Assembly: GCF_000377985.1 (NCBI RefSeq)
Contig: NZ_KB899047.1
Span: 1 to 64,000 of the forward strand
Direction: 5' to 3'
DNA length: 64,000 nt
Source of the DNA: Sporolactobacillus vineae DSM 21990 = SL153
Lineage (GTDB): Bacteria; Bacillota; Bacilli; Bacillales; Sporolactobacillaceae
Positions 1 through 64,000 of the stretch are shown here, piece after piece. How positions within the stretch are numbered: position 1 is the stretch's first letter; each line of letters opens with the position of its first letter. A model generated the notes under the pieces. The model had not been told where the DNA came from. It saw only the letters and a list, made by a program, of their open reading frames with translations, and made no database searches. A program made the position numbers and the translations under genes.

Positions 1-2
1 AA

Positions 3-197
3 ATAAGGACCCGTTTCAGAAAACTCCGGAAGTTAGGGATGCCGGAAGCACAAGCCTTCACTTTCGCCAACACCCGTAAAGGGTACTGGCGGACGGCGCA
101 TAGCAAGACGCTCTGTTACACCCTGACGAATGAAAAGCTGGAGCATCTTGGACTGGTTAATCTTTCCAAGACACTCCAGCATATTCAGAGTGCTTAA
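3..197 (+). pseudogene. C-terminal part of group II intron reverse transcriptase/maturase (cut by window edge)
   Basis: Frame 3 reads open from the window edge to TAA at 195. The 64 residues contain the conserved end of group II intron-encoded proteins: a KLGMP stretch, then ANTRKGYWRTAHS and a LTNEKLEHLGL-like segment. This is the distal end of the maturase that helps the intron RNA fold and retrohome. It is listed as partial because the 5' end lies outside the window; nothing in the visible part is frameshifted, so the protein could be intact upstream. A domain V-like RNA hairpin follows seven bases later, as expected for an intron ORF in domain IV. Confidence 0.85.
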
Positions 198-203
198 GTT
201 GTT

Positions 204-280
204 GAACCGCCGTATACGGATCCGTACGTACGGTGGTGTGAGAGGTCGGAAATCGAAGATTTCCTCCTACTCGATTTGGT
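204..280 (+). mobile_element. 3' end of a group II intron (domains V and VI)
   Basis: The 34 bases from 204 resemble domain V: GAACCGCCGTATACG paired through a short loop to CGTACGTACGGTGGT. It is followed by GTGAGAGG and a purine/pyrimidine stem (GGAAATCG / GATTTCC) ending in CTACTCGATTT, as in domain VI. The exact 3' splice junction is not certain but should lie near 276-280. The maturase tail lies immediately upstream. Confidence 0.75.
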
Positions 281-426
281 TTCAAGTAGCTGATGGGCAG
301 TCCTGGGCACAAACCATCTGTTCGAAATTGAGCACGCCTTATATTAAGGGGACTGAATTCAACGCAAAATTGCGTTCGTTAACGGGCTCAAATCTGAGCC
401 GCCAGATGCTATAATCAACAAAGGCG

Positions 427-660
427 ATAGATGAAGCATATGAGCGGACAGCGACACCCTTATAGATTGGGGGTGGCGCCAATGACAGTATTTCAAGCCT
501 TAACACTGATGATTTCTTTCAGTGTGCTGGTACTCATGCTGTCAGACAGAAAAAAGAAATGATCCGCTTCATATGCCATCGCACTGGCTGAAGCGGATCG
601 GGTAAAAACTATTCGACTGTGAAGCGCTGTTCCGCTCTGTGCGGATATTGCCATTCCGTC
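427..660. repeat. Toxin cassette repeat, copy 1 (intact)
   Basis: This segment starts ATAGATGAAGCATATGAGCG, contains the 26-codon toxin ORF, then ATGATCCGCTTCATATGCC and GAAGCGCTGTTCCGCTCTG. The same blocks in the same order recur at 855-1042 with the middle shortened, so the cassette was duplicated locally and one copy decayed. Confidence 0.7.
482..562 (+). CDS. Holin-like small toxin (type I toxin family, Hol_Tox-like)
   Basis: This 26-codon ORF follows a strong SD (GGGGGTGG, 7 bases upstream). It encodes MTVFQALTLMISFSVLVLML followed by SDRKKK. That plan (polar Met-Thr-Val start, QALTLMI motif, one membrane helix of about 16 residues, charged Lys-rich end) is typical of the putative holin-like toxins of Bacillales and lactobacilli. 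Such peptides insert in the membrane and are controlled by antisense RNA. A TATAAT at 410-415 could serve the mRNA, although its -35 is poor. A good opposing promoter lies at 706-735. The toxic function is inferred from family resemblance. Confidence 0.75.
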   Translation: MTVFQALTLMISFSVLVLMLSDRKKK

Positions 661-705
661 AGTGTTCACGCGCTGGCGGTTTTATTTTACGTTCCCTTTG
701 TCTTT

Positions 706-735
706 ATTATACCCGGATTCGATGAAAAGATACAA
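706..735 (-). promoter_or_regulatory. Candidate antitoxin-RNA promoter reading toward the toxin
   Basis: On the minus strand, TTGTAT (730-735) and TATAAT (706-711) are separated by 18 bases, a good sigma-A promoter. Transcription would run leftward through 700-560 and oppose the 3' end of the toxin mRNA, as in BsrG/SR4-type type I systems. No annotated ORF uses it. The RNA itself is inferred. Confidence 0.55.
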
Positions 736-854
736 TGATCAGGGCTGCAGGGCTCAAGATTGAGCTGGTCGCTGGTTCAAATCTAGTTGGAAGCTTTTGT
801 ACAAAGCGTCGATGCATCAAGATCTTTAGATTATTGCTGACCTTGATGCATGTT

Positions 855-1042
855 ATAGATGAAGCATATGAGCGGTCGCCCCCTTCCTTACCATGGAAGT
901 GCTATGTTTTCAGACAGAAAGAAGAAATGATCCGCCTCATATGCCATCGCACTGGTTTTGATTGAAGCAGACCATTTCCCGAAAATGTAAGTCTTTAATT
1001 GAAGCGCTGTTCCGCTCTGCACGGATATTGCCATTTTCGTCT
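855..1042. repeat. Toxin cassette repeat, copy 2 (internally deleted)
   Basis: It has the same outer blocks as 427-660: ATAGATGAAGCATATGAGCG, then CAGACAGAAAGAAGAAATGA (the toxin 3' end) and GAAGCGCTGTTCCGCTCTG. The segment with the toxin SD, start codon and membrane helix is replaced by about 40 unrelated bases, so no toxin can be made. The minus-strand promoter seen beside copy 1 is not recognisable here. Confidence 0.65.
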
Positions 1043-1099
1043 TTCCGCACCCGGCGTGCTGCCAGCAGATTGCTTCCGCGGGCAGATCATTTTAAACGG

Positions 1100-2100
1100 T
1101 CAATGCGCCGCGCCTTTTGTCTGTAATTCCTTAAATGTCCGCGCATACTTTGAAAAATTAGAAAAGCATTTTTCCAGCAGCTGGATTTCCTTTTGTCCTT
1201 TTAATCGCCCTTTGTCGTCAAAGGCCTACTGAACATTACCGAGCAAAAATTCGTTGCCACGCAATAAATTGGCCGTGACATCGGGGGACTCCAGGATTAG
1301 GATAGCCATTCAATGGTGCTTTTTAACACGGCAGGGATTGAATGATCACATTCCGGACAGCCGATAATCACGCCGTCTGACGCTTCGATCTTATGTGCCA
1401 GCTCCTGAACACGATCCTGATCAATGACCGATAAATCTTCATTAAAGGCCGGAATATCTTTGATCTCGCAGACGTCAATGTCTGCATCGCCGGCAAAATG
1501 TTTCTTGATATACTGCAAAAGAATCAGGTTATAGGAAAAGTCGGCATTCGTACCGACCATGGCACCATTTTTCGCCCGAATGTTGCGCAATACGTTTTCC
1601 CTTTCGATTTGAACCCCGCTAATTGTCTTGGTCCGGCTGTTCTGGATGAGATGACGTGCCGGTGAACGAAACCAGACGTCAATCTTGTTGGCACGATCCG
1701 TCACCTGTTTCCGGAGAATTTTCCACAGAGCAGTGTCATAGGGTACCGTCATGGACCGTCGTGAAGTCATAGGTCTTTGCCCCTTCGTATTCCGGGTATT
1801 CACAGAGATCTCTTTTAAATGGGATCTCCGAGCGGTGATTTAAATCATGTTTGACGCTGAGCGGGGGGTCACCTGCTGATAGTATTTCTTCAACTCATCG
1901 AAATCATCTCCACTGCCGATCATCTGCGCAGCATACCGTGTATTCCCGCCTTCGTGTTCTTCCGGAGCGGAGTCAACCAATAAGACCCTTCCTGTACGTG
2001 CTGCTCTTCTTTATGGCCTTTGAATTGATCCACGTACGCTAAGAAATCGGCGAAACATTTCTCCAGGAAAGCGATCGTTTGCTTGCCCTTTCTTGTCAGA
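1100..2100 (-). pseudogene. Scrambled relic of NAD(P)H-dependent FMN reductase and FAD-dependent fumarate-reductase-type genes
   Basis: On the minus strand three homologous pieces lie in series. First (about 2100-1985) is an FMN reductase C-terminus (TIAFLEKCFADFLAYV). Next (about 1975-1650), broken by one frameshift near 1745, comes part of a flavocytochrome-c-type FAD reductase (APEEHEGGNTRYAAQM, KIDVWF, then GVQIERENVLRNIRAKNG). It then runs in frame into an FMN reductase N-terminus (MVGTNADFSYNLILLQYI, ending TIEWLS). After a stop and a deletion the FMN reductase end resumes in another frame (NLLRGNEFLLGN, LLEKCFSNFSKYARTFKELQ) and finishes at 1100. The flavin-binding start of the FAD protein is missing. 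No functional product is expected. Confidence 0.75.
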
Positions 2101-2195
2101 CGAGGATATGGCGGCTATTTATGCGTTAAATCAGGATCATCGCACAGGTCCGAATCCTGATCATTTTGATTTCTAATAGTTCCTCGTCTGCAAAA

Positions 2196-2241
2196 TAAAA
2201 AATGTCTTCATTCTGACACAGCGAAGAATGAGGACATTTTT
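2196..2241. terminator. Bidirectional intrinsic terminator
   Basis: AATGTCTTCATTCT pairs with AGAATGAGGACATT, with A-rich and T-rich flanks on both sides. It ends the ywiC-like gene on the minus strand. Confidence 0.75.
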
Positions 2242-2275
2242 TTACCCGGAAGAAATTAGATCATTCATACGGATA

Positions 2276-3010
2276 CTAGAAGTAAATGTGCACGGAAAGG
2301 AGCATGATCGCGAAAAAACAGAGCGCATTGATGATTTCAATGATGCCGATCTGAAGAATTTTTAATGGCTTTCGATAGGCGGCAATGGTGCGCACCAGCC
2401 CGGGCAGAAAGGCAACGCCGACGAGCGGATACCCGGCAATGATAAAGGCGACGACGGCCAGTGCGTGAAACAGCCATGAGTAATAATGAAAGAAGGTATT
2501 CTGTCGTTCACGGATCATCATCTTGACGTGCAGGGCAGCCCCCATGAAAAAGAGGACAGAAATGAAGGCAATCAGCAGAGCCGTCCTGTCAATCTGCCCC
2601 TGACCGACGATCGTTGCGGCGAGACCGCCAATCGAAAAGATGCAGACAGCGGCGAGATCATTGACCAGACTGCGTTCGTTTTTCGTCTTCACATAATATA
2701 TCGAGATCAGGAATAAAGGAGATATAGCCAGTCCGACCAGTAGAATGGCCGGATAGAGGATCACCGTCCAGATCGCCAGAACCGCACAAATACCGGTGTA
2801 CAGGGAAAAGCTGGCAAAAAGTGACCTTCTTCTCCGATGACGTTTAAATTTCCAGGCACTAATTCCTGTATAGACAGAAAGATACATCGCTGTCCAGGTA
2901 AGGAATACGACGATGTGCATCCAGGATATGCCGGATGCTGCGGCTTCCAGCCAGTAAGGGACAATTAGCATAGCCCATGCACCGTGCTGCTTTGGGACGA
3001 CAAGTTTCAT
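2276..3010 (-). CDS. ywiC: YwiC-like integral membrane protein
   Basis: The 244-residue protein opens MKLVVPKQHGAWAMLIVPYW. The PKQHGAWAM motif near the N-terminus marks the YwiC-like family, whose function is unknown (the motif loosely recalls UbiA-type prenyltransferases but the aspartate-rich motifs are not evident). Around seven hydrophobic segments span the length, with a basic loop (KFKRHRRRR) after the second. It is a single gene between two terminators; no SD-linked partner is seen. Confidence 0.75.
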   Translation of the reverse strand: MKLVVPKQHGAWAMLIVPYWLEAAASGISWMHIVVFLTWTAMYLSVYTGISAWKFKRHRRRRSLFASFSLYTGICAVLAIWTVILYPAILLVGLAISPLFLISIYYVKTKNERSLVNDLAAVCIFSIGGLAATIVGQGQIDRTALLIAFISVLFFMGAALHVKMMIRERQNTFFHYYSWLFHALAVVAFIIAGYPLVGVAFLPGLVRTIAAYRKPLKILQIGIIEIINALCFFAIMLLSVHIYF

Positions 3011-3048
3011 TTTACAATCGCTGCTTCTTTCATCAATAATAATTCCGG

Positions 3049-3135
3049 TTACACTTTGTTAGGATCAAAATCAGACTTAAGGCGTAGTGGTGCTTCAAGC
3101 TCAGGTACGATGGCATCAGGCACCTTATCTGATAC
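3049..3135 (-). pseudogene. Possible C-terminal scrap of an FAD-linked oxidase
   Basis: On the minus strand an open stretch reads VPDAIVPELEAPLRLKSDFD then PNKV and stop. The ending K-x-D-F-D-P-N resembles the last residues of VAO/BBE-type FAD-linked oxidases (K-x-x-(Y/F)-D-P-x-N). There is no upstream remainder, so this is either a relic or chance. Confidence 0.3.
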
Positions 3136-3167
3136 AATCATACCATGAACTCATGGATCTCCCCCAT

Positions 3168-3195
3168 TGAGGCTGTAATTGAAGCCTCTTTTTAA
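3168..3195 (+). terminator. Short plus-strand terminator-like hairpin
   Basis: GAGGC and GCCTC flank a loop of about 10 bases and are followed by TTTTT. No plus-strand gene ends here, so its target is unclear. Confidence 0.45.
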
Positions 3196-3218
3196 TCGGT
3201 TATTTTTTTGCATGAAAA

Positions 3219-3252
3219 AAGAGCACCCGTCTCCGGTATGCTCTTCTGTAAA
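3219..3252 (-). terminator. Terminator of the DMT transporter gene
   Basis: Read on the minus strand, AGAGCATACCGG and a partly complementary CGGGTGCTC form a stem followed by TTTTTT, just beyond the stop at 3273. Confidence 0.65.
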
Positions 3253-3272
3253 TTTTTCAGCTTGTGTTTGGC

Positions 3273-4268
3273 TTATCTTGTGACGTGTACGCCACTGTGA
3301 AGAGCAGTACGCTCAGCCACTTTCTGTCGGGCTTCAAGCTTAGCTTCATGATTGTCGGACAGAAACTCGACAGTTGAACCTGCCAGAATCAGGGCAATGC
3401 CCCACAGCACATTCGGAGTGATGGCTTCGCCGAGAATGAACAGGGCAAAGACCGGAGCAAGTGCCGGTTTAATGAAGAAGACCATCGACGCGGTTGACGC
3501 GGACGTCTCCTCCATCGCAAGAAAATAGAAGCTGAAACCAAGTCCGGTAACAAATACGCCCAGATAAATGAGGATCGGCAATGTGCCCCATGAAATACCC
3601 TGAAGAATCGGCACATTGCTGAATGTTCCCAGTCCGACGCTCTTTAGCCAGACGGCAACCGGACCGATCTTCGTGATCAGGATCAGAACCAGCAGCTCGA
3701 GACTGCCTGTCAGGAAACTGAAGCTGCTCTGCGTAATCCCGTCATAACCGAATTTCAGGCTCCCCTTGCGGCCGACAATGCCATAGAGAGCAAAAGTGAT
3801 TGCCGCAATCAGTGAAAGGGCGATTCCTGTCACATTGGTCAGATTCTCCGGATTAACAATAAACATCATACCGGCGAGGCTTACAACCAGCGAGATCAGT
3901 GACAGTTTCGTCAGCTTCTCCTTCAGGAAGAAATGCGCGAATGGAATGACGAAGACGGCATTGCAGCTGAAGAGAATAGCTACGATGGACGCCCTGGCAT
4001 AGACAATCGCCAGCTGGAAGAAGGTCATGCTGACAACCACACACATAAACCCTGAGAACAGGAAGTAGAGCAGGTTGCTTCTGTTGATGCTGAATCCGCT
4101 GCCCTTCAAATGGCGGATCGCAAGTGGTGCGAGCATGATTGAACCAATCAGAAAGCGCAGGAAATTCAATTGAAGCGGATTGAACTCAGAAGCCACAAGT
4201 TTGATGGCAATTTCCATAGTACTGAAAAATAGTGCCGAAAAGGCGATAAATACGTACCCTTTCTTCAT
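3273..4268 (-). CDS. DMT-superfamily (EamA) transporter
   Basis: The 331-residue protein has ten predicted membrane helices arranged as two EamA repeats, the second starting near residue 150 (GIALSLIAAITFALYGIVGR). The N-terminus (KGYVFIAFSALFFSTMEIAIKLV) and the ENSL-type helix (LNFLRFLIGSIML) are typical of metabolite exporters of this family; the substrate cannot be read from sequence. The start ATG has a GAGGT SD. A perfect match to the CcpA cre consensus lies about 90 bases upstream, suggesting carbon-source control. It is one of four intact EamA transporters in the window. Confidence 0.85.
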   Translation of the reverse strand: MKKGYVFIAFSALFFSTMEIAIKLVASEFNPLQLNFLRFLIGSIMLAPLAIRHLKGSGFSINRSNLLYFLFSGFMCVVVSMTFFQLAIVYARASIVAILFSCNAVFVIPFAHFFLKEKLTKLSLISLVVSLAGMMFIVNPENLTNVTGIALSLIAAITFALYGIVGRKGSLKFGYDGITQSSFSFLTGSLELLVLILITKIGPVAVWLKSVGLGTFSNVPILQGISWGTLPILIYLGVFVTGLGFSFYFLAMEETSASTASMVFFIKPALAPVFALFILGEAITPNVLWGIALILAGSTVEFLSDNHEAKLEARQKVAERTALHSGVHVTR

Positions 4269-4356
4269 AAAAACAAAACCTCGATTTTTAAACGGATTCA
4301 GGTGATCTGATCGCTATTAAAAATGTTGGCCGCGAAAGACCGGCTTAACAAAATCA

Positions 4357-4371
4357 ATGAAAACGTTACCA
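4357..4371. promoter_or_regulatory. Candidate CcpA catabolite-response element (cre)
   Basis: ATGAAAACGTTACCA fits the degenerate consensus WTGNAANCGNWNNCW at every position. It lies between the divergent DMT transporter (minus) and uspA (plus) genes, about 90 bases from the former's start, so the DMT gene is the likelier target. The region 4269-4700 is otherwise AT-rich with no gene that I can support. Confidence 0.55.
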
Positions 4372-4712
4372 ATTAATATCTTCAACGTTTTTTAGTTGCT
4401 TTATTAATATAACGCAGATATTAATAAAAGGTAAGTGACTTTCGTCAAAAACAAGTGACGAATGGGCTTTCAGCCAAAAAAAGTCATATTTTTGACGCAA
4501 AAATCCTTTTCCAGCCAATGGTAAGGCTTTCATAATTGCCGGCTCTGCGATAAAATAAATTTAATGAAGTATTGATGCTGATGTCGATTTTTCTGTGATG
4601 TCGGCGACCTTCGAAGTCATTTTTTATCCTGCATCGCGGATTTCTGCAGAAACTTGTATGCCGGCCGGCAGCAAGTCTGAAGATCCGATCGAGCAAAGTG
4701 AGGCGACTGGTG

Positions 4713-5138
4713 ATGCTGTTTTCAAAAATTTTGATTTCCTATGATGATTCAGACCTGTCCAAAAAGGCGCTCCGGAAGGCGATTGAACTGGCAGAGCTGG
4801 ATGAGCGGACGGTTCTGGACGTGCTCAATGTGGTCACGGTACCGACCAACCAGTTCATTGTCGGAGACGTCTATCGTGAAGTCCGCGAATCCACATTCAG
4901 ATATGGAAATGAAGTTGTTGCCAAAACCAATGAATGGCTGGATAAGATTCCGAATTCAACGCACACCTTTGTTGAAGAAGGCCAGCCGGTCCGCACTATT
5001 CTGGAATTTGCCGAATCCGGCGGCTACGATCTGATCATTATCGGCAGTCGCGGACTAAGCGGTGTCAAGGAATTTCTGGGAAGCGTCAGCCATGGTGTTG
5101 TCCAGCGCTCAAAAATCCCTGTACTGATCGTTAAATAA
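4713..5138 (+). CDS. Universal stress protein, UspA family
   Basis: The 141-residue single-domain Usp has the usual order: strand-1 ILISYDDSDLSKKALRKAIE, a variable middle, and the nucleotide-binding end GSRGLSGVKEFLGSVSHGVV (G-2x-G-9x-G-S type), followed by a VPVLIVK-like last strand. This pattern indicates the ATP-binding subclass. ATG at 4713 is chosen over the upstream in-frame GTG at 4698 because GTGAGG lies 9 bases before it. It is monocistronic and ends at a strong terminator. Confidence 0.88.
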   Translation: MLFSKILISYDDSDLSKKALRKAIELAELDERTVLDVLNVVTVPTNQFIVGDVYREVRESTFRYGNEVVAKTNEWLDKIPNSTHTFVEEGQPVRTILEFAESGGYDLIIIGSRGLSGVKEFLGSVSHGVVQRSKIPVLIVK

Positions 5139-5161
5139 GACAGAACCTGTTTATGTCTGTA

Positions 5162-5196
5162 AAGGGGCACCCGAGAAACCGCGGCGTGCCCCTTTT
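5162..5196 (+). terminator. Intrinsic terminator of uspA
   Basis: AAGGGGCAC and GTGCCCCTT form a GC-rich stem ending in CTTTT. A single copy of the CGGCTGGATTTT element found as a tandem array at 41081 follows at 5206. Confidence 0.85.
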
Positions 5197-5447
5197 GCTG
5201 TTTAACGGCTGGATTTTCAAAAGATACACTTCTGCAGGACGGAACTGTTTGTGAATAAGTTTCCTGCCGAGTGGAGAAGATGAATGGGAAGAGGCAGATG
5301 TTCTTTACATAAACCTAAAATGATGATAACGGTGTCTCAACATTTTCAGATTAAAATAAAATCATGAAGGAAATGAAAAGGACAACGGACTTCGACACGA
5401 AGAAAGTTTTCATTGATAAAATCTAATCCTGCAGGAGGAAGAGAAGA

Positions 5448-5609
5448 ATGGAACTGAGAGAGCATCGTCGGTTTGACATGGACAGTGAAGAAACCGGAAG
5501 TCAGGACACGGCGGATCAGATTGCAGTACGTCTGAACCGAAAATTGCTTGTTACCAATTTCATTCTTGCGATTTCGATTATTATTAATGTTAAATTGTTC
5601 TTTGGCTGA
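5448..5609 (+). CDS. Small membrane protein, function unknown (53 aa)
   Basis: This short ORF has a perfect SD (GGAGG, 9 bases before ATG) and a terminator just after it. The first 30 residues are charged (MELREHRRFDMDSEETGSQD), then LLVTNFILAISIIINVKLFF forms one C-terminal membrane helix. It matches no family that I recognise. Good translation signals and its own terminator support a real gene. The preceding interval (5197-5447) holds no other supportable gene. Confidence 0.65.
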   Translation: MELREHRRFDMDSEETGSQDTADQIAVRLNRKLLVTNFILAISIIINVKLFFG

Positions 5610-5639
5610 TTTGCGATAAAAATTGATTGAAATGGATGG

Positions 5640-5669
5640 AGATGGCATAAAAACCATCTTTTTTTATGT
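5640..5669 (+). terminator. Terminator after the 53-aa gene
   Basis: GATGG and CCATC flank an A-rich loop and are followed by TTTTTTT. Confidence 0.6.
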
Positions 5670-5723
5670 CTTTTTTTATCGTTTTTTGAAATAATAAGAG
5701 TTAGTCAAATAAAGTAAGAGGGT

Positions 5724-6542
5724 ATGAATATCGTTATGAAGTTTCGATTCAGCGGGTACTTGATCGTCATGTTGTTGATTTTTGTCGCATTGGCCGGGTG
5801 TTCGTTCCAGACGCCTGCAAAACAGGACAGCCGGTCGCACTCATTGTCACAGCCGCTTCATAAGACGCAAAGTAAAAAAGTAACCGTCCCGACTGTATCG
5901 TCAATGAACCGGAAAAGTATCCACACCGTTGCCAATCCGGACAGCACACTGGTTCTTGTCAATAAATTTTTTAAACTGCCGGACCATTATGTGCCGAGAC
6001 ACCTTGTTACTGCCGATGTTCGTTTCATCGACGGCGGGAAATCGGAAAAGGATAAAATGCAGCGGGTCGCAGCTTCGGCACTGAAAAGGATGTTCGATGC
6101 CGCCAAGAAGGATCATGTTCCGCTGGCCGGTGTTTCAGCCTATCGCTCATTTAAGATGCAGACGCGTCTTTTTGATTATTATTCCGATATTGATGGTAAG
6201 AAACAGGCCCTGAAGTACAGTGCCCTTCCTGGGACAAGCGAACATGAGACCGGACTCGCTATTGATGTATCCGGAATCAGCGGGGCTTATGCAGCCTCAA
6301 CAGCATTCAATACGACACCCGAAGCCCGGTGGCTTGCGCGACATGCGCGCGATTTTGGCTTTATCGTTCGTTATCCTGAAGGAAAAGAACAGGTAACAGG
6401 GTATGAATATGAGGCGTGGCATATCCGTTACGTCGGTGTGAAGGCAGCACGTACGATTGCCGGCAGAGGAATGACACTTGAGGAATATCTGGGCAAAGTA
6501 CCCGTTAAAAATAATTACCAGTGGCTGACATTGATTGTTTGA
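5724..6542 (+). CDS. Lipoprotein D-alanyl-D-alanine carboxypeptidase, VanY/M15B family
   Basis: The 272-residue precursor has a lipoprotein signal ending LAGC (Cys26), a Ser/Lys-rich linker to about residue 70, then a peptidase M15B domain. Zinc ligands and catalytic residues are visible: SEHETGLAID (His174, Asp181) and EYEAWHIRY (Glu230, His233). It should trim the terminal D-Ala from peptidoglycan pentapeptides at the outer membrane face. Two starts are possible: ATG 5724, or ATG 5736, which sits better relative to the GAGGG at 5718-5722. It lies alone between terminators. Confidence 0.85.
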   Translation: MNIVMKFRFSGYLIVMLLIFVALAGCSFQTPAKQDSRSHSLSQPLHKTQSKKVTVPTVSSMNRKSIHTVANPDSTLVLVNKFFKLPDHYVPRHLVTADVRFIDGGKSEKDKMQRVAASALKRMFDAAKKDHVPLAGVSAYRSFKMQTRLFDYYSDIDGKKQALKYSALPGTSEHETGLAIDVSGISGAYAASTAFNTTPEARWLARHARDFGFIVRYPEGKEQVTGYEYEAWHIRYVGVKAARTIAGRGMTLEEYLGKVPVKNNYQWLTLIV

Positions 6543-6615
6543 AACCGGAGCGGGCATGATAATATCGTTCACGCTTCGGTGTGAGCAGATCTGATGATGG
6601 TGGTGAACAGATCCG

Positions 6616-6771
6616 ATGAGGAAAAGAACAGGCATGATGTCTCTGATTGCGTCGATCGGTGTCGGCGCAGCGGCTTACCAGTTGATGAAACCGAACAGCC
6701 GCTGGGGACAGGCGATCCGGGGAAGAATGAATAAGATGGCCGAGCAGAAAGAACTTTTCCCTGAGAGTTGA
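6616..6771 (+). CDS. Small DUF3918-like protein
   Basis: The 51-residue product starts MRKRTGMMSLIASIGVGAAA, continues YQLMKPN and ends with a basic amphipathic segment (RGRMNKMAEQKELFP). A one-helix N-terminus with GxGAAAY, followed by arginines and methionines, matches DUF3918-type short proteins of Bacillales. Function is unknown. A GGTGGTG SD precedes ATG and a strong terminator follows directly. Confidence 0.6.
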   Translation: MRKRTGMMSLIASIGVGAAAYQLMKPNSRWGQAIRGRMNKMAEQKELFPES

Positions 6772-6772
6772 C

Positions 6773-6813
6773 TGAAAAGCGGGAATCCGAAACGGGGGTT
6801 CCCGCTTTTCAGG
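6773..6813 (+). terminator. Strong intrinsic terminator
   Basis: CTGAAAAGCGGGAA and TTCCCGCTTTTCAG pair almost perfectly around a short loop, immediately after the stop of the 51-aa gene. Confidence 0.8.
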
Positions 6814-6922
6814 TGCCGGGGGACAGGCGATGATGGATCGATCCGGCAGCGATTTGTTGGGATGAATGATTGTCCGGCAAAGGGGAAATAATTATCAGAA
6901 AATAAAGGTTTTTAATCAGCCC

Positions 6923-6951
6923 TTTACAAGCCTGTCCATTCTGTATATAAT
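6923..6951 (+). promoter_or_regulatory. Promoter of the tRNA cluster
   Basis: TTTACA (6923-6928) and TATAAT (6946-6951) are 17 bases apart, a near-consensus sigma-A promoter ending about 30 bases before the first tRNA. Confidence 0.85.
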
Positions 6952-6982
6952 AAAAAGCGTCGATTGCGACGAACATGAAAAT

Positions 6983-7054
6983 GGCCCGTTCGTCAAGTGG
7001 TTAAGACACCACCCTTTCACGGTGGGTTCGTGGGTTCAAATCCCGCACGGGTCA
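6983..7054 (+). tRNA. tRNA-Glu (UUC)
   Basis: A full cloverleaf is present: acceptor GGCCCGT/ACGGGTC, anticodon TTC in CCTTTCACGG, T-loop TTCAAAT. The 3' CCA is not encoded. It is first in the cluster. Confidence 0.93.
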
Positions 7055-7058
7055 CTGC

Positions 7059-7134
7059 GGAGGATTAGCTCAGCTGGGAGAGCGTCTGCCTTACAAGCAG
7101 AGGGTCATAGGTTCGAGCCCTATATCCTCCACCA
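7059..7134 (+). tRNA. tRNA-Val (UAC)
   Basis: Acceptor GGAGGAT/ATCCTCC, anticodon TAC in loop CTTACAA, T-loop TTCGAGC, encoded CCA. Confidence 0.95.
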
Positions 7135-7137
7135 TAA

Positions 7138-7208
7138 GCCGACCTAGCTCAACAGGCAGAGCAGCTGATTCAGTCAGCAGGTTGGGGGTTCGAAGCCTCC
7201 GGTTGGCG
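7138..7208 (+). pseudogene. Defective tRNA-Thr-like gene
   Basis: Acceptor GCCGACC/GGTTGGC, D-arm and T-arm match a threonine tRNA of this group, but the anticodon arm reads GCTGA-TTCAG-TCAGC. The loop is 5 bases instead of 7, or a 4-bp stem if the loop is taken as ATTCAGT. The usual CTTGTAA loop is missing two bases. The discriminator is G and the next bases are CCG, not CCA. A functional threonine tRNA is unlikely. Confidence 0.7.
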
Positions 7209-7229
7209 CCGTCAATGCTTCGCCGTTAT

Positions 7230-7314
7230 GGAGGGATAGCGAAGAGGCTAAACGCGGCGGACTGTAAATCCGCTCCCTTAGGGTTCGAAGGTTCGAAACC
7301 TTCTCCCTCCACCA
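7230..7314 (+). tRNA. tRNA-Tyr (GUA)
   Basis: An 85-base class II tRNA with a long variable arm, acceptor GGAGGGA/TCCCTCC, anticodon GTA in ACTGTAAAT, encoded CCA. It supplies the amino acid that dominates both aromatic leader peptides in this window. Confidence 0.95.
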
Positions 7315-7336
7315 ATAATTATTATTTTTTAAATGT

Positions 7337-7412
7337 GGGCTATTAGCTCAGTTGGCAGAGCATCTGACTCTTAATCAGAGGGTCGAAGGTTCGAGGCCTT
7401 CATAGCCCACCA
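7337..7412 (+). tRNA. tRNA-Lys (CUU)
   Basis: Acceptor GGGCTAT/ATAGCCC, anticodon CTT in loop CTCTTAA, T-loop TTCGAGG, encoded CCA. Confidence 0.94.
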
Positions 7413-7415
7413 TAT

Positions 7416-7501
7416 GCGGGTGTGGCGGAATTGGCAGACGCGCTAGATTCAGGTTCTAGTGCCCTTTACCGGGCGTGGAGGTTCAAGTCCTCTCATCCGC
7501 A
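7416..7501 (+). tRNA. tRNA-Leu (CAG)
   Basis: A class II tRNA with long variable arm. The anticodon stem CTAGA/TCTAG encloses TTCAGGT (anticodon CAG). Acceptor GCGGGTG/CATCCGC with a wobble pair; CCA not encoded. Confidence 0.93.
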
Positions 7502-7576
7502 TTATTTTTTTCTGTTTCATCCCGGAAAATATTCACTGTGCGGTTTTCTTATGCTGCCGGTGAGATATTTTTCTGT

Positions 7577-7651
7577 GCGGAAGTAGTTCAGTGGTAGAAC
7601 ATCACCTTGCCATGGTGGGGGTCGCGGGTTCGAATCCCGTCTTCCGCTCCA
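7577..7651 (+). tRNA. tRNA-Gly (GCC)
   Basis: Acceptor GCGGAAG/CTTCCGC, anticodon GCC in CTTGCCATG, T-loop TTCGAAT, encoded CCA. Confidence 0.95.
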
Positions 7652-7655
7652 CTAT

Positions 7656-7728
7656 GGGGCCTTAGCTCAGCTGGGAGAGCGCCTGCTTTGCACGCAGGAG
7701 GTCAGGAGTTCGATCCTCCTAGGCTCCA
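7656..7728 (+). tRNA. tRNA-Ala (UGC)
   Basis: Acceptor GGGGCCT/AGGCTCC (one wobble pair), anticodon TGC in stem CCTGC/GCAGG, T-loop TTCGATC. CCA not encoded. Last tRNA before the terminator. Confidence 0.94.
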
Positions 7729-7745
7729 CTATATGATCAGCTGCA

Positions 7746-7793
7746 GACGGCATAAAGGCGGGACGCAATGACGCGTCCCGCCTTTATGCCGTT
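7746..7793 (+). terminator. Terminator of the tRNA operon
   Basis: ACGGCATAAAGGCGGGACGC pairs perfectly with its complement across a 5-base loop. The T-run is weak, but the stem is about 20 bp long. It also faces the 3' end of the convergent Spo0E-like gene. Confidence 0.8.
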
Positions 7794-7859
7794 CGTTTGC
7801 CGGTTAATATGATCCGTGATTCAGCCGGACGAGCAGTTTATGGTATAATTTTTATATCT

Positions 7860-8045
7860 TTAAAGAACGGACCGATTTGTCGGCTTCCACGATCTTCCGA
7901 CCATTCGCTCATACTTGTTCAGAAGACTGTCCAGACACCGGCTGATTCGCTGCATTCGGTTGGAAGACAGTGATTCATGTTCTGCAGCAAGGACAAGTTG
8001 TCGTCTGACATATTCAATTTTTTCGATAAGTTGTTGCTTGTTCAT
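7860..8045 (-). CDS. Spo0E-like aspartyl-phosphate phosphatase
   Basis: The 61-residue protein has two helices, EKIEYVRRQLVLAAEHESL and RISRCLDSLLNKYERM. The second carries the family signature S-x-x-L-D (SRCLD here in place of SQELD) with the catalytic-type aspartate. Such proteins dephosphorylate Spo0A~P and restrain sporulation, which supports a spore-forming host. ATG at 8045 is chosen because GGAGGTGG lies just upstream; longer in-frame readings have no SD. The Q-to-R and E-to-C changes in the signature are conservative of the D. Confidence 0.82.
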   Translation of the reverse strand: MNKQQLIEKIEYVRRQLVLAAEHESLSSNRMQRISRCLDSLLNKYERMVGRSWKPTNRSVL

Positions 8046-8258
8046 GAAACCACCTCCGAATTTTATGATTGACCGAAGAGACAGGTGTGACCGGTCATGT
8101 ATCCATACCCTGTTTTTATCACAAACAAACATTGAATCATAGGAAAGCTCGTCATGCTCCGCCATTTGTAATGAGAATTCCGCAGCAACAGTCGGCACAT
8201 CTTCTCTCAGGGTGATGCAGAGCCTTTTTACCGTCGTTTCACCGGTTTCCCGGCTGTT

Positions 8259-8285
8259 TGAAACTCGATCCTTGCTTTTGCCGTA
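8259..8285 (+). promoter_or_regulatory. Autoregulatory sigma-W promoter of sigW
   Basis: TGAAAC (8259-8264) and CGTA (8282-8285) are separated by 17 bases, matching the ECF sigma-W consensus. It lies about 30 bases before the sigW start, as in Bacillus. Confidence 0.85.
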
Positions 8286-8313
8286 TAAATTATTGCAACA
8301 GAAGAGGAATGTT

Positions 8314-8904
8314 ATGGATCAGAAAGAAAAACGACTGATCAAAAAAGTCAAAAAGGGCGACCATCAGGCGTTCGCAGATCTTGTCGATCGCTATAAAAAC
8401 AGTGTTTGCTCCATCTGTCTGAGAATGGTGGGCAACCGCGAAGAGGCTGAGGATCTTTCTCAGGAGGCTTTTATTCGGGCGTACAATAATATTTCCAAAT
8501 TTGACAGCGACCGTAAGTTCTCTACATGGCTCTTTCGGATTGCAACCAATCTGTCCATAGATTCTCTACGCCGCAAGAAGCCGAGTGTCTCGCTTGATGC
8601 GGAGATACCCGGAACGGAGGGGCTGGCGCTGAATACGCTTCTTCCTGGAAACACCGTGCCGCCCGATGAACAGATCGTCATGGCCGAGACAGAACAGTGG
8701 ATCCAGAAGGAGATCGGGGCACTGCCGGACAAATATCGCTCTGCAGTGATTCTAAAATATGTGGAGGATCTCAGTCTGAAGGAGATCAGCGAGATCATGA
8801 GACTTCCGGTGGGCACAGTAAAGACCCGGGTACACCGCGGGCGGGAAATGCTGCGCAAAAACATGAAAGAATCAAGGGGTGGAAGAAATGACATGCCTGA
8901 ATAA
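8314..8904 (+). CDS. sigW: ECF RNA polymerase sigma factor SigW
   Basis: The 196-residue ECF sigma factor has region 2 (HQAFADLVDRYKNSVCSICLRMV, then EEAEDLSQEAFIRAY) and region 4 (LPDKYRSAVILKYVEDLSLKEISEIM, VGTVKTRVHRGRE). It directs the envelope-stress and antimicrobial-resistance regulon. ATG 8314 is preferred over an upstream in-frame ATG at 8212 because a GAAGAGGAA SD precedes it and the sigma-W promoter lies between the two. Its stop overlaps rsiW by 17 bases. The identification as SigW rather than another ECF factor rests on the linked rsiW-cdaA-cdaR-glmM order. Confidence 0.93.
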   Translation: MDQKEKRLIKKVKKGDHQAFADLVDRYKNSVCSICLRMVGNREEAEDLSQEAFIRAYNNISKFDSDRKFSTWLFRIATNLSIDSLRRKKPSVSLDAEIPGTEGLALNTLLPGNTVPPDEQIVMAETEQWIQKEIGALPDKYRSAVILKYVEDLSLKEISEIMRLPVGTVKTRVHRGREMLRKNMKESRGGRNDMPE

Positions 8905-9286
8905 ACGCTATGCATCTCTGATGAATAAAGTACTCGACGGTGATGCGACCGTGAAAGAACGTAATGAATTGTTTGCACATCTGGCGACATGCGACAGCTG
9001 CGACCGGCACTTTAAGGAATTAAAACGTTCGACAGAAATATTAAATCATCTGGCGCACCCACAATTATCCGCCGATTTTACGAAAAATGTCCTCGAACAG
9101 CTTCCTGCTGAAAAGCAGCATGTGCTCAGAGAATGGACAGCCCGCCATCCGGTGATTGCCACTGCGGCGATCTGTGTCGTCCCGATGTCGCTCCTGTTTG
9201 TCGCCGCAGGGCGTCAGAACAGTATGCCGAAGAGACATGGGGAAGACAGTTATATTCTCGTTAATCAGACGGGAAGCAGGAATTGA
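8888..9286 (+). CDS. rsiW: Anti-sigma-W factor RsiW (short form)
   Basis: A 132-residue zinc anti-sigma protein with H-x3-C-x2-C (His31, Cys35, Cys38) in the cytoplasmic domain and one membrane helix at about 88-107 (HPVIATAAICVVPMSLLFVAA). The part outside the cell is only about 25 residues, against roughly 100 in Bacillus subtilis RsiW (208 aa in total). RsiW is degraded stepwise (PrsW, RasP, ClpXP) to release SigW, so a stub this short is notable. ATG 8888 overlaps the end of sigW, indicating translational coupling. Confidence 0.88.
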   Translation: MTCLNKRYASLMNKVLDGDATVKERNELFAHLATCDSCDRHFKELKRSTEILNHLAHPQLSADFTKNVLEQLPAEKQHVLREWTARHPVIATAAICVVPMSLLFVAAGRQNSMPKRHGEDSYILVNQTGSRN

Positions 9287-9334
9287 TCGTTGCCTGCCTG
9301 CGGACATCTGAGCTATCTAAATGAAGACGGTCTT

Positions 9335-9363
9335 TTGGCGCATGCCGAGCAGTATGTTAGAAT
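9335..9363 (+). promoter_or_regulatory. Sigma-A promoter upstream of cdaA
   Basis: TTGGCG (9335-9340) and TAGAAT (9358-9363) are 17 bases apart. The 200-base leader that follows contains a GGGGG/CCCCC hairpin near 9464-9480 of unknown role. Confidence 0.6.
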
Positions 9364-9576
9364 TTATTTTAGGGCAATCTTTAAATGCAATACCCAGTCT
9401 TCTGGGATTAAGATGAATGAATTGAAACACATGTCCGGGTACTGACGGAAAGATTACGGACCGGAGGGGGGTGACCCCCGTTCGCGTCGTTCTGAAATCC
9501 CGGACAAACTGTTTTTTCAGATAGAATCAACTGCTGGAGGCCGGCAAGCGGGCAGCTGATTTGGAGGATGAAAGCG

Positions 9577-10398
9577 ATGCCTGTCTGGGCACATTTCAAC
9601 GTTCTGAACTACTTAACGGATATTATTGATATTCTGATTGTTACTTATCTTATATATAAAGTCATCCTGATCATCCGCGGAACAAAAGCGGTGCAGCTGG
9701 CCAAAGGGATTTTGCTGATCGTTGCTGTCTGGTTTCTCAGCAGTCTGTTCCAGTTAAAGACACTGGAATGGATCCTGAATAACCTGATTACATATGGTCT
9801 TTTTGCAATCATTGTAATCTTTCAGCCGGAATTGCGCCGTGTGCTGGAACAGCTGGGACGCGGCCGGATCTTTTCGAGAGGTGCGGTGGTCGAAGAAGAG
9901 CATAAGCAGATTGTCGATGCCATCGTGAAAGCCTCAGTGTATATGTCCAAGCGGCGTATCGGTGCGCTGATGTCGATTGAACGGAAAACCGGTTTGAATG
10001 ATTACGTTGAAACCGGCATTCCGATCAACGGGCATCTGACGTTCCAGTTGCTCGTGAATATTTTTATCCCTAATACACCGCTTCATGATGGCGCCGTTGT
10101 GATTCGTGGCAATGAGATTGCTGCTGCGGCCTGCTATCTGCCGCTGTCGGAAAGCCCGTTTATCTCGAAGGAACTGGGTACGCGGCACAGGGCGGCAATG
10201 GGCGTGAGTGAAGTGACTGATGCACTGACCGTTGTTGTGTCCGAGGAAACAGGGGGCATCACGGTGACGAAAAATGGCGAACTGTTCCGCGATGTGTCAG
10301 TGGAACATCTGACAGGCATGCTGCAGCATGAGCTGAAGGAACCGGAGAGTGCGGCGTCTTCGTTACGATGGAACTGGAGAGGTAAGCGCAATGGATAA
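9577..10398 (+). CDS. cdaA: Diadenylate cyclase CdaA
   Basis: At 273 residues it equals the usual CdaA length. Three N-terminal membrane helices (about 10-80) precede a DAC domain with both catalytic motifs, DGA (171-173) and RHR (203-205). It condenses two ATP to c-di-AMP, the essential regulator of potassium and osmotic balance. ATG 9577 is chosen because GGAGG sits about 9 bases before it; the ATG at 9568 directly abuts the SD. Order cdaA-cdaR-glmM with overlaps is the standard Firmicute operon, and the window also encodes Kup, a typical c-di-AMP-controlled transporter class. Confidence 0.95.
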   Translation: MPVWAHFNVLNYLTDIIDILIVTYLIYKVILIIRGTKAVQLAKGILLIVAVWFLSSLFQLKTLEWILNNLITYGLFAIIVIFQPELRRVLEQLGRGRIFSRGAVVEEEHKQIVDAIVKASVYMSKRRIGALMSIERKTGLNDYVETGIPINGHLTFQLLVNIFIPNTPLHDGAVVIRGNEIAAAACYLPLSESPFISKELGTRHRAAMGVSEVTDALTVVVSEETGGITVTKNGELFRDVSVEHLTGMLQHELKEPESAASSLRWNWRGKRNG

Positions 10399-11692
10399 GC
10401 TGCTACATAAGAACTGGCTGGTGAAGATCATCTCGTTTCTGACCGCACTGATGCTCTATACCATTGTTTCGGCAGGGCAGGAGCCTTCTCCGAGCCCATC
10501 GAGCATCGTCGTCAATCCGTCGCAGCAGGCGACAATCACAGAAAAACTGAACGTGAAATATAATGCCGATAAATACATCGTCGGCGGAGCGCCGAAGACG
10601 GTCAGCATCCGGATGACCGGGTCGAATAATGTCATTCTAAAAGCCCGGCTGATGGCTTCGAAAAGCGCCTATATTGATTTGAATGGAATGCAACCGGGAA
10701 CCTATGACGTCCGTGTTCAGACCGCGGGTTTCCCTAGCGGACTGAAGATTAAATCTGTACCGCAGACGGTTCAGGTAACGCTTCAGGAGAAGACAAGCAA
10801 AGAATTCCCTGTGGCAATTGACATTTTGAATAAACAATCCGTAAGCAAGGGCTATACTGTAGGAAAGCCGGAAATTAATCCATCAACGATAACGGTCACC
10901 GGAGGGAAAGATGCAATTGATTCAGTGGCGTTTATCAAAGGTGTGATTGATATCAAGGGGGCGGACGCAACCGTCGACCGGATGATCACGTTGCATGCCT
11001 ACGACAGCCGGGGAAATCAGCAGAACCTGACCATCAACCCGCAGTCTGTCGATGTGGTTGTCCCAATTGCCAAAGCGTCAAAACAGGTCGCCGTACAGGC
11101 GCTGACGTCAGGATCACCTGCCAGCGGCTATACGGTCAAGTCGGTTGATGTCTCCGATCCTAATGTCACGATTTCTGCACAGGGCAACAACATGCTCGGC
11201 GGCATCCCCGATTCGATCCCGGTAACGGTGCCGGTGGGCGGATTGAAAAAGGATAAGACGTTCCACGTAGCTGTTCCACTTCCGGCGGGAGCGACGCAGA
11301 TATCGCCGGCAAAGGTCTCCGTAACGGTTCACATCGTGCCGGATCATTCCGGCGGGAGCAGCAGCAGTAGTTCCAGCAGTTCCGAGAGCAGCTCATCGGC
11401 AGTGTCAGGATCGACGTCCGGTGTGTCTTCAAAAACGTTTAATAATGTACCTGTATCTGTCAAAGGTCTGAATAATGGAGAAACGGCTAAGCTGGGTAAC
11501 GGCGGCCGGGTGAGCGTCCTGATCACAGGCAAGACTGCGGATCTAAATCATCTGAGCAGGAGTGATATATCGGCGCAGGTTAACCTGACGGGACTCGGAA
11601 CCGGAAATTACAAACGATCCATTGCCCTATCGGTTCCGAATGGCCTGGATGCTTCAGCATCGCCGGGATCACTGGACGTGACAATCAGCTGA
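10391..11692 (+). CDS. cdaR: CdaA regulatory protein CdaR (YbbR)
   Basis: The 433-residue protein has an N-terminal membrane anchor (WLVKIISFLTALMLYTIVSA) and then repeated extracytoplasmic YbbR domains. A serine-rich linker (SSSSSSSSSESSSS) near residue 325 separates the last repeat, an unusual spacer. CdaR binds CdaA and tunes c-di-AMP synthesis. The start overlaps cdaA by 8 bases with a GGAGAGG SD, so the two are translationally coupled. It is a little shorter than the B. subtilis protein (483 aa). Confidence 0.92.
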   Translation: MDKLLHKNWLVKIISFLTALMLYTIVSAGQEPSPSPSSIVVNPSQQATITEKLNVKYNADKYIVGGAPKTVSIRMTGSNNVILKARLMASKSAYIDLNGMQPGTYDVRVQTAGFPSGLKIKSVPQTVQVTLQEKTSKEFPVAIDILNKQSVSKGYTVGKPEINPSTITVTGGKDAIDSVAFIKGVIDIKGADATVDRMITLHAYDSRGNQQNLTINPQSVDVVVPIAKASKQVAVQALTSGSPASGYTVKSVDVSDPNVTISAQGNNMLGGIPDSIPVTVPVGGLKKDKTFHVAVPLPAGATQISPAKVSVTVHIVPDHSGGSSSSSSSSSESSSSAVSGSTSGVSSKTFNNVPVSVKGLNNGETAKLGNGGRVSVLITGKTADLNHLSRSDISAQVNLTGLGTGNYKRSIALSVPNGLDASASPGSLDVTIS

Positions 11693-11810
11693 TCAGATAC
11701 ATGACACCAGACTTTACAAAAGCGCGGTATTGTCGTTTTGACAGATATAATGTCTCAGTTTACAATAAAACGGCGAGCTTTGATGAGTGGAAAGATAGGA
11801 GCGAGAAGAA

Positions 11811-13169
11811 ATGGCAAAGTATTTTGGTACCGATGGCGTCAGAGGAATCGCCAACAGTGGACTGACTCCGGAGCTGGCCTTCAGGCTGGGCCGGGCCGGC
11901 GGCTATGTCCTGACCCGGATGACAGAGCATCCGAAGGTACTCGTCGGACGCGACACACGGATATCGGGAAATATGCTGGAGGATGCGCTGAATGCGGGCT
12001 TACTGTCTATCGGTGTTGAAATCATGCGTCTTGGCGTCATTTCGACACCGGGCGTCGCCTATCTGACAAAAGCGATGGATGCCAGTGCAGGAATTATGAT
12101 TTCTGCGTCACATAATCCTTTCTCCGATAACGGGATTAAGTTTATCGGCAGCGACGGCTTTAAACTCAGTGATGAAGCTGAGGATAATATTGAAGCCCTG
12201 CTGGCCAAGGATGAGGATCATCTGCCGCGGCCTGTCGGCAGTGATCTCGGCACATCAAGCGACTATTTTGAAGGCAGCCAGAAATATCTTCAGTATCTGA
12301 AACAGACGATTCAGGACGACGATTTTTCTTCACTCAGCATTGCACTGGATTGTGCCAATGGGTCGACGAGTGCGCTTGCACCGCATCTTTTTGCAGATCT
12401 TGAAGCAGATATTGCCACAATCGGCACCTCGCCGAATGGGAAAAACATCAATGATGATGTCGGATCGACCCATCCGGAAGCTCTGGCAGCATTCGTCCTG
12501 GAAAAAGGTGCGGACTGCGGCCTGGCTTTTGATGGTGACGGCGACCGTCTGATCGCTGTTGATGAACAGGGTCATATTATTGACGGCGACAAAATCATGT
12601 ATATTTGCGCCACTTATATGAAATCCAAGGGCTTGCTGAATAAAAACACACTGGTGACGACGGTGATGAGCAATCTCGGTCTCTATAAGGCGCTGAAAGC
12701 AGCCCAGATTGAGACGAAGCAGACGACCGTCGGCGACCGTTATGTCATGGAAGAGATGCGTGCCGGGGGCTATTCTCTCGGCGGCGAACAATCCGGACAC
12801 ATCATTTTTCTGGATCATGCAACGACTGGCGACGGTATGCTGACGGCACTGCAGCTGGTCAGCATCATGAAAGCGACGGGAAAGAAATTATCGGAACTTG
12901 CCGCGGGTGTGAAGACTTATCCGCAGAAACTGGTTAATATCCGTGTTGCCGATAAATTTCATGTTACCGATCATCCAGCCGTAGCCGAAGCAATCAAACA
13001 GGCTGAAGACGAAATGGCCGGGGATGGCCGTATTCTGGTCCGCCCGTCGGGTACGGAAGCGCTGATCCGGGTAATGGCTGAAGCGCCGACGGATGAAGCG
13101 TGTGAAAATTATGTGGATCGGATTGCACAGACCGTGGTTAAAGAGGTCGGCGGACAGATTCAGGAATAA
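11811..13169 (+). CDS. glmM: Phosphoglucosamine mutase GlmM
   Basis: At 452 residues it has the catalytic phosphoserine loop [14 protein letters not shown] (Ser100), the metal loop DGDGDR and the phosphate-binding [12 protein letters not shown] near the C-terminus. It converts glucosamine-6-P to glucosamine-1-P for UDP-GlcNAc and thus peptidoglycan. In Bacillus GlmM also binds and inhibits CdaA, which explains its place in the cda operon. A GGAG element about 10 bases upstream serves as SD. Confidence 0.96.
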
Positions 13170-13275
13170 GAAACGATAGGTATACATTGAGGAGAGGTTT
13201 CTCCTGTGGACTCATGTTCTTTTTTTCACAGGTCAGGCCTGCGTTGCATATAAATGATTTTATGAGAGAATCAGA

Positions 13276-13305
13276 TTGACAGGACAGAGGATTCTAAAGT
13301 AAAAT
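13276..13305 (+). promoter_or_regulatory. Sigma-A promoter of glmS
   Basis: TTGACA (13276-13281) and TAAAAT (13300-13305) with an 18-base spacer, about 65 bases before the ribozyme cleavage site. Confidence 0.75.
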
Positions 13306-13371
13306 TGAGCGAAATCAGAAACCGGTACCTTTACTCAAATAGAGAAAAGAGGGCAGACTAACTGAATATGA

Positions 13372-13531
13372 AGCGCCTGGACTATTCCGGATGACGGAGA
13401 AAGACGGGAATAGTTGACGAGGAAGAGGTTCATCGAAAGATTCGGCGGATACCTCTCGGATCACCTGCAACCGTAAGTCCGCGTACAAAACGGGGAGGCA
13501 ACTTTCCGGACAGAAACCGGACAGCGGGCAA
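13372..13531 (+). ncRNA. glmS ribozyme-riboswitch
   Basis: Conserved parts occur in order: GCGCC just 3' of the cleavage point (between A13372 and G13373), the P1 stem GGACTATTCC/GGGAATAGT, TTGACGAGGAAGAGG, ATTCGGCGGATACCTCTCGG, then AACCGTAAGTCCGCGTACAA and GGGGAGGCAAC. On binding glucosamine-6-phosphate this RNA cuts its own 5' side and the downstream mRNA is degraded, giving feedback on GlmS. The 3' border of the pseudoknot region is approximate. Confidence 0.95.
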
Positions 13532-13594
13532 CTAAAAACAAGTGGGGCAAGAACTTGTCCCGACGGCTCTCTTGCCTCACAGGGAGGAATTCCA

Positions 13595-15400
13595 ATGTGT
13601 GGTATTGTAGGCTATATCGGCAATGAGGATGCACGTGACATTTTACTGAACGGGTTAAGCAATCTTGAGTATCGTGGCTATGACTCAGCGGGTATTGCGC
13701 TGGTTAACAGCGAGGGCGTTCACGTTTTTAAGGAAAAAGGACGGATTGATGTTCTCCGTAAGAGCGTTGATCCTGCGGTGAAGTCGACACTCGGGATCGG
13801 GCACACACGCTGGGCGACGCATGGCGAACCAAGCAAACGCAATGCCCATCCGCATCAGAGTGCGTCAGGACGGTTCACAATCGTTCATAACGGGGTCATT
13901 GAAAATTTCAGTCAGCTGAAAGCAACCTACGTTCCGGACGTGGCCATGAAGAGTGACACCGACACGGAAGTTGTCGTTCAGGTGATTGAGCGCTTTGTCA
14001 AAGACGGGCTGGATGTCGAAGCGGCGCTGCGCAAGACACTGAAACTGGTCGAAGGATCGTATGCGATTGCGCTGCTTGATGCTGAAAATCCGGATATGAT
14101 CTATGTTGCGAAGAACAAAAGCCCGCTCCTGATCGGGATCGGTGACGGTTTCAACGTAGTTGCCAGTGATGCGACGGCGATGATTGATCAGACTCGTCAC
14201 TATGTCGAATTGCTGGATGAAGAAATTGTCGAATTGACGCGCGACAGTTATACGATCAAAGATCTTGACGGCAATGTCAGGGAACGGAAACCTTATACCG
14301 TTTCGTTTGATGCCGGAGATACGAAAAAGGGTGCCTATCCGACCTATATGCTTAAGGAAATCGATGAGCAGCCGGCCGTGATCCGCAGACTGCTGCAGAA
14401 GTATCGCGGCAGTGACGGTATGATTACTGTTGATCCGGCCATCGTTAAAGCGGTAGCCGATTGTGACCGCCTGTACATCATTGCCTGCGGCACAAGCTAC
14501 CATGCCGGACTGGTCGGCCAGCAGTTGATTGAAAAGATCGCCGGAATTCCGACAGAAGTGCATATTTCCAGTGAATTCTCCTACAACATGCCGCTCCTGT
14601 CCAAGAAACCGCTGTTCTTCTTCCTGTCTCAGAGTGGTGAGACGGCGGACAGCCGCGCTGTTCTGGTAAAAGTGAAGAAGCTCGGCTATCCGACCCTGAC
14701 GATGACCAATGTCGAAGGTTCCACTCTGTACCGGGAAGCAGATTACAAGATGCTGCTCTATGCAGGACCCGAGATTGCCGTTGCATCGACGAAAGCTTAT
14801 ACGGCTCAGATGGCCGTACTTGCATTCGTTGCGATCACCGTTGCTCAGAAAAAGGGCATCAAACTGGACTTTGATCCGGTTCATGAACTCAGCATTGCCG
14901 CTCAGGGCATGGAACAGATGGTCGACGACAAAGCACAGTTAAAGAAAATTGCCCGTGACTATCTGTCAATCACACGCAACGCCTTCTATATCGGACGCGG
15001 ACTCGACTATTACGTCTGCCAGGAAGCAGCACTGAAGCTCAAGGAAGTGTCCTATATCCAGGCGGAAGGGTTTGCCGGCGGTGAACTTAAGCACGGCACG
15101 ATTGCGCTGATCGAAGACGGCACACCGGTACTCGCGTTTGCCACGCAGAAAAATGTCAACAACAGCATCCGTAACAATGTCGAAGAGGTCTCGGCCCGCG
15201 GCGCCCATACCTGCATCATCAGTATGGAGGGTATTACCGCGCAGCCGGGAGACCAGATTGTACTTCCTAAAGTGCATAAAGCCTTTACACCACTTGTTTG
15301 CGCGATTCCGCTGCAGCTGATTGCCTATTACGCGGCACTGCAGAATGAATGCGACGTGGATAAACCAAGAAATTTGGCAAAATCGGTTACGGTTGAATAA
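13595..15400 (+). CDS. glmS: Glutamine-fructose-6-phosphate aminotransferase GlmS
   Basis: The 601-residue enzyme begins MCGIVGYIG with the N-terminal Cys nucleophile of the class II glutaminase domain (about 1-240). Two SIS sugar-isomerase domains follow (around 290-430 and 460-590), ending [13 protein letters not shown]. It makes glucosamine-6-P from fructose-6-P and glutamine, the first step to UDP-GlcNAc. AGGGAGG precedes the start. Expression is governed by the ribozyme in its leader, and a terminator follows directly. Confidence 0.97.
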
Positions 15401-15428
15401 AAATAATATTTAATTCATTTACAGTAGC

Positions 15429-15470
15429 GAAGGGTGCATCAAAAAAGCACTCTTCTTTTTTTTTACGAAA
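15429..15470 (+). terminator. Terminator of glmS
   Basis: GAAGGGTGC and GCACTCTTC form the stem, followed by nine or more T. Confidence 0.9.
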
Positions 15471-15606
15471 AATGTCTGCTGCGACAAGATCAGTTTGCGC
15501 TGCAAAACAGATCAATGTTTTGACAAAAGGAAAGCTTAAGTGTTCAATAAACAGGTGTATCAAAGAAAATTAATTTCTTGATGAAAAAATATTGGAGGTA
15601 AGTGTT

Positions 15607-16506
15607 TTGAGACGATCAACGGCGGTCGCTCTTCTTATTCTTGCTAACCTTTTCTGGGCTGGTAATTATATTTTCGGTAAGTATGTTATTAATACGATGG
15701 AGCCTGTCCAGATTAATTTCTTACGCTGGTTTATTGCTGCCGTGATCCTTTTTCCGCTCTCACAAATCATTGAGAAACCTGACTGGAAGGTCATATGGAA
15801 GGAATGGAGGATTCTGCTTCTTCTCTCTATTCTGGGCATCATTGGTTACAATATCTTATTATACGAAGCACTTTATTTTACGACGCCGTTAAATGCAGCG
15901 TTAATCAATTCGGTCAATCCGGCAATGATTGCCATTTTTGCTGCCTGGCTATTAAAAGAAAGACTGAGTAAGATGAATGTTCTGGGCCTGGCCGTTTCAC
16001 TGACCGGCGTACTGCTGGTGCTCACCCATGGGGATCTGCTGAAGATTTTTTCCATTAAATATAATTCCGGCGATTTGCTCATGCTTGTCGTGATCATTTC
16101 ATGGACCTTTTACACACTGCTCAGTAAACGCCTGAAGCATCTGCCGCCGATCGGAGCAACGGCCGTTACCGTCACTTTCAGCCTGCTGCTGATGCTGCCT
16201 TTTTTTGCGATGTCTGGCTTCAGCTGGTCCTTTACCCCTGCAGCAACCTATGGAATTCTTTATCTGGCAATTTTCCCCTCTGTTTGTTCGCTGGTATTCT
16301 GGAATGCCGCCGTACCAGTGGTGGGGGCAAGCCATGCGGGCATCTTCATGAACTTGATCACCGTGTTTACAGCAATCATCAGTATTATACTGGGAAGCGG
16401 GATTAATCTCTTTCAGATTATCGGCGGCCTTGTGGTTATTTTCGGAGTTTATCTGACAAATAGAAAGTCGGTCAGGGCATCTGATCTTGTTAAAAAGCCC
16501 GTTTGA
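15607..16506 (+). CDS. DMT-superfamily (EamA) transporter
   Basis: About 299 residues with ten membrane helices in two EamA repeats. Signature segments are LILANLFWAGNYIFGKYVI, PVQINFLRWFIAAVILFPL and LINSVNPAMIAIFAAWLLKER. The proposed start is TTG 15607, 8 bases after a clear GGAGG; an in-frame TTG at 15592 is part of the SD itself. The substrate is unknown. It lies alone after the glmS terminator. Confidence 0.82.
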   Translation: MRRSTAVALLILANLFWAGNYIFGKYVINTMEPVQINFLRWFIAAVILFPLSQIIEKPDWKVIWKEWRILLLLSILGIIGYNILLYEALYFTTPLNAALINSVNPAMIAIFAAWLLKERLSKMNVLGLAVSLTGVLLVLTHGDLLKIFSIKYNSGDLLMLVVIISWTFYTLLSKRLKHLPPIGATAVTVTFSLLLMLPFFAMSGFSWSFTPAATYGILYLAIFPSVCSLVFWNAAVPVVGASHAGIFMNLITVFTAIISIILGSGINLFQIIGGLVVIFGVYLTNRKSVRASDLVKKPV

Positions 16507-16633
16507 CCGGTGAATTGATCCAAGCTTGCTATCTATTTTCTGACCGTGATTGCTGCATCAAGCGTGAAACCAGTTTTTCACCGGCAGCTATGGTACATTG
16601 GTGACGGAAAAATTTTTTGCGGGAGGTCATTTG

Positions 16634-17569
16634 ATGAATCAAGTAAAAATCGGAAAGAGTCAGGTTGAAACAGCTCCCCTTGGACTTGGAACGAATAAAG
16701 TCGGCGGCCACAATTTGTTTGCCGGTCTGTCGGAGCAGGACGGCCTGGAAATCGTCCGCGCCGCACTTGAATCAGGCATTCAATTGCTGGACACAGCTTT
16801 TATGTACGGCAAGGGCCGCTCTGAGGAATTGATCGGTGAAGTGATTGCTGATTTTCCAAGAGATCAGGTCATTATCGCCGATAAAGCAGCACAGGACTTT
16901 TCCAGCGGGGAAGCGGTGCTGAATAATGATCCTGAATTTCTGAAGAAATCGGTGGACGAGGCACTCCGGCGGCTGAAGACGGATTATATCGATATTTTTT
17001 ATATCCATTTTCCTGATGAAAAAACGCCTAAGAGTGAAGCGGTCGGCGCGCTTCAGAAACTGCGGGAAGCGGGGAAGATACGGGCCATCGGTATCTCCAA
17101 CTTCACGCCTGAACAGGTTAAGGAAGCCAATAAAGACGGTTATGTCGACGTCGTTGAAAACTACTACAGCCTGATTCATCGTGATGAAGAAGCAAGGCTT
17201 TTTCCCTACCTGAAGGATGCGGATATTTCTTTTGTTCCGTACTTCCCGCTTGAGTCGGGTCTGCTTACCGGCAAGTACACCAAGGATATGACATTTGCCG
17301 AGGATGATCCGCGCAGTAAAAATGAGAAATTCACAGGCAAAGCGTTCCAGAACACGGTGGCAGCTGTGGATACGATCCGCCCGATCGCACGGCAGCACCA
17401 TGTTGACGTGCTTCAGATTGTGCTCGCATGGTATCTGGCGAACCCTGGCCTGACGGCAGTGATTCCGGGCGCCCGCAATGCCGCCCAGGTACCGGGCCTT
17501 GTGAAATCGCTCGATGTCAGCCTCTCCAAAGAAGAATATGATCAGATCGACCGGACGTTCACCAAGTAA
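16634..17569 (+). CDS. Aldo/keto reductase
   Basis: At 311 residues this is an (alpha/beta)8 NADPH-dependent oxidoreductase. The catalytic tetrad is visible as Asp in LLDTAFMYG, Tyr in the same motif, Lys in IIADKAAQ, and His in DIFYIHFPDE. The C-terminal cofactor site reads AVIPGARNAAQV, typical of the IolS/YccK branch. ATG 16634 follows GGGAGG by 8 bases; an upstream GTG lacks an SD. The substrate is not predictable. Confidence 0.88.
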   Translation: MNQVKIGKSQVETAPLGLGTNKVGGHNLFAGLSEQDGLEIVRAALESGIQLLDTAFMYGKGRSEELIGEVIADFPRDQVIIADKAAQDFSSGEAVLNNDPEFLKKSVDEALRRLKTDYIDIFYIHFPDEKTPKSEAVGALQKLREAGKIRAIGISNFTPEQVKEANKDGYVDVVENYYSLIHRDEEARLFPYLKDADISFVPYFPLESGLLTGKYTKDMTFAEDDPRSKNEKFTGKAFQNTVAAVDTIRPIARQHHVDVLQIVLAWYLANPGLTAVIPGARNAAQVPGLVKSLDVSLSKEEYDQIDRTFTK

Positions 17570-17589
17570 TAATTTGAAATATAACAGAC

Positions 17590-17627
17590 AAAAACGGGGC
17601 ATCTCAGAGAGATGCCTCGTTTTTGTC
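17590..17627. terminator. Bidirectional terminator
   Basis: AAAAACGGGGCATCTC and GAGATGCCTCGTTTTT pair and serve both the aldo-keto reductase and the convergent membrane gene. Confidence 0.85.
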
Positions 17628-17640
17628 TTTCTCAGGGCAT

Positions 17641-18180
17641 TTAGCCCCGGGGTTCCTTCTTGGGAAACAAGGTATAGCTGAAACTGTAAATGAAATCGAT
17701 GGCCACAATAAAGGCCCATTGGAGGGCACGCCATAAGAACATTTCTGTGTTTTGTGGATGGCCGGCAAAATAATGGATCATCAGCATGAGTCCTGAACCG
17801 ATGGCCCAGGCAAACAAATGACGGTACCAGCCCTGACGTTCCCGCTTTGCCCGTTCTTTGCCAAAGTTATTCTTCTTCCTGGGTTTCGTGCCTCCTGCGA
17901 AGCGATACGCAAATTGTCCGTCGGCCCATTTGATAATTTGCGCGCCGAATGCCACACTGACGCCGAGATACACAGCGGCAAGAACATGAGCGAGACCAGC
18001 CGCGCCGCCATTTCTCAGGTCGACAAAGGTGGCGATGAGTAAAATCAGATCCAGCACCGGTGTGCAGGCAAGAAAGAATAAACTGAGCTTTTCTTTTTTG
18101 AAAATGTACCTGGTGGCTAACCCGAGCTGAATGAACAGCCAGAAACCTGCTTCGTCAGCAACAATGAGCCAGAAAATCAT
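17641..18180 (-). CDS. YmcC-like membrane protein
   Basis: The 179-residue protein has about five membrane helices separated by a basic cytoplasmic loop (KPRKKNNFGKERAKRERQGW). The N-terminus MIFWLIVADEAGFWLFIQLG, the KWADGQFAYRFAGG motif and the ending SYTLFPKK recall the uncharacterised YmcC-type proteins of Bacillales. ATG 18180 has a GGGTGGAG SD; longer readings do not. Function is unknown. Confidence 0.65.
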   Translation of the reverse strand: MIFWLIVADEAGFWLFIQLGLATRYIFKKEKLSLFFLACTPVLDLILLIATFVDLRNGGAAGLAHVLAAVYLGVSVAFGAQIIKWADGQFAYRFAGGTKPRKKNNFGKERAKRERQGWYRHLFAWAIGSGLMLMIHYFAGHPQNTEMFLWRALQWAFIVAIDFIYSFSYTLFPKKEPRG

Positions 18181-18306
18181 CGGCGCTCCACCCCTCTTCA
18201 GCGTATTCGTACACTTGTATTTTATCAGAAGGAGAGCTGAGTCATCCTCTACAAAAATAAAGAGGACCTGCTGCAGCAACTGGCACTAAAGTGGCTGAAC
18301 GCGACT

Positions 18307-18522
18307 TCAAAGGCTTTGTTTGAATGGCAGGCTTCGGAGAATACGGACAGTGAAACTGCCCTCCATGACTGGCTGTGGTAATGCTTGCTGCTCAGATTCA
18401 GGGAGATCCTTAACGACAATCGCCTTGGATTCTGGTAGATTGATGGGAGTCATGTTGATAATTTTATCAACAGCCTGTGTATCCAAAACGAATTTATTTT
18501 TCATTTTCAAATCCGTTGCCAT
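18307..18522 (-). CDS. Hypothetical small protein (71 aa)
   Basis: The start ATG at 18522 follows AGGGAG with 8-base spacing; an alternative ATG at 18549 would add 9 residues. The product is polar, without a signal or membrane helix: MATDLKMKNKFVLDTQAVDK then a Pro/Glu-rich end. I recognise no family. Its 3' part overlaps an open antisense stretch (18241-18381) that also looks coding-like, so one of the two may be spurious. Confidence 0.4.
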   Translation of the reverse strand: MATDLKMKNKFVLDTQAVDKIINMTPINLPESKAIVVKDLPESEQQALPQPVMEGSFTVRILRSLPFKQSL

Positions 18523-18686
18523 CACTTCATCTCCCTGACGTTTACTCATTTCAATTATATTACCTCAATATGCTTTGATCACCGTTTTAAACATATTGAA
18601 GGTCTATTATGCGAATTTTGATTACCAATCCTGATCGATTTTTTCATGGAATTTCTCCAATGTGTTCTTCTCCATGGCATGGGCCA

Positions 18687-19337
18687 TCAGATGTTCCGCC
18701 ATCCATACGTTTTCAGGTTCATATCGCGTTTCTTCATGCCGGAGACATAGGGATTGCCTCCGACAAAAAAACGATAGGGGTCATAGGTGCTGTTGCCACG
18801 CCGACTGACACCGATTCGGGGAGAGGCGACGATATGTTCGGGCTCACGGCCGCCTTCCAGTTCGATAAACAGGGGAGCCGTGCCCATCGGTTTCAGATTC
18901 AGCGACTTGTCCAGAATACCGAACGCCTGTGTTAGTCGGCCCGGACCGCTTGTCAGTCCAAAGCCGGTTATTCCCCGGTTTCTTTCCATGATTTCACGGC
19001 CGCAATCCGGCTCGGCGGCGCGGATCAGGATCCCCTGCGGTGTGTTCGGATTCTGAGTGATCACATTCAGCATCATGTAGCCGCGCAGCGTAAAAATGTA
19101 AATGGTTCCCGGCGGTCCGTACAGCGCTTCATTCGCAGGTGTTCGCCGGCCCTGATAGGCGTGGGCCGTCGAATCCCGCTCCCCAAGATAAGCCTCGGTT
19201 TCAACGATATAACCACTCATGATCCCCTGTGGACTGTGATAGACAAGCTGTTTTCCCAGAATCGCCCGGGCGATCTCTTCGGTCGGCCGATGATTGAAGA
19301 AGTCGCGGTAGAGTGCCGCTTTTGATGGATGGATCAA
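18687..19337 (-). CDS. 3-methyladenine DNA glycosylase (Aag/MPG family)
   Basis: The 216-residue protein carries the AAG fold motifs: LGKQLVY, IVETEAYLGERDSTAHAYQG (catalytic Glu and abasic-site Tyr), GTIYIFTLRGYMMLNVI, and RNRGITGFGLTSGPGRLTQAF. It excises alkylated purines in base excision repair. The start is TTG 19337, 9 bases after CAGGAG. The C-terminus is followed in another frame by a coding-like stretch (MAEHLMAHAMEKNTLEKFH, ending near 18622), so a late frameshift may have trimmed it slightly. Confidence 0.87.
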   Translation of the reverse strand: MIHPSKAALYRDFFNHRPTEEIARAILGKQLVYHSPQGIMSGYIVETEAYLGERDSTAHAYQGRRTPANEALYGPPGTIYIFTLRGYMMLNVITQNPNTPQGILIRAAEPDCGREIMERNRGITGFGLTSGPGRLTQAFGILDKSLNLKPMGTAPLFIELEGGREPEHIVASPRIGVSRRGNSTYDPYRFFVGGNPYVSGMKKRDMNLKTYGWRNI

Positions 19338-19528
19338 CGCTATCTGCTCCTGATTAAGTACTTAGTTCATCTTAGCATAGATGCTGCTGCTCAAAACAGG
19401 ATACGCCGTCACGCGGCTTATTTGTATATCAAAATTGGATCAAATTTAATGGTGCCAATGCAGTATCTATCATATACAATGAAGAAAGAGGGTAAACACG
19501 ATTCCAATATTGATCGCGGAGAGAAAAA

Positions 19529-19974
19529 ATGTCAGTCGAACATAACGAGCTTGTTTTTGAAAATAGGTTGATCAAGCATCTTGAAAATATTGGCGGAGTT
19601 GCGCAGGCATCAATTTGGTATGGATGCCAAAGAAGTCTGCTATATCTGGCATACGACCGGCTCCGGGAAGACGATCAGTTCCTTTAAAGCGGCCTGGCTG
19701 GCGTCACGCCTGCCCAATGTCGCTAAGGTCATTTTTCTCGTTGATCGGATTGCGCTGACAAATCAGACCGTTGATGAATACAAGGCATATGACCCAGACT
19801 CCGGCGAAAATGGTAAGAACGGTGTCGTTGACGAAACAGCAAATAAGAATGTCCTGAGGCAAAGGCTGAAATCCAAGAGATCCGAAATCATCGTCACATT
19901 CACACAGAAAGTGGATGGCCTGGTCCGCCGCGAAAGTTTTAAAAAAATAGATAAACACGTTGTCTTTATCGTTG
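19529..19974 (+). pseudogene. hsdR relic (type I restriction enzyme, R subunit)
   Basis: The N-terminus is still recognisable (MSVEHNELVFENRLIKHLEN after an SD). A deletion with frame change leads directly to the helicase part: CYIWHTTGSGKTISSFKAAW (Walker A), VIFLVDRIALTNQT, EIIVTFTQKVDGLV and KHVVFIVD, which stops at the point where DEAH should follow. The reading then runs into foreign sequence. The intact protein would be about 1000 residues; only about 140 remain. Confidence 0.8.
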
Positions 19975-19979
19975 ACTTG

Positions 19980-20432
19980 CAGCGATTTAAGCTTCTTCAG
20001 TGACAAAACTTTTTGACCAGTTCCTTCAGCCAAAATTGCTACTTCATGTTTCTTTCTTGTATTTAAAATTGTTGTGAACACATCAATGTTGTCACATGGT
20101 GTTTGAAATACAGGATAAAAGTAACTGATTATGCCCTTTTCTACTAAATGATTCACATTAAATTTAAAAATACCATTGTCCGAACGAGAACGATATGTAG
20201 CAAAGTATTTTGGGAGAACAAAATAACCAATATTTTCAGAGGAAGTGACTTGTCTGTCAGCAAAGTAATCTGACTGTAGCATTATTCCTTGCTGTGAAGA
20301 AGTCAAAACTGGATACTGATCTTGTACAGTCGTTCTTTCAATATGCTCCTTAATCCTCTCGCCAACTTTACGCTGCTGCCAAACGAGAGGAGCCAGATGC
20401 CTGTGATTGATAAGCAAATCCCGGTATGCCAC
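19980..20432 (-). pseudogene. Inverted hsdS fragment (type I specificity subunit)
   Basis: On the minus strand a reading frame of about 150 residues resembles one target-recognition half of HsdS: APLVWQQRKVGERIKEHIER at one end and EGTGQKVLSLKKLKSLQV at the other, the conserved parts that flank TRDs. It abuts hsdR in opposite orientation, with the junction near 19975. hsdM and the rest of hsdS are absent, so the restriction system is dead. Confidence 0.72.
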
Positions 20433-20584
20433 GCTGGAATTTACTTAAACGTTTGTTTACATGAAAGATGAACATTTGTTCCTGATTCTGCTATGCAGAG
20501 ACGCACTTCATCATTTATATTTGGAATGGGGAAGATGTGTAGCAAAAGGATTCCTTTTATCTCAACCGCTGGAGGACATTGGAA

Positions 20585-21199
20585 ATGGATAAAGTGGATT
20601 ACAAGAAGAGCTTCAAGGATTTATACTTGCCCAAAAAGCAGCCGGTCATTCTCAATGTACCCGCGATTCATTTTATCGTCGTTGAGGGCAGTGGAGATCC
20701 CAATGGTGAAGCATTTGCTCAGGCAACTGCCGCAATTTACTCACTCAGTTACGCAGTGAGGATGTCCTATAAGAGTAAAGACGTTCCCAAGGACTATTAT
20801 CAGTACACTGTATTCCCGCTTGAAGGGGTCTGGGATCTGGTTGACAAGAGCTTGCCGCCGACGGTCAAAAGTAATTTCAAGTATCAGTTGATGATCCGTC
20901 AGCCTGATTTTCTGACCGATGAATTATTCGAGCGGTTTCTCTCCGAAACGAAAAAGAAGAAGCCCAATCCGTTTCTGGATCAGGCGAAATTCCTTGCGAT
21001 AAATGAAGGCCTATGCTGCCAGATGCTCCATGTCGGAAGCTATGATGACGAACCAGCCAGCTTTGATATTATGGCGCACTACTGTGAGGAAAACGGCTAT
21101 CAGCGGACGGCGAAAACGCACCGGGAAATATATTTATCGGATCCGCGGCGAGTTGAGGAGAGCAAACGTAAAACGGTTTTACGGTTTAAAGTACAGTGA
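20585..21199 (+). CDS. GyrI-like small-molecule-binding domain protein
   Basis: The 204-residue protein has the GyrI/SOUL-like form of COG4832: LNVPAIHFIVVEGSGDPN at the front, YYQYTVFPLEGVWDLVD in the middle and HREIYLSDPRRVEESKRKTV at the end. The typical ending (H-x-E-I-Y-L-S-D-P-R-R) is clear. These domains bind small ligands in regulators or standalone proteins; the ligand is unknown. ATG 20585 lies 9 bases after GGAGG. Confidence 0.8.
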   Translation: MDKVDYKKSFKDLYLPKKQPVILNVPAIHFIVVEGSGDPNGEAFAQATAAIYSLSYAVRMSYKSKDVPKDYYQYTVFPLEGVWDLVDKSLPPTVKSNFKYQLMIRQPDFLTDELFERFLSETKKKKPNPFLDQAKFLAINEGLCCQMLHVGSYDDEPASFDIMAHYCEENGYQRTAKTHREIYLSDPRRVEESKRKTVLRFKVQ

Positions 21200-21606
21200 A
21201 GTCAACGTTTGGCTGGTGATCAGTGATCTAGATTTGATCGAGTATATTGTTAGCGGTTTCTCAAATCATGAAATGATGATCGGGGAATGCATGATGGGTG
21301 TAACTGTACATAGGGAACTGCATAAAAAGAATCCACCCGGTGTTGCTTTGGTGGATTGATGTTACTTTCTGACAGCTGAAAGTGGGGGAGGCTGTCTTTC
21401 ATGCAGATCGTAGAAAGTGGATCTACGGTCTAATGACCGGGAAGAGAATTGCACTCTTCGGCTATTCGCTGACGATTTGCCAACGGGTTAACTTCTTCAG
21501 CCCGGATAGCACATGATCCATCCAAACTTATATTTTGCCTGGTCTGCCAGCCGATCGATGATGAACTTAATTCAGGAATGTCTGCCTGGCCGTTTCCTGC
21601 TGCATA
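21200..21606. other. Intergenic stretch without a supportable gene
   Basis: About 400 bases. A small hairpin (ATCCACCCGG ... TGGTGGAT) near 21331-21358 may end the GyrI-like gene. The minus strand has a short open ending (LADQAKYKFGWIMCYPG) that may be a decayed C-terminus but cannot be assigned. Confidence 0.4.
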
Positions 21607-22101
21607 CTATTTTTGCTGGATGAAATAATAGATTTGTGTCCCGGGAACAAAACCTTGAGCAAAATTCCAGTTACTGGACTGAGTTTTAATACGGTAGTTA
21701 TAATGCTTATAATCAAACTCAAAATAGTATTTTTGCTTGTGCGGGCTTTGAAGGGTTATGGTACCATTGGTTCCGCATTTCAAGGCAATTGTGCTGATTT
21801 CATCACTCCCTTTCATGGCGGCGTATTTGTTATTCCTTTTTTCAACAATGATGACGCCGAACCCGTACTTTGCTCCCTTGCGCTGAAAGTAATAGGGAAT
21901 GGCGCGTTCTCCACTATCTGAGTAATCCGTTCCACTCAGTACTCCTTTAATATAAGGCTTGTTCTTTATTAATTCGTGAACAGCCTGGTGCTCGGACGTG
22001 TAAAAATGTTCCTTTCCAGCCGAAGAAAGCGTGCCGTAGATGATAAAAGAAACCATCATTATAAGTAAGACCGTGCCAATGAAATAGAAGAATTTCCTCA
22101 T
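21607..22101 (-). CDS. Secreted or membrane-anchored hypothetical protein, probable quorum-sensing target
   Basis: The 164-residue product begins MRKFFYFIGTVLLIMMVSFI, a signal or anchor helix, followed by an extracytoplasmic region with no cysteines except one near 135 and many Tyr/Lys/Phe residues. I recognise no family. ATG 22101 has an AGGTG SD 8 bases upstream. About 70-100 bases upstream lie two repeat halves with 21-bp spacing, one identical to the repeats in front of the neighbouring peptide gene. This suggests joint control by the adjacent LytTR regulator. Confidence 0.6.
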   Translation of the reverse strand: MRKFFYFIGTVLLIMMVSFIIYGTLSSAGKEHFYTSEHQAVHELIKNKPYIKGVLSGTDYSDSGERAIPYYFQRKGAKYGFGVIIVEKRNNKYAAMKGSDEISTIALKCGTNGTITLQSPHKQKYYFEFDYKHYNYRIKTQSSNWNFAQGFVPGTQIYYFIQQK

Positions 22102-22172
22102 GTCATACACCTGCCCAAAAGGATACTTTTCTACCATAAGCGTACACTCTGGAAAGTGAATTGCGTAAAAAT

Positions 22173-22204
22173 GTCCGGAACGCATCATAGTCTGTCGCAA
22201 ACGT
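22173..22204 (-). promoter_or_regulatory. LytTR-type direct repeat, imperfect, before the 164-aa gene
   Basis: GTCCGGAACGC at 22173-22183 is followed, exactly 21 bases on, by GTCGCAAACGT at 22194-22204 (7 of 11 identical). It is the same element as at 22489-22520. Confidence 0.55.
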
Positions 22205-22233
22205 TGATTTTAAGGATTTATCCGCAGTCACGA

Positions 22234-22431
22234 TTAGTGATGCTGTTTCCACCAGTTCAGAAATACCTCCCAGATTGAACTGCCGCTGCTTTCAGGTCCG
22301 CTACTTTTAATAGTGATTGTGTTTCCGCGATCTATGTGCTCTTGAGCTGCACTGACTGGATTGCCAAAAACCAACGCGAAAGAAAGGGTAACAAGAATCA
22401 ATATCAGCTTTGTCTTATTATGATGGAGCAT
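22234..22431 (-). CDS. Sec-exported peptide precursor (65 aa), candidate pheromone or peptide effector
   Basis: The ORF begins MLHHNKTKLILILVTLSFAL, a classical signal peptide ending VFGNPVSA/A near residue 27. The mature part of about 38 residues is Ser/Gly-rich and ends SSIWEVFLNWWKQHH, a Trp-rich amphipathic tail. It has no cysteine and no double-glycine leader, so it is neither AgrD-like nor a ComC-type precursor. GGAGGTG precedes the start. Upstream are perfect 21-bp-spaced direct repeats and a -10. It is divergent from a GHKL kinase and LytTR regulator, so it is probably the inducing signal, the controlled effector, or both. Confidence 0.65.
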   Translation of the reverse strand: MLHHNKTKLILILVTLSFALVFGNPVSAAQEHIDRGNTITIKSSGPESSGSSIWEVFLNWWKQHH

Positions 22432-22455
22432 ACAGCCCACCTCCTTTAAGACAAG

Positions 22456-22520
22456 AATATACTTTAAGAGAGCAAATGAGTGAAAAGTGTCCGGAACGCA
22501 TGATTTTCCGTCCGGAACGC
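22456..22520 (-). promoter_or_regulatory. LytTR-type direct repeats and promoter of the peptide gene
   Basis: Two identical GTCCGGAACGC boxes at 22489-22499 and 22510-22520 start exactly 21 bases (two helical turns) apart. On the minus strand they precede a TATATT -10 (22456-22461) by 27 bases, replacing a normal -35. This is the geometry of ComE/AgrA/PlnC-type regulated promoters. Confidence 0.75.
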
Positions 22521-22665
22521 TGGTGCTCTGACTCTTGACAATCGATCTGTTCCGGGATCTGTACGCATAGGCTACTGGTGCATTATGGAAAGGCGTATGT
22601 TATGATCGAGAAGAAATAGGGGAACAGGCTTATAGATTTATCACGTTTTTAAAGAGGGTGCATGC

Positions 22666-23979
22666 ATGCTTATCAACCCTTTTGAACTGTTTGTCCTGGA
22701 TGCGGTCAATATGCTGATCATCCTTGGCGCTCAGGATTATCTGTATGGAATAGCGAAGAGCGAAAAGAGAATCCTCTTAAAGATACTTACCTGCCTCCTT
22801 GCACTTTTCGGGATGGTCTTCTCCGACGGGCTCGGCTGGATTATCTTTTTTCTCGGCGTGTTTGTTCTGTTCTTTAAGTCAAACGACCGGCAGCGCTATT
22901 TTCTGAATATAGTACTGCTCGTAATCAATAATGTTATCGCATCCAATCTGTCGGCGGGTATCATCATTCGGCTATTTCAGATAACCCCGCAGAATTCGCT
23001 TCGAACTTATACATGGACTGTTTTAGGGGTGAGGGTGCTCACCCTTGTGCTCATCTTCACGGTGATTACGCTTCTGATTAAATGGCTGATCAGCAGCCGC
23101 TTTTTTCAAGCATTGCTGAACGATCCGAATTCCCGCTTTGCTGTTCAGGCCATCGCTCTTACCTGTCTTCTGATTCAGATTATTGACCTGGCAGCCAAGC
23201 ACTACGGCGTGCTGGTGGCCTATCTCGGGCTAACGGTCATGCTCTTCATCCTTTTAGCCGTATTCAGCGTTGCGATCCTCTATTTTTATTTCCGGACGCG
23301 TCGGAAAGAGCAGGATATACGGCTGGAGATTGAGCAGAAACGGATCTATGAACGCTATTTAAAAGATCTGGAAGAGAACTTCAATCTGCTCCGGTCTTTT
23401 AAACATGACTATCAGAATCTGCTGCTGTCGATGGAGATGTACATCGAGGAAAAGGATCTTGATGGGCTGCAGCGCTATTTCAATGAGCTGAAGATCAGCA
23501 GCAACAGGGAACTTAACCAAATTCCTGAATATTATAAAGCGCTGACGGCCGTCTCGGATAAAGCAGTGAAAGGGATTCTGCTTGCGAAAATTGTTAAAGC
23601 GAACGATTCAGGTGCTGCCGTATCACTCGAGGTGACCGGGACCCCGTCATTCCCGGAAAAAGATTACGAAATGGTCCGGATCCTCGGCATCCTGCTCGAT
23701 AACGCCATCGAAGCCAGCATGCAGTCTGATAAGCCAATAATTCGGGTCGCAATCATCGCAAAGAAAGACGACGTGGAATTATCGATCGCCAATAGTTATC
23801 GACGGGACGGAGAAATCGAGATCAACAGGATTTTTCAGCGCGGCTATACAACGAAGAAAGATAATTCAGGTATCGGTCTCTATACGGTCAAGCAAATCAT
23901 CGATCATCATCCGGATATGTTTCTGGAAGCCGAAAAGGATCCGGCGCTGTTCAAAATCACTGTAGCCATCTCGGGCTGA
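22666..23979 (+). CDS. GHKL sensor histidine kinase (AgrC/ComD type)
   Basis: At 437 residues it has six or seven N-terminal membrane helices (to about 210), a coiled segment (KEQDIRLEIEQKRIYERYL), then an H-box FKHDYQNLLLSM (His247), an N-box ILLDNAIEAS (Asn346) and a G-box NSGIGLYTVKQ. This is the HPK10 subclass that senses peptides at the membrane. ATG 22666 has a GAGGGTG SD. The gene lies 16 bases before the LytTR regulator and is divergent from the candidate peptide gene; no AgrB/AgrD pair is present. Confidence 0.88.
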   Translation: MLINPFELFVLDAVNMLIILGAQDYLYGIAKSEKRILLKILTCLLALFGMVFSDGLGWIIFFLGVFVLFFKSNDRQRYFLNIVLLVINNVIASNLSAGIIIRLFQITPQNSLRTYTWTVLGVRVLTLVLIFTVITLLIKWLISSRFFQALLNDPNSRFAVQAIALTCLLIQIIDLAAKHYGVLVAYLGLTVMLFILLAVFSVAILYFYFRTRRKEQDIRLEIEQKRIYERYLKDLEENFNLLRSFKHDYQNLLLSMEMYIEEKDLDGLQRYFNELKISSNRELNQIPEYYKALTAVSDKAVKGILLAKIVKANDSGAAVSLEVTGTPSFPEKDYEMVRILGILLDNAIEASMQSDKPIIRVAIIAKKDDVELSIANSYRRDGEIEINRIFQRGYTTKKDNSGIGLYTVKQIIDHHPDMFLEAEKDPALFKITVAISG

Positions 23980-23994
23980 AGGTCGCTGAGTGTT

Positions 23995-24747
23995 GTGCTT
24001 CATATTTACCTATGCGAAGATAATCAGCAACAATTGAATGTATATGCGCAGATCGTAAACAATCAGATCATGATCTTTGAATACGATGCACGCGTCGTCG
24101 AAAAAACCGGTGATCCTGCGGAGATCGTCACCGCCGTCAGGAAGAACAGGGAACAGGGCGGCCTTTATTTGCTTGATATTGAGTTTGCGGGACAGCTTGT
24201 TAGTGGTCTTGATCTCGCGGTGATGATACGAACACTTGATGTCACGGCCAAAATCATTTTTGTGACCACACACTCGGAAATGGCTTTTCTGACGTTTAAA
24301 AGAAAAGTGGAACCGTTTGATTATATTCTAAAGGATCAGGGCTTCCATTCAGTGAAGAAGCAGCTTGAAGAGGATCTGCGCCTTGTCTGGCAGCGGACGA
24401 ATGAGGCGGGGAAAAAGCTGGGTACGTTCTTTTCTTACCATATGGGTAATCTTGTTCGCCGCATTCCGATGGATGAGTTGCTGTTCGTGGAAACTTCCGC
24501 CGCGCCGCATCGGCTGATTGCCCATGCTGTTCATGCTCAGAGTCAGTTTAATGGCAACCTGGCGGAGATTGAGCGCGAGTATCCCGAGCTCTTTCGCTGC
24601 CATAAATGTTTTCTCATTAATCTGGACAACGTTGTGAACGTCGATATAAGTACACGCACTGTCGAGTTCATCAATCACCTCAAATGCGATGTGGCATTGA
24701 GGAGGATCAGGCAGCTGAAGCAAATCCTTAGCCGGCATCCCGAATAA
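23995..24747 (+). CDS. LytTR-family response regulator (ComE/AgrA type)
   Basis: The 250-residue protein has a receiver domain with acidic pocket (CEDN, residues 7-10) and phospho-acceptor in LYLLDIEF (Asp61), then a LytTR DNA-binding domain (about 140-245: RIPMDELLFVETSAAPHRLI, FRCHKCFLINLDNVVNVD). LytTR proteins bind pairs of about 10-bp repeats 21 bp apart, and just such repeats are present at 22173-22204 and 22489-22520. The likely start is GTG 23995. Confidence 0.88.
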   Translation: MLHIYLCEDNQQQLNVYAQIVNNQIMIFEYDARVVEKTGDPAEIVTAVRKNREQGGLYLLDIEFAGQLVSGLDLAVMIRTLDVTAKIIFVTTHSEMAFLTFKRKVEPFDYILKDQGFHSVKKQLEEDLRLVWQRTNEAGKKLGTFFSYHMGNLVRRIPMDELLFVETSAAPHRLIAHAVHAQSQFNGNLAEIEREYPELFRCHKCFLINLDNVVNVDISTRTVEFINHLKCDVALRRIRQLKQILSRHPE

Positions 24748-24818
24748 GTTGTCCGGCAACGCTAAGCTGGATAAAAAAAACACTCGATTCATCAGTGTGA
24801 ATCATGTGCCTCTTTTGA

Positions 24819-26012
24819 TTACTTCCGGACCAGATCCATCACATCGCGCCGCATGCTTTGCGGCACATTCTGAGTCGGAGTGCCGACCCGGACAAGCATC
24901 TGGATGGTTTGTCCGTCCGGTGCATATTTGTCATGGATGGCTGCGTATTGCTTTTGCATCTCCGGGTACTCTTCCAGTGCCTGGCTGACCGGTTGTACAG
25001 CGAGGCCGAGACGCGAAGCAGTCAGGTTCAGGCGGCTATAAACCATGCCGCTCCGGACCTGGTCTGACCGGCTGTTGCTGGCGGATAAAATCATTGCGTA
25101 GGCAGGGGTGTGCGCCAGCTCGGTGCGCGTCGACTGAATCATCAGATCAGAAGCCGCACTGCTGCTGTTCAGGAAGGGAAGAAGCGTGATCAGACCCTGC
25201 ATGAAGTAGAGTTTGAGTCCGGATGTGCCCTGACCTTCGAAAGAGAATCCATGGCGTGTCTGATTCTTCTGGTACTCATTCGCTCTGAAAATCGCTCCGG
25301 CTTCTTTCATGACCCGAGCAGTATGCGCCTCAATAACAGCGCTGTCGAGAGCAATTTTTCCCAGAGCATTGACGCTTTTCTGATCGTCATAAACAATGGT
25401 TTTGACATCGGTTGCTTGCAGCGCTTCGAAGGCCCCTTTCTGCGCTGAGGTTAAAGGCGTTGGCCGGTAAGCTGTCCGGTTTGTATCGGGAATGTAGACA
25501 GCATCAAAGAGTGGGTTCTTTTGTGCCGCCGCACGTCCCAAAGTGATTTTGGCGACAGGCTTTGCGGTCATGCTCTGCGCCAGATGCTGCTCATCATAAG
25601 TGCCGTCCGGAAACAGATCGATCGTCGCCGGATAACCGAGCGCCTGCCCGGCAACAGAAACGTATTCCAGAAAAGTACCCTGGGTGACCATCATCTGGCG
25701 GGCATCCGGATCGGCCATCGGCGACATCCGGTCGGCATCGGCGTACAGGTAAAACACATTTGCATTGCCGCGGTCCAGCCTGATGATCCACGGCTGCATG
25801 TTGTGGCCGTTGGCGGCGAGCAGACCGTATGCCACCAGGCGGATGCGCGGATCGCTGAAACGCTTCGCGTATTGTTTATCCCATGGCTGCAGATAGTGGC
25901 GCGGCTGCAGCCAGCCGCCGGCGATGAAGAGCGCGGTTGAGGCAAGCAATAAGAGAGCAAGCAGGCTGGATATGCTGATGACAACCATTTTTTTCACCTT
26001 GTTTCGATACAT
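24819..26012 (-). CDS. Membrane-anchored nitroreductase-like (Acg-type) protein
   Basis: The 397-residue protein has an N-terminal anchor (MVVISISSLLALLLLASTAL) and a large domain with AANGHNMQPWIIRL, the (A/S)-x-x-x-N-x-Q-P-W flavin-binding signature of nitroreductases, and a second half RSGMVYSRLNLTASRLGLAV. Two half-sites in one chain resemble the Rv2032/Acg family. It probably faces outward and binds FMN, or has lost catalysis; the substrate is unknown. It starts one base after the stop of the TetR gene (26013), forming a two-gene operon controlled by the palindrome at 26676. Confidence 0.75.
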   Translation of the reverse strand: MYRNKVKKMVVISISSLLALLLLASTALFIAGGWLQPRHYLQPWDKQYAKRFSDPRIRLVAYGLLAANGHNMQPWIIRLDRGNANVFYLYADADRMSPMADPDARQMMVTQGTFLEYVSVAGQALGYPATIDLFPDGTYDEQHLAQSMTAKPVAKITLGRAAAQKNPLFDAVYIPDTNRTAYRPTPLTSAQKGAFEALQATDVKTIVYDDQKSVNALGKIALDSAVIEAHTARVMKEAGAIFRANEYQKNQTRHGFSFEGQGTSGLKLYFMQGLITLLPFLNSSSAASDLMIQSTRTELAHTPAYAMILSASNSRSDQVRSGMVYSRLNLTASRLGLAVQPVSQALEEYPEMQKQYAAIHDKYAPDGQTIQMLVRVGTPTQNVPQSMRRDVMDLVRK

Positions 26013-26663
26013 TTAAAAGGCACCTCCGGGATCGCTGCAAATCGATCGAATGATGAAGGCAATCGCCTGGTCGGTCAGCGACCGGGCTGAGACGTTATGA
26101 ATCGTTTCGAGGTAATTCTTTTTTACGCTAGCGGTATTCAGAATGCCGTACAGGCAGGACCACAGGATCAGTGCAGTCTGCACCGCACCGGTGTCGCGCC
26201 GGAAAACACCTGAATCCTGCCCTTCTTCGATCAGGCCGACCAGTTTTCCAAAGACCTGTTCACCGAGGGCATAGCATTCTTCTCTGGATGCATCGGGAAC
26301 GCCGGTTTCAAAGTCGGAGGAACTGTTTTCATAGGAAAAGATGGCAGTGAAGTAGTTCGGATACTGTGTGCTGAAACGGTCGATCGTATACGCCATCTGC
26401 TTCAGACGGTCAAGAACCGGCAGCGGGTGCGGGGCTTCCTCCAGCATGGCGATCAGCTGTCTGTAGCCCCGAATCATGATTTCAAAGTAGATCTGTTCTT
26501 TGCTGCTGAAGTAGACATAGAGCGTGCGTTTGCTGATCTGGGCTGTATGACACAGGTCATCCATTGTCGTCTGCGCCGGTCCCTTTGAGAAAAACAGCTG
26601 CTCTGCTGCATCAATGATCGTTCTTCTGCGGATTTCTTTACCCTGTGCTCTTTTTGAAACCAA
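26013..26663 (-). CDS. TetR/AcrR-family repressor
   Basis: At 216 residues it has an N-terminal helix-turn-helix (RRTIIDAAEQLFFSKGPAQT, TAQISKRTLYVYFSSKEQ) and a helical ligand domain. The start is TTG 26663 behind AAGGAGG. It is first in an operon with the nitroreductase-like gene, and a perfect 33-bp palindrome directly upstream is the likely autoregulatory operator. The inducer is unknown. Confidence 0.88.
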   Translation of the reverse strand: MVSKRAQGKEIRRRTIIDAAEQLFFSKGPAQTTMDDLCHTAQISKRTLYVYFSSKEQIYFEIMIRGYRQLIAMLEEAPHPLPVLDRLKQMAYTIDRFSTQYPNYFTAIFSYENSSSDFETGVPDASREECYALGEQVFGKLVGLIEEGQDSGVFRRDTGAVQTALILWSCLYGILNTASVKKNYLETIHNVSARSLTDQAIAFIIRSICSDPGGAF

Positions 26664-26675
26664 GGGGAGCCTCCT

Positions 26676-26708
26676 TAATAAAAGTAAACCAATAGTTTAC
26701 TTTTATTA
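26676..26708. promoter_or_regulatory. Perfect palindromic TetR operator
   Basis: TAATAAAAGTAAAC and GTTTACTTTTATTA are exact inverse complements around a 5-base centre (CAATA). It lies 13 bases before the tetR start and overlaps the SD-proximal region, ideal for repression. Confidence 0.8.
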
Positions 26709-26802
26709 TTCAATGATTGCCGCTTCCTGTCAATGCATAATGAAAAAAAGATGGATTCTTGGTATGATTAAACATAGCCGGAACACTTAAGGAGTGGGTT
26801 GC

Positions 26803-27192
26803 ATGACCGTTTTTGCAGATTATCTGGCACGCATTGACCAGCCTGAACACCAGGAACGAATGGAGAAGGTTCTAGCCTGGGTCACAGAGCAATTCCCGGA
26901 ACTGAAACCGAGAATTGCGTGGAATCAGCCGATGTTTACCGATCACGGGACGTTCATTATCGGTTTCAGTGTGGCGAAGCATCATTTCGCAGTGAGTCCG
27001 GAGCTTGCCGGGATTAGTCATTTTTCCGACGAGATCAAGAAAGCCGGTTATGAGCATACAAAGATGCTGATCCGATTTCCGTGGGACCGTCCGGTGGATT
27101 TCTCCTTGCTTGAAAAAATAATTGCCTTTAATATTCAGGATAAAGCAGACTGTGCGACGTTCTGGCGGAAGAGAGGGAATACAGATGACTGA
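26803..27192 (+). CDS. YdhG-like (DUF1801) protein, frataxin-like iron-chaperone family
   Basis: The 129-residue protein matches the YdhG fold: [49 protein letters not shown] and [20 protein letters not shown]. In B. subtilis the homologue (Fra) delivers iron for Fe-S and heme assembly. ATG 26803 follows AAGGAG by 8 bases. The stop overlaps the next gene's start by 8 bases (ATGACTGA), so a Usp gene is coupled. Confidence 0.8.
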
Positions 27193-27658
27193 ATCATCAC
27201 CAGATTCTCAGAAGGTGAATGAAGAACCCATGTATCACAGAATCCTTGTTGCCGTGGATGAATCGAAAGAAGCCGAAAGAGCATTCCGGGCAGCGATTGA
27301 TCTGGCAAAGAAGTATCACTCTTCCCTGCTGATTGTCTCGTTTTTAAACACCTCATCACTTGAAGCGCTGAAGACGTTTACGTCGCAAATCCATGCGATG
27401 CGGGCGGAAATTGCGCAAAGGGCAGACCATTTTAAGCAGAGAGCACAAGACAGCGGTGTGAAAGAAGTCATGTGTTATACGGACGAGGATTCACCGGGTT
27501 CGGCGATCATTGAAAAGGTGCTGCCTCAGTATCATTGTGATCTGATTGTCTGCGGAGCAACAGGAACCAGCAGGCTGGACCGTTTTCTGATTGGGATCGG
27601 CAGCCAGTCTTCTTATCTTGCAAGGCTGGCTCCCTGCTCAGTGCTCATCGTCCGGTGA
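27185..27658 (+). CDS. Universal stress protein, UspA family
   Basis: The 157-residue protein has a short N-terminal extension ([17 protein letters not shown]), then the Usp domain: [20 protein letters not shown] and [20 protein letters not shown], ending APCSVLIVR. The G-2x-G-9x-G motif is only partly kept. ATG 27185 lies within the end of the YdhG-like gene, indicating coupling. A strong terminator follows. Confidence 0.87.
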
Positions 27659-27670
27659 TTCAATAAAAAA

Positions 27671-27713
27671 CCGGGGGCAGGCGTATGGATTCGCCATACG
27701 CCTGTCCCCAGTT
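27671..27713. terminator. Strong terminator between convergent genes
   Basis: GGGGGCAGGCGTATGG pairs with CCATACGCCTGTCCCC across a short loop, with A- and T-rich flanks. It serves usp (plus) and the flavoprotein gene (minus). Confidence 0.85.
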
Positions 27714-27732
27714 TAACTTTTTCCATTTATCT

Positions 27733-28302
27733 TTATTTTGCCGGCAGTTTGTCGTGATCCACGTAGCGTTCGCCTTTGAGCTCGCTAATCAGATTGATCG
27801 CCTTTTTGGCGCCGTCGCCGCTTGTCACGATTGTGTGGACACTGACACCGGCGGCAACACCGGCCGCCCAGATTCCGTCAATGTTTGTGTGGCCGGCTTC
27901 ATCGGCTTCGATGACGGTTTTGACATACTTCTCGCGGCCGTCCTTTGTTTTCAAACCGATGGCCTGAGCAAGCTTCGCATTCGAACCGGTCGCCAGAATC
28001 ACCTGCTTCGCGGAATAAGTGCTGCCTTCCTCTGTCTGCAAGTCAAATGACTCAGCATTTTTGCTTACATTTGTCACCTGGGCTTTGACAAACTCGGTGC
28101 CGAAGCGTTCCGCCTGCTTTTTCCCGGTCTTGACAAGCTCCGCTCCACTTGTCTCCTCAATGCCGTAATGATTTTTGAGCAACGCACGTTGCGTCAATCC
28201 TTTTTCATTATCGATCACCAGTGTTTTCAGTCCCGCTTTGCTTGTGAAGATGGCGGCACTCTGACCGGCCGGCCCGCCGCCAACGATGACTACATCATAC
28301 AT
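27733..28302 (-). CDS. Short FAD-dependent thioredoxin-reductase-like oxidoreductase
   Basis: At 189 residues it starts MYDVVIVGGGPAGQSAAIFT (FAD Rossmann motif) and ends with a GIWAAGVAAGVSVHTIVTSGDGA FAD-binding segment. The NAD(P)H domain and CxxC of true thioredoxin reductases are absent; the chain passes directly from ILATGSNAKL to the C-terminal part. This matches stand-alone short TrxB-like flavoproteins of Bacilli whose partner is unknown. ATG 28302 follows GGAGG by 8 bases. Confidence 0.78.
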   Translation of the reverse strand: MYDVVIVGGGPAGQSAAIFTSKAGLKTLVIDNEKGLTQRALLKNHYGIEETSGAELVKTGKKQAERFGTEFVKAQVTNVSKNAESFDLQTEEGSTYSAKQVILATGSNAKLAQAIGLKTKDGREKYVKTVIEADEAGHTNIDGIWAAGVAAGVSVHTIVTSGDGAKKAINLISELKGERYVDHDKLPAK

Positions 28303-28533
28303 ATGACGTTCCTCCATTTCAAAAATGAACTTTCTATGTCTATGATAACCATTTTCGAAAGTGAAAGCTTGTATCTTGCTTTCGACGGGCAGGGAATCAC
28401 CAAAAAGGATAAGGGTTGCTGATACGGTCTTTTCACCCTTTTATTTATCATTTGTCCGTCTGGTATTACAATAAAGGGGAAGTCCGGAGCCCGGACAATG
28501 TCAGGATCGCTAAAATCTGAGGAGGAGATCAGT

Positions 28534-28800
28534 TTGATTAAAGTTTATGGATCAAAGCTTTGCCCCGACTGCCGGAATACCATTGTCCAGTTTGACGAGG
28601 CCGGGATAAACTACAAATTTTTTGATATCTGTACCGATTTGTCTTTACTGAAAGAATTTCTGAGTATTCGAGATCACAGCACGCTGTTCGATCAGGTCAA
28701 AAAGAATAAAGGCCTTGGCATTCCCTGCATCATTCTTGAAGACGGAACGGTCACGTTAAATCCGGAAGACGTGGTAAAAACGAAGACCGTCAGTCGGTGA
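28534..28800 (+). CDS. Glutaredoxin-related protein
   Basis: The 88-residue thioredoxin fold has an N-terminal CPDC redox motif (KVYGSKLCPDCRNTIVQF), the cis-proline GIPCIILEDG and a final helix. It may reduce small thiol disulfides. The start is TTG 28534, 4-6 bases after GAGGAGAT; a reading from 28498 has no SD. It is divergent from the FAD oxidoreductase, and the two redox genes could be partners. Confidence 0.78.
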   Translation: MIKVYGSKLCPDCRNTIVQFDEAGINYKFFDICTDLSLLKEFLSIRDHSTLFDQVKKNKGLGIPCIILEDGTVTLNPEDVVKTKTVSR

Positions 28801-28826
28801 ATGAAAAAAGAATCATGATCATATAA

Positions 28827-28864
28827 AAAGAACCTTATCTGATTTTTTCAGAATAAGGTTCTTT
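28827..28864. terminator. Bidirectional terminator
   Basis: AAAGAACCTTAT and ATAAGGTTCTTT pair around a loop containing TTTTTT, between the convergent glutaredoxin and kup genes. Confidence 0.8.
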
Positions 28865-28918
28865 GTTTTACTGATGTTCCTTATTGAGCACTCATGCGGA
28901 ATCTTTGAAAACCCGCCC

Positions 28919-30958
28919 TTATTTCTTCGGCTCTTCTTTCTTCACCGAATGACGGACTTCAAGCTGGCTGAGTCGCAATACTTCCGGATCATAGAGAATC
29001 AGAGGAACCGGTTCTTCGACAACTTCACTGAATTTCAGACCATACCACACGGCCGGGGAGGTTGTGATATTCTGCAGGAAGATCCGTCCGCCGATCAGGA
29101 AATGGTCGATCCGGCTCATTTGCGAGTCACTGGCCAGATCCATTAGTTGTTTGGTTGTGATCACGAATTTGAAATCGCCGACCCGCCGGTTTTTAAGTGT
29201 CGTGTATTTCGGATACTGAGTATCGATCACTTTCTGATCAATGAGGTCATTGACGATCTGGCGGATAAAGACATTGACATGCTGCGAATTTTTAAATCCG
29301 ATGTAGAGCTGGACGCTGATGATGTTGCGCGTGCCGAGCATATCCACCGTGTATTGATTCGTATAGGGTGCATCCGTTTCATTAACGGTAACGAACCAAT
29401 AAACCTTTGCCCGTTTCGGACGTTTGTCGAGAATCGAGTACAGGACGGTTCGTTTGAGGCTGTAGCCTTTCCCAACCTTGGTGAGGTAAACCAGGTTTGT
29501 GGCATAAAGCGGTTCGGCATCATCGTGGCTCAGCTGAATCAGCTGCTTCCGGTAATCCATCAGTGAAACATATTCGCTGGCCTTCTCGTATTTATCCCGC
29601 TCTTTATTACCGAAGTACCAGATGACCATGACAGATAAAATCAAAAGGGTAATCAGTATCGTCAGGTAACCGCCATGAACGAACTTGACCAGGCTGGCGA
29701 GAAAGAAGAGCGTCTCGATCAGCCCGAAGAAGAGCACCATACAACCGGCCACAAGTGTATTAATCTTCATCCGAAGATACTCAAAAAGCAGTAACGTGGT
29801 CATCAGCATGGTCATGGTAATGGCCAGGCCATAAGCAGCCTCCATATGTTGGGATGTCTGGAATAACCAGACAATGCCAAGCGTAAAGAGACAGAGCAGC
29901 CAATTGACTGTTGAGATATAAATCTGATTCCGGATGTTACTCGGATGGCTGATCCGCATTCTTGGCAGAAATTTTAAACCAATAGCTTCATTCACCAGTG
30001 TGTAGCTTCCGGTGATCAATGCCTGGGAAGCGATGATTGCGGCCAGAGTTGCAATCACAATAGCGAAGATGCGTAATTGCGCCGGAAGCATTTCATAAAA
30101 AGGATTGATATTCGCCCAATTGCGAAAGGCGGCATCCTGATAGTGGCCGATCACCCAGGCACCCTGACCCAGATAGCTGAGCATAAGCATCAGGCAGACA
30201 AACGGCCAGCTGCCATAAATATTTTTCCTGCCGACGTGTCCCATGTCCGAATAGAGAGCTTCCGCACCGGTTGTGGCGAGGAAAACACTCCCGAGAATAA
30301 ACACGCCGACTTTATTTACAGGACTGAACAGAAGAGAAATGGCGTAATAGGGCGATAAGGCTTTTAAAATTTCCGGATGTGCCCATAAGTTCGTCAGGCC
30401 GACAAGGCCGATAAAAAGAAACCATGCCAGCATAATCGGCCCCAAAGATCGGCCGATCACAAACGTTCCGAAGTGCTGGATCAAAAAGAGACCCAATAAG
30501 ATGACGGTGACCACAAGAACGACAATCAGCTGACTGTTACTGAATTTCAGCGGGCCGAACTGTTGCCCCTTTAAGCCTTCGACGGCCGAGGTAACGGACA
30601 CAGCCGGAGTCAGCGTTCCATCTGCCAGCAAGGCTGCGCCGCCGATCAGAGCCACAGGAACCAACCAGCGTGCACGGTTGCGGATCAGGGCATATAGGGC
30701 AAAAATACCGCCTTCCTGATTATTATCTGCCCGCATGGCAATGCCGACATATTTGACGGTGGTGATCACCATCAGGGTCCAGAAGATCAGTGAAACGGCA
30801 CCGGTAATATATTCAGGTACGGCATTCTGCATTTTTCCGGCGTCCGTGATAATCGCGTTCATAACATACAGTGGTGACGTTCCGATGTCCCCGTAGACTA
30901 TGCCCAGTGTCACCAGCATTCCTGCAAGGGAGCAGCGATTAACCGTTTTGTTTTCCAT
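28919..30958 (-). CDS. kup: Potassium uptake protein Kup (KUP/HAK/KT family)
   Basis: The 679-residue protein opens with the family signature [20 protein letters not shown], has 12 membrane helices to about residue 450 ([34 protein letters not shown]) and a cytoplasmic C-terminal domain. It is a K+/H+ symporter. The 245-base leader up to 31203 has inverted repeats but I see no match to the c-di-AMP (ydaO) riboswitch. Since CdaA is encoded here, control at protein level by c-di-AMP is plausible but inferred. Confidence 0.93.
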
Positions 30959-31166
30959 GAAAATTAGGCTCCTTATTGATCTTCAGAAAGTAATGCTAAC
31001 CAAATTTCTAGGTTAAGTAAAATTGTATTAAATTTCCTGTTTATCGTTGTTTGTCGCCAGACAATCTGTGATGATCACTTAGCCTGCCAACCCTTCGTAA
31101 CCAGGTGTATCCTCTTGAACAATGGGCATTCGCCGTTGAATATGGATAGATAACTACATACATTAA

Positions 31167-31189
31167 CCTTGTCGTTAATCTTAACAAGG
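31167..31189 (+). promoter_or_regulatory. Hairpin covering the SD of the Asn/Pro-rich gene
   Basis: CCTTGT (31167-31172) pairs with ACAAGG (31184-31189); the latter contains most of the AAGGAG SD (31186-31191). Folding could reduce initiation at ATG 31203. Confidence 0.4.
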
Positions 31190-31202
31190 AGTGATCATTC
31201 CG

Positions 31203-31541
31203 ATGAGTTATGATTTTTATGACCCGTATCGGGCGAATCAAAACCCGAATTACACGAATCCTTACAACCTGCCAACACCGATGCCGAACCTCAATCTGAA
31301 CCCTATGCCGTATGCCAGTCCTAATCCGAATTTAAGCCCGTATGCCAATCCTAACCCGAAACCTGCCCCGGGTCCGAAGAGCCTGAAGGATACGGTGCTT
31401 TCTGCTGTTGATCCCGCAGTGAAACACGGCCTTAAAGAGGGAAAGTATACCTCGTTTCCGCATGCACTGCGTGAGACGGCAGCGATTGCCTATCTCATGG
31501 GCATGGGGTTACCCCTTTGCCAGGGCAAAACAAACGGTTGA
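31203..31541 (+). CDS. Asn/Pro-rich hypothetical protein (112 aa)
   Basis: The first 63 residues are low-complexity, with repeated N-P-N and P-(M/N)-P-N units and many Tyr residues (DPYRANQNPNYTNPYNLPTP, YASPNPNLSPYANPNPKP). The last 45 form an ordered region (SLKDTVLSAVDPAVKHGLKE, PHALRETAAIAYLMGMG). Such a composition suggests a structural or spore-surface protein, but I recognise no family. ATG 31203 lies 11 bases after AAGGAG. Confidence 0.6.
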   Translation: MSYDFYDPYRANQNPNYTNPYNLPTPMPNLNLNPMPYASPNPNLSPYANPNPKPAPGPKSLKDTVLSAVDPAVKHGLKEGKYTSFPHALRETAAIAYLMGMGLPLCQGKTNG

Positions 31542-31679
31542 GTCATGGGAAATTGATGAAATGTTTTACGGTCATGAGTCTTTTTGATTGAAGAAAGGTC
31601 ATCCATCCCATTTTCAGGTTGCAGAGTGACAAACTTTTGTTAATAATCATGCATCTGCATTCAGTTGCAATAATTAAAA

Positions 31680-31718
31680 AAGCGGTCCGGTTTTCATTGG
31701 AAAACAGAGCCGTTTTTG
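31680..31718. terminator. Bidirectional terminator
   Basis: AAGCGGTCCGGTTTTC and GAAAACAGAGCCGTTTTT form an interrupted stem with A/T flanks, ending proC on the minus strand. Confidence 0.65.
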
Positions 31719-31762
31719 TCTTGTCTCCTGAAATGGATGGCAGACATTATCATTTCGCATTT

Positions 31763-32539
31763 TTAACCATTATTGGCTGCTGTGATGGCTTCGATAACGG
31801 CATTTCTGAATCCGTTTTTTTCCAGTGCGGCAATACCCTTGATCGTTGTCCCGCCCGGAGAAGTAACGGCGTCTTTTAAAACCGTCGGATTCTCACCGGA
31901 CTTAAGAGCCAGCTTAGCAGTGCCGAGCAGTGTCTGTTCGGCAACCTCATAGGCTTGTTTTCGCGGCAGTCCGTGCAGGACACCGGCGTCGCTTAGCGCT
32001 TCGATAAAGACATCGATGAATGCCGGGCTGCAGCCGGCGACGGTTCCGAGGATACCAAGCTGATCGTCGGTTGTCTCAACAATTTTTCCAAGTTTGCTGA
32101 GAAACTGGTTGATCAGCGATTTATCTGCATCGCTGAGCTTGCTGCCGTAGCTGACGCCGATCACGCCTTCACCGACACTCACCGGGGTGTTGGGAATGGC
32201 GTGTGCGACGGTGATCTGATCACCCAGCGCTTGCTGCATACCGGCAATCGAGGAGGCGGCAGCAACGGAAATGACACTATTTTTTTTCGTAACGATCTGA
32301 CTGAGTTGCTTAAAGACAGTCTCAAGTGCGCTGGTACCGACCGCGACGACGATGATCCGGCAGGCTTTAAAATCCTGGTATCGGTCGGTCAAAGTGAACT
32401 TCAGCTTTTCCTGCAGTCCGGCGGCAGTTCCGTGTGTACCCCCCTTAACAACAATGTCTCCGGGATCCGTCCCGCTGCCGATCAGGCCTTCGATCATGGC
32501 ACCGCCCATACTGCCGGCACCGATAAAACCTATGGTCAT
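31763..32539 (-). CDS. proC: Pyrroline-5-carboxylate reductase
   Basis: At 258 residues it starts MTIGFIGAGSMGGAMIEGLI (NADPH Rossmann) and carries the family C-terminal signature around SPGGTTIKGIAALEKNGFR. It reduces P5C to proline. It is a single gene; proA/proB are not in the window. Confidence 0.93.
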   Translation of the reverse strand: MTIGFIGAGSMGGAMIEGLIGSGTDPGDIVVKGGTHGTAAGLQEKLKFTLTDRYQDFKACRIIVVAVGTSALETVFKQLSQIVTKKNSVISVAAASSIAGMQQALGDQITVAHAIPNTPVSVGEGVIGVSYGSKLSDADKSLINQFLSKLGKIVETTDDQLGILGTVAGCSPAFIDVFIEALSDAGVLHGLPRKQAYEVAEQTLLGTAKLALKSGENPTVLKDAVTSPGGTTIKGIAALEKNGFRNAVIEAITAANNG

Positions 32540-32805
32540 GAATGTTCTTCCCTTCTGAATCGTACATAGGATGTCTTGAAAAAGTGATTTTTACTACTAT
32601 AACATTACCTTTCTATTGTATACAGTAATCAATGTGACAGCAAAGAGCATCCTCATTCACTATGTCTGATTCCAAACAATTTTAAAAGCGGTGAAGTTAT
32701 TGGAATAAATAGCCGGATGTTCTGCCTATTTCAGATTGCTTCCCTGTAGATTCTCTCGTCTTCGGGAAATTGAGGAGGTATACTGGAATTATCGAATTTA
32801 ATGGG

Positions 32806-33045
32806 TTAATTTTGTAAATCCGTTTAAAAGCATTGCGATCCTCGGCGGAAGCGACAGGGTAAGCCGATTTGTGGCACAAAAAGCATTCGAAAGAGGGTAT
32901 CAGGTTCGGATGCTTACATGGAATCCGCAACCGTCAACTGTGCCCGACGGCTGTATCGAACTGAGAAAAGGAGATGCTCAGGATCTTTTCGCCGTTCGGG
33001 AATTGCTTACGGGATGTGATGCGGTGAGCCAAAGGAGGGATGGCC
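32806..33045 (+). pseudogene. N-terminal relic of an NAD(P)-binding (NmrA/atypical SDR) protein
   Basis: An open stretch without a start codon reads IAILGGSDRVSRFVAQKAFE, RGYQVRMLTWNPQ, then KGDAQDLFAVRELLTGCDAV before running into the next gene's SD. This is the first 70 residues of an NmrA-like Rossmann protein (G-x-x-G-x-x-x-(R/F) variant). The rest is gone. Confidence 0.6.
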
Positions 33046-33663
33046 ATGGCAACTGATAAGGAAAGGATGCTGGCCGGTAAACTTTATAGAGCCGGCGGGA
33101 GAGAATTGGCCGGGGATATGAAAAAGGCCAGGGTACTTACCCGATTGTTTAATAACAGCACCGAAGAACAGCAGGAGTACCGCACTGAATTACTCAGAAA
33201 ACTTTTTGAAGCGACGAAGAAGAATGTGTATATCGAGCCTCCATTTCACTGTGATTATGGCTGCCATATCACTATAGGAAACAATTTTTACGCAAATTAT
33301 GATTGCATCATTATTGATGTTGCACCGGTCGTTATCGGGGATAATGTACTCTTCGGACCAAGAGTCGGCCTGTACACAGCGGGGCATCCAATTGACGCGG
33401 GTGTTCGCAATTCACAGCTGGAGTATGGGAAATCTATCAAGATCGGCGATAATGTCTGGATTGGCGGCAATGCAGTCATCAATCCAGGGGTGACCATCGG
33501 CAACAATGTCGTGATCGGTTCGGGATCGATTGTGACTCAGGATATTCCCGATAATGTCGTTGCTGTGGGGGATCCATGCAGGGTGTTACGGAAAATAACG
33601 GATGAGGACAAGAAATTATGGCAGGCGCAAAAGGCTGAGTATGACAGAGACATTGACCGGTGA
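33046..33663 (+). CDS. Maltose O-acetyltransferase-like (Maa/NodL/LacA) enzyme
   Basis: At 205 residues it has the N-terminal Mac domain ([20 protein letters not shown]) and a left-handed beta-helix of hexapeptide repeats ([20 protein letters not shown]). The catalytic His is in YTAGHPID. It acetylates the 6-hydroxyl of sugars from acetyl-CoA. ATG 33046 is 6 bases after AAAGGAGGG; the ATG at 33040 is too close to it. Confidence 0.9.
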
Positions 33664-33735
33664 CGGTCCTGTCATACTCAGCCTTCTCGATTAGTCCGGA
33701 CAGACTCATCGTATCATTGAAATTCACCAGAGCAA

Positions 33736-35124
33736 TCAGGACGTTGCCGCGGTATCTGCATGTTTTTTCAGCTGATTCGAAACGTCTTCGGCCACGTGCA
33801 TGGCATTATCGACGCAATCCGGCAGTCCGACACCGTGCAGCATCGCACCGCAGGCATACACGCCGTCGATCTTCGCCAGTGCCTGCTCAAATGCCTGCAC
33901 CCGCTCGTTATGATTCACCGTATATTGCGGCATATTGTCGATTTGACGGGTGATCACTGAAAATAGCGGCGTACCGACGCGGCCCACCCGGCGCAAATCA
34001 TTCAGTGCTTTTGCTTCAATGAACGAATCGTTCTCACCGACGATATCGGCATTTTCAGCTGTGCCGACATAAGTACGGATCAGCGTGCAGTCTTTAGGCG
34101 CAGTATAGGACCATTTATGGTCCATCCAGCTGCACGCGGTAATGTTCAGGCCTTCTTTCCGGGAGACGACATAGCCTGTCCCGTCCGGCGTGTCCACATC
34201 TTCTTTTTTAAAGGCGAGCACGACAGTCGCGGTGGTTGTCCGTTTATCACGGCTCAACGCCCGGGCTTCGTCAAAATCAAGCAGGGGTCCGAACTGTTTC
34301 GGCGAGCTTGCCAGGATAACGGCGTCGGCTGATCGTACGCTGCCGTCCGCCAGTGTGACCTGCCCCGGACGAATGCGGGTGACGGGCGTGTTCAATTGAA
34401 TGTCATCTGCGTAGGAAGCGAGTTTGTTCACCAGAACGTCGAGCCCGCAGGACAGAGATAAAAATCGTCCGGCCGATTTCTTTGAAGCACCTGCCTGCTT
34501 CGGCGGCTGAATACTTTTCATGCCCAGAATGAGGCTCCTGTGTTTCTTCTCGATGGCCGCAAACTGCGGCAGCGTCGCCTTCAGGCTCATGTCGGCAAGA
34601 TCACCGTTGTAGATTCCCGACAGCAGCGGTTCGATCATATTGGTAACCAGTTCAGATCCGAGCCGTTTCTGGAAGAAATCCCGCAATGAAATATCCTTAT
34701 CTTTATAGACATGCGGAATGAACAGATCCAGAGCGGCGCGGAGTTTTCCAATCGGGCTGATCAGGCCGGTAGTGACCATCGGCAGCATACGGGTCGGAAT
34801 CCCCATAACGGACCCTTTCGGCATTTTTCTGAGCTTTTTATTCACATAGATATAATAAGTACCTGGGCTGGAATGTACCAGTTTGTCTCCGAGACCGACC
34901 TCTTTGATCAGATTCGTCAAGGTCGGTTTGCGTGCCATGTAGCCTTCAGGTCCGCATTCAATGACAAATCCGTCGCGGCGTACGGTACGGATTTTTCCTC
35001 CGATTCGGTCTGAGGATTCCAGCAGTGTGACGCTGGCTTCGGGCATCTGTTTTTTTATGTAGAAAACCGCAGCCAGTCCGGAAATCCCGGCACCGACGAC
35101 AATAACTCTTTGTTTCTCAGACAT
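33736..35124 (-). CDS. cgoX: Coproporphyrinogen III oxidase (CgoX/HemY family)
   Basis: The 462-residue FAD protein starts RVIVVGAGISGLAAVFYIKK and has the DRIGGKIRTVRRDGFVIECG motif and the family segment EPLLSGIYNGDLADMSLKAT. It oxidises coproporphyrinogen III in the Gram-positive heme route. ATG 35124 lies 6 bases after GGAGG. The usual hemE/hemH neighbours are not adjacent. The radical SAM gene at 54411 belongs to a family related to heme-biosynthetic enzymes but is 19 kb away. Confidence 0.87.
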   Translation of the reverse strand: MSEKQRVIVVGAGISGLAAVFYIKKQMPEASVTLLESSDRIGGKIRTVRRDGFVIECGPEGYMARKPTLTNLIKEVGLGDKLVHSSPGTYYIYVNKKLRKMPKGSVMGIPTRMLPMVTTGLISPIGKLRAALDLFIPHVYKDKDISLRDFFQKRLGSELVTNMIEPLLSGIYNGDLADMSLKATLPQFAAIEKKHRSLILGMKSIQPPKQAGASKKSAGRFLSLSCGLDVLVNKLASYADDIQLNTPVTRIRPGQVTLADGSVRSADAVILASSPKQFGPLLDFDEARALSRDKRTTTATVVLAFKKEDVDTPDGTGYVVSRKEGLNITACSWMDHKWSYTAPKDCTLIRTYVGTAENADIVGENDSFIEAKALNDLRRVGRVGTPLFSVITRQIDNMPQYTVNHNERVQAFEQALAKIDGVYACGAMLHGVGLPDCVDNAMHVAEDVSNQLKKHADTAATS

Positions 35125-35217
35125 GGGCAACCTCCTGTTTTACGGCTTGTTCCCAAATTCACATAATAAATCTTAACACGGATCAAAGTAAAAATCGATG
35201 GTACCCATTCAGTCGGC

Positions 35218-36084
35218 TTACGATCTGCCGACAAGCCGACTGGTGACTGATACGAATGCCTTTGCAGCCGGAGAGGGGTGGAGGCGTGTGGCCAGCTGAA
35301 TGGTTCTGAAACTATTCGTCTCCAGAGGGATGGCCCGGAGCGGTGCAATATCTTGCGGAAGCACCAGCTCCGGAAGAATACTGATACCGAGGTGATGTGC
35401 CACCATCGCCAGGATGGCATCCTCTTCCATCAGTTCGAAGCGGATCCGGGGACGGACATGATGCGCCTCGAGAATCCGCCTGATTTCGTGATGGCCGCCG
35501 AATGCCGGCATGATAAAAGGTTCCTCGCCGATCTGGCTGAATGAAACTGTCTTCTGATGATAGAGCGGGCTTTGCGGCGACACGATACACAGGATCCGGT
35601 CTCTTTTGATCGGCGTCAGCAACAGCTGATTTGAAAGCGGGTTGGTGACGAATCCACAGTCCAGCCGGCCTGCAATCAGCTGATCCTCAATCTGCTGATA
35701 GTTTCCTTCCTTTAGAGAGATGCGGATCAGCGGATAGTTTTGCTCCATGGTCTGGATGATCTGGGGGAGCAGATGCTTGGAAATACTGGTGAAAACACCG
35801 ATTCGGAGACTGCCTCTGGTGACGCCGAGAATGGCGGAGGCTTCCTGGTGGATTTTCTCGTCATCTTGAAGCAGATGATGGATGGAGGGAAGCAGCTGTT
35901 CGCCTTCAGCGGTCAGACGAATACCGGCGCGGTTCCGGTTGATCAGACGGAAGCCAAAAGTTTTCTCGAGGTTGTTCACGGCATGGCTGACGGCGGACTG
36001 AGTCAGTCCCAGCTGTTCGGCCGCCTGGGTAAAGCTGTTCAGTTCGGCGACTCTGGCGAAAATTTCGTATTGAATCAGGCTCAA
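35218..36084 (-). CDS. LysR-family transcriptional regulator
   Basis: At 288 residues it has an N-terminal winged HTH (FARVAELNSFTQAAEQLGLT, SQSAVSHAVNNLEKTFGFRL) and a substrate-binding domain from about 90. The start is TTG 36084 after GAGGAG. It is divergent from a DMT exporter, with a 17-bp palindrome between them, a classic LysR-plus-target arrangement. The effector is unknown. Confidence 0.9.
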   Translation of the reverse strand: MSLIQYEIFARVAELNSFTQAAEQLGLTQSAVSHAVNNLEKTFGFRLINRNRAGIRLTAEGEQLLPSIHHLLQDDEKIHQEASAILGVTRGSLRIGVFTSISKHLLPQIIQTMEQNYPLIRISLKEGNYQQIEDQLIAGRLDCGFVTNPLSNQLLLTPIKRDRILCIVSPQSPLYHQKTVSFSQIGEEPFIMPAFGGHHEIRRILEAHHVRPRIRFELMEEDAILAMVAHHLGISILPELVLPQDIAPLRAIPLETNSFRTIQLATRLHPSPAAKAFVSVTSRLVGRS

Positions 36085-36099
36085 TAGAGACTCCTCTTA

Positions 36100-36116
36100 C
36101 ATGAATATATTTCATG
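36100..36116. promoter_or_regulatory. Candidate LysR operator
   Basis: CATGAATATATTTCATG is a perfect 17-bp palindrome containing an ATGAA-N5-TTCAT core, 16 bases upstream of the lysR start in the divergent intergenic region. Confidence 0.65.
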
Positions 36117-36200
36117 CTATTTATTATAAACATTCATTTTATTAATGACAATGAGCCGTCTATACTATAAAAGAAGAATCGATTCAGGACGGTGTCATCA

Positions 36201-37094
36201 ATGAGCAGACAAAAAGCGGACTTGATACTTGCAGTTGTTTCCGCACTTTGGGGTTCCTCATACCTTTTTATGAAAATCGGTATCGAGTCGCTGGCGACAT
36301 TTAATCTGATTGCGCTCCGTTTTCTGCTGGCGTTTGTCGTCACACTTCTCTTCTTTGGGTGGAGACTCATTCAGCGAACAGACCGCCGCTCGCTTTGGTA
36401 CAGCTTTCTTTTGTCTCTGATTCTTCTGGCCGTATTTTCATCGATTCTGATCGGGCTGCACGCCACGTCGGCTTCAAAAGCCGGATTTCTGCTCGCACTG
36501 ACCGTTGTCTTTGTGCCGCTCCTTAATGGAATTTTTTTTAGGGTGCTGCCCGAACCGAAAATGATCGCAGGCGTTCTCCTGGCACTGATTGGTATTGGCC
36601 TTTTGACCTGGAACGGCGGCTTGTCCCTGGAATCGGGCGACGCGTTCTGCATGCTCGGCGCACTGGCGAATGCCTTATATTTCCTGCTGGCAGATCGTTT
36701 TACAAAGCGTGAGGATCCGGTGACGCTTGGGGTCTGGCAGATGGGCATGACCGGCGCACTGGGCCTTTTGATCTCGCTGATTTTTGAAATACCTCATTTA
36801 CCTTCCACGCCTTCCTCATGGTTTGCTGTAGCCGGACTCGGGATTCTTTGCAGTGCGGCCGGCTATACCTTGCAGAATATTGCTCAAAAATACACGTTAT
36901 CGACACATGCCGGCCTGATCTTTTCACTGGAACCTGTTTTCGCTGCATTCTTTGCTTTTGCTTTCTTTGGTGAGGTGCTCCCGTCCCGAAGCTATCTCGG
37001 GGCCGGACTGGTGCTGATCAGTGTCGTGCTGATGGAATTGCCGCTGAAAAAGCGGGCTTATCCGGGTCGCCTGAGGCAGCATCAGGCCCGCTGA
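36201..37094 (+). CDS. DMT-superfamily (EamA) transporter
   Basis: The 297-residue protein has ten helices in two EamA domains: ADLILAVVSALWGSSYLFMK, IALRFLLAFVVTLLFF, then HAGLIFSLEPVFAAFFAFAF. The last is the conserved second-repeat signature (L-E-P-V-F-A). It is probably an exporter induced through the divergent LysR protein. ATG 36201 is preferred to GTG 36192. The C-terminus is basic and cytoplasmic. Confidence 0.86.
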   Translation: MSRQKADLILAVVSALWGSSYLFMKIGIESLATFNLIALRFLLAFVVTLLFFGWRLIQRTDRRSLWYSFLLSLILLAVFSSILIGLHATSASKAGFLLALTVVFVPLLNGIFFRVLPEPKMIAGVLLALIGIGLLTWNGGLSLESGDAFCMLGALANALYFLLADRFTKREDPVTLGVWQMGMTGALGLLISLIFEIPHLPSTPSSWFAVAGLGILCSAAGYTLQNIAQKYTLSTHAGLIFSLEPVFAAFFAFAFFGEVLPSRSYLGAGLVLISVVLMELPLKKRAYPGRLRQHQAR

Positions 37095-37240
37095 ACATTT
37101 GCTGGAATGACCGGTGCTTTTGATTGCCAGGACTTTTTACAACACGGGTTCAAAAGCGTTCATTATAATGAAAGTGAAGATCAGCAGAGGCACATTATTT
37201 GTGTTCCGGGCCAAGTTTACGTGTTGGAGGGGTTTTGAGC

Positions 37241-38224
37241 GTGAAAGCAGTCATTGTGTCTGAGTTCGGCGATCCGTCGGTACTCGACTATATAGATCTG
37301 GAAATGCCAAAAATCGGCGCGGATCAGGTGTTGATCCGTGTCGTTGCCACAAGTGTCAATTTTGCCGATATTATGTCGCGTCAGGGAAGATATCATTCCG
37401 GCAGCAAGCCGCCTTTTACACCGGGACTTGACGCAGCCGGGGTCGTTGAGGGAACAGGGGCGAATATCCGTCATTTGAAAATCGGCCAGCGCGTGATCGC
37501 TTTATTAAAGAACGGATCTTATTCAGAATATGTGGCATCGGATGAAAATCTGACGTTCCCGATTCCGGATTCAGTGGACTTTGAGACTGCCGCCGCTTGC
37601 CCGACGGTCGCCTTCACATCCTATAAACTGCTTGCCGATGTAGCCCGTGTTCGTCCGGGCGAAACGGTGCTGGTTCATGCAGCAGCCGGCGGTATCGGTA
37701 CGACGGCAGTACAGCTGGCCCGCCTGCTCGGTGCGGGCAAAGTGATCGGGACCGTCGGCAGCGACCGGAAGAAACCGATTGTCGAAGAGGCGGGAGCCGA
37801 TGCGGTGATCAACAATCAGACGGAAGATTTTGCAGCAGAAGTCAATCGTCTGACCGGAGGCAAGGGTGCCGATGTGATTCTTGATTCGCTGTCCGGAGCA
37901 ATTGCCGAGAAAAGTCTGACCTGTCTTGCGTTGTACGGCCGGCTTGTTAATTTCGGCAGCGCCGGCGGAGATACAGGTCACTTTAAGACGACGGATCTTC
38001 ATTCCAGCTGCCGTGCTGTCCTCGGTTTCAGTCTCGGAACGACCATCCGGAACCGGCCGGACCTGTTGACCGATGCGGCAAAGCGCATTTCTGAGTTTTT
38101 AAAGGACGGCCGGTTGAAAATGAAGATCGGCAGACACTATGCGTTGAAAGACGCCGCAAAGGCGCAGGAGTGGATGGAAAGCCGGCAGAGTACAGGAAAA
38201 ATCCTGCTGGATGTCGCCGAATAA
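37241..38224 (+). CDS. Zinc-less quinone oxidoreductase-like MDR protein
   Basis: At 327 residues it has a GroES-like N-terminal half (VLIRVVATSVNFADIMSRQG, PGLDAAGVVEGTG) and a Rossmann half (VLVHAAAGGIGTTAVQLARL). The catalytic-zinc cysteines of alcohol dehydrogenases are missing, so it belongs with the zeta-crystallin/QOR branch that reduces quinones or enones with NADPH. GTG 37241 lies 8 bases after GGAGGGG. Confidence 0.87.
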   Translation: MKAVIVSEFGDPSVLDYIDLEMPKIGADQVLIRVVATSVNFADIMSRQGRYHSGSKPPFTPGLDAAGVVEGTGANIRHLKIGQRVIALLKNGSYSEYVASDENLTFPIPDSVDFETAAACPTVAFTSYKLLADVARVRPGETVLVHAAAGGIGTTAVQLARLLGAGKVIGTVGSDRKKPIVEEAGADAVINNQTEDFAAEVNRLTGGKGADVILDSLSGAIAEKSLTCLALYGRLVNFGSAGGDTGHFKTTDLHSSCRAVLGFSLGTTIRNRPDLLTDAAKRISEFLKDGRLKMKIGRHYALKDAAKAQEWMESRQSTGKILLDVAE

Positions 38225-38248
38225 GGGGCGGGACCCCCGGGCGACATC

Positions 38249-38277
38249 TTGACAGATTCAGAAAACTCTGTTTTAAT
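38249..38277 (+). promoter_or_regulatory. Promoter of aromatic leader 1
   Basis: TTGACA (38249-38254) and TTTAAT (38272-38277) are 17 bases apart. Transcription would begin near 38284, about 24 bases before the leader ATG. Confidence 0.75.
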
Positions 38278-38307
38278 AGATTCACCAACCGCAAGGAGTT
38301 CTTAACA

Positions 38308-38379
38308 ATGATCAGCCGTCAGGCGTTCAGAAGTCGCCAATCAAATACGTATTATTTCTACTTTCGGTTCTTTCGGTAG
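38308..38379 (+). CDS. Aromatic-rich leader peptide 1 (23 aa)
   Basis: The ORF starts at ATG 38308, 9 bases after CAAGGAG, and ends TAG 38377-38379. Codons 15-22 read Tyr-Tyr-Phe-Tyr-Phe-Arg-Phe-Phe: seven of eight are aromatic. The run ends with Arg and the stop, and GTGTCTG of the first attenuator stem starts inside the stop codon. Its form matches ribosome-stalling leader peptides (compare PheL/TyrL-type attenuation). The second leader at 61200 has the same ending plan. The controlled genes would be araT-ddh downstream. Confidence 0.75.
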   Translation: MISRQAFRSRQSNTYYFYFRFFR

Positions 38380-38571
38380 TGTCTGTATTCGCATGACGGG
38401 GTGCAGACACGAAATCAGCTGTTTGCATCCATGCAAAGGCCGGAAGCAGAACATTTTGTCTTGCGGAAAAGACCACATGGATGAACGATTCAATAGTCCG
38501 TGTGGCGCATCATTAATTTGAACCGATGATCCGATCACTCGCAGCTATTGAAGCCGCGGGTGATTTTTTTT
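38379..38571 (+). promoter_or_regulatory. Attenuator 1: competing hairpins and terminator
   Basis: Segment 1 GTGTCTG (38379-38385) can pair with segment 2 CAGACAC (38404-38410). Segment 2 (TGCAGAC) can instead pair with segment 3 GTTTGCA (38421-38427). Segment 3 (CATCCATG, 38426-38433) can pair with CATGGATG (38476-38483), which itself belongs to a CCACATGGA/TCCGTGTGG stem (38474-38505). The last hairpin, ATCACTCGC/GCGGGTGAT (38534-38564) plus eight T, is an intrinsic terminator. Pairing is inferred by eye. Confidence 0.65.
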
Positions 38572-38593
38572 ACACAGGTTTTGTTAAACTTGT

Positions 38594-38735
38594 CTGCTGA
38601 TTTCCGCTGCAGGCGCTCGCTTTCCGCGGGCGATCCGTGAGCCTCCTCGTTCGTTACACTCGCTGCGGGGTCTCACTTGCCTCGCTAATCCCTCAGGAGT
38701 CTCGCGCCTTCCGCGCCAATCATTGGAGTGACAAA
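38594..38735. repeat. GC-rich dispersed intergenic repeat (MITE/REP-like)
   Basis: The block runs from TTGTCTGCTGATTTCCGCTG through GCGCTCGCTTTCCGCGGGCG, GTGAGCCTCCTCG, GGGGTCTCACTTGCCTCGC, CAGGAGTCTCGCG to CGCGCCAATCATTGG. It has inverted-repeat character and matches a repeat type common between genes in Bacillales. A shortened, inverted derivative is at 54125-54166. It separates attenuator 1 from araT. Confidence 0.65.
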
Positions 38736-38789
38736 AGTCAACGATAGTTTCAAACAGAGCCAAAATAAAAAAGAAATGGAGAGAAGACG

Positions 38790-39989
38790 ATGGGCAATCC
38801 ACTAGCAGCAAAAATGAAAAAGGAACTCGACCTCCTGAAACCCTCGGATATCCTGAAATTTGATCAGGAAGCTTCTGCCATCCCCGGGATTCTTAAACTG
38901 ACACTCGGCGAACCGGATTTCAACACACCGGAGCATATCAAGGAAGCCGGCCGGCGAAGCATTGCCGCCAACCGCAGTCACTATACGGCTTCGGCGGGCA
39001 CGCCGGAACTGCGCCGGGCGATCAGCCGCTTCATGGACAGCAAATATCATGTTCACTATGATCCTGAAAATGAAATTCTCGTTACCGCCGGTGCGACGGA
39101 GGCGATCTTTGCGACACTGACGTCGGTCATCAATCCCGGCGACAAAGTACTGATTCCGACACCGATCTTCCCGCTCTATATCCCCGTTGCGATGCTGAAT
39201 CGCGCCGAACCGGTCTTTATGGATACGTCGGATAACGGATTTGTGCTGTCCCCGGAGAAACTGGAGAAGGCACTCAAGGAGCAGGGTGACGCCGTCAAAG
39301 CGATCATTTTCAATTTCCCGACGAATCCAACCGGCGTGACCTACCGTCGCGAAGATTTGAAAAAGCTGGCGGATATTCTGAAAAAGCATGAGATCTTCGT
39401 CATTTGTGACGAGATCTACAGTGAACTGACTTATGGCGCGGCTCATGTATCGATGGCGGAATTTCTGCCGGATCAGACGATCATCCTTAACGGTGCATCA
39501 AAGTCGCATGCGATGACCGGCTGGCGGATCGGCTTTATCTGTGCGCGGCAGGAGATCGTCCGGAAACTCGGGACGATCCACCAGTTTATGATCACTTCAG
39601 CCACCACCATGGCCCAGGATGCGGCGCAGGAAGCGTTTGAAAAAGGCATGGACGACGGCGCAGTAATGCGGGTCGAATATGAGAAACGCCGTGATTTTGT
39701 TTACAAGAAAATGCAGGCATTAGGCTTTGATTGTCCGAAGCCCGAGGGCGCTTTCTATCTTTTCCCGAAGATCCCGGATGACTTGATCCAGGACAGCATG
39801 ACGTTCTGCCGGGATCTGGCGCGTAAAGCGAAAGTGGCAGTCATCCCCGGGGACTCATTCGGTCCCGGGAGCAAAAGCCATATCCGGATCAGCTATGCAG
39901 CGAGTATGGATGTGCTTGAAGAAGCGATGAATCGAATTGAGAAGTATGTTAATGAAATCAGAAATGCAAAAGGGAGCGTCATTAAATGA
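38790..39989 (+). CDS. araT: Class I aminotransferase, probable aromatic (AraT/PatA type)
   Basis: The 399-residue PLP enzyme has the fold-type I landmarks: YTASAGTPELRRAISRFM, NFPTNPTGVTY, CDEIYSELTYG (Asp207) and SKSHAMTGWRIGF with the Schiff-base Lys238. The sequence style is that of lactobacillal AraT/PatA enzymes, which interconvert Phe/Tyr and their 2-keto acids. The aromatic preference is inferred, but the upstream leader with Tyr/Phe codons supports it. GGAGAG precedes ATG. The last codons overlap the next gene (ATGA), so the product 2-keto acid may be passed to it. Confidence 0.85.
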   Translation: MGNPLAAKMKKELDLLKPSDILKFDQEASAIPGILKLTLGEPDFNTPEHIKEAGRRSIAANRSHYTASAGTPELRRAISRFMDSKYHVHYDPENEILVTAGATEAIFATLTSVINPGDKVLIPTPIFPLYIPVAMLNRAEPVFMDTSDNGFVLSPEKLEKALKEQGDAVKAIIFNFPTNPTGVTYRREDLKKLADILKKHEIFVICDEIYSELTYGAAHVSMAEFLPDQTIILNGASKSHAMTGWRIGFICARQEIVRKLGTIHQFMITSATTMAQDAAQEAFEKGMDDGAVMRVEYEKRRDFVYKKMQALGFDCPKPEGAFYLFPKIPDDLIQDSMTFCRDLARKAKVAVIPGDSFGPGSKSHIRISYAASMDVLEEAMNRIEKYVNEIRNAKGSVIK

Positions 39990-40996
39990 AAATCATTATG
40001 TTCACCGTTCGTGATGATGAAGAACCGGCCGTCAGGGAATGGGCACAGAAAACCGGTATTCAGGTCGACATCAATCGGGTGGAACTGACGGAAGAAACCG
40101 TCGGCATGACAAAGGGTTATGACGGCGTGGTCGTCCAGCAGCGGACACCGCTCAAGAGTGATGCCCTGTTTGCCGCTTTGAAAGCTAACGGGATCCGGCA
40201 GCTTGCTTCAAGGACGGCCGGTGTCGATATGTTCGATACGAAAAAAGCAGCTGAATACGGCCTGGCCGTCACGAATGTTCCTGCTTATTCACCCAACTCC
40301 GTAGCTGAACTGGCAGTGACTCAGACGATGCGGCTGATCCGCAATCTTGCTCAGTTCGAAGCACGGGAAGCGCAGCAGGACTTTCGCTGGTCCGGCCTGA
40401 TGGCGAGGGAGATCCGTTCGCTGACGGTCGGTGTGATCGGTGCCGGAAGGATCGGCGGTACGGTAGCCCGCCTGTTCCGGGGACTCGGCGCCAAAGTGAT
40501 CGCCAACGATATTGTGGAACGTGATGATCTGAAAGATGTGCTTACTTATGTATCCAAAGAGGAACTGCTGAAACAGGCGGATGTGGTGACGCTTCATGTG
40601 CCGCTGCTGGAGTCAACGGTCTGCCTGATCGGTGCACCGGAACTCGCGCTGATGAAACCTGATGCATTCATCATCAATGCGTCGCGTGGTCCTGTGCTGG
40701 ATGTTAACGCCCTGATTGATGCTCTGCAGAAGAAGAAACTTGCCGGTGCCGCACTGGATACGCTGCCTGGTGAAGAGAAGTTCTTTAATCTTGATCTGCG
40801 CGGGAAAGCACTGCCAAGTGAAGCGCTGAAAAAGTTGCGTGCCTTGCCGAATGTACTGATCACCCCGCACATCGGTTTTTACACCAATCTGGCAGTAAAA
40901 AACATGGTGGAGATCAGTCTGAATGATGCTGTTTCTATTCTGAAAACAGGCAAGAGCGAACATCAGGTAAACCGCACTCCGGCACGGGAGCAATAA
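39986..40996 (+). CDS. D-2-hydroxyacid dehydrogenase (D-LDH / D-aryl-lactate type)
   Basis: At 336 residues it has the NAD motif GAGRIGGTVARLFRGLG (152-168) and the catalytic Arg234 (NASRGP), Glu263 or 264 (GEEKFF) and His295 (TPHIGFYT). It reduces 2-keto acids to D-hydroxy acids. Translational coupling to an aromatic-type aminotransferase suggests phenylpyruvate or 4-hydroxyphenylpyruvate as substrates, giving D-phenyllactate; pyruvate cannot be excluded. A terminator follows. Confidence 0.87.
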   Translation: MKIIMFTVRDDEEPAVREWAQKTGIQVDINRVELTEETVGMTKGYDGVVVQQRTPLKSDALFAALKANGIRQLASRTAGVDMFDTKKAAEYGLAVTNVPAYSPNSVAELAVTQTMRLIRNLAQFEAREAQQDFRWSGLMAREIRSLTVGVIGAGRIGGTVARLFRGLGAKVIANDIVERDDLKDVLTYVSKEELLKQADVVTLHVPLLESTVCLIGAPELALMKPDAFIINASRGPVLDVNALIDALQKKKLAGAALDTLPGEEKFFNLDLRGKALPSEALKKLRALPNVLITPHIGFYTNLAVKNMVEISLNDAVSILKTGKSEHQVNRTPAREQ

Positions 40997-41030
40997 ACAG
41001 GAAGAAAGCTAACAGATAATCGAAGATCAC

Positions 41031-41068
41031 GCTGTGCAGGTCTATGTGCTGCACAGTATTTTTTTACA
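41031..41068 (+). terminator. Terminator of araT-ddh
   Basis: GCTGTGCAG and CTGCACAGT form the stem, followed by ATTTTTTT. Confidence 0.85.
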
Positions 41069-41080
41069 ATAATTGTTAAG

Positions 41081-41164
41081 CGGCTGGATTTTGGGCTGTG
41101 ACGGCTGGATTTTGGGCTGTGACGGCTGGATTTTCGACTTTTACGGCTGGATTTTAAAATCAGA
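41081..41164. repeat. Four tandem 21-bp repeats
   Basis: CGGCTGGATTTT recurs at 41081, 41102, 41123 and 41144, exactly 21 bases apart. The first two units are identical over all 21 bases; the variable part differs in the last two. A single unit is at 5206, and a related array (CGGCTGATAAAT, 20-bp period) lies at 57999-58058. All sit just outside genes. Confidence 0.85.
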
Positions 41165-41208
41165 CGGAGGATAGCCCGTCCTTTTCATTGACGAATCTTG
41201 AATCATAT

Positions 41209-41237
41209 TTGACAAACTATGTCAGTATCGGTCATTA
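41209..41237 (+). promoter_or_regulatory. Candidate promoter of the yagU-like gene
   Basis: TTGACA (41209-41214), 17 bases, TCATTA (41232-41237). The -10 is weak; a TATACT further down (near 41265) is an alternative. Confidence 0.4.
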
Positions 41238-41319
41238 TTCACCACTGGCGGACAAAAATCGTTTATACTATTCAACTGAAAGCTAACTAAAAGTAAGCAA
41301 GGGAAAGGAAGCTGGGTTT

Positions 41320-41844
41320 ATGGCATTCTCAAAGAAGAAAACAAGAAGATCTCCAGATATAAAAGCCGCGGTCAAAGCGGGCATTGTCGCAGGAATCGTT
41401 TCCGGACTGGTTAAGTTGGGCTGGGAGAATGTCCTTCCGCCGCGGACACCGGAACGCGATGCGACAAATCCGCCGCAGAAGCTGCTTCAACAGCTGGGTC
41501 TGCCCGAGTCTGCATCACATGCTACATATAAATTCTCCGGCCACGACCTGCCGTGGGTCAGTTATCTGGTACATTTCGGATTTTCCACGTCGTTCGCCGT
41601 ACTTTACGAACTGCTTTCCAAGTACGAACCGAAGATTAAAGCCGGGGGCGGTTCCGTCTTCGGGCTTGCCGTCTGGTCCGCCTTTCATTTGGGTGTGATG
41701 CCGGGGATGAAAACTGTACCATCCGCGAAAGATCAGCCCGCAGAAGAACATGTCTCCGAAGCGCTCGGGCATATTGCCTGGATGTGGACAAATGATGTCG
41801 TTGGCGATGAAGTATACCGCCGCCTGACGGAGCACAAAAAATAA
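41320..41844 (+). CDS. YagU family (DUF1440) membrane protein
   Basis: The 174-residue protein has a basic N-terminus, a helix KAAVKAGIVAGIVSGLVKLGWE, the motif LPPRTPERDATNPPQKLL, and later GLAVWSAFHLGVMPGMKTVPS and GHIAWMWTNDVVGDEV. These match YagU of E. coli, an inner-membrane protein linked to acid survival. ATG has a GGGAAAGGAAG SD. Confidence 0.82.
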   Translation: MAFSKKKTRRSPDIKAAVKAGIVAGIVSGLVKLGWENVLPPRTPERDATNPPQKLLQQLGLPESASHATYKFSGHDLPWVSYLVHFGFSTSFAVLYELLSKYEPKIKAGGGSVFGLAVWSAFHLGVMPGMKTVPSAKDQPAEEHVSEALGHIAWMWTNDVVGDEVYRRLTEHKK

Positions 41845-41910
41845 TCGATTTCGACGTCAGGCGGACGAGTGATTTTCTGACCTGTCTGGCCGGCTGAATG
41901 GAGGCGGCTT

Positions 41911-43254
41911 ATGGAACAAAAATGGCAGACAAGCTGGCCGGAACGTATCAGTTACGGATTAAGCGATGCGGCCGACAACCTTGTCTTTCAAATGTTAACG
42001 ACCTATCTGTTGTTTTTCTATACCGATGTCTACGGGCTCGATCCAAGCGCGGTAGCGATTCTGTTCATCGTCGCCCGGGCTGCAGACGTTGTCGAAAGTT
42101 TTATTATCGGTGTGATGATCGACCATACGCATTCCCGCTGGGGTAAGAGCCGCCCGTTCTTTCTCTGGTATGCTCTGCCTTATGTTGCCTTTGCGGTTCT
42201 CACCTTCACCACACCTGACTTCTCACCGACGGGCAAGCTGATCTGGGCTTACGCGACTTATCTGGGCCTTGGCTTCCTGTACACAGCGGTGAATCTGCCG
42301 ATTACGTCCATACTGCCGACACTGTCCCGGAACGAGCATGAACTGACATTGCTTGGGGTGATTCGTCAGTTCTTCGGCAGTTCGGTTCAGATTATTGTTG
42401 CTGTCTTCACGCTGCCGCTGGTCGCTTTCTTTGGCCGCGGGGATCAGCGCCAGGGTTTTCTTCTGACGATCTGTCTCTTCGGGCTGATATCGCTGCTGCT
42501 GATCATTAATACGTTCTTTCACGTTCATGAACGGTTCAGCAATCCGGAAATTGCTCACCAGCCGTTCCGGGTTGTTGTAAAGATGCTGCGCCGCAATCGG
42601 CCGTGGCTGATCATTTCGATCGTCATTTTTCTTTACTGGCTGACCACGGCCATTAAAAACCAGACGACCATTTATTACTTCAAATATACACTGAATCATC
42701 AGGATCTGGTGCCTCTGGCCAACAGTTTCACACTGGCGGCGCTGGTCGGTGTCGTTCTGATCATTCGGATGGCCGGGTCGCTGGGGAAAAAGCAGACGAT
42801 GTTGACCGGAATTGTCACAGCATTTACCGGTCAGATCATTCTTACCGTCGGTGTTTATACGCAGTCTCTGGGGACGTTATTTACCGGTGTCTTTGTGAAT
42901 TCGGTCGGGCACGGCATCATCATCGGTCTGGTCTCAATTATGATCGCCGATACGATTCGTTTCGGAACTGCTATGGGGATTCAGGCGGAAGGCATTCTGG
43001 CGTCAACCGATGACTTCGGTGTCAATATGGGTCTGGGTATCGGCGGCCTGGTGACCGCCTGGCTGTTTCATCTGTCCGGGTATGTACCGAATCATGCGCA
43101 GAATGCCGGCACACTTTCGATGATTAACGTGAACTATGTCTGGATTCCGCTCGTTCTCTATGTGCTGATGTTTCTGACACTGCTGACCTACAACGAGAAG
43201 CGGCTGCTCGGTTCGATTGCCGCTCATGAGCAGGCCGTCAAGGTGAAAAGCTAA
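41911..43254 (+). CDS. GPH-family sugar:cation symporter
   Basis: At 447 residues it has about 12 helices. N-terminal features of the glycoside-pentoside-hexuronide family are clear: ERISYGLSDAADNLVFQMLT, FFYTDVYGLDP, and the loop MIDHTHSRWGKSRPFFLW (D-x-T-x-(S/T)-x-W-G-(K/R)-x-R-P). It imports a glycoside or pentoside with H+ or Na+. No glycosidase adjoins it, so the sugar is unknown. GGAGG precedes ATG. Confidence 0.88.
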   Translation: MEQKWQTSWPERISYGLSDAADNLVFQMLTTYLLFFYTDVYGLDPSAVAILFIVARAADVVESFIIGVMIDHTHSRWGKSRPFFLWYALPYVAFAVLTFTTPDFSPTGKLIWAYATYLGLGFLYTAVNLPITSILPTLSRNEHELTLLGVIRQFFGSSVQIIVAVFTLPLVAFFGRGDQRQGFLLTICLFGLISLLLIINTFFHVHERFSNPEIAHQPFRVVVKMLRRNRPWLIISIVIFLYWLTTAIKNQTTIYYFKYTLNHQDLVPLANSFTLAALVGVVLIIRMAGSLGKKQTMLTGIVTAFTGQIILTVGVYTQSLGTLFTGVFVNSVGHGIIIGLVSIMIADTIRFGTAMGIQAEGILASTDDFGVNMGLGIGGLVTAWLFHLSGYVPNHAQNAGTLSMINVNYVWIPLVLYVLMFLTLLTYNEKRLLGSIAAHEQAVKVKS

Positions 43255-43300
43255 GGATTATTATATGAGACAATAATCGACAACCGGAATGCAAAATGCA

Positions 43301-43342
43301 GAGAGTCGGAAGGCCAATCATGCTTTCCAACTCTTTTTTTGT
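43301..43342 (+). terminator. Terminator of the GPH symporter gene
   Basis: AGAGTCGGAAGGC and GCTTTCCAACTCT pair with a few mismatches, then seven T. Confidence 0.8.
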
Positions 43343-43550
43343 TGACAGATCAGAGTGCAGCCATGCTCTTTGTCATCTGAATGAGATTCAGAGGTGTTAA
43401 TGAAGGCGCTTTTATATTATATAGAAAATCACGGAATATGATTCGTGAGAAGGGAAAGACGCCGAATGAAAAACGTTGACCGAAAAAAATTGGGGAAGTC
43501 ATTTATGGCTTTTTTATTGTGCCGGTGATTCCCGATAACACGTTACGGGT

Positions 43551-43753
43551 GGTCTTTGATCGTTGGCCAGAAGACTCTTTTTGCCCATATGATGTACAAC
43601 TATGCCAGATCGATCGGACGGATTAAAGAAGATGCACCGTTCATTGACTTTAACTGTGCGGATTATTTCAATAATCCGCAGCTTCTGATCGGCCGGCTCA
43701 AATCCAATGTTCAGCTCGTTTGTGCGCAGGGATTTGGACAGTATGAATCATGA
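43551..43753 (+). pseudogene. Relic of a LevR/ManR-type sigma-54 activator
   Basis: After a degenerate stretch the frame reads VGQKTLFAHMMYNYARSIGR then DAPFIDFNCADYFNNPQLL. This equals the Walker-A region onward of LevR-type activators (G-x-x-G-x-G-K-(S/T)-x-x-A-x-x-M-Y-(E/N)-Y, F-N-C-A-D-Y-x-N-N-P-Q-L-L). It departs from the family after LIGRLKSN and stops. The HTH, PRD and most of the AAA+ domain are gone. Confidence 0.7.
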
Positions 43754-43892
43754 ATTTGTTCCGCTTAATGTCAAAATGCTGCCGATGGAAATGCGCGAGG
43801 GGCTGCACCGCATTTCTCACAATCCGCGCATCAATCAGCGCCTGAATACTTCTCCGCTCTTTCTTTTTGGGTTCATTGACGGGTCGAGATAA
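43728..43892 (+). pseudogene. Unidentified coding-like fragment
   Basis: Overlapping the LevR relic in another frame is an open stretch with clear coding character: DLDSMNHEFVPLNVKMLPME, then HRISHNPRINQRLNTSPLFL and FGFIDGSR. There is no SD. It is probably the C-terminus of a second lost gene, but I do not recognise the family. Confidence 0.35.
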
Positions 43893-43958
43893 GTTTGCGG
43901 TACCGGTGAAAAATGTTATCATAGTTTCTATCAATTGAAGCAAATGGGGATTGATTCA

Positions 43959-44948
43959 TTGAAAAAGATACTTGTGCTGGCAACCGGCGGAACGATCGCA
44001 TCGACACCCCGGCAGGGAGGACTGGCTCCGGGGCTGCCCATCGATCAGTTTGCCGGTTATTTCGAACACAGCAAAACGGTGTCCGTCGACTTTAAGGTGC
44101 TTATGAATAAAGACAGTACGAATATGCAGCCGGAAGACTGGGTGACGATGGCCCGGACGATTCAGGAAAATCTGGTATTCTACGACAGCTTCATCATCAC
44201 CCATGGGACGGACACCATGGCCTATACTTCCGCAGCCCTTTCTTATCTGCTGCTGGGTATTCCGAAGACGGTGGTGATCACCGGATCCCAGGTTCCGGTA
44301 AGTTTTAAAAAGACCGACGCCCGAAAAAATATCAGGGATGCGCTCACGTTTGCTCAGAAGTCGGATATTCCCGGGGTTTTTATCATTTTTGATGGAAAAG
44401 CGATTCTTGGTACGCGGGCAATAAAGATGCGTACCAAGAGTTATGATGCATTTGAAAGTGTCAATTATCCTTATATTGCGGCGATCGATGGACAGAACAT
44501 CAGAGTGACATGCCGTCCGAAACCGGAGCAGGTGACGTTTAAGACCCATTTGGGGATCTGTCCGGAAGTTTTTCTTCTGAAGGCCTTTCCCGGACTGTCC
44601 CCGGATTTTTTTGATTACCTGAGTGAGCATATCAAAGGTTTGATCATCGAAAGTTTCGGTAACGGCGGCCTGCCGTTTCTGAGCAGAAATCTGGTGAACG
44701 GTGTGGCCGGACTGGTCCGCAAAGGTATCCCGGTGATCATCACGACGCAATGCCTTGAAGAGGGACAGAACATCAATCTGTATGAAGTGGGCAAGCGTGT
44801 CGCTGATGCCGGCGGAATCACCGCCGGCGACATGAACACGGAGACGATTGTTGCCAAACTGATGTGGGTACTCTCGCAGACTGCCGACCCGAAAACGATC
44901 AGGCAGATGATCCAGACATCGCTGGCTCACGATCTGGACTACATCTGA
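43959..44948 (+). CDS. ansA: L-asparaginase, type I
   Basis: About 329 residues. Both threonine-loop signatures are present: ILVLATGGTIAST and FIITHGTDTMAYTSAALSYL. It hydrolyses asparagine to aspartate and ammonia in the cytoplasm (no signal peptide). I favour TTG 43959 with GGGGA 8 bases upstream, which gives the usual short N-terminus before LVLATGG; ATG 43944 and TTG 43935 are alternatives in frame. Confidence 0.88.
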   Translation: MKKILVLATGGTIASTPRQGGLAPGLPIDQFAGYFEHSKTVSVDFKVLMNKDSTNMQPEDWVTMARTIQENLVFYDSFIITHGTDTMAYTSAALSYLLLGIPKTVVITGSQVPVSFKKTDARKNIRDALTFAQKSDIPGVFIIFDGKAILGTRAIKMRTKSYDAFESVNYPYIAAIDGQNIRVTCRPKPEQVTFKTHLGICPEVFLLKAFPGLSPDFFDYLSEHIKGLIIESFGNGGLPFLSRNLVNGVAGLVRKGIPVIITTQCLEEGQNINLYEVGKRVADAGGITAGDMNTETIVAKLMWVLSQTADPKTIRQMIQTSLAHDLDYI

Positions 44949-44973
44949 AGTGTGTGAAAGAAGATGAGTGTGA

Positions 44974-45078
44974 TCAAGTCTCCACTCCGGACAGTTTGGC
45001 GAAAATAGCTGAGGCGGACAGCGTAAATATACCGAAAAACAGCAAAACATAAGAAAGACGAGGGCTTAATGATTTCAA
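44974..45078 (-). pseudogene. Truncated start of a DMT transporter
   Basis: A TTG start with a good SD (AGGAG) leads to LSYVLLFFGIFTLSASAIFA then KLSGVET and a stop after 34 codons. This is the first helix of EamA transporters (F-x-x-S-A-S-x-I-F-x-K-L-S-G). The remaining nine helices are missing. Alternatively it is a one-helix small protein. Confidence 0.5.
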
Positions 45079-45270
45079 GGGAATCACTCCTGAAGCAGTT
45101 GATCAACGAAACAAACAGAGAAAGCATATCGCTTTCCCTGTTCACTGACCATTTTTTGCATTAAGTTCACGATGGTGTGCTGTGGATTGAAAACAGTGCG
45201 ACGCACCAACCATCGAGTGTTTCTTCAGATCATCAATTGGTCTGATTGTCTGAATGGACAGGTTTTTCCA

Positions 45271-46929
45271 TCAGAATGAGATCGTTGTATCTCCTAACTT
45301 CGCAATCAGTTTCATGTTTTCACTGTAGTCAACCGGACAGACAATGACATGGACATGTTCCGTATCATTCAGTGCCGTCTCCAGCGCCGGTCTTAATTCA
45401 TTCGCATGACGGATACGATACCCCTTCGCACCAAAACTTTCCGCGTACTGGACGAAGTCGGGGTTTTTGAAGTCGACCTCAGAATGGCGGTCCAGTTCCA
45501 GGTCCATTTTCCATTTGATCAGGCCGTAGGAATTGTCTTCCCAGATCAAGTTCACAATATGAATGTGCTCCCGTACGGCCGTTTCAATCTCCTGCGAATT
45601 CATCAGAAAACTGCCATCTCCCATAATGGCGACGACGCGCTGCCCGGGATTAGCCAGTTTGACGCCAATTGCCCCCGGCAAGGTCCAGCCCATCGTCGAC
45701 AGCCCATTGTCAATGATGCACGTCTGCGGCAGATACGTTGGATACAGCCTGGCCATCCACATCTTGACCGCTCCGGTATCCACCAGCGCAATATCGTCAT
45801 CCCTTAATGCCTTGCGTGTCTCATAAACAATTTTCTGCGGTTTAAGAGGGAACTGATCATCAGTGGCGCCGACTTCCAGTTCCTGATTGACCCGTGCCTT
45901 GATCTTGGCCGGTTGTGAGTCGAAATGAATGCTTTTACCTTTCAGAGCTTCGATCAGGCAGGAAAGGCTGGCATTGATGTTGGCCACAATGTTCAGGGTG
46001 GCATTGTAATGACTGTCTGTGTCTTCCTTATAAGTATTGATATGAATGATCTTCTTGTTGCCTTCAGGATTTATTTTGACCGGATCAAATTGCTGGATCG
46101 AAAAACCGACAGTGATAATCAGATCCGACCGGTCAAAGGCAAAATTACCGTAATCATGGCGCATGAATCCGACAACACCCAGTGCGTTGGGCAAGCGGTC
46201 ACTGATGACGCCCTTTCCTTCAAAGGTTGTGGCAACCGGGACATTCAGCAGTTTACTTAACGCGACCAGATTTTTTTCAGCCTGAATGCGGACGACACCA
46301 TTACCGGCTAAAATGATCGGGTGCTGCGCACTCTGGATAATCCTTACCGCCTGATCAACGTCCTCCCGGGTCGGCATTGTTTTTGAAATGGGGGCCACAG
46401 GTATCGGGCGAACGGTTGGGTCGACGCTCATTTTCTCCACATCCTGGGGCAGGCTCAGATAAGAGGCACCGGGTTTGTTTCGTTTGGCCGCGGAAAACGC
46501 CTTTCTGACCAGCTCCGGGACAGATTGCGGGGTCAAAACCGTTCTTGAAAACTGTGTGATCGGTTTGAACAGCGAAACCAGGTCAATGACCTGATGGGAT
46601 TCCTTGTGAATCCGGTTCAGGCCGCCCTGGGCACTGATCGCGACGATCGGTGTCGTATTTAGTTCGGCATCGGCGACACCGAGAACCAGGTTCAGGGCAC
46701 CGGGACCCAGCGTCGCGATACAGACCCCGGGAATTCCGGTAACCCGTCCATAGAGATCAGCCATAAACGCTGCGCCCTGTTCGTGACGGACGAGAATGAA
46801 TTTTATTTTCGAGCGGTTAAGTGCATCAACAAGCTGTATATTTTCTTCGCCGGGGATGCCGAATGCGTACTTAACTCCTTCATTTTCCAGACATTCGACA
46901 ATCAGATCGGCGACTGTTTTATCAGCCAT
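45271..46929 (-). CDS. alsS: Acetolactate synthase, catabolic type
   Basis: The 552-residue ThDP enzyme has FILVRHEQGAAFMADLYGRV (catalytic Glu in the N-terminal PYR domain), a central domain and the ThDP/Mg motif GDGSFLMNSQEIETAV. It joins two pyruvates to acetolactate; without a regulatory subunit nearby it fits the AlsS (acetoin/pH homeostasis) type. No alsD follows. ATG 46929 has an AAGGGGAT SD; an upstream in-frame extension to 47061 is not protein-like. A TTGTGG/TATAAT pair (19-bp spacer) on the minus strand near 46970-47000 may be its promoter. Confidence 0.88.
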   Translation of the reverse strand: MADKTVADLIVECLENEGVKYAFGIPGEENIQLVDALNRSKIKFILVRHEQGAAFMADLYGRVTGIPGVCIATLGPGALNLVLGVADAELNTTPIVAISAQGGLNRIHKESHQVIDLVSLFKPITQFSRTVLTPQSVPELVRKAFSAAKRNKPGASYLSLPQDVEKMSVDPTVRPIPVAPISKTMPTREDVDQAVRIIQSAQHPIILAGNGVVRIQAEKNLVALSKLLNVPVATTFEGKGVISDRLPNALGVVGFMRHDYGNFAFDRSDLIITVGFSIQQFDPVKINPEGNKKIIHINTYKEDTDSHYNATLNIVANINASLSCLIEALKGKSIHFDSQPAKIKARVNQELEVGATDDQFPLKPQKIVYETRKALRDDDIALVDTGAVKMWMARLYPTYLPQTCIIDNGLSTMGWTLPGAIGVKLANPGQRVVAIMGDGSFLMNSQEIETAVREHIHIVNLIWEDNSYGLIKWKMDLELDRHSEVDFKNPDFVQYAESFGAKGYRIRHANELRPALETALNDTEHVHVIVCPVDYSENMKLIAKLGDTTISF

Positions 46930-47093
46930 TCTTTCAATCCCCTTCCTGACAGGCAGGTCCTGTGTAATCATTATATACTGCTTTACCGGTACATCCACAA
47001 TAGCGAATCCCGCAAATTTTTGCAAAATAGTTTCCATACTTTTTCCAGGCTGGTCTTGCATTAACAGGGAAAATATGATTTAATCAATAAGTC

Positions 47094-47114
47094 AAATCGT
47101 AATTATTACGATTT
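47094..47114. promoter_or_regulatory. Zur box
   Basis: AAATCGTAAT and ATTACGATTT flank a single T, a perfect 21-bp palindrome identical to the Bacillus Zur consensus. It lies about 50 bases before the znuA start and about 165 from alsS. Confidence 0.92.
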
Positions 47115-47164
47115 GTGGGTTCGTGACATCATTTTATTATTAATATCCTAAGGAGTCCCAAAGA

Positions 47165-48058
47165 ATGAAAAAATTTATCCATCAAGTGGAGTTCATGTTC
47201 GGCTGCTTATTATTCATCAGCCTCCTTTCCGGTTGCGGCCAATCAGGGGCAGCTGACACGAGCGGCAAAATCAATGTTGTTGCAGCTGAAGACTTTTACG
47301 GCGAAGTGGCTAAAGCAGTCGGAGCAAATCATGTTGCAGTCACCTCAATTATTGACAAACCGAGTGTGGATCCGCACGACTATGAACCGACCACGGGAAC
47401 AGCACGGTCTGTCAGTCAGGCAAAACTGATCATCAGCAACGGTCTGGGTTACGACGGCTGGATCGACAAACTGGTACAGAATAGTGAAGATCAAACCGTT
47501 GTCCGTGTCGGTGAAGGGCTAATGAACAAAAAAGACGGGGATAATGAACATCTCTGGTATCAGCCGGACACCATGCCGAAACTGGCTGACGATCTGGCGG
47601 AGAAATTCGGGAAAATCGATCCAAAACATGCCTCTGTATTTAAAGAAAACGCGAAAAAGTATATTCAAAGCATCAAGCCTGTGAAAGATGAAATTGCTCT
47701 ACTCAGTAAGAAATCAGATGGCAGACGGGTCGATGTGTCCGAACCTGTTTTCGACTATACATTGCAGGCGATCGGCTATCGCGTCGCAAACACACATTTC
47801 TCCCTTGCTGTCGATCAGGGATCAGATCCGTCCCCGAAAGATATTGCCGGAATGCAGGCAGATATTAAGGGGAGACGCATTGCGTTCTTCGTCTGCAATA
47901 CCCAGAACATTGACCCGATGGTGAAAAAGATGGTTGCATTGAGTAAACAGTATCACGTACCGGTTGTGAGCGTCACGGAGACACTTCCGAAGGGGAAAGA
48001 TTATAAAGCGTGGATGATGGATCAGCTGAAACAGGTTGAGGCGGTTCAGAACAAATAA
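47165..48058 (+). CDS. znuA: Zinc ABC transporter substrate-binding lipoprotein (ZnuA/AdcA type)
   Basis: The 297-residue precursor has a lipobox ending LLSGC (Cys24), then the cluster A-I fold: NVVAAEDFYGEVAKAVGANH, DPHDYEPTTGTARSV with a metal-ligand His, EHLWYQPDTMPKLADDL with the second His, and further ligands near NTHFSLAVDQ. There is no His-rich loop. It captures Zn2+ (possibly Mn2+) outside the cell. The perfect Zur box supports zinc. The ABC permease and ATPase are not adjacent, so they must be encoded elsewhere. Confidence 0.9.
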   Translation: MKKFIHQVEFMFGCLLFISLLSGCGQSGAADTSGKINVVAAEDFYGEVAKAVGANHVAVTSIIDKPSVDPHDYEPTTGTARSVSQAKLIISNGLGYDGWIDKLVQNSEDQTVVRVGEGLMNKKDGDNEHLWYQPDTMPKLADDLAEKFGKIDPKHASVFKENAKKYIQSIKPVKDEIALLSKKSDGRRVDVSEPVFDYTLQAIGYRVANTHFSLAVDQGSDPSPKDIAGMQADIKGRRIAFFVCNTQNIDPMVKKMVALSKQYHVPVVSVTETLPKGKDYKAWMMDQLKQVEAVQNK

Positions 48059-48209
48059 CCGTATACCCTTACAGAAGCAGAGAGAAACTTATTTATTCTC
48101 TCTGTTTTCTTTTGAATAGACTCCGTTTAGTCATCGTGCTGATTTTGTCACGTCATCGTTTGGAGCGGAAGGCGCAAATTGGCGCAGTTGAGGTAACGTG
48201 GATCAAAAC

Positions 48210-49100
48210 TCAGCATTTTAGGACTGCCGGTTTCTTTGCTTTTTTATGATGTCCGGTCAGTGTATAGGACAGAGCGATGAAGATCATCAGGATACCAAGA
48301 ATCTGCAGCCAGGATGGCGTAAAACCAGTAATAAACACATCAAGCAAAATGGCAACAAGCGGATCCAGATAGGTGAGCGCCGAGATCACTGGGGTCGGCA
48401 GTGCCCGAAGGCTGCTGTAGAAGAGCAGGTAAACGATGCCTGTGTGAACGACACCGGTGAAAATGCTGTAGAACCAGTTGGCTGCCGTCAGGTGCAAATA
48501 GAGGGAATAATGGACGAAAGGCAGCAGCATCAATACGCCGATTAAGGTCTGAATGATGGTCACCAGATAGGGACTGGCCTCATGAATATATTTTCCGGTA
48601 ATGATCACCAGGGCGTAGAGACACGCGGCGATCAGGGCGAGCAGCGGACCCTGAACGGACATTCCGCTTTTCAGATCTGCAGGACTGATTCCGGAGATCA
48701 GTACCGTACCGGCGAAGGCCAGAAGGACCGCACCAAAGCCGATCAACCGTATTTTATCTCTGAAGATGAACCAACCGATAAGCAGCACGATGATCGGTGC
48801 CAGATTATAGATCGAAATAGCGACCGTAATCGCTGTCTTCTCAAATGCGGCGAAGAAAAAAATCCAGTTCAGCACGAGAAAGATACCGCCGACGATGATG
48901 ACGCCCATTTCCTTAAGCGCCCAGGTTTCATGCCTGTATTGGCCGCTGATCAGCCAGTATAGGCTAAGGAACACCGTGGCGCAGATGCAGCGGACAAAAA
49001 CAAGTTCCATGGAAGGAAGCCCGGTCAGCCGGGAGAAAAAGCCGATCGAACCGAAAATAGACATGGCGATACTCAATTTGATAAAAGCGGCTTTATTCAC
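48210..49100 (-). CDS. DMT-superfamily (EamA) transporter
   Basis: The 296-residue protein has ten helices and two EamA repeats: AAFIKLSIAMSIFGSIGFFS, LVFVRCICATVFLSLYWL, KTAITVAISIYNLAPIIVLL, and second-repeat PVISALTYLDPLVAILLDVF. The C-terminus is basic. It is a probable exporter of unknown substrate. A dispersed-repeat-like scrap (TTTGGAGCGGAAGGCGC, near 48159) lies downstream. Confidence 0.86.
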   Translation of the reverse strand: MNKAAFIKLSIAMSIFGSIGFFSRLTGLPSMELVFVRCICATVFLSLYWLISGQYRHETWALKEMGVIIVGGIFLVLNWIFFFAAFEKTAITVAISIYNLAPIIVLLIGWFIFRDKIRLIGFGAVLLAFAGTVLISGISPADLKSGMSVQGPLLALIAACLYALVIITGKYIHEASPYLVTIIQTLIGVLMLLPFVHYSLYLHLTAANWFYSIFTGVVHTGIVYLLFYSSLRALPTPVISALTYLDPLVAILLDVFITGFTPSWLQILGILMIFIALSYTLTGHHKKAKKPAVLKC

Positions 49101-49146
49101 TGTTTGATGCCTCTTTGATTTTACTTAATTGAAAGAATCCGATCAT

Positions 49147-49527
49147 TCAGGTCAATAGATTATTTTCTATCATACTACCAATGGCAAATCCGGTGAAAGC
49201 GGAAAGGATTCCGAAAATATAAGTGCATCCGATATAAAGGAAGAAAGTCCGGTTCTTTTTCCGGCGAATCAGCTCGATATTCTCGACATTGAATGTGGAA
49301 AAAGTTGTATATGTGCCGATAAAGCCAGTGCCGAGAAGCAGCGCAGCCTGAGTGCCGATGTTCATTCCTGTTAAGCAGCCAAGAACGAGAGATCCGGAAA
49401 GATTAATGAGAAACGTCGCCAATGGAAATGCATGTCCCCATTTGCGGGAGATATATTTCGTGGCAAGCACCCGTGCAAGAACACCGAATGCCGCACCGGC
49501 GGCAACCAGCAGAAAGTTAACGGCCAT
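49147..49527 (-). CDS. crcB2: Fluoride channel FluC/CrcB, second subunit
   Basis: The 126-residue protein has four helices with the family motifs GAAFGVLARVLATKYI, FPLATFLINLSGSLVLG (N-x-x-G), GTGFIGTYTTFSTF. It lets fluoride leave the cell. It overlaps the upstream crcB by 11 bases. Paired crcB genes are usual in Bacilli and may form a heterodimer. The pair sits behind a fluoride riboswitch. Confidence 0.92.
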   Translation of the reverse strand: MAVNFLLVAAGAAFGVLARVLATKYISRKWGHAFPLATFLINLSGSLVLGCLTGMNIGTQAALLLGTGFIGTYTTFSTFNVENIELIRRKKNRTFFLYIGCTYIFGILSAFTGFAIGSMIENNLLT

Positions 49528-49927
49528 GGCGGAAAGCCCCCTTAAAGCGGATCAGCAGCAGCTTGCTGGCACGGTAACCGAGAATGGCCGCCAGCAGTCC
49601 GCCGATTGCGCTGGTCAGTATGTAACTGATGGCGATCAGCGGATGGACGCGAATGAGCTGTGCGGATTCCAAAGCAAAAGTTGAAAACGTGGTGAAACTG
49701 CCGACAAATCCGGTCCCCATCAAGGTGATCATTTGCGCGGACAGCCAGGGCATCCAGGTAAGAAACCGGACAATGAAGGCGAGCAGAAAACAGCCGGCAA
49801 GATTAATGATCAAGGTTGCCAGCGGAAAGGATCCTGTATGTATCAGAAGCTCGACGGCATACCTTGCCACGGCACCCATCATACCAAACAGGACCAAATA
49901 GACGTGATTCAGAACAGTTCGGTTCAA
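49517..49927 (-). CDS. crcB1: Fluoride channel FluC/CrcB, first subunit
   Basis: At 136 residues it has GMMGAVARYAVELLI, FPLATLIINLAGCFLLAF and GTGFVGSFTTFSTFALES, the phenylalanine box and N-x-x-G of Fluc channels. The start is TTG 49927, 7 bases after AGGAGGAG. It is first gene after the fluoride riboswitch and is translationally coupled to the second crcB. Confidence 0.93.
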   Translation of the reverse strand: MNRTVLNHVYLVLFGMMGAVARYAVELLIHTGSFPLATLIINLAGCFLLAFIVRFLTWMPWLSAQMITLMGTGFVGSFTTFSTFALESAQLIRVHPLIAISYILTSAIGGLLAAILGYRASKLLLIRFKGAFRHGR

Positions 49928-49946
49928 AATGACTCCTCCTTAATTA

Positions 49947-50044
49947 AAATAAAAACGTCTACCCAAGAGTACCGATAAGCGGCCTCAGGGCAGACGTTAT
50001 CAACTGTATCGAAGCAGTAGTTCACGGCGAACGTCATCGCCTGT
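49947..50044 (-). ncRNA. Fluoride riboswitch (crcB motif) with terminator
   Basis: On the minus strand the aptamer reads GGCGATGACGTTCGCC, GTGAACTACTGC, then GTTGATAACGTCTGCC, matching the crcB-motif order (GGNGAUGGNGUUCGCC ... AACNRC ... UGAU-x-CGUCUNCC). The last part, ACGTCTGCCC, can pair with GGGTAGACGT followed by TTTTTATTTT, forming a transcription terminator. Fluoride binding should stabilise the aptamer and allow crcB transcription. Confidence 0.9.
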
Positions 50045-50099
50045 GAAATGGTTAAATCCAGATTAACACAATCAGAAAGTGTGTACAAACTGGCGTCGA

Positions 50100-51140
50100 T
50101 TACCTTGACCATACGGACAGAAGAATCGCTACAGTGATGATTCCGATGACCACCATCCATGCGCCGGGCCGGGCCATGTTTATGGTATAGCCGATGCCGA
50201 CTCTTTTCTCCACAAAAAGCGACGGATCCGAACGATTGAAATAGAATTGCCCCCACAGCCATTTTGCATCGTCATCAAGAATCGGTCCGGAAGGGGTCTT
50301 TGATCGTGCAAAGCGAAAATAGATCAGCATCATCACCGGTAACAGGATGATCACGGCAATGGTCGGAGCAATTAACCAGATTTGTGAGACCGGATGGATA
50401 AAACTGATGACAATCACAAGGAAAATCAATTCAGTAATCAGTCCCGTAACGATCATGAGCAGAGTCATCAGTTTGCGAAAACGAGCATAATCAGGTGCGG
50501 CCTTCGGATTGCCTTTTACCGAAGCGGGAGCCCGACGTATAAAGAGGACGAGTACGGCCAGCATGAGTTCAAAGAAAACCGGTGAAAGGACAGTCATCCA
50601 TGACTTTGGTGCCCAATGGTCGGGGCCGGTCAGGCCGAAATGCGTCGGAATCGACGATGGCATATAAGGGTAACCAAGGATAGCAACGATAAATGTGGCG
50701 ATCATTAAAGGTAGCAGTATCAGCAGCCAGGAGAGTGGAAACAGTGTCTCCTTATCTCCTTTAACAGCGACAATGACATTTCGGGAGCTCAGTTCAGGAT
50801 CCGGTTTGTTCATTTGTTTGTAAGCCCTAGTTTTTCGCGTGGCGGCATAGAACACCAGCGTTTCGACAAGAATCAGCAAGGCGAGGGACAGATTGAACGC
50901 AAGCATGTCGTTGGTCCATCCTGCCGCAACCAGCGGAGCAAGGATGATCAGAATCGCAAATACGGCGAACACAGCGGAAATCAGGTAAGCCCGGATGATT
51001 TTTCTCACATTGTCATTCTTCCAGATCTGATCATCGGCGAAAACGACGCCGAAAACCACATTTCTGCGTGAAAACCAGGGCTGCGCAATAAAAAGAGCAG
51101 AGATAAAAAAGTAGATACCCAAAAATGTGATGAGATTCAT
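50100..51140 (-). CDS. DUF1648/DUF5808 membrane protein
   Basis: The 346-residue protein has about eight helices. The middle carries the DUF1648 motif (LGYPYMPSSIPTHFGLTGPD) and the C-terminus a DUF5808-like segment (DDAKWLWGQFYFNRSDPSLF, VEKRVGIGYTINMARP). It overlaps the upstream GntR gene by 4 bases. This two-gene unit is common in Bacilli; a link to envelope stress or SdpI-like immunity is only inferred from DUF1648. Confidence 0.8.
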   Translation of the reverse strand: MNLITFLGIYFFISALFIAQPWFSRRNVVFGVVFADDQIWKNDNVRKIIRAYLISAVFAVFAILIILAPLVAAGWTNDMLAFNLSLALLILVETLVFYAATRKTRAYKQMNKPDPELSSRNVIVAVKGDKETLFPLSWLLILLPLMIATFIVAILGYPYMPSSIPTHFGLTGPDHWAPKSWMTVLSPVFFELMLAVLVLFIRRAPASVKGNPKAAPDYARFRKLMTLLMIVTGLITELIFLVIVISFIHPVSQIWLIAPTIAVIILLPVMMLIYFRFARSKTPSGPILDDDAKWLWGQFYFNRSDPSLFVEKRVGIGYTINMARPGAWMVVIGIITVAILLSVWSR

Positions 51141-51529
51141 GACCCTTTTCCCTCCAGTTCATCGTAGTAATGGTCAATCATATGATGCAGGACTGTCCGG
51201 TCAATCTTCAGGGACAGGGCATCGGAAACCAGTGCCTGAATCCGTCTGCCGGATGACTCGATAAAACCGGCAGCATTCTTCGCCGTATCCCCGGCCCGCA
51301 CAAAGGTACCGCGGCTGCGCTGAATTTCAATGAAGCCGTCACGCTGAAGCAGCTTGTATGCCTTATTGACGGTGTGCAAATTGACACCGATCTCTGCACC
51401 AAGCGTTCGTACGGACGGAAGCGGATCTCCATCCCGGAGCTGACCGGAAGCGATACCACTGACAATTTCATCCCGAATCTGCTGATAAATGGGTTGATCC
51501 GATGATCCCAGATCAATCGAGAGCTGCAT
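51137..51529 (-). CDS. GntR-family regulator, YtrA subfamily
   Basis: At 130 residues it has the winged HTH (PIYQQIRDEIVSGIASGQLR, PSVRTLGAEIGVNLHTVNKA) and a short helical tail instead of a large effector domain, as in YtrA. It probably represses its own operon with the DUF1648 gene. Upstream are direct repeats GTTCTAACTGTTCTA (51548-51562) and a TATAAT-like element, a likely operator/promoter. The 300 bases beyond (to 51873) hold no other gene. Confidence 0.87.
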   Translation of the reverse strand: MQLSIDLGSSDQPIYQQIRDEIVSGIASGQLRDGDPLPSVRTLGAEIGVNLHTVNKAYKLLQRDGFIEIQRSRGTFVRAGDTAKNAAGFIESSGRRIQALVSDALSLKIDRTVLHHMIDHYYDELEGKGS

Positions 51530-51873
51530 GACGAATCCCTTCCTTCTGTTCTAACTGTTCTATATTATATATAACACAAAAGGATTTGTCTGTGCAAGAG
51601 AATGTACCGTTGTTCACCAGCCCATTTGACCGGATTCTTTGGCAAAACCGAGATTCATATGATCGTCCCGGGGATATTCGTCGTCATATGTAGAACAAGC
51701 TGATGATTAATACCGGCGTCAATCAGACGGTTCCGGGGCTCTTTTTTGTTCATAAATTGTTCATATTAAGGGTATAGGCTGATTGATGTGCCTGTAAAAA
51801 AGTTGGCATTCGTTTCATCTGTGGTAAAAAGAGGCTGGAAAGTTTGATTTTTTAGAAGTGAGGAGATTTGTTC

Positions 51874-53352
51874 ATGAATACAGCAACACGGCCGGTTGAT
51901 ATCGACGGCAATCCGTACAACAGAATGTTTCTGATTATTGTCCTGCTTGTCGGGGCCTTTTGTACAATTCTGAATCAGACACTTCTGGCCACGGCCCTGC
52001 CGGATATTATGAAAGATTTTAAGATCACGGCGTCGACCGGCCAGTGGCTGACGACGGCATTCCTGCTGATGAACGGCATCATGATTCCGGTGACGGCGCT
52101 GCTGATCAATAAGATCAGTTCCAAGACATTGTATATTGCATCGATGACCATCTTTCTACTGGGTACCATTCTCGCAGCGGTCGCTCCGAATTTTACAGTT
52201 CTGCTGATCGGACGGATCGTTCAGGCTTCAGGAGCCGGCATTATGATGCCTCTGATGCAGACAATTTTTCTGCTGATCTTCCCCAGGGAGAAGCGCGGTA
52301 TGGCCATGGGTCTTGCCGGGCTGGTCATTGCGTTTGCGCCGGCGATCGGACCGACACTTTCCGGATGGATCGTCGACACGTATACCTGGCGGGATCTGTT
52401 CTATATGATTATCCCGATCACTGCGATCGTGATCATTCTTTCTTTTATCGCAATGAAAAAGGTCGTTCCGCTGACATACCCGAAGCTTGATTTCCTTTCG
52501 ATCGTGCTGTCTACGGTTGGTTTCGGCGGACTGCTCTACGGTTTCAGTGTCGTCGGAAATGACGGCTGGTCGAGTAAAACGGTGATTTCTTGGCTGATCA
52601 TCGGCATCGTGTTTGTTGCGCTGTTTGTCTGGCGGCAGCTGGCCATGAAAGAGCCGATGCTCGAACTCCGTGTATTTAAGTCACCGATTTTCTCCCTATC
52701 AGTTGCGATCAGCAGTTTTGTTATGATGGCGATGATCGGTGCGGAACTTGTCCTTCCGCTTTATATCCAGAATGTCCGTGGTGAGAGTGCTTTCCATTCG
52801 GGGCTGATGCTTCTGCCCGGTGCGGTTGTGATGGGGATGATGAGTCCTGTGACCGGGATGATTTTCGACCGGATCGGTGCCCGCAAGCTGGCGATCACAG
52901 GTATCTTTGTACTGACTGCAGGAACCGTTCCATTTATGTTTCTGACCGACCATACCAGCATCATTTCGATTGTGATTGCTTATGCGATTCGGTTCCTGGG
53001 GATCTCAATGGTTATGATGCCGATCACCACTGCAGGGATGAACGCACTGTCCAACACAATGATGAGCCACGGTACGGCGGCAAACAACACGATCCGGACG
53101 GTTGCCGGTTCGATTGGTACGGCGATTCTCGTCAGTGTCATGACCTCAGTAACCAACAATCAGTCTCCGGCATCCAGTATGAGAAAGCTGGATCCGGCGC
53201 AATACGGGCAGAAAATGCTTGACGCGGTGATGAATGGTATGAACGCGACATTTCTTGTGGCTGTCGGTTTCTGTCTCCTGACGCTCGTTCTGACCTTTTT
53301 TGTTAAAGGGAAACAGAAACAATTTTCAAAGACCGGTTCGGCAGCCGACTAA
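51874..53352 (+). CDS. MFS drug exporter, DHA2 family (LmrB/EmrB type)
   Basis: At 492 residues it has 14 predicted helices. Markers are LNQTLLATALPDIMKDFKIT, the GRIVQASGAGIMMPLMQTI motif C region, and FPREKRGMAMGLAGLVIAFA. It expels lipophilic drugs by proton antiport. ATG 51874 lies 8 bases after GAGGAG. It is followed by a DUF4811 gene, the same pairing as in lactobacilli with LmrB. Confidence 0.88.
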   Translation: MNTATRPVDIDGNPYNRMFLIIVLLVGAFCTILNQTLLATALPDIMKDFKITASTGQWLTTAFLLMNGIMIPVTALLINKISSKTLYIASMTIFLLGTILAAVAPNFTVLLIGRIVQASGAGIMMPLMQTIFLLIFPREKRGMAMGLAGLVIAFAPAIGPTLSGWIVDTYTWRDLFYMIIPITAIVIILSFIAMKKVVPLTYPKLDFLSIVLSTVGFGGLLYGFSVVGNDGWSSKTVISWLIIGIVFVALFVWRQLAMKEPMLELRVFKSPIFSLSVAISSFVMMAMIGAELVLPLYIQNVRGESAFHSGLMLLPGAVVMGMMSPVTGMIFDRIGARKLAITGIFVLTAGTVPFMFLTDHTSIISIVIAYAIRFLGISMVMMPITTAGMNALSNTMMSHGTAANNTIRTVAGSIGTAILVSVMTSVTNNQSPASSMRKLDPAQYGQKMLDAVMNGMNATFLVAVGFCLLTLVLTFFVKGKQKQFSKTGSAAD

Positions 53353-53403
53353 TCACAACTTGTGTCACGGCTTATCGATAATAAAGATCAGGAAGTGGAA
53401 CTA

Positions 53404-54024
53404 TTGATATTAGTAACCTTAATCGCCGGTGCGGCCTTCTTTGTTTACTTCATTCTGGCAAGCGGCGGAAAATGGTTTTCACAGCATAAATGGGTGGACC
53501 GGATGCTCATCGCCCTGTCGCTGATTGTCTTTCTGGGAAGTGAAACGCTGATGATTCTGAATGAGTATCACCATTTCGGAATGAAAAGTCAGGTGACTGT
53601 GAGGCGGACAGCCATTCAATCAGTGGTGCCGGCAAGCGGGAAGCAGTCTTCCGCGGTTCCGTTTATCCTGCTTCGCCGGAACATCGGGAAGGACCCGGTT
53701 TATCTCTATGTGCAGCAGGGCCGGACAAAGCTGAATCATTCCGGACTCACTGACAGAAACCGCTTCGAAACAACGACGAAGACGCCTTATCTGCTGATTC
53801 AGAAAAAGCAGCGCGTATTTAAAAACCGGTTCTATCATCAGCTGTTTTCGTTCAGCGGACAGAATCACGTGACCGTCTCTGTGACCAATGTATTCTATCT
53901 GCCTGCGCGTCACCAGGTGATGACCGTTCAGGAACTGAAGAGGATGCAGAAGGCGATGAAAAAGCAGCAGGCCGAAATGCAGAAAGCGGCACAGCAGCAG
54001 GCCGCGTCGCACAGTAAAAAATAA
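53404..54024 (+). CDS. DUF4811 domain membrane-associated protein
   Basis: About 206 residues from the favoured TTG 53404 (AGGAAGTGG upstream; the longer reading from GTG 53362 lacks an SD). Two N-terminal helices (LILVTLIAGAAFFVYFILAS, MLIALSLIVFLGSETLMIL) are followed by an outer domain with TVRRTAIQSVVPASGK and a final Gln/Lys-rich coiled tail (MQKAMKKQQAEMQKAAQQQA). DUF4811 proteins accompany LmrB-type pumps and may be an accessory subunit; function is inferred. Confidence 0.75.
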   Translation: MILVTLIAGAAFFVYFILASGGKWFSQHKWVDRMLIALSLIVFLGSETLMILNEYHHFGMKSQVTVRRTAIQSVVPASGKQSSAVPFILLRRNIGKDPVYLYVQQGRTKLNHSGLTDRNRFETTTKTPYLLIQKKQRVFKNRFYHQLFSFSGQNHVTVSVTNVFYLPARHQVMTVQELKRMQKAMKKQQAEMQKAAQQQAASHSKK

Positions 54025-54057
54025 GGTGCCGCTTGACGGCATCAGGCATTGAAAGAA

Positions 54058-54088
54058 GACCGGAGGAGAAGCATCCTTCCGGTTTTTT
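54058..54088 (+). terminator. Terminator of the MFS-DUF4811 operon
   Basis: ACCGGAGGA and TCCTTCCGGT form the stem, followed by TTTTTTT. Confidence 0.85.
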
Positions 54089-54124
54089 TGTGCTTTCCGA
54101 ACTTGACTGCTAATATCTGCCGCA

Positions 54125-54166
54125 TCGTTGATTGGAGCGGAAAGCGAGTGCCTGCAGCGGAAATCA
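54125..54166. repeat. Short inverted derivative of the GC-rich dispersed repeat
   Basis: GTTGATTGGAGCGGAAAGCG followed by AGTGCCTGCAGCGGAAATCA corresponds to the two ends of the 38594 repeat in reverse, with the centre deleted. Confidence 0.6.
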
Positions 54167-54267
54167 TCAGACAGTTGGAGAGTCCTATACAGAAAAGGCT
54201 TCAGTGATGGACCGCTCAGGATATCCCGTGAAAATTCTTCAATATGGTGTCAATTCCCTGAAATCGA

Positions 54268-54295
54268 TTGACACGGTTCATGCAGTCTTTAGAAT
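54268..54295 (+). promoter_or_regulatory. Promoter upstream of the radical SAM gene
   Basis: TTGACA (54268-54273) and TAGAAT (54290-54295) with a 16-base spacer. The interval 54089-54410 otherwise holds only the repeat scrap and no convincing ORF. Confidence 0.6.
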
Positions 54296-54410
54296 GAAAG
54301 GGAGACGTACCGCTTACAAAATGGAAGAAGTCATATTGATTCACTGGATTACCGATCAGTGATCGAGCAGCATAACGGGATTTATACGATTTGAAAAAGA
54401 GGCGTTTATT

Positions 54411-55505
54411 ATGGCAATCATGCGGGATTACAACAGGAATCCGTTTATCGTGATCTGGGAAGTGACACGGATGTGTCCGCTGCACTGCCTGCACTGCAGG
54501 GCGGCAGCACAGCTGCATCCGTATCCCGGCGAACTGACAACGGATGAAGGAAAAATGCTGATCGATGAGATCTACTCGATGGATAATCCGCTGCTTGTGT
54601 TCTCCGGCGGCGATCCGCTGATGCGCAAAGATATTTTTGAACTGATTGATTATGCGGCTAAGAAAGGGCTCCGCGTGTCAATTACCCCTTCGGCCACACC
54701 GAAACTGACACGCAAGAATATTCTCCGCGCCAAGGAAGCAGGCATTGCCCGGTGGGCGCTCTCACTGGATGGGCCGGATGCAAAGACGCACGATTATTTC
54801 CGCGGATTCTCCGGGACCTTTGACCGGACAATGAAAACGATTGAGATGCTGAATGAGCTTAAAGCACCTTTCCAGATTAATACAACAGTGACGCAATACA
54901 ACGTCGATAAGCTGCCGGAAATTGCCGACCTGATGGCCAAATGCGGCGCTGTGGTCTGGACCCTGTTCTTTCTGGTGCCGACTGGCCGCGGCAAATTGCT
55001 GCAGCCGATCAGTCCGGAGCAGCATGATCAGGTGATGCACTGGGCCTTTCAGCTGCAGGAGCATGCACCGTTTCATATTACCACAACAGAAGGCCAGTTC
55101 TATCGCCGCGTCATGTTTCAGGAAAACGAGAAAAGACGTGCTCATGGTCTGGCTCCGATCGGACGTTTTCAGGATGACCTGGCGAAAGCACCGCGGGGTA
55201 CTAATGACGGCAATGGATTTATTTTTGTCGGGCACACCGGTGAGGTTGAACCTTCCGGATTTCTCCCGTTGACCTGCGGCAATGTCAAAGAAACGCCGCT
55301 GCCGGAGATTTACCGGAAAAGTTCGATTCTGCGCAACCTGCGCAACCCGAACAGTTACAAGGGCAAGTGCGGTGTCTGCGAGTTCCGCAATCTGTGCGGC
55401 GGATCGCGTGCCCGGGCTTACGCGCTGACCGGTGATTATCAGGCATCGGATCCATATTGCATTTACGTGCCGCAAAGACTGAGAACGGCCGATGCAGCAA
55501 GGTAA
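54411..55505 (+). CDS. Radical SAM/SPASM enzyme (TIGR04053-like, AhbD/NirJ-related)
   Basis: The 364-residue protein has the radical SAM triad CPLHCLHC near residue 22, FSGGDPLMR (SAM-binding GGDP), and a C-terminal SPASM region with CGVCEFRNLCGGSRARAYAL and DPYC for an auxiliary 4Fe-4S cluster. The middle (GTNDGNGFIFVGHTGEVEPS, GFLPLTCGNV) fits the TIGR04053 group, relatives of heme-pathway enzymes AhbC/AhbD/NirJ. The substrate is unknown; no small precursor peptide gene with an SD is adjacent, so peptide modification is less likely. Confidence 0.82.
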   Translation: MAIMRDYNRNPFIVIWEVTRMCPLHCLHCRAAAQLHPYPGELTTDEGKMLIDEIYSMDNPLLVFSGGDPLMRKDIFELIDYAAKKGLRVSITPSATPKLTRKNILRAKEAGIARWALSLDGPDAKTHDYFRGFSGTFDRTMKTIEMLNELKAPFQINTTVTQYNVDKLPEIADLMAKCGAVVWTLFFLVPTGRGKLLQPISPEQHDQVMHWAFQLQEHAPFHITTTEGQFYRRVMFQENEKRRAHGLAPIGRFQDDLAKAPRGTNDGNGFIFVGHTGEVEPSGFLPLTCGNVKETPLPEIYRKSSILRNLRNPNSYKGKCGVCEFRNLCGGSRARAYALTGDYQASDPYCIYVPQRLRTADAAR

Positions 55506-55522
55506 TTGGAACATTCGAGGAA

Positions 55523-55556
55523 AGGCCCCAGGCAGAGCGCCCGGGGCCTTTTTTTG
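55523..55556 (+). terminator. Terminator of the radical SAM gene
   Basis: AGGCCCCAGG and CCCGGGGCCT form the stem, followed by TTTTTTT. Confidence 0.88.
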
Positions 55557-55654
55557 AGGAAGTCTTGAGATGTGTGCTCCTGGCGGATGATTAAACTGAG
55601 GTAATTTTTCCCACAATAAATAATGAAATCGAGTCATTCTTGGAGGGAAAAAAG

Positions 55655-56374
55655 ATGTATCCGGATTTAGCAGGAAAGGTGGTTGTGATCACCGGAGGAT
55701 CACAGGGTATCGGCGGCGCCATTGTCCGGCGTCTCTCCCTGGAAAACATGTCTGTTGTTCTCGGCTTTCAGGGGGATGATCGGCAGGCAGAAAGGACGGT
55801 TGAGGCATTGAACCGGTCCGGCAGCCGGGCGATTGCGGTCCGTGCGGATGTCGGAACGGAAAAAGGAGCACGGGCGCTGCTCAATGCGGCGATTGTTGAG
55901 ATGGACGGATTGGATGTGTGGGTGAACAGTGCAGGCATCGAAAAACGGTCGCCGACGCATAAGTTGACTCTTGAGGACTGGAACCGGGTTATGAATATCA
56001 ATCTCACGGGCACCTTTCTCGGGACACGGACAGCGATCAAGTATTTCCTGCACCAGCATCAAAAGGGCCGGGTGATCAATCTGACTTCAGTATTCCATAA
56101 ACACCTTTTGTCGGAATTTGCTCCCTTTGCCGCAAGCAGAGGCGGTGTCGGCATGTTCAGTGAAACAGTTGCTCTTGAATATGCCGGTCAGGGGATTCGG
56201 GTGAACAGCATTGACCCGGGCACCGGCCTTGCAGCAAGGCCTTCAGGACTTGAACGGGCAGCAGCGGTTGCCGCCTGGCTCGCTTCCGGTGAATCCGAAT
56301 TTGTCACCGGAGCAAATATTGTCATTGACGGCGGTTTGTCGGGCCGGTGCTCTGAACGCGCCGCAGGGTGCTGA
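55655..56374 (+). CDS. Short-chain dehydrogenase family protein with altered active site
   Basis: The 239-residue protein is closest in layout to glucose 1-dehydrogenases: cofactor motif ITGGSQGIGGAIVRR (13-27), NSAG (91-94), catalytic Ser145 (INLTSV), and ending FVTGANIVIDGGLSG. The catalytic Tyr-x3-Lys is replaced by Phe158-x3-Arg162 (APFAASRGGVG). The segment after SIDPGTG also lacks about 20 residues, compared with glucose dehydrogenase. The reading frame is intact with a GGAGG SD, so a non-catalytic role or recent decay are both possible. Confidence 0.8.
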   Translation: MYPDLAGKVVVITGGSQGIGGAIVRRLSLENMSVVLGFQGDDRQAERTVEALNRSGSRAIAVRADVGTEKGARALLNAAIVEMDGLDVWVNSAGIEKRSPTHKLTLEDWNRVMNINLTGTFLGTRTAIKYFLHQHQKGRVINLTSVFHKHLLSEFAPFAASRGGVGMFSETVALEYAGQGIRVNSIDPGTGLAARPSGLERAAAVAAWLASGESEFVTGANIVIDGGLSGRCSERAAGC

Positions 56375-56690
56375 GACGGCCTGCGGAACGCGTCGGTAAG
56401 TGGGCTTCTGCCTGGACAGCAATTTGCTGGATAAAAAATTTAAAAAAAAGTTTTTTTTATGTGTTTAACTGATCGCCATGCGGGTATATATATTAATGTG
56501 ACAGGAACATCCGATGAGAAAAGCTACCGCATACCGGTGAACCTGAGCTTTAAATTTCCTGCCACATGAAAAATGCTGTTCAGCTGCCGCTTATGACGGA
56601 TGAGCGAATGGAACACCGGAGTGCAACGCAGGACAAAGCAAGAGAAGCGATCGTCCTGCAAACCCTAACCTTATCAGGGAGGACATGCGG
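56375..56690. other. Intergenic stretch without a supportable gene
   Basis: It contains an A8/T8 mirror hairpin near 56441-56458. A 36-codon open stretch from ATG 56459 (MCLTDRHAGIYINVTGTSDE) has no SD. I see no further signal. Confidence 0.4.
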
Positions 56691-57239
56691 ATGGATGATG
56701 CCGCCGAGGAAAACCCAATGGTCGCGAAAACGGAAGGACAGGATCTGCTCATGGAACGCGGTTTCGCGGCACCGAGAGATCTTGTATATCAAATGTTTTC
56801 CGACCAGGAACATTTGACGAACTGGTGGGGTCCTGAAGGATGGCAGACGGAAATCCGCAGGTTCGAGTTCAGGCCGAACGGTGTCTGGCATTACTGCATG
56901 CGCTGTACGGATGAACGTCAGGGTGATTTTTTCGGTCAGGAGTCTTGGGGTATGGCAGTCTATCACGAGCTCAGTCGGCCCGAACGGATTGTCTATACCG
57001 ACATGTTTGTGGATGAGGAAGGTCATTTGTTAGCTGGAATGCCCAAGATACTTGTGACGATGGAGTTTCACGACGAAGGAAACAATCACACAAGGGTAAC
57101 AATACGTTCCCGGTTTGCGTCTGAAGAAGCTCTCAGACAAGTACTGGAGATGGGCGCTGTCGAAGGCTTTGAATCACAATTTGAACGCCTGGCCGGTTAT
57201 CTGGACAGGATCCAGGAGGAGTTGCTCGATTATCAATAA
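56691..57239 (+). CDS. SRPBCC (AHSA1-like) domain protein
   Basis: The 182-residue protein has the Bet v1-like AHSA1 layout: RGFAAPRDLVYQMFSDQEHL, TNWWGPEGWQTEIRRFEFRP (W-W-G-P is typical), then LVTMEFHDEGNNHTRVTIRS and a last helix. These proteins bind hydrophobic ligands; function is unknown. ATG 56691 follows GGGAGG by 8 bases. Confidence 0.83.
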   Translation: MDDAAEENPMVAKTEGQDLLMERGFAAPRDLVYQMFSDQEHLTNWWGPEGWQTEIRRFEFRPNGVWHYCMRCTDERQGDFFGQESWGMAVYHELSRPERIVYTDMFVDEEGHLLAGMPKILVTMEFHDEGNNHTRVTIRSRFASEEALRQVLEMGAVEGFESQFERLAGYLDRIQEELLDYQ

Positions 57240-57278
57240 TGTGTATGACAAGCGGCATCAGCTGAACAGCATCTTACA

Positions 57279-57321
57279 GAACACATAATCCCTGCCGGAG
57301 AGTCGGCGGGGATTATGTGCT
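57279..57321. terminator. Bidirectional terminator
   Basis: ACATAATCCCTGCCG and CGGCGGGGATTATGT pair almost perfectly, between the convergent SRPBCC and hydrolase genes. Confidence 0.82.
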
Positions 57322-57972
57322 TTACTGCTTTTTCCGGCTGTGAAAATGATCGGCTATCCAGTTTCGGAGATCATCGACTTCAGTTTCAGTCACACTGTGT
57401 CCCGTGGGATAGTCATGATAGTCGGCGTCCAGTCCCGATTCTCGGAGGAACCGGTCGATTGATCGTCCTTTTTCTACGGGAAACAGCGGGTCGAACCGGC
57501 CATGGCCGATGAAGAAAGCGGGCTTTGGTTCCTGGCTGCAGGTGATTGTCTCACTTTGAAAGAAGTCGGGCAGACGGCCGCTAAGGACAACAGCTCCTGC
57601 TGCCGTATCCGGATGGAGCAAGGCATAGGAAAGACTGAGGATTGCTCCCTGACTGAAGCCGAGAAAGAACAGCGGCTGACGGCTTGAAAGCCCCTCTTTT
57701 TGATAAATATCGGCCAGGGCGTGTTCCAGTTTTGCCATTGTTCCCGTGATCACCCGTTTCTCAGACTGAGCAGTGAAATCGGGGATATAGTACGTATATC
57801 CGGAACTGAAAGTCAGATCGCCCTGAATATTAATCTGGACAAAATTTTTCTCTCCGTCGGCGGCGATCGAAGCCAGATCATGATAGTCCGTGCCCATGCC
57901 ATGCAGTGTGACCAGTACCGGCGTGGACGGATCCGTTTTCCCCGGTTTGCTGATTTGATACAGATAAGTCAT
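57322..57972 (-). CDS. Alpha/beta hydrolase, phospholipase/carboxylesterase family
   Basis: At 216 residues it has the oxyanion motif VTLHGMGTDYHDLA, nucleophile GFSQGA (Ser107), acid GRFDPLFPV (Asp161) and TGHSV (His192). This is a complete catalytic triad of the YpfH/carboxylesterase 2 group. It lacks a signal peptide, so it acts in the cytoplasm on small esters. The start ATG follows AAGGAGG. Confidence 0.88.
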   Translation of the reverse strand: MTYLYQISKPGKTDPSTPVLVTLHGMGTDYHDLASIAADGEKNFVQINIQGDLTFSSGYTYYIPDFTAQSEKRVITGTMAKLEHALADIYQKEGLSSRQPLFFLGFSQGAILSLSYALLHPDTAAGAVVLSGRLPDFFQSETITCSQEPKPAFFIGHGRFDPLFPVEKGRSIDRFLRESGLDADYHDYPTGHSVTETEVDDLRNWIADHFHSRKKQ

Positions 57973-57998
57973 CTGTTTGTGCCCCTCCTTATACGGCC

Positions 57999-58058
57999 TG
58001 GCTGATAAATCGTGAATTCGGCTGATATGTGCTCAGATCGGCTGATAAATCCCGGCCA
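57999..58058. repeat. Three tandem 20-bp repeats
   Basis: (C/T)GGCTGATAAAT or CGGCTGATATGT recurs at 57999, 58019 and 58039, each 20 bases apart. It resembles the 21-bp CGGCTGGATTTT array at 41081. The remaining bases to 58290 hold no gene. Confidence 0.75.
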
Positions 58059-58237
58059 GTTCCGGAAAATCCGTCTGAGGCGGCACATTTTTCCTTCCGC
58101 AGGGTAAATTATTGCCTGTCTGCTCGCAATTCCAGCCTGATTTCTGTCATTACTTACTCTTTTTTACGTATTTCCTGTCTTAAATGTACTTGCCGGGAAC
58201 TTATCCGTCAAAGAATTATTCCTGTCGTCAGTGCAAA

Positions 58238-58278
58238 AAGAAAAAGCCTGAAGAAGTGACTCTTTAACAGGCTTCCTC
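58238..58278 (-). terminator. Terminator of the nitroreductase gene
   Basis: Read on the minus strand, GAAGCCTGTT pairs with TTCAGGCTT, followed by TTTCTTTTT. Confidence 0.7.
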
Positions 58279-58290
58279 ATACTGAAAAGA

Positions 58291-58977
58291 TCAGTTGATC
58301 CATTCGACAACATCCTGAATCGGCTGTCTCGTCTTCGCACGCGGTTCCCTGGCCCGATAACCGAAAGCGACCATACAGGCGATCCCGTAATCGTCACCTT
58401 TGATTACGCCTGCGTCCTTCAGCAGCTGTTCCACCTTTTCCTTGTCGAAGCCTTCCATCGGGCAGGAGTCGATGCCAATCTCTGCCGCAGCGGTCATCAT
58501 GTTGGCCACAGCCAGATAGTCCTGACGGCAGCCCCATTCGAAGAAAACACGGTCGTTGCCGGTCAGCCCGAAATCATTTTTTTCAAAATTTCCGATGGCA
58601 TCGGTCATCTTTGCGACCACATCCGCAGGCATCTTCTGGATGTCCTTCAGCATGTGCTGCACGTGAGCGGACCGAGCATCAAGACTGTTCGCCTTCCGTG
58701 ACAGAACCAGAACAAAATGACTCGCTGTGCGCAGCTTTTCGACAGCTCCCCAAGCCGGTCCTTCCAGTCTTTTTCTCAGATCTTTATTTTGTACGACGAC
58801 GAATTTCCATGGCTCGAGGCCGAACGAGCTCGGCGACAGATGGGCGGTTTCAAGAATAAAGTTGAAATCCTCATCGCTGATTTTTTTATCCGGATCGAAC
58901 TTCTTGCAAGCGTGCCTGAACTGAAACGCCCGGATAATCGCATTTTTCACCTGTTCCTTGTCAATTGTCTGTGCCAT
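58291..58977 (-). CDS. NAD(P)H-dependent nitroreductase family oxidoreductase
   Basis: At 228 residues it has RHACKKFDPDKKISDEDFNF (FMN phosphate Arg), AHLSPSSFGLEPWKFVVVQN, and the second FMN segment PMEGFDKEKVEQLL with GYRAREP near the end. It is close to the YfkO/NfsB-type enzymes that reduce quinones and nitro compounds. GAGGA precedes ATG. Confidence 0.88.
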   Translation of the reverse strand: MAQTIDKEQVKNAIIRAFQFRHACKKFDPDKKISDEDFNFILETAHLSPSSFGLEPWKFVVVQNKDLRKRLEGPAWGAVEKLRTASHFVLVLSRKANSLDARSAHVQHMLKDIQKMPADVVAKMTDAIGNFEKNDFGLTGNDRVFFEWGCRQDYLAVANMMTAAAEIGIDSCPMEGFDKEKVEQLLKDAGVIKGDDYGIACMVAFGYRAREPRAKTRQPIQDVVEWIN

Positions 58978-59098
58978 CCTTTTAAATCCTCCTCTAAAGT
59001 GCCGGTAAATGAATGAATTTCCGGCATGATGTCCACAGAGAATAGTATAGGTTCTCTATGTGAAAATATTAACTGAACCGCTCAAAGCAGCATGATCA

Positions 59099-59407
59099 TC
59101 ACAGAAAAATGAACGCCAGGGCGACAAAAACGGCCCAATAGGGGAACCAGAGGGTCAGACTGACGGCATACCAGATGGTCGCCTTCAGGCCCTTCGGGCG
59201 GCGTCCCGACAGGCCTTTCATGAGGAAGTAATAGATCGCTGCTGCCGCAGCAGCCAGCAGGAAAAACCATTGCGGCGCTGCATCCGGTGAAATGTGAAGC
59301 AAAGCGGCGGTCTGCGCCGGACGGAACAGCAGCATCGTTGCCGCGGCCAGCAGAAGACCGTAGCCGCAGCTGAGCAGATTCAATTTAAGCGGCCTAATCG
59401 GCTTCAT
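59099..59407 (-). CDS. Small membrane protein (102 aa), unknown
   Basis: The protein has three hydrophobic segments: LLSCGYGLLLAAATMLLF, WFFLLAAAAAAIYYFLM and IWYAVSLTLWFPYWAVFVAL, with a basic loop between. I recognise no family. The start (ATG 59407) has only a weak GGAG-like element. Codon use is like that of its neighbours. Confidence 0.5.
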   Translation of the reverse strand: MKPIRPLKLNLLSCGYGLLLAAATMLLFRPAQTAALLHISPDAAPQWFFLLAAAAAAIYYFLMKGLSGRRPKGLKATIWYAVSLTLWFPYWAVFVALAFIFL

Positions 59408-59496
59408 TTATGTCAGACTCCCGCAGAAATGTACTTTATGACGCAGCAGAGTTTTTCAGACAGCGGATACCCGAACGTCGTAAGATCCCCATTTCA

Positions 59497-60195
59497 TCAG
59501 TGGAGTAATTTGCTTTGCAACTGGCTTATTTCTTCGTCGGACAGGCCGATCCTATTCAGGTAATGATGAACGGAGCCATAGGTTTTGAAAAATTGGTCGA
59601 GCGTCTTTTCCATATAGATCATATCCGTGCGTCCAACGTATTCCGGAAGGCCGGGATGCTGCTTTCGCAATGCATCAATCAAGCGGCGCCGATAAGTATA
59701 GGAAATCTGATAATCCACAAGAATATCACTTTCCGATACGCCTGCTGTCAGCAGAAGAAGTGCGGACACGACGCCGGTCCGGTCTTTCCCGGCAGCACAG
59801 TGGATGACGACGGCGCCCGGCTGCCCGGCGATCGTCTGCATGACCCGGCGCATGATCGGAAAATCGGAAATGATCCGGGCATACAGCGGCGGAACGCCTT
59901 CAGCCGATCCCGGATCCTGATTACCGATCGCAAACGGGCAGTGGATATAGGTGAAGTCGGGCAATAGCGCGAATGCACTTGGTCTGACAGTAATCTCTCT
60001 TGCCGAGCGAAAGTCGATGGCGGCCGTCACGCCGAGATTTTTAAGTATCCTAATGTCCTGCCCGCTGAGGTTGAGCGGGACATCGCTGCGGATAATACGG
60101 CCGAACCGGGTGGCGCCGCTATTTGTCGGATAACCGCCCAGATCGCGTGTATTCAATGTACTTGAAAGTGGAATTCTGCGTAATGGCATCATCAA
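59497..60195 (-). CDS. Tyrosine-protein phosphatase (Tyr_phosphatase_3 family)
   Basis: At 232 residues it begins NTRDLGGYPTNSGATRFGRI, the substrate-recognition start of the family, and carries the active site HCAAGKDRTG (Cys133, Arg139) with general-acid candidates near DFRSAREI. It resembles LipA/PtpB-like dual phosphatases acting on phosphotyrosine or phosphoinositides. AAGGAG lies 7 bases before ATG. Confidence 0.88.
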   Translation of the reverse strand: MMMPLRRIPLSSTLNTRDLGGYPTNSGATRFGRIIRSDVPLNLSGQDIRILKNLGVTAAIDFRSAREITVRPSAFALLPDFTYIHCPFAIGNQDPGSAEGVPPLYARIISDFPIMRRVMQTIAGQPGAVVIHCAAGKDRTGVVSALLLLTAGVSESDILVDYQISYTYRRRLIDALRKQHPGLPEYVGRTDMIYMEKTLDQFFKTYGSVHHYLNRIGLSDEEISQLQSKLLH

Positions 60196-60321
60196 TTGTC
60201 TCCTTATCTATTATTATAAGCTGTTCTGCGCTGTTTCCGGAATAAAAAGCTGTCACCTCGTTGATTAATCATTCCATTCCGGTAAATCGTGGTACGATGG
60301 GATTAAAAACAGGAGAATCTC

Positions 60322-61056
60322 ATGACGCATCGGGGAATATTCATTTTATCGCTTGCTTTTAATTTTGCCTTTATCCTTGGGTCAGCATTTCTGCTTTTGT
60401 TCCGGGGCGGTCTGGTGCCTTTTGAAACCTGGCTTGGCCTTCATCCGCCGAATAAACTGCGTCACCCGCTGGTCAGTGTCAAATACGGCGCCAACACACT
60501 CGTGAATCAAAGACATTATGACGTCGTCTTCATCGGTGACAGCCATACCGACTTTTTTCAATGGTCCCAGTATTTTCGCCGCACGTCCTGTTCAAATCAG
60601 GGGATTTCCGGAGATACGACGGAGGGCGTCCTGAGACGACTGGATCAGGTTCGCAGCGATACGCCGGACAAAGTCTTCCTGATGGTCGGCGTCAATGATT
60701 TGCGTCATGGACGGACGGTCGGCCAGACCGAGCGGGGTTATCGGGAAATTGTCCGTCGTCTGATCCGGGAAAACCCGCAGACCGGAATTTATGTCCAGAC
60801 GATCTTCCCGGTGAACGACAAAAAATATCCGCTCTATTTTCCACAGAATCCGGTGGCGCTTAATCACGAGATCAATCAGATGAACCGCTGGATTGCCGGC
60901 TTGCCGAAGCAATATTCGCGGCTTATGCTGATCGACAACCGTCCGATTCTGGATGAGAAGGGACAGCTTCCTGCCCGGATGACTGTCGACGGACTGCATC
61001 TGAGCAGCAGGGGTTATGAAAAGTGGACGGCACATTTGACACGTTATGTTTATTAA
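60322..61056 (+). CDS. SGNH/GDSL hydrolase with N-terminal membrane anchor
   Basis: The 244-residue protein starts with a hydrophobic anchor (GIFILSLAFNFAFILGSAFL) and has the block I motif VFIGDSHTDFF (nucleophile Ser), block III GVNDLRHGRT, and block V DGLHLSSRGYEKW (Asp and His). It is an extracytoplasmic esterase or acetyl-hydrolase, possibly acting on cell-wall polymers. It ends 80 bases before the promoter of aromatic leader 2. Confidence 0.88.
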   Translation: MTHRGIFILSLAFNFAFILGSAFLLLFRGGLVPFETWLGLHPPNKLRHPLVSVKYGANTLVNQRHYDVVFIGDSHTDFFQWSQYFRRTSCSNQGISGDTTEGVLRRLDQVRSDTPDKVFLMVGVNDLRHGRTVGQTERGYREIVRRLIRENPQTGIYVQTIFPVNDKKYPLYFPQNPVALNHEINQMNRWIAGLPKQYSRLMLIDNRPILDEKGQLPARMTVDGLHLSSRGYEKWTAHLTRYVY

Positions 61057-61139
61057 ATTCAGAAAATACAATTTGATGATCAGCCTCGCCAGACAGGCAA
61101 AATGTTCGGACAATGAGCCGGCAGATCTTCTGAATCGTG

Positions 61140-61168
61140 TTGACAAAAATCTTCATGACTGATATGTT
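61140..61168 (+). promoter_or_regulatory. Promoter of aromatic leader 2
   Basis: TTGACA (61140-61145) and TATGTT (61163-61168) are 17 bases apart; a start near 61175 leaves about 25 bases before the leader ATG. Confidence 0.78.
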
Positions 61169-61199
61169 TATGTCACTATCATTCAAGGAGCCCTTAAAA

Positions 61200-61268
61200 A
61201 TGGCAACAGTGAATCAATATTTGGTCTCACAATTGAATCGATATTATTACTTTGGTTGGTTTAGGTAG
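61200..61268 (+). CDS. Aromatic-rich leader peptide 2 (22 aa)
   Basis: ATG 61200 follows AAGGAG by 9 bases; TAG is at 61266-61268. The end reads NRYYYFGWFR: six of the last eight residues are Tyr, Phe or Trp, so all three aromatic amino acids are sensed in principle. Like leader 1 it ends (F/W)-F-Arg-stop, with a GTGTTTGCA stem starting inside the stop codon. Upstream residues (MATVNQYLVSQL) differ from leader 1. It probably controls transketolase-aroE. Confidence 0.78.
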   Translation: MATVNQYLVSQLNRYYYFGWFR

Positions 61269-61413
61269 TGTTTGCAGCTACACACGGTGTGGATGCAAAC
61301 ACTTCCCCGTTTGCATCTATACCGGCCGGAGTTTTTAAGCACGAATAAATAAGAATACGAAGCCGCATAGATGTTGCAATGAAAATTGTCAATAAGCTGT
61401 GCGGCTCTTTTAT
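61268..61413 (+). promoter_or_regulatory. Attenuator 2: competing hairpins and terminator
   Basis: Segment 1 GTGTTTGCA (61268-61276) is complementary to segment 2 TGCAAACAC (61294-61302). Segment 2 (GATGCAAAC, 61292-61300) is equally complementary to segment 3 GTTTGCATC (61309-61317). Segment 3 (TTGCATCTAT) can pair with ATAGATGTTGCAA (61367-61379), which contains part of the left arm of the terminator GCCGCATAG/CTGTGCGGC (61362-61405) plus TCTTTTAT. This gives the alternating 1:2, 2:3, 3:4 and terminator states of classical attenuation. Confidence 0.72.
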
Positions 61414-61443
61414 ATCCTCAGACCAGCGAGGAAAAACAGATTA

Positions 61444-61481
61444 AGAGTCCCGGGTTTATTGACTGCCCCGGGGCTCTTTTT
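61444..61481 (+). terminator. Second intrinsic terminator before transketolase
   Basis: AGAGTCCCGGG and CCCGGGGCTCT form an 11-bp stem, followed by TTTTT. It lies between attenuator 2 and the tkt SD, so read-through of two terminators is needed unless tkt has another promoter. Confidence 0.8.
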
Positions 61482-61529
61482 CGACTATTGGGGGATCAGA
61501 GAATGCGAAAACAGGAGGGAGAAAAGATC

Positions 61530-63557
61530 ATGTTTGATGAGATTGATCAGTTATGTGTCAATGCCGTGCGTATGCTGAGCTGCGAAAGTATTGAACGGGC
61601 CGGTTCCGGTCATCCGGGGCTGCCTCTGGGTGCTGCGCCGATGGCTTATGTATTATGGCGGAACTATCTGAATCTGAATCCGGGTGATCCGGAATGGTTC
61701 AACCGTGATCGTTTTATCCTGTCGGCCGGCCATGGTTCGGCCATGCTGTACAGTTTGCTGCACCTGGCCGGATTTTCCCTGACCATTGAGGATTTAAAGC
61801 AATTCCGCAGGTTCCGCAGTAAAACCCCGGGCCATCCGGAACGGGGTGTCATCGGCGGGATCGACGCTGCCACAGGACCGCTTGGGCAGGGCCTCGGCAT
61901 GGCGGTCGGCATGGCGATGGCCGAAGCACATCTGGGTGCGATGTATAATCGGGGCGATCTGGCTGTCGCCGACCATCACACTTTCGTACTTTGCGGCGAC
62001 GGTGATTTGATGGAAGGAGTCTCTCATGAAGCGGCGAGCCTGGCAGGACATCTGAAACTGAATAAGCTGATTGTGCTTTACGACTCGAATGCCGTCTCAC
62101 TGGATGGACCGACTTCCTGCTCTTCTTCCGATGATGTCCGCCGCCGTTTCGAAAGTTATGGCTGGCACTATCTGTCCGTTGCCGAAGGTAATGATCTGAA
62201 TCAGATTGATGCCGCGATTGGCGAAGCAATGAAACAGACGGACAGGCCGACGATTATTGAAGTCAGGACGGTGATTGGTTTCGGTGCTCCGGATCAAGGG
62301 ACAAATAAAGTCCACGGCACACCGCTGGGTCCGGAGGGCATGGCTGAGCTCAGAGACCACCTGCACTGGGATGCTGCCGATTTCACCGTTCCAGGAGCTG
62401 TCTATGACCGCTTCCGGGATAAGGTTTCGGCACGCGGGGCCAAAGCTGAAGCATCATGGCACCGGCGCGTTGCCGAATGGGAGACAGACAATCCGGCACT
62501 GGCCCGGCAGCTCAAGCAGTCGCTGGCCTGCCGGCTGCCGGAGACCTGGAAGAACGAGCTGCCAAAGTATACGGAGGGTGCGCTGGAAGCGACGCGAAAT
62601 GCAAGCCATCAAGTGATCCAGTCGCTCTCCAGTAAAATACCGTTCCTCTGGGGCGGTTCTGCCGACTTGTCCAGTTCCGACAAGACAAGCATTGAAGGCA
62701 GCGGCAGGTTCAGCGCGGCCGACCGGATCGGACGCAATATCTCCTTTGGTGTCCGGGAATTTATCGAAGGAACGGCGCTGAACGGGATTATACTTCACGG
62801 GGGCAGCAAGGTCTTTGGCGGAACCTTCTTTGTCTTTTCAGACTATATGCGTGCTGCGATCCGGCTGGCCGCACTGCAGCACCTGCCGGTCATCTATGTG
62901 TTCACTCACGATTCCATCGCTGTCGGGGAGGACGGGCCGACGCATCAGCCGGTGGAACAGCTGATGAACCTTCGGACAATGCCCAATGTGTCGGTGATCC
63001 GTCCGGCAGACGCCAATGAAACCGCTGCTGCCTGGGAAGCGGCGCTGCAATCCCGGACACAGCCGACGGTGCTCGTCCTTTCCCGGCAGAAACTCCCGGT
63101 GCTTCAGGATACAGCAGATCTGGCCGGGGAAGGAGTTCGTCGCGGCGGGTATGTGCTTTCACCCCAGAAAGGTGCCGTACCAGAAGGCATTTTGATTGCG
63201 ACCGGTTCCGAAGTGCATCTGGCTGTCGAAGCGCAGCGTGAATTGTTCCGGGAAGGGCATGATGTTTCCGTGGTCTCGATGCCAAGTTTCGACCGGTTCG
63301 ACCGACAGAGTCCCGCATACCGCGAAGCGGTGCTCCCTTCCCGGGTGCGCCGGAGAGTATCGGTGGAAATGGGTGCGACACTAGGCTGGGAACACTTTAC
63401 CGGATCCGACGGCATCTGTCTCGGCGTGAACCGGTTCGGCGCCAGCGGCCCGGCAGCAGACCTGCTCCCGGCCTATGGCTTTACAGTGGATCATGTGGTC
63501 GGTGCCTATCGCCAGTTAGTCCGGGAAGTTCCGGATGCAGCGTCTGTAGGGAACTAA
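61530..63557 (+). CDS. tkt: Transketolase
   Basis: The 675-residue ThDP enzyme has SGHPGLPLGAAPMAYVLW, GDGDLMEGVSHEAASLAGH (ThDP/Mg site), and the C-terminal DSIAVGEDGPTHQPVEQLMN with catalytic His. It transfers two-carbon units and makes erythrose-4-P, the sugar precursor of the shikimate pathway. ATG 61530 lies after CAGGAGGG; a longer in-frame reading from 61386 runs through the terminators and is not real. aroE follows 44 bases on, and an aromatic leader precedes, so this copy is probably dedicated to aromatic biosynthesis. Confidence 0.93.
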   Translation: MFDEIDQLCVNAVRMLSCESIERAGSGHPGLPLGAAPMAYVLWRNYLNLNPGDPEWFNRDRFILSAGHGSAMLYSLLHLAGFSLTIEDLKQFRRFRSKTPGHPERGVIGGIDAATGPLGQGLGMAVGMAMAEAHLGAMYNRGDLAVADHHTFVLCGDGDLMEGVSHEAASLAGHLKLNKLIVLYDSNAVSLDGPTSCSSSDDVRRRFESYGWHYLSVAEGNDLNQIDAAIGEAMKQTDRPTIIEVRTVIGFGAPDQGTNKVHGTPLGPEGMAELRDHLHWDAADFTVPGAVYDRFRDKVSARGAKAEASWHRRVAEWETDNPALARQLKQSLACRLPETWKNELPKYTEGALEATRNASHQVIQSLSSKIPFLWGGSADLSSSDKTSIEGSGRFSAADRIGRNISFGVREFIEGTALNGIILHGGSKVFGGTFFVFSDYMRAAIRLAALQHLPVIYVFTHDSIAVGEDGPTHQPVEQLMNLRTMPNVSVIRPADANETAAAWEAALQSRTQPTVLVLSRQKLPVLQDTADLAGEGVRRGGYVLSPQKGAVPEGILIATGSEVHLAVEAQRELFREGHDVSVVSMPSFDRFDRQSPAYREAVLPSRVRRRVSVEMGATLGWEHFTGSDGICLGVNRFGASGPAADLLPAYGFTVDHVVGAYRQLVREVPDAASVGN

Positions 63558-63601
63558 AGAAAGATTATTTTTACGCGCTGAGCGTGAAGGGGGTGAATCA
63601 A

Positions 63602-64000
63602 TTGAATGATTTTATTGATGGACGGACGCGTCTCTACGGTCTGTTCGCCCATCCTGCGGTGCACAGCCTGTCTCCGTTGATGCATAATCTCAGCTTTCGG
63701 CGCAGGCAGATCAATGCCGTTTATCTTGCTTTTGATATCACTTCAGATTTCAGTGATGCCATCCGAAGTATCCGTCAGCTGAATATGGGCGGCGTGAATT
63801 TATCGATGCCCTTTAAGAAACAGGTGATTCCTTATCTGAACGAACTGACCCCGACGGCGAAAATGGTTGGTGCCGTGAATACGGTGGTTCATCGCCAGGG
63901 ACATTTGATCGGCGCCAATACGGATGGAACCGGCTTCTTTGCAAACCTGCGGGCACGCCACTATACGCTCAGAGGTAAAACAGCAACGGTTCTCGGCGCG
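63602..64000 (+). CDS. aroE: Shikimate dehydrogenase, 5' part (cut by window end)
   Basis: From TTG 63602 (GAAGGGGGTG SD) the frame stays open for 133 codons to the window edge. It shows LYGLFAHPAVHSLSPLMHNL (shikimate-binding S-x-S-P-x-(M/L)-H-N with the first Ser in HSLSP), NLSMPFKKQVIPYLN (catalytic Lys), GAVNTVV and GANTDGTGF. It reduces 3-dehydroshikimate to shikimate. Being directly after tkt and the aromatic leader, it is the strongest evidence that the leader senses aromatic amino acids. The NADP-binding half (LRGKTATVLGA onward) is truncated. Confidence 0.93.
   Translation, partial: MNDFIDGRTRLYGLFAHPAVHSLSPLMHNLSFRRRQINAVYLAFDITSDFSDAIRSIRQLNMGGVNLSMPFKKQVIPYLNELTPTAKMVGAVNTVVHRQGHLIGANTDGTGFFANLRARHYTLRGKTATVLGA

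Follow-up and report, generated by a model that had tools for sequence, protein, structure and literature searches.

The window, a stretch of 64,000 nucleotides from Sporolactobacillus vineae, ends inside aroE, the second gene of a tkt-aroE-aroF-aroB operon. The original prediction had placed a transketolase-shikimate operon under a single leader; that arrangement is present, and the operon extends further than described, to aroF and aroB. It had also described a 22-codon aromatic leader ORF with a Shine-Dalgarno (SD) sequence and a promoter, and all of these features can be read directly in the DNA (Table 1). As a chance check, ORFs of at most 45 codons were collected from the whole window on either strand, and five of them carry at least six aromatics in their last 13 residues. 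Among these, only the ORF at 38308-38379, the leader of a second copy of the element, has an SD at its most upstream start; the scan printed the 61200 leader from an upstream GTG and its SD belongs to the ATG at 61200, while the other three ORFs were judged at their most upstream rather than their internal starts.

Table 1. Features of the two leader regions, their switches and the genes behind them.
Feature	Position	Strand	Evidence or remark
Second copy: promoter-like TTGACA-17-TTTAAT	38249..38277	+	sequence, read by eye
Second copy: leader ORF MISRQAFRSRQSNTYYFYFRFFR*, Tyr/Phe, no Trp, with SD	38308..38379	+	ORF reading
Second copy: switch with 1:2, 2:3, 3:4 and 4:5 hairpin lacking a U-tract	38379..38505	+	folding
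Second copy: T2, sole U-tailed hairpin there; 5:6 pairs 38489-38497 with 38544-38552	38533..38573	+	
PLP-dependent class I/II aminotransferase	38790..39989	+	NF005588 (583 bits), PF00155
D-2-hydroxyacid dehydrogenase, overlaps aminotransferase gene	39986..40996	+	PF02826/PF00389
Promoter, sigma-70 type, TTGACA-17-TATGTT, extended -10	61140..61168	+	10/12 matches, TG before -10
SD of leader ORF, AAGGAG	61185..61190	+	sequence
Leader peptide ORF MATVNQYLVSQLNRYYYFGWFR* (22 codons + stop)	61200..61268	+	ORF reading; kept in homologues
Segment 0, in-ORF aromatic codons; unconstrained-fold partner 61315-61332	61249..61266	+	folding; shuffle test
Segment 1, partner 2	61267..61283	+	folding, covariation
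Segment 2, partner 1 or 3	61285..61303	+	folding, covariation
Segment 3, partner 0, 2 or 4	61309..61332	+	folding, covariation, shuffles
Segment 4, T1 left arm or partner of 3	61361..61379	+	folding, covariation
Intrinsic terminator T1 with U-tract (4:5)	61361..61413	+	folding, covariation
Helix 1:2	61267-61276/61294-61303 and 61278-61283/61287-61292		unconstrained prefix folding
Helix 2:3	61285-61300/61309-61324		unconstrained prefix folding
Helix 3:4	61313-61326/61362-61374		unconstrained prefix folding
T1 helix 4:5, then CTTTTAT	61361-61370/61397-61406		unconstrained prefix folding
Segment 5, T1 right arm and preceding loop; partner of 6 (T2 antiterminator)	61388..61409	+	11 bp + 7 bp with 61443-61463
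Intrinsic terminator T2, 61443-61454/61467-61478, then U-tract; segment 6 = left arm and loop, 7 = right arm	61443..61482	+	
tkt, transketolase	61530..63557	+	TIGR00232, 867 bits
aroE, runs past window end	63584..64000	+	next genes beyond the window: aroF (DAHP synthase), aroB (L138)

Helices 1:2, 2:3, 3:4 and 4:5 are mutually exclusive in prefix folding. Exclusive segments followed by a terminator had been predicted, and these are present and covary in 14 homologues; the chain is longer than proposed (segments 0-7), with a second terminator, T2, also to be overcome. Pairing in all four helices exceeds that of slid controls and most shuffle measures. The predicted parity, in which stalling allows 1:2 and frees segment 3 while arrival at the stop allows 2:3 and the terminator, was recovered in 10 of 11 sequences: unconstrained prefix folds gave 1:2 and 3:4 in the stalled state and 2:3 with the ribosome at the stop. 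The exception, L009, has 2:3 in its stalled-state fold, and in L007, L009 and L010 part of 3:4 survives with the ribosome at the stop and gives way once segment 5 has appeared. Since T1 and T2 are favoured over 3:4 and 5:6 at equilibrium, the ON state must be kinetic. Whole-leader minimum free energy was rejected as a test since the fold ends in the terminators. A simple terminator scan, limited to loops no longer than 8 nt, picks up neither T1 nor T2; its one hit lies elsewhere, compared with 3.0 in shuffles. Segment 0, T2 with its antiterminator, the second copy and the widespread relatives are features beyond those originally predicted.

Related genomes keep both the aromatic codons and the alternate pairings, as the proposed conservation check had anticipated, and the element recurs in Sporolactobacillus, Loigolactobacillus and Liquorilactobacillus, where it precedes tkt-(aroE)-aroF-aroB and shows compensatory changes. 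Leaders of the tkt group end in RYYYFGWF, RFYYYWF or similar, those of the aminotransferase group mostly in YYYFGFFR; L160 has the aromatic codons and lacks the ATG start. Codon conservation is read independently from matches to the Rfam model RF04312, not from those to our model R1, which includes the last leader codons. Seven upstream regions were read out of 80 tkt loci in one search, and that of L008 (Bacillus litorisediminis) holds no such leader. L153, a duplicate of L115, was left out of the counts. For the pairing test, 71 loci were reduced to 65 distinct ones, and dinucleotide shuffles were beaten at p ≤ 0.05 in 60 loci for 0:3, 64 for 1:2, 42 for 2:3 and 50 for 3:4, while five non-predicted pairings reached that level in 7 of 325 tests on the same loci. 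Within the aminotransferase group, 2:3 was significant in only 2 of 12 loci.

T2 lies between T1 and tkt, is conserved in homologues and was found in 68 of 71 loci, with a stability reached by none of 744 shuffles. Its proposed antiterminator pairing, 5:6, was compared with shuffles after L197, L198 and L207, which lack T2, had been left out and identical segment 5/6 pairs merged (68 to 62 loci). It reached p ≤ 0.05 in 48 of 49 distinct Tyr/Phe-type loci (tkt group 14/14, aminotransferase group 13/13, other Tyr/Phe leaders 21/22) and in 26 of 27 loci of a later set. An earlier cut that took the whole T2 hairpin as target had given 10 of 14 tkt-group loci, with p values of 0.052 for L091 and L115, 0.152 for L006 and 0.147 for L009. 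Two-sided changes occur in 23 cells of a 5:6 alignment, as many as in none of 500 shuffles; its 18 distinct rows have registers chosen by script for maximal complementarity at a shared anchor, which favours pairing, and omit L174, the sole non-significant Tyr/Phe locus, which lacks the anchor. Folded alone, the stretch from segment 5 to the T2 loop forms 5:6 in both copies of the window.

These observations bear on whether the element is instead a classical one-terminator attenuator, with T2 a mere backstop or unrelated terminator and 5:6 incidental. Such a reading would suit the Trp-type loci, which mostly have T2 (13/16) and show significant 5:6 in only 1 of 13 in the shuffle test, and the U-tailed T1 of 16/16 Trp-type, 13/14 tkt-group and 12/13 aminotransferase-group loci. 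(These tail counts come from a dedicated check for U-tailed hairpins; counts from best hairpins were set aside for T1, as such a hairpin can swallow part of the U-tract.) However, a promoter scan found no promoter-like site between T2 and tkt, so that T2, standing between switch and gene, must be passed, and 5:6 is both significant and covarying across Tyr/Phe-type loci. Moreover, a U-tailed hairpin at T1 is missing from the second copy and from 20 of 28 other Tyr/Phe loci (many near-identical), and T2 is thus the terminator there. We therefore regard a single-terminator switch as unlikely. The 5:6 relay does not account for passage of T2 in the Trp-type loci.

Instead, the element is very probably a ribosome-mediated transcription attenuator with a two-terminator relay, which would sense scarce charged tRNA-Tyr, tRNA-Phe and tRNA-Trp to control tkt-aroE-aroF-aroB, its Tyr/Phe copy controlling the aminotransferase. 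A short ORF with an SD, predicted to be translated, sits just upstream of the switch; conserved codons for the regulated amino acids stand near its end; the helices are exclusive, of the right parity and marked by compensatory change, L009 excepted; and two intrinsic terminators precede the first structural gene. As the sequence suggests, the segments would work as a domino, with 1:2, 3:4 and 5:6 in the ON state and 2:3, 4:5 and 6:7 in the OFF state. If the leader were untranslated, segment 0 would take 3, leaving 4 free to fold T1 and turn the operon OFF. A ribosome stalled at the Tyr, Phe or Trp codons would cover 0 wholly or partly and leave 1 free to form 1:2; segment 3 would then take 4, preventing T1, and 5 would take 6, preventing T2, such that both terminators are passed co-transcriptionally. 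A ribosome that reached the stop codon would cover 0 and the outer helix of 1, permitting 2:3, T1 (4:5) and T2 (6:7), and transcription would be shut off by two terminators in series.

The second copy (38249-40996), matched by model R1 at 38351-38513 with E 1.3e-8, precedes an aminotransferase gene; 0:3 was not seen in its no-ribosome fold. Beyond the window, deeper scoring within one family of the class found the element in 35 of 39 genomes, and the arrangement, originally thought unusual in Firmicutes, is therefore not confined to its host organism. A search of 398 genomes of the class, with few candidates scored per genome, returned at least 31 positive genomes in at least 9 of 145 genera; with deeper scoring, an even sample of 41 genomes from across the class contained 3 that were positive. 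Together, these loci probably represent a family of leader-peptide attenuators that has had no name so far and is widespread in both Sporolactobacillus and lactic acid bacteria, its sensor codons swapped per gene (Tyr/Phe/Trp, Tyr/Phe, Trp, Phe, His or Leu). The Tyr/Phe types would relay through a domino of seven to eight segments to two serial terminators, with the first hairpin of some lineages, lacking a U-tract, a pure relay. The family would take in two published RNAs, the trpB motif and sRNA_2410, and, on thinner evidence from two genomes, extend to another class of the phylum.

The C-terminal residues of the leaders are strikingly conserved (SYFR* and WQxWRR*), as might be expected if the peptide itself were the sensor. 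In a nascent-peptide arrest like that of TnaC, a free aromatic amino acid would trap the ribosome at the stop, where it covers segment 1 and keeps the operon OFF until shortage releases it, a parity that would likewise give feedback repression. However, the 0:3 pairing places a constraint of its own on the conserved codons, and the sensor residues vary among Trp, Tyr/Phe, Phe, Leu and His, a variety that fits a readout of codons better than one particular arrest peptide; we consider peptide arrest quite improbable.

Two Rfam families overlap with the proposed attenuator. RF02863, "Enterococcus sRNA 2410", exceeds its gathering score (61 bits) in 5 of 20 loci scanned (L170, L188, L167, L173 and L186), all upstream of aroE-aroF (genes assigned by family search in L170 and by eye in the others); neither copy in the window (L147, L166) matches at E ≤ 1. 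From its name and length, the sRNA_2410 of E. faecium appears to be the founder of this family. Passages of PMC5593968 report it as a 195-nt transcript, with two transcripts on a Northern blot, and it was named a small RNA, which would act in trans. Yet the RF02863 model begins within the leader codons and spans the switch in cis upstream of aroE-aroF, and termination at the switch would be expected to yield short transcripts; we take it to be the terminated leader RNA of an attenuator working in cis and hold a trans-acting small RNA to be highly unlikely as the primary explanation, although the terminated RNA may have a second role in trans.

The second family, RF04312, is the trpB motif, whose two hairpins correspond to 2:3 and 4:5 of the window-type switch and whose matches have trpX- and trpB-type genes downstream. 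Among the Trp-type matches listed, its published model starts about 9-23 nt past the leader stop, and so leaves the leader ORF outside. The window scores 37.3 bits, below the gathering score of 59. Relatives give 25 matches at E ≤ 0.05 in 16 of 38 genomes, none over the cut-off, and these were not counted as evidence since control genomes also match weakly (5/14 in one search, 4/14 in another); five weak matches (L001, L114, L115, L117 and L122) are the same attenuator element. Matches above the cut-off were analysed apart from these weak ones. Of the RF04312 matches examined, 38 of 42 are closely preceded by a leader in which Trp codons number two or more, and the remaining four have leaders with His, Phe, Leu or mixed aromatic codons, compared with 0 of 843 control positions for a two-Trp ORF. 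In the parts of PMC11109978 that treat it, the motif is a strong riboswitch candidate with a covarying two-hairpin structure, and its authors could not rule out a classic attenuator. A riboswitch sensing the amino acid directly would have that published class name, the covarying hairpins and the window's 37.3 bits against the cut-off in its favour, but the leaders upstream of the matches led us to reject it as exceedingly improbable. A T-box reading was rejected too, as the Rfam T-box model has no match at E ≤ 1 around the element (58000-64000).

The closest known counterparts of the proposed attenuator are the his and pheA/pheST-type attenuators of enterobacteria, which are ribosome-mediated and have leader peptides with codon runs for the regulated amino acid. 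Like them, the window element has a chain of exclusive segments and is predicted to read through on stalling and shut off when untranslated. Unlike them, it has two serial terminators, the right arm of T1 being the T2 antiterminator; a mixed Tyr/Phe/Trp leader over tkt-aroE-aroF-aroB; a segment 0 made of the sensing codons themselves; and a home in Sporolactobacillus and lactic acid bacteria. Associated with the DAHP synthase genes of streptococci and lactococci, a "PCE box" might overlap with the element; a literature search did not find that term in the DAHP synthase sense, nor, among openly readable papers, any description of a Tyr/Phe/Trp tkt leader. Ordinary leader-peptide attenuators do occur in Firmicutes, as with the His leader peptide of hisZ/hisS* in bacilli, which concerns histidine and other genes and for which the relevant passages of PMC2965389 mention no tandem terminators. 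In Streptococcus suis, sections of PMC9382623 describe a T-box that controls a trpX-type transporter through attenuation when amino acids run short; it is a tRNA-binding RNA without a leader peptide, unlike the window element.

In such bacteria, control of aromatic synthesis is usually explained by T-boxes, TRAP or repressors. The proposed attenuator would place the common aromatic pathway, along with transketolase and hence the supply of erythrose-4-phosphate, under a control that can be read from codons and put to the test. It could likewise explain an orphan riboswitch candidate, the trpB motif with over 900 published representatives, and an orphan small RNA, sRNA_2410, without ligand or trans target. 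The two-terminator domino suggests how an attenuator can lengthen and how a terminator can decay to a relay. Finally, leader codons point to what a transporter carries: for trpX-like proteins encoded after Tyr/Phe leaders the substrate is probably Tyr or Phe rather than Trp, and substrates can similarly be predicted for a permease that follows a His leader and for a sodium symporter that follows a Leu leader.

The leader predicted in front of the transketolase and aroE genes is real: the promoter, the Shine–Dalgarno sequence, the leader ORF, the alternative hairpins and the intrinsic terminator T1 are all present. As claimed, transketolase (sharing 88% identity with its S. shoreae counterpart) and shikimate dehydrogenase genes lie behind the leader, followed by those for DAHP synthase and 3-dehydroquinate synthase, in the full order tkt-aroE-aroF-aroB. 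No description of this leader in print was found within the literature searched. The successive RNA pieces of the element are numbered here as segments 0 to 7, segment 0 lying inside the leader ORF, and x:y denotes the pairing of segment x with segment y. T1 is the 4:5 hairpin and T2, a second terminator, the 6:7 hairpin.

Features of the two leader loci in the window
Feature	Positions	Details
Second leader ORF	38308-38379	encodes MISRQAFRSRQSNTYYFYFRFFR and stop; sensor codons Tyr and Phe only
Class I/II aminotransferase	38790-39989	behind the second leader
D-2-hydroxyacid dehydrogenase		overlaps the aminotransferase gene
GDSL-like lipase/acylhydrolase gene	60322-61056	directly 5' of the leader promoter
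Promoter	61140-61168	TTGACA-17-TATGTT
Leader ORF	61200-61268	encodes MATVNQYLVSQLNRYYYFGWFR and stop; SD AAGGAG
Intrinsic terminator T1	61361-61413	
Segment 5	61388-61409	T1 right arm and preceding loop
T2	61443-61478	strong hairpin with U-tract, between T1 and tkt

Conserved aromatic codons and compensatory changes, the marks by which the original prediction was to be checked in relatives, were both found in a 14-sequence alignment (A3). In 13 of these sequences, the window's included (Sporolactobacillus and relatives, Loigolactobacillus backii and three Liquorilactobacillus), the leader precedes a tkt homologue and ends in RYYYFGWF, RYYYFDWLSFS, PYYYYWFF or RFYYYWF. The fourteenth, L115 from genome G001, ends in SFYYYFGFFR and, in place of tkt, has behind it 2-amino-3,7-dideoxy-D-threo-hept-6-ulosonate synthase and 3-dehydroquinate synthase II; it is counted in the tkt group despite these genes. 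A close homologue of the window transketolase is absent from G001, a member of the same genus, in which an archaeal-type shikimate pathway entry (ADH synthase, 3-dehydroquinate synthase II) stands behind an aromatic leader at L140:1297-3266. The tkt locus of Bacillus litorisediminis (L008) has no leader of such type upstream. At L149 (genome G005), leader and both terminators seem intact, the transketolase frame is reduced to short pieces (107 aa), and a DAHP-synthase-like frame of 331 aa follows the remnants. ORF length differences in the aligned last part are 3 or 6 nt. Standard pairs occupy 83.4, 91.9, 90.3 and 94.9% of the cells of 1:2, 2:3, 3:4 and 4:5, with 6, 9, 5 and 3 pairs altered on both sides; slid control versions of the helices are at most 54% paired, a comparison biased toward the unslid version because the structures were derived from the window. 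No more than one of 500 shuffles equalled the observed pairing percentage, number of two-sided cells or covariation score. Two-sided pairs were as high in 14, 2, 2 and 7 shuffles, in the same order, and further pair types were not above shuffles (404, 77, 493 and 112 of 500 as high).

R1, a covariance model built on the element, runs from the final leader codons to T1, and its matches are thus partly selected for those codons and not for T2. Within the genus it is positive in 14 of 15 genomes, including the window's, ten of which carry two copies. The absence of Trp codons from the window's second leader would fit the Tyr/Phe specificity that we infer for the aminotransferase behind it. An ATG-started leader occurs in 12 of the 13 loci of this aminotransferase group; at L160, the aromatic codons are present without an ATG start. 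Over 398 genomes of the class, R1 is positive in at least 31, two of them from the genus. All 28 extra-generic loci returned have leaders whose C-terminus is YFSYFR or closely similar (YYSYFR, YFSFFR, FYGYFR and others), and these precede aroE-aroF or a TrpX-like substrate-binding protein, as identified by eye and, for L169, L170, L171 and L175, by family searches. The TrpX relatives tested from behind Tyr/Phe leaders score below the equivalog cut-off of 390 bits (L171 302, L175 320, L169 352), and the Trp-leader TrpX tested (L195) lies above it at 454 bits.

The proposed parity, in which stalling yields 1:2 and a ribosome at the stop codon yields 2:3 and the terminator, matches the unconstrained folds of prefixes of 11 of the 14 sequences (five, then six), with L009 as the exception in the stalled state. 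Folded from the stop codon through segment 4, the RNA gives 1:2 and 3:4. Started 15 nt further on, as with a ribosome at the stop codon, it forms 2:3 and leaves segment 4 largely free, part of 3:4 persisting in L007, L009 and L010 until segment 5 is made; T1 appears once segment 5 is added. The ribosome footprint extends about 16 nt past the first P-site base. A ribosome stalled at any Tyr codon, the first Phe or the Trp codon would sit 5' of most of segment 1, leaving segment 0 partly uncovered at the first Tyr, while one at the last Phe would cover half of the outer helix of segment 1 and one at the stop codon all of it. When the leader is untranslated, the aromatic codons that make up segment 0 (61249-61266) pair in the predicted fold with 61315-61332 (segment 3), 1:2 is nested within 0:3, and segment 4 is free; absence of translation should therefore shut the operon. 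In the window's second copy, 0:3 is absent from the untranslated fold. Among 65 distinct loci, the predicted pairings reach p<=0.05 against dinucleotide shuffles in 60 (0:3), 64 (1:2), 42 (2:3, only 2 of 12 in the aminotransferase group) and 50 (3:4), and the non-predicted ones in 0 (0:2), 5 (1:3), 0 (2:4), 2 (1:4) and 0 (0:4).

Segment 5 is complementary to segment 6, the left arm and loop of T2, over 11 + 7 bp, and 5:6 forms in both window copies when segment 5 through the T2 loop is folded alone. T2 was found in 68 of 71 loci, and a terminator as stable arose in 0 of 744 shuffles made of its T1-T2 region at 62 distinct loci. Against 200 dinucleotide shuffles, 5:6 reaches p<=0.05 at 14/14 tkt-group, 13/13 aminotransferase-group and 21/22 other Tyr/Phe-leader loci, and at only 1/13 loci with a Trp leader. 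Of the 16 Trp-type loci (L195-L211), 13 have T2, and only one shows significant 5:6. An earlier cut, with the whole T2 hairpin as target, gave p<=0.05 at 10 of 14 tkt-group loci, two at 0.052 and two at about 0.15. Segments 5 swapped in from other groups paired as stably as the cognate one in no more than 10% of swaps at 14 tkt-group, 10 aminotransferase-group, 19 other Tyr/Phe and 8 Trp-leader loci. In the other Tyr/Phe group, aligned as 18 distinct rows in a register picked to fit and with L174 omitted, the 5:6 core is 89.4% paired versus 75.0% in shuffles and has 23 two-sided cells (0/500 shuffles as many); its 5 two-sided pairs are not above shuffles (271/500). One family carries the element in 35 of 39 genomes and 15 of 17 genera, at 52 places. 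Four of its loci had already been seen; the 27 new ones have T2 in every case, a YFSYFR- or YFSYWR-type leader in 26 and significant 5:6 in 26, the exception being L214, where a contig end cuts the locus and the leader was misassigned. A U-tailed hairpin at T1 is missing from the second copy in the window, from 20 of the 28 other Tyr/Phe loci, many of them nearly identical, and, as a borderline case, from L090; at these loci, T2 is therefore the terminator. As read from the sequences, the parity of this domino closes across both terminators: 1:2, 3:4 and 5:6 would hold both open, and 2:3, 4:5 and 6:7 would shut both. In both window copies, segments 5 and 6 are separated by a small hairpin (61415-61432 and 38509-38530), as segments 3 and 4 are by another; these hairpins may draw the distant partners together.

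Two orphan Rfam families appear to correspond to parts of this architecture. RF02863 (Enterococcus sRNA 2410), whose model begins within the leader's last codons, matches 5 of 20 loci at cut-off and 12 below it, with no match in the window's two copies and L154. Judging by name and length, its founder would be E. faecium sRNA_2410, reported as a 195-nt transcript, with two transcripts on a Northern blot (PMC5593968); two serial terminators would explain the pair, as could other causes.

The trpB motif, RF04312, has been published as a strong candidate riboswitch represented by more than 900 sequences, for which the authors were unable to exclude a classic attenuator (PMC11109978). Within E-value limits, 42 matches, 30 above cut-off, were obtained from four genome groups (16 in 13/29 genomes, 20 in 20/39, 4 in 4/38 and 2 in 2/41). 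Just 5' of the match, a leader carrying two or more Trp codons close to its end is present in 16/16 (read) and in 20/20 and 1/4 (by script). At L263, by a contig end, such a Trp leader was recognized by eye, with the Trp codons some nine codons ahead of the stop. Other codons occupy the leaders of L261 (HHHLHR) and L264 (FYFWRR), both before permease-like proteins identified by eye, and of L196 (FFNNHFR) and L212 (LLLLAELL), both before sodium-dependent transporters, the latter a sodium symporter. The pan motif (RF01749) scores above cut-off at L196:465-556, near the Phe-type leader. A stand-alone riboswitch is rejected for the genomes examined, given the leaders with at least two Trp codons upstream of most matches and those with other codons at four. 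The leaders directly 5' of the matches, set against none of 843 control positions with a two-Trp ORF, argue that in these genomes RF04312 represents the RNA half of a leader-peptide attenuator, the ORF of which stops immediately 5' of the modelled region. The leader swaps in L212 and L261 suggest that Leu and His are sensed by the same architecture.
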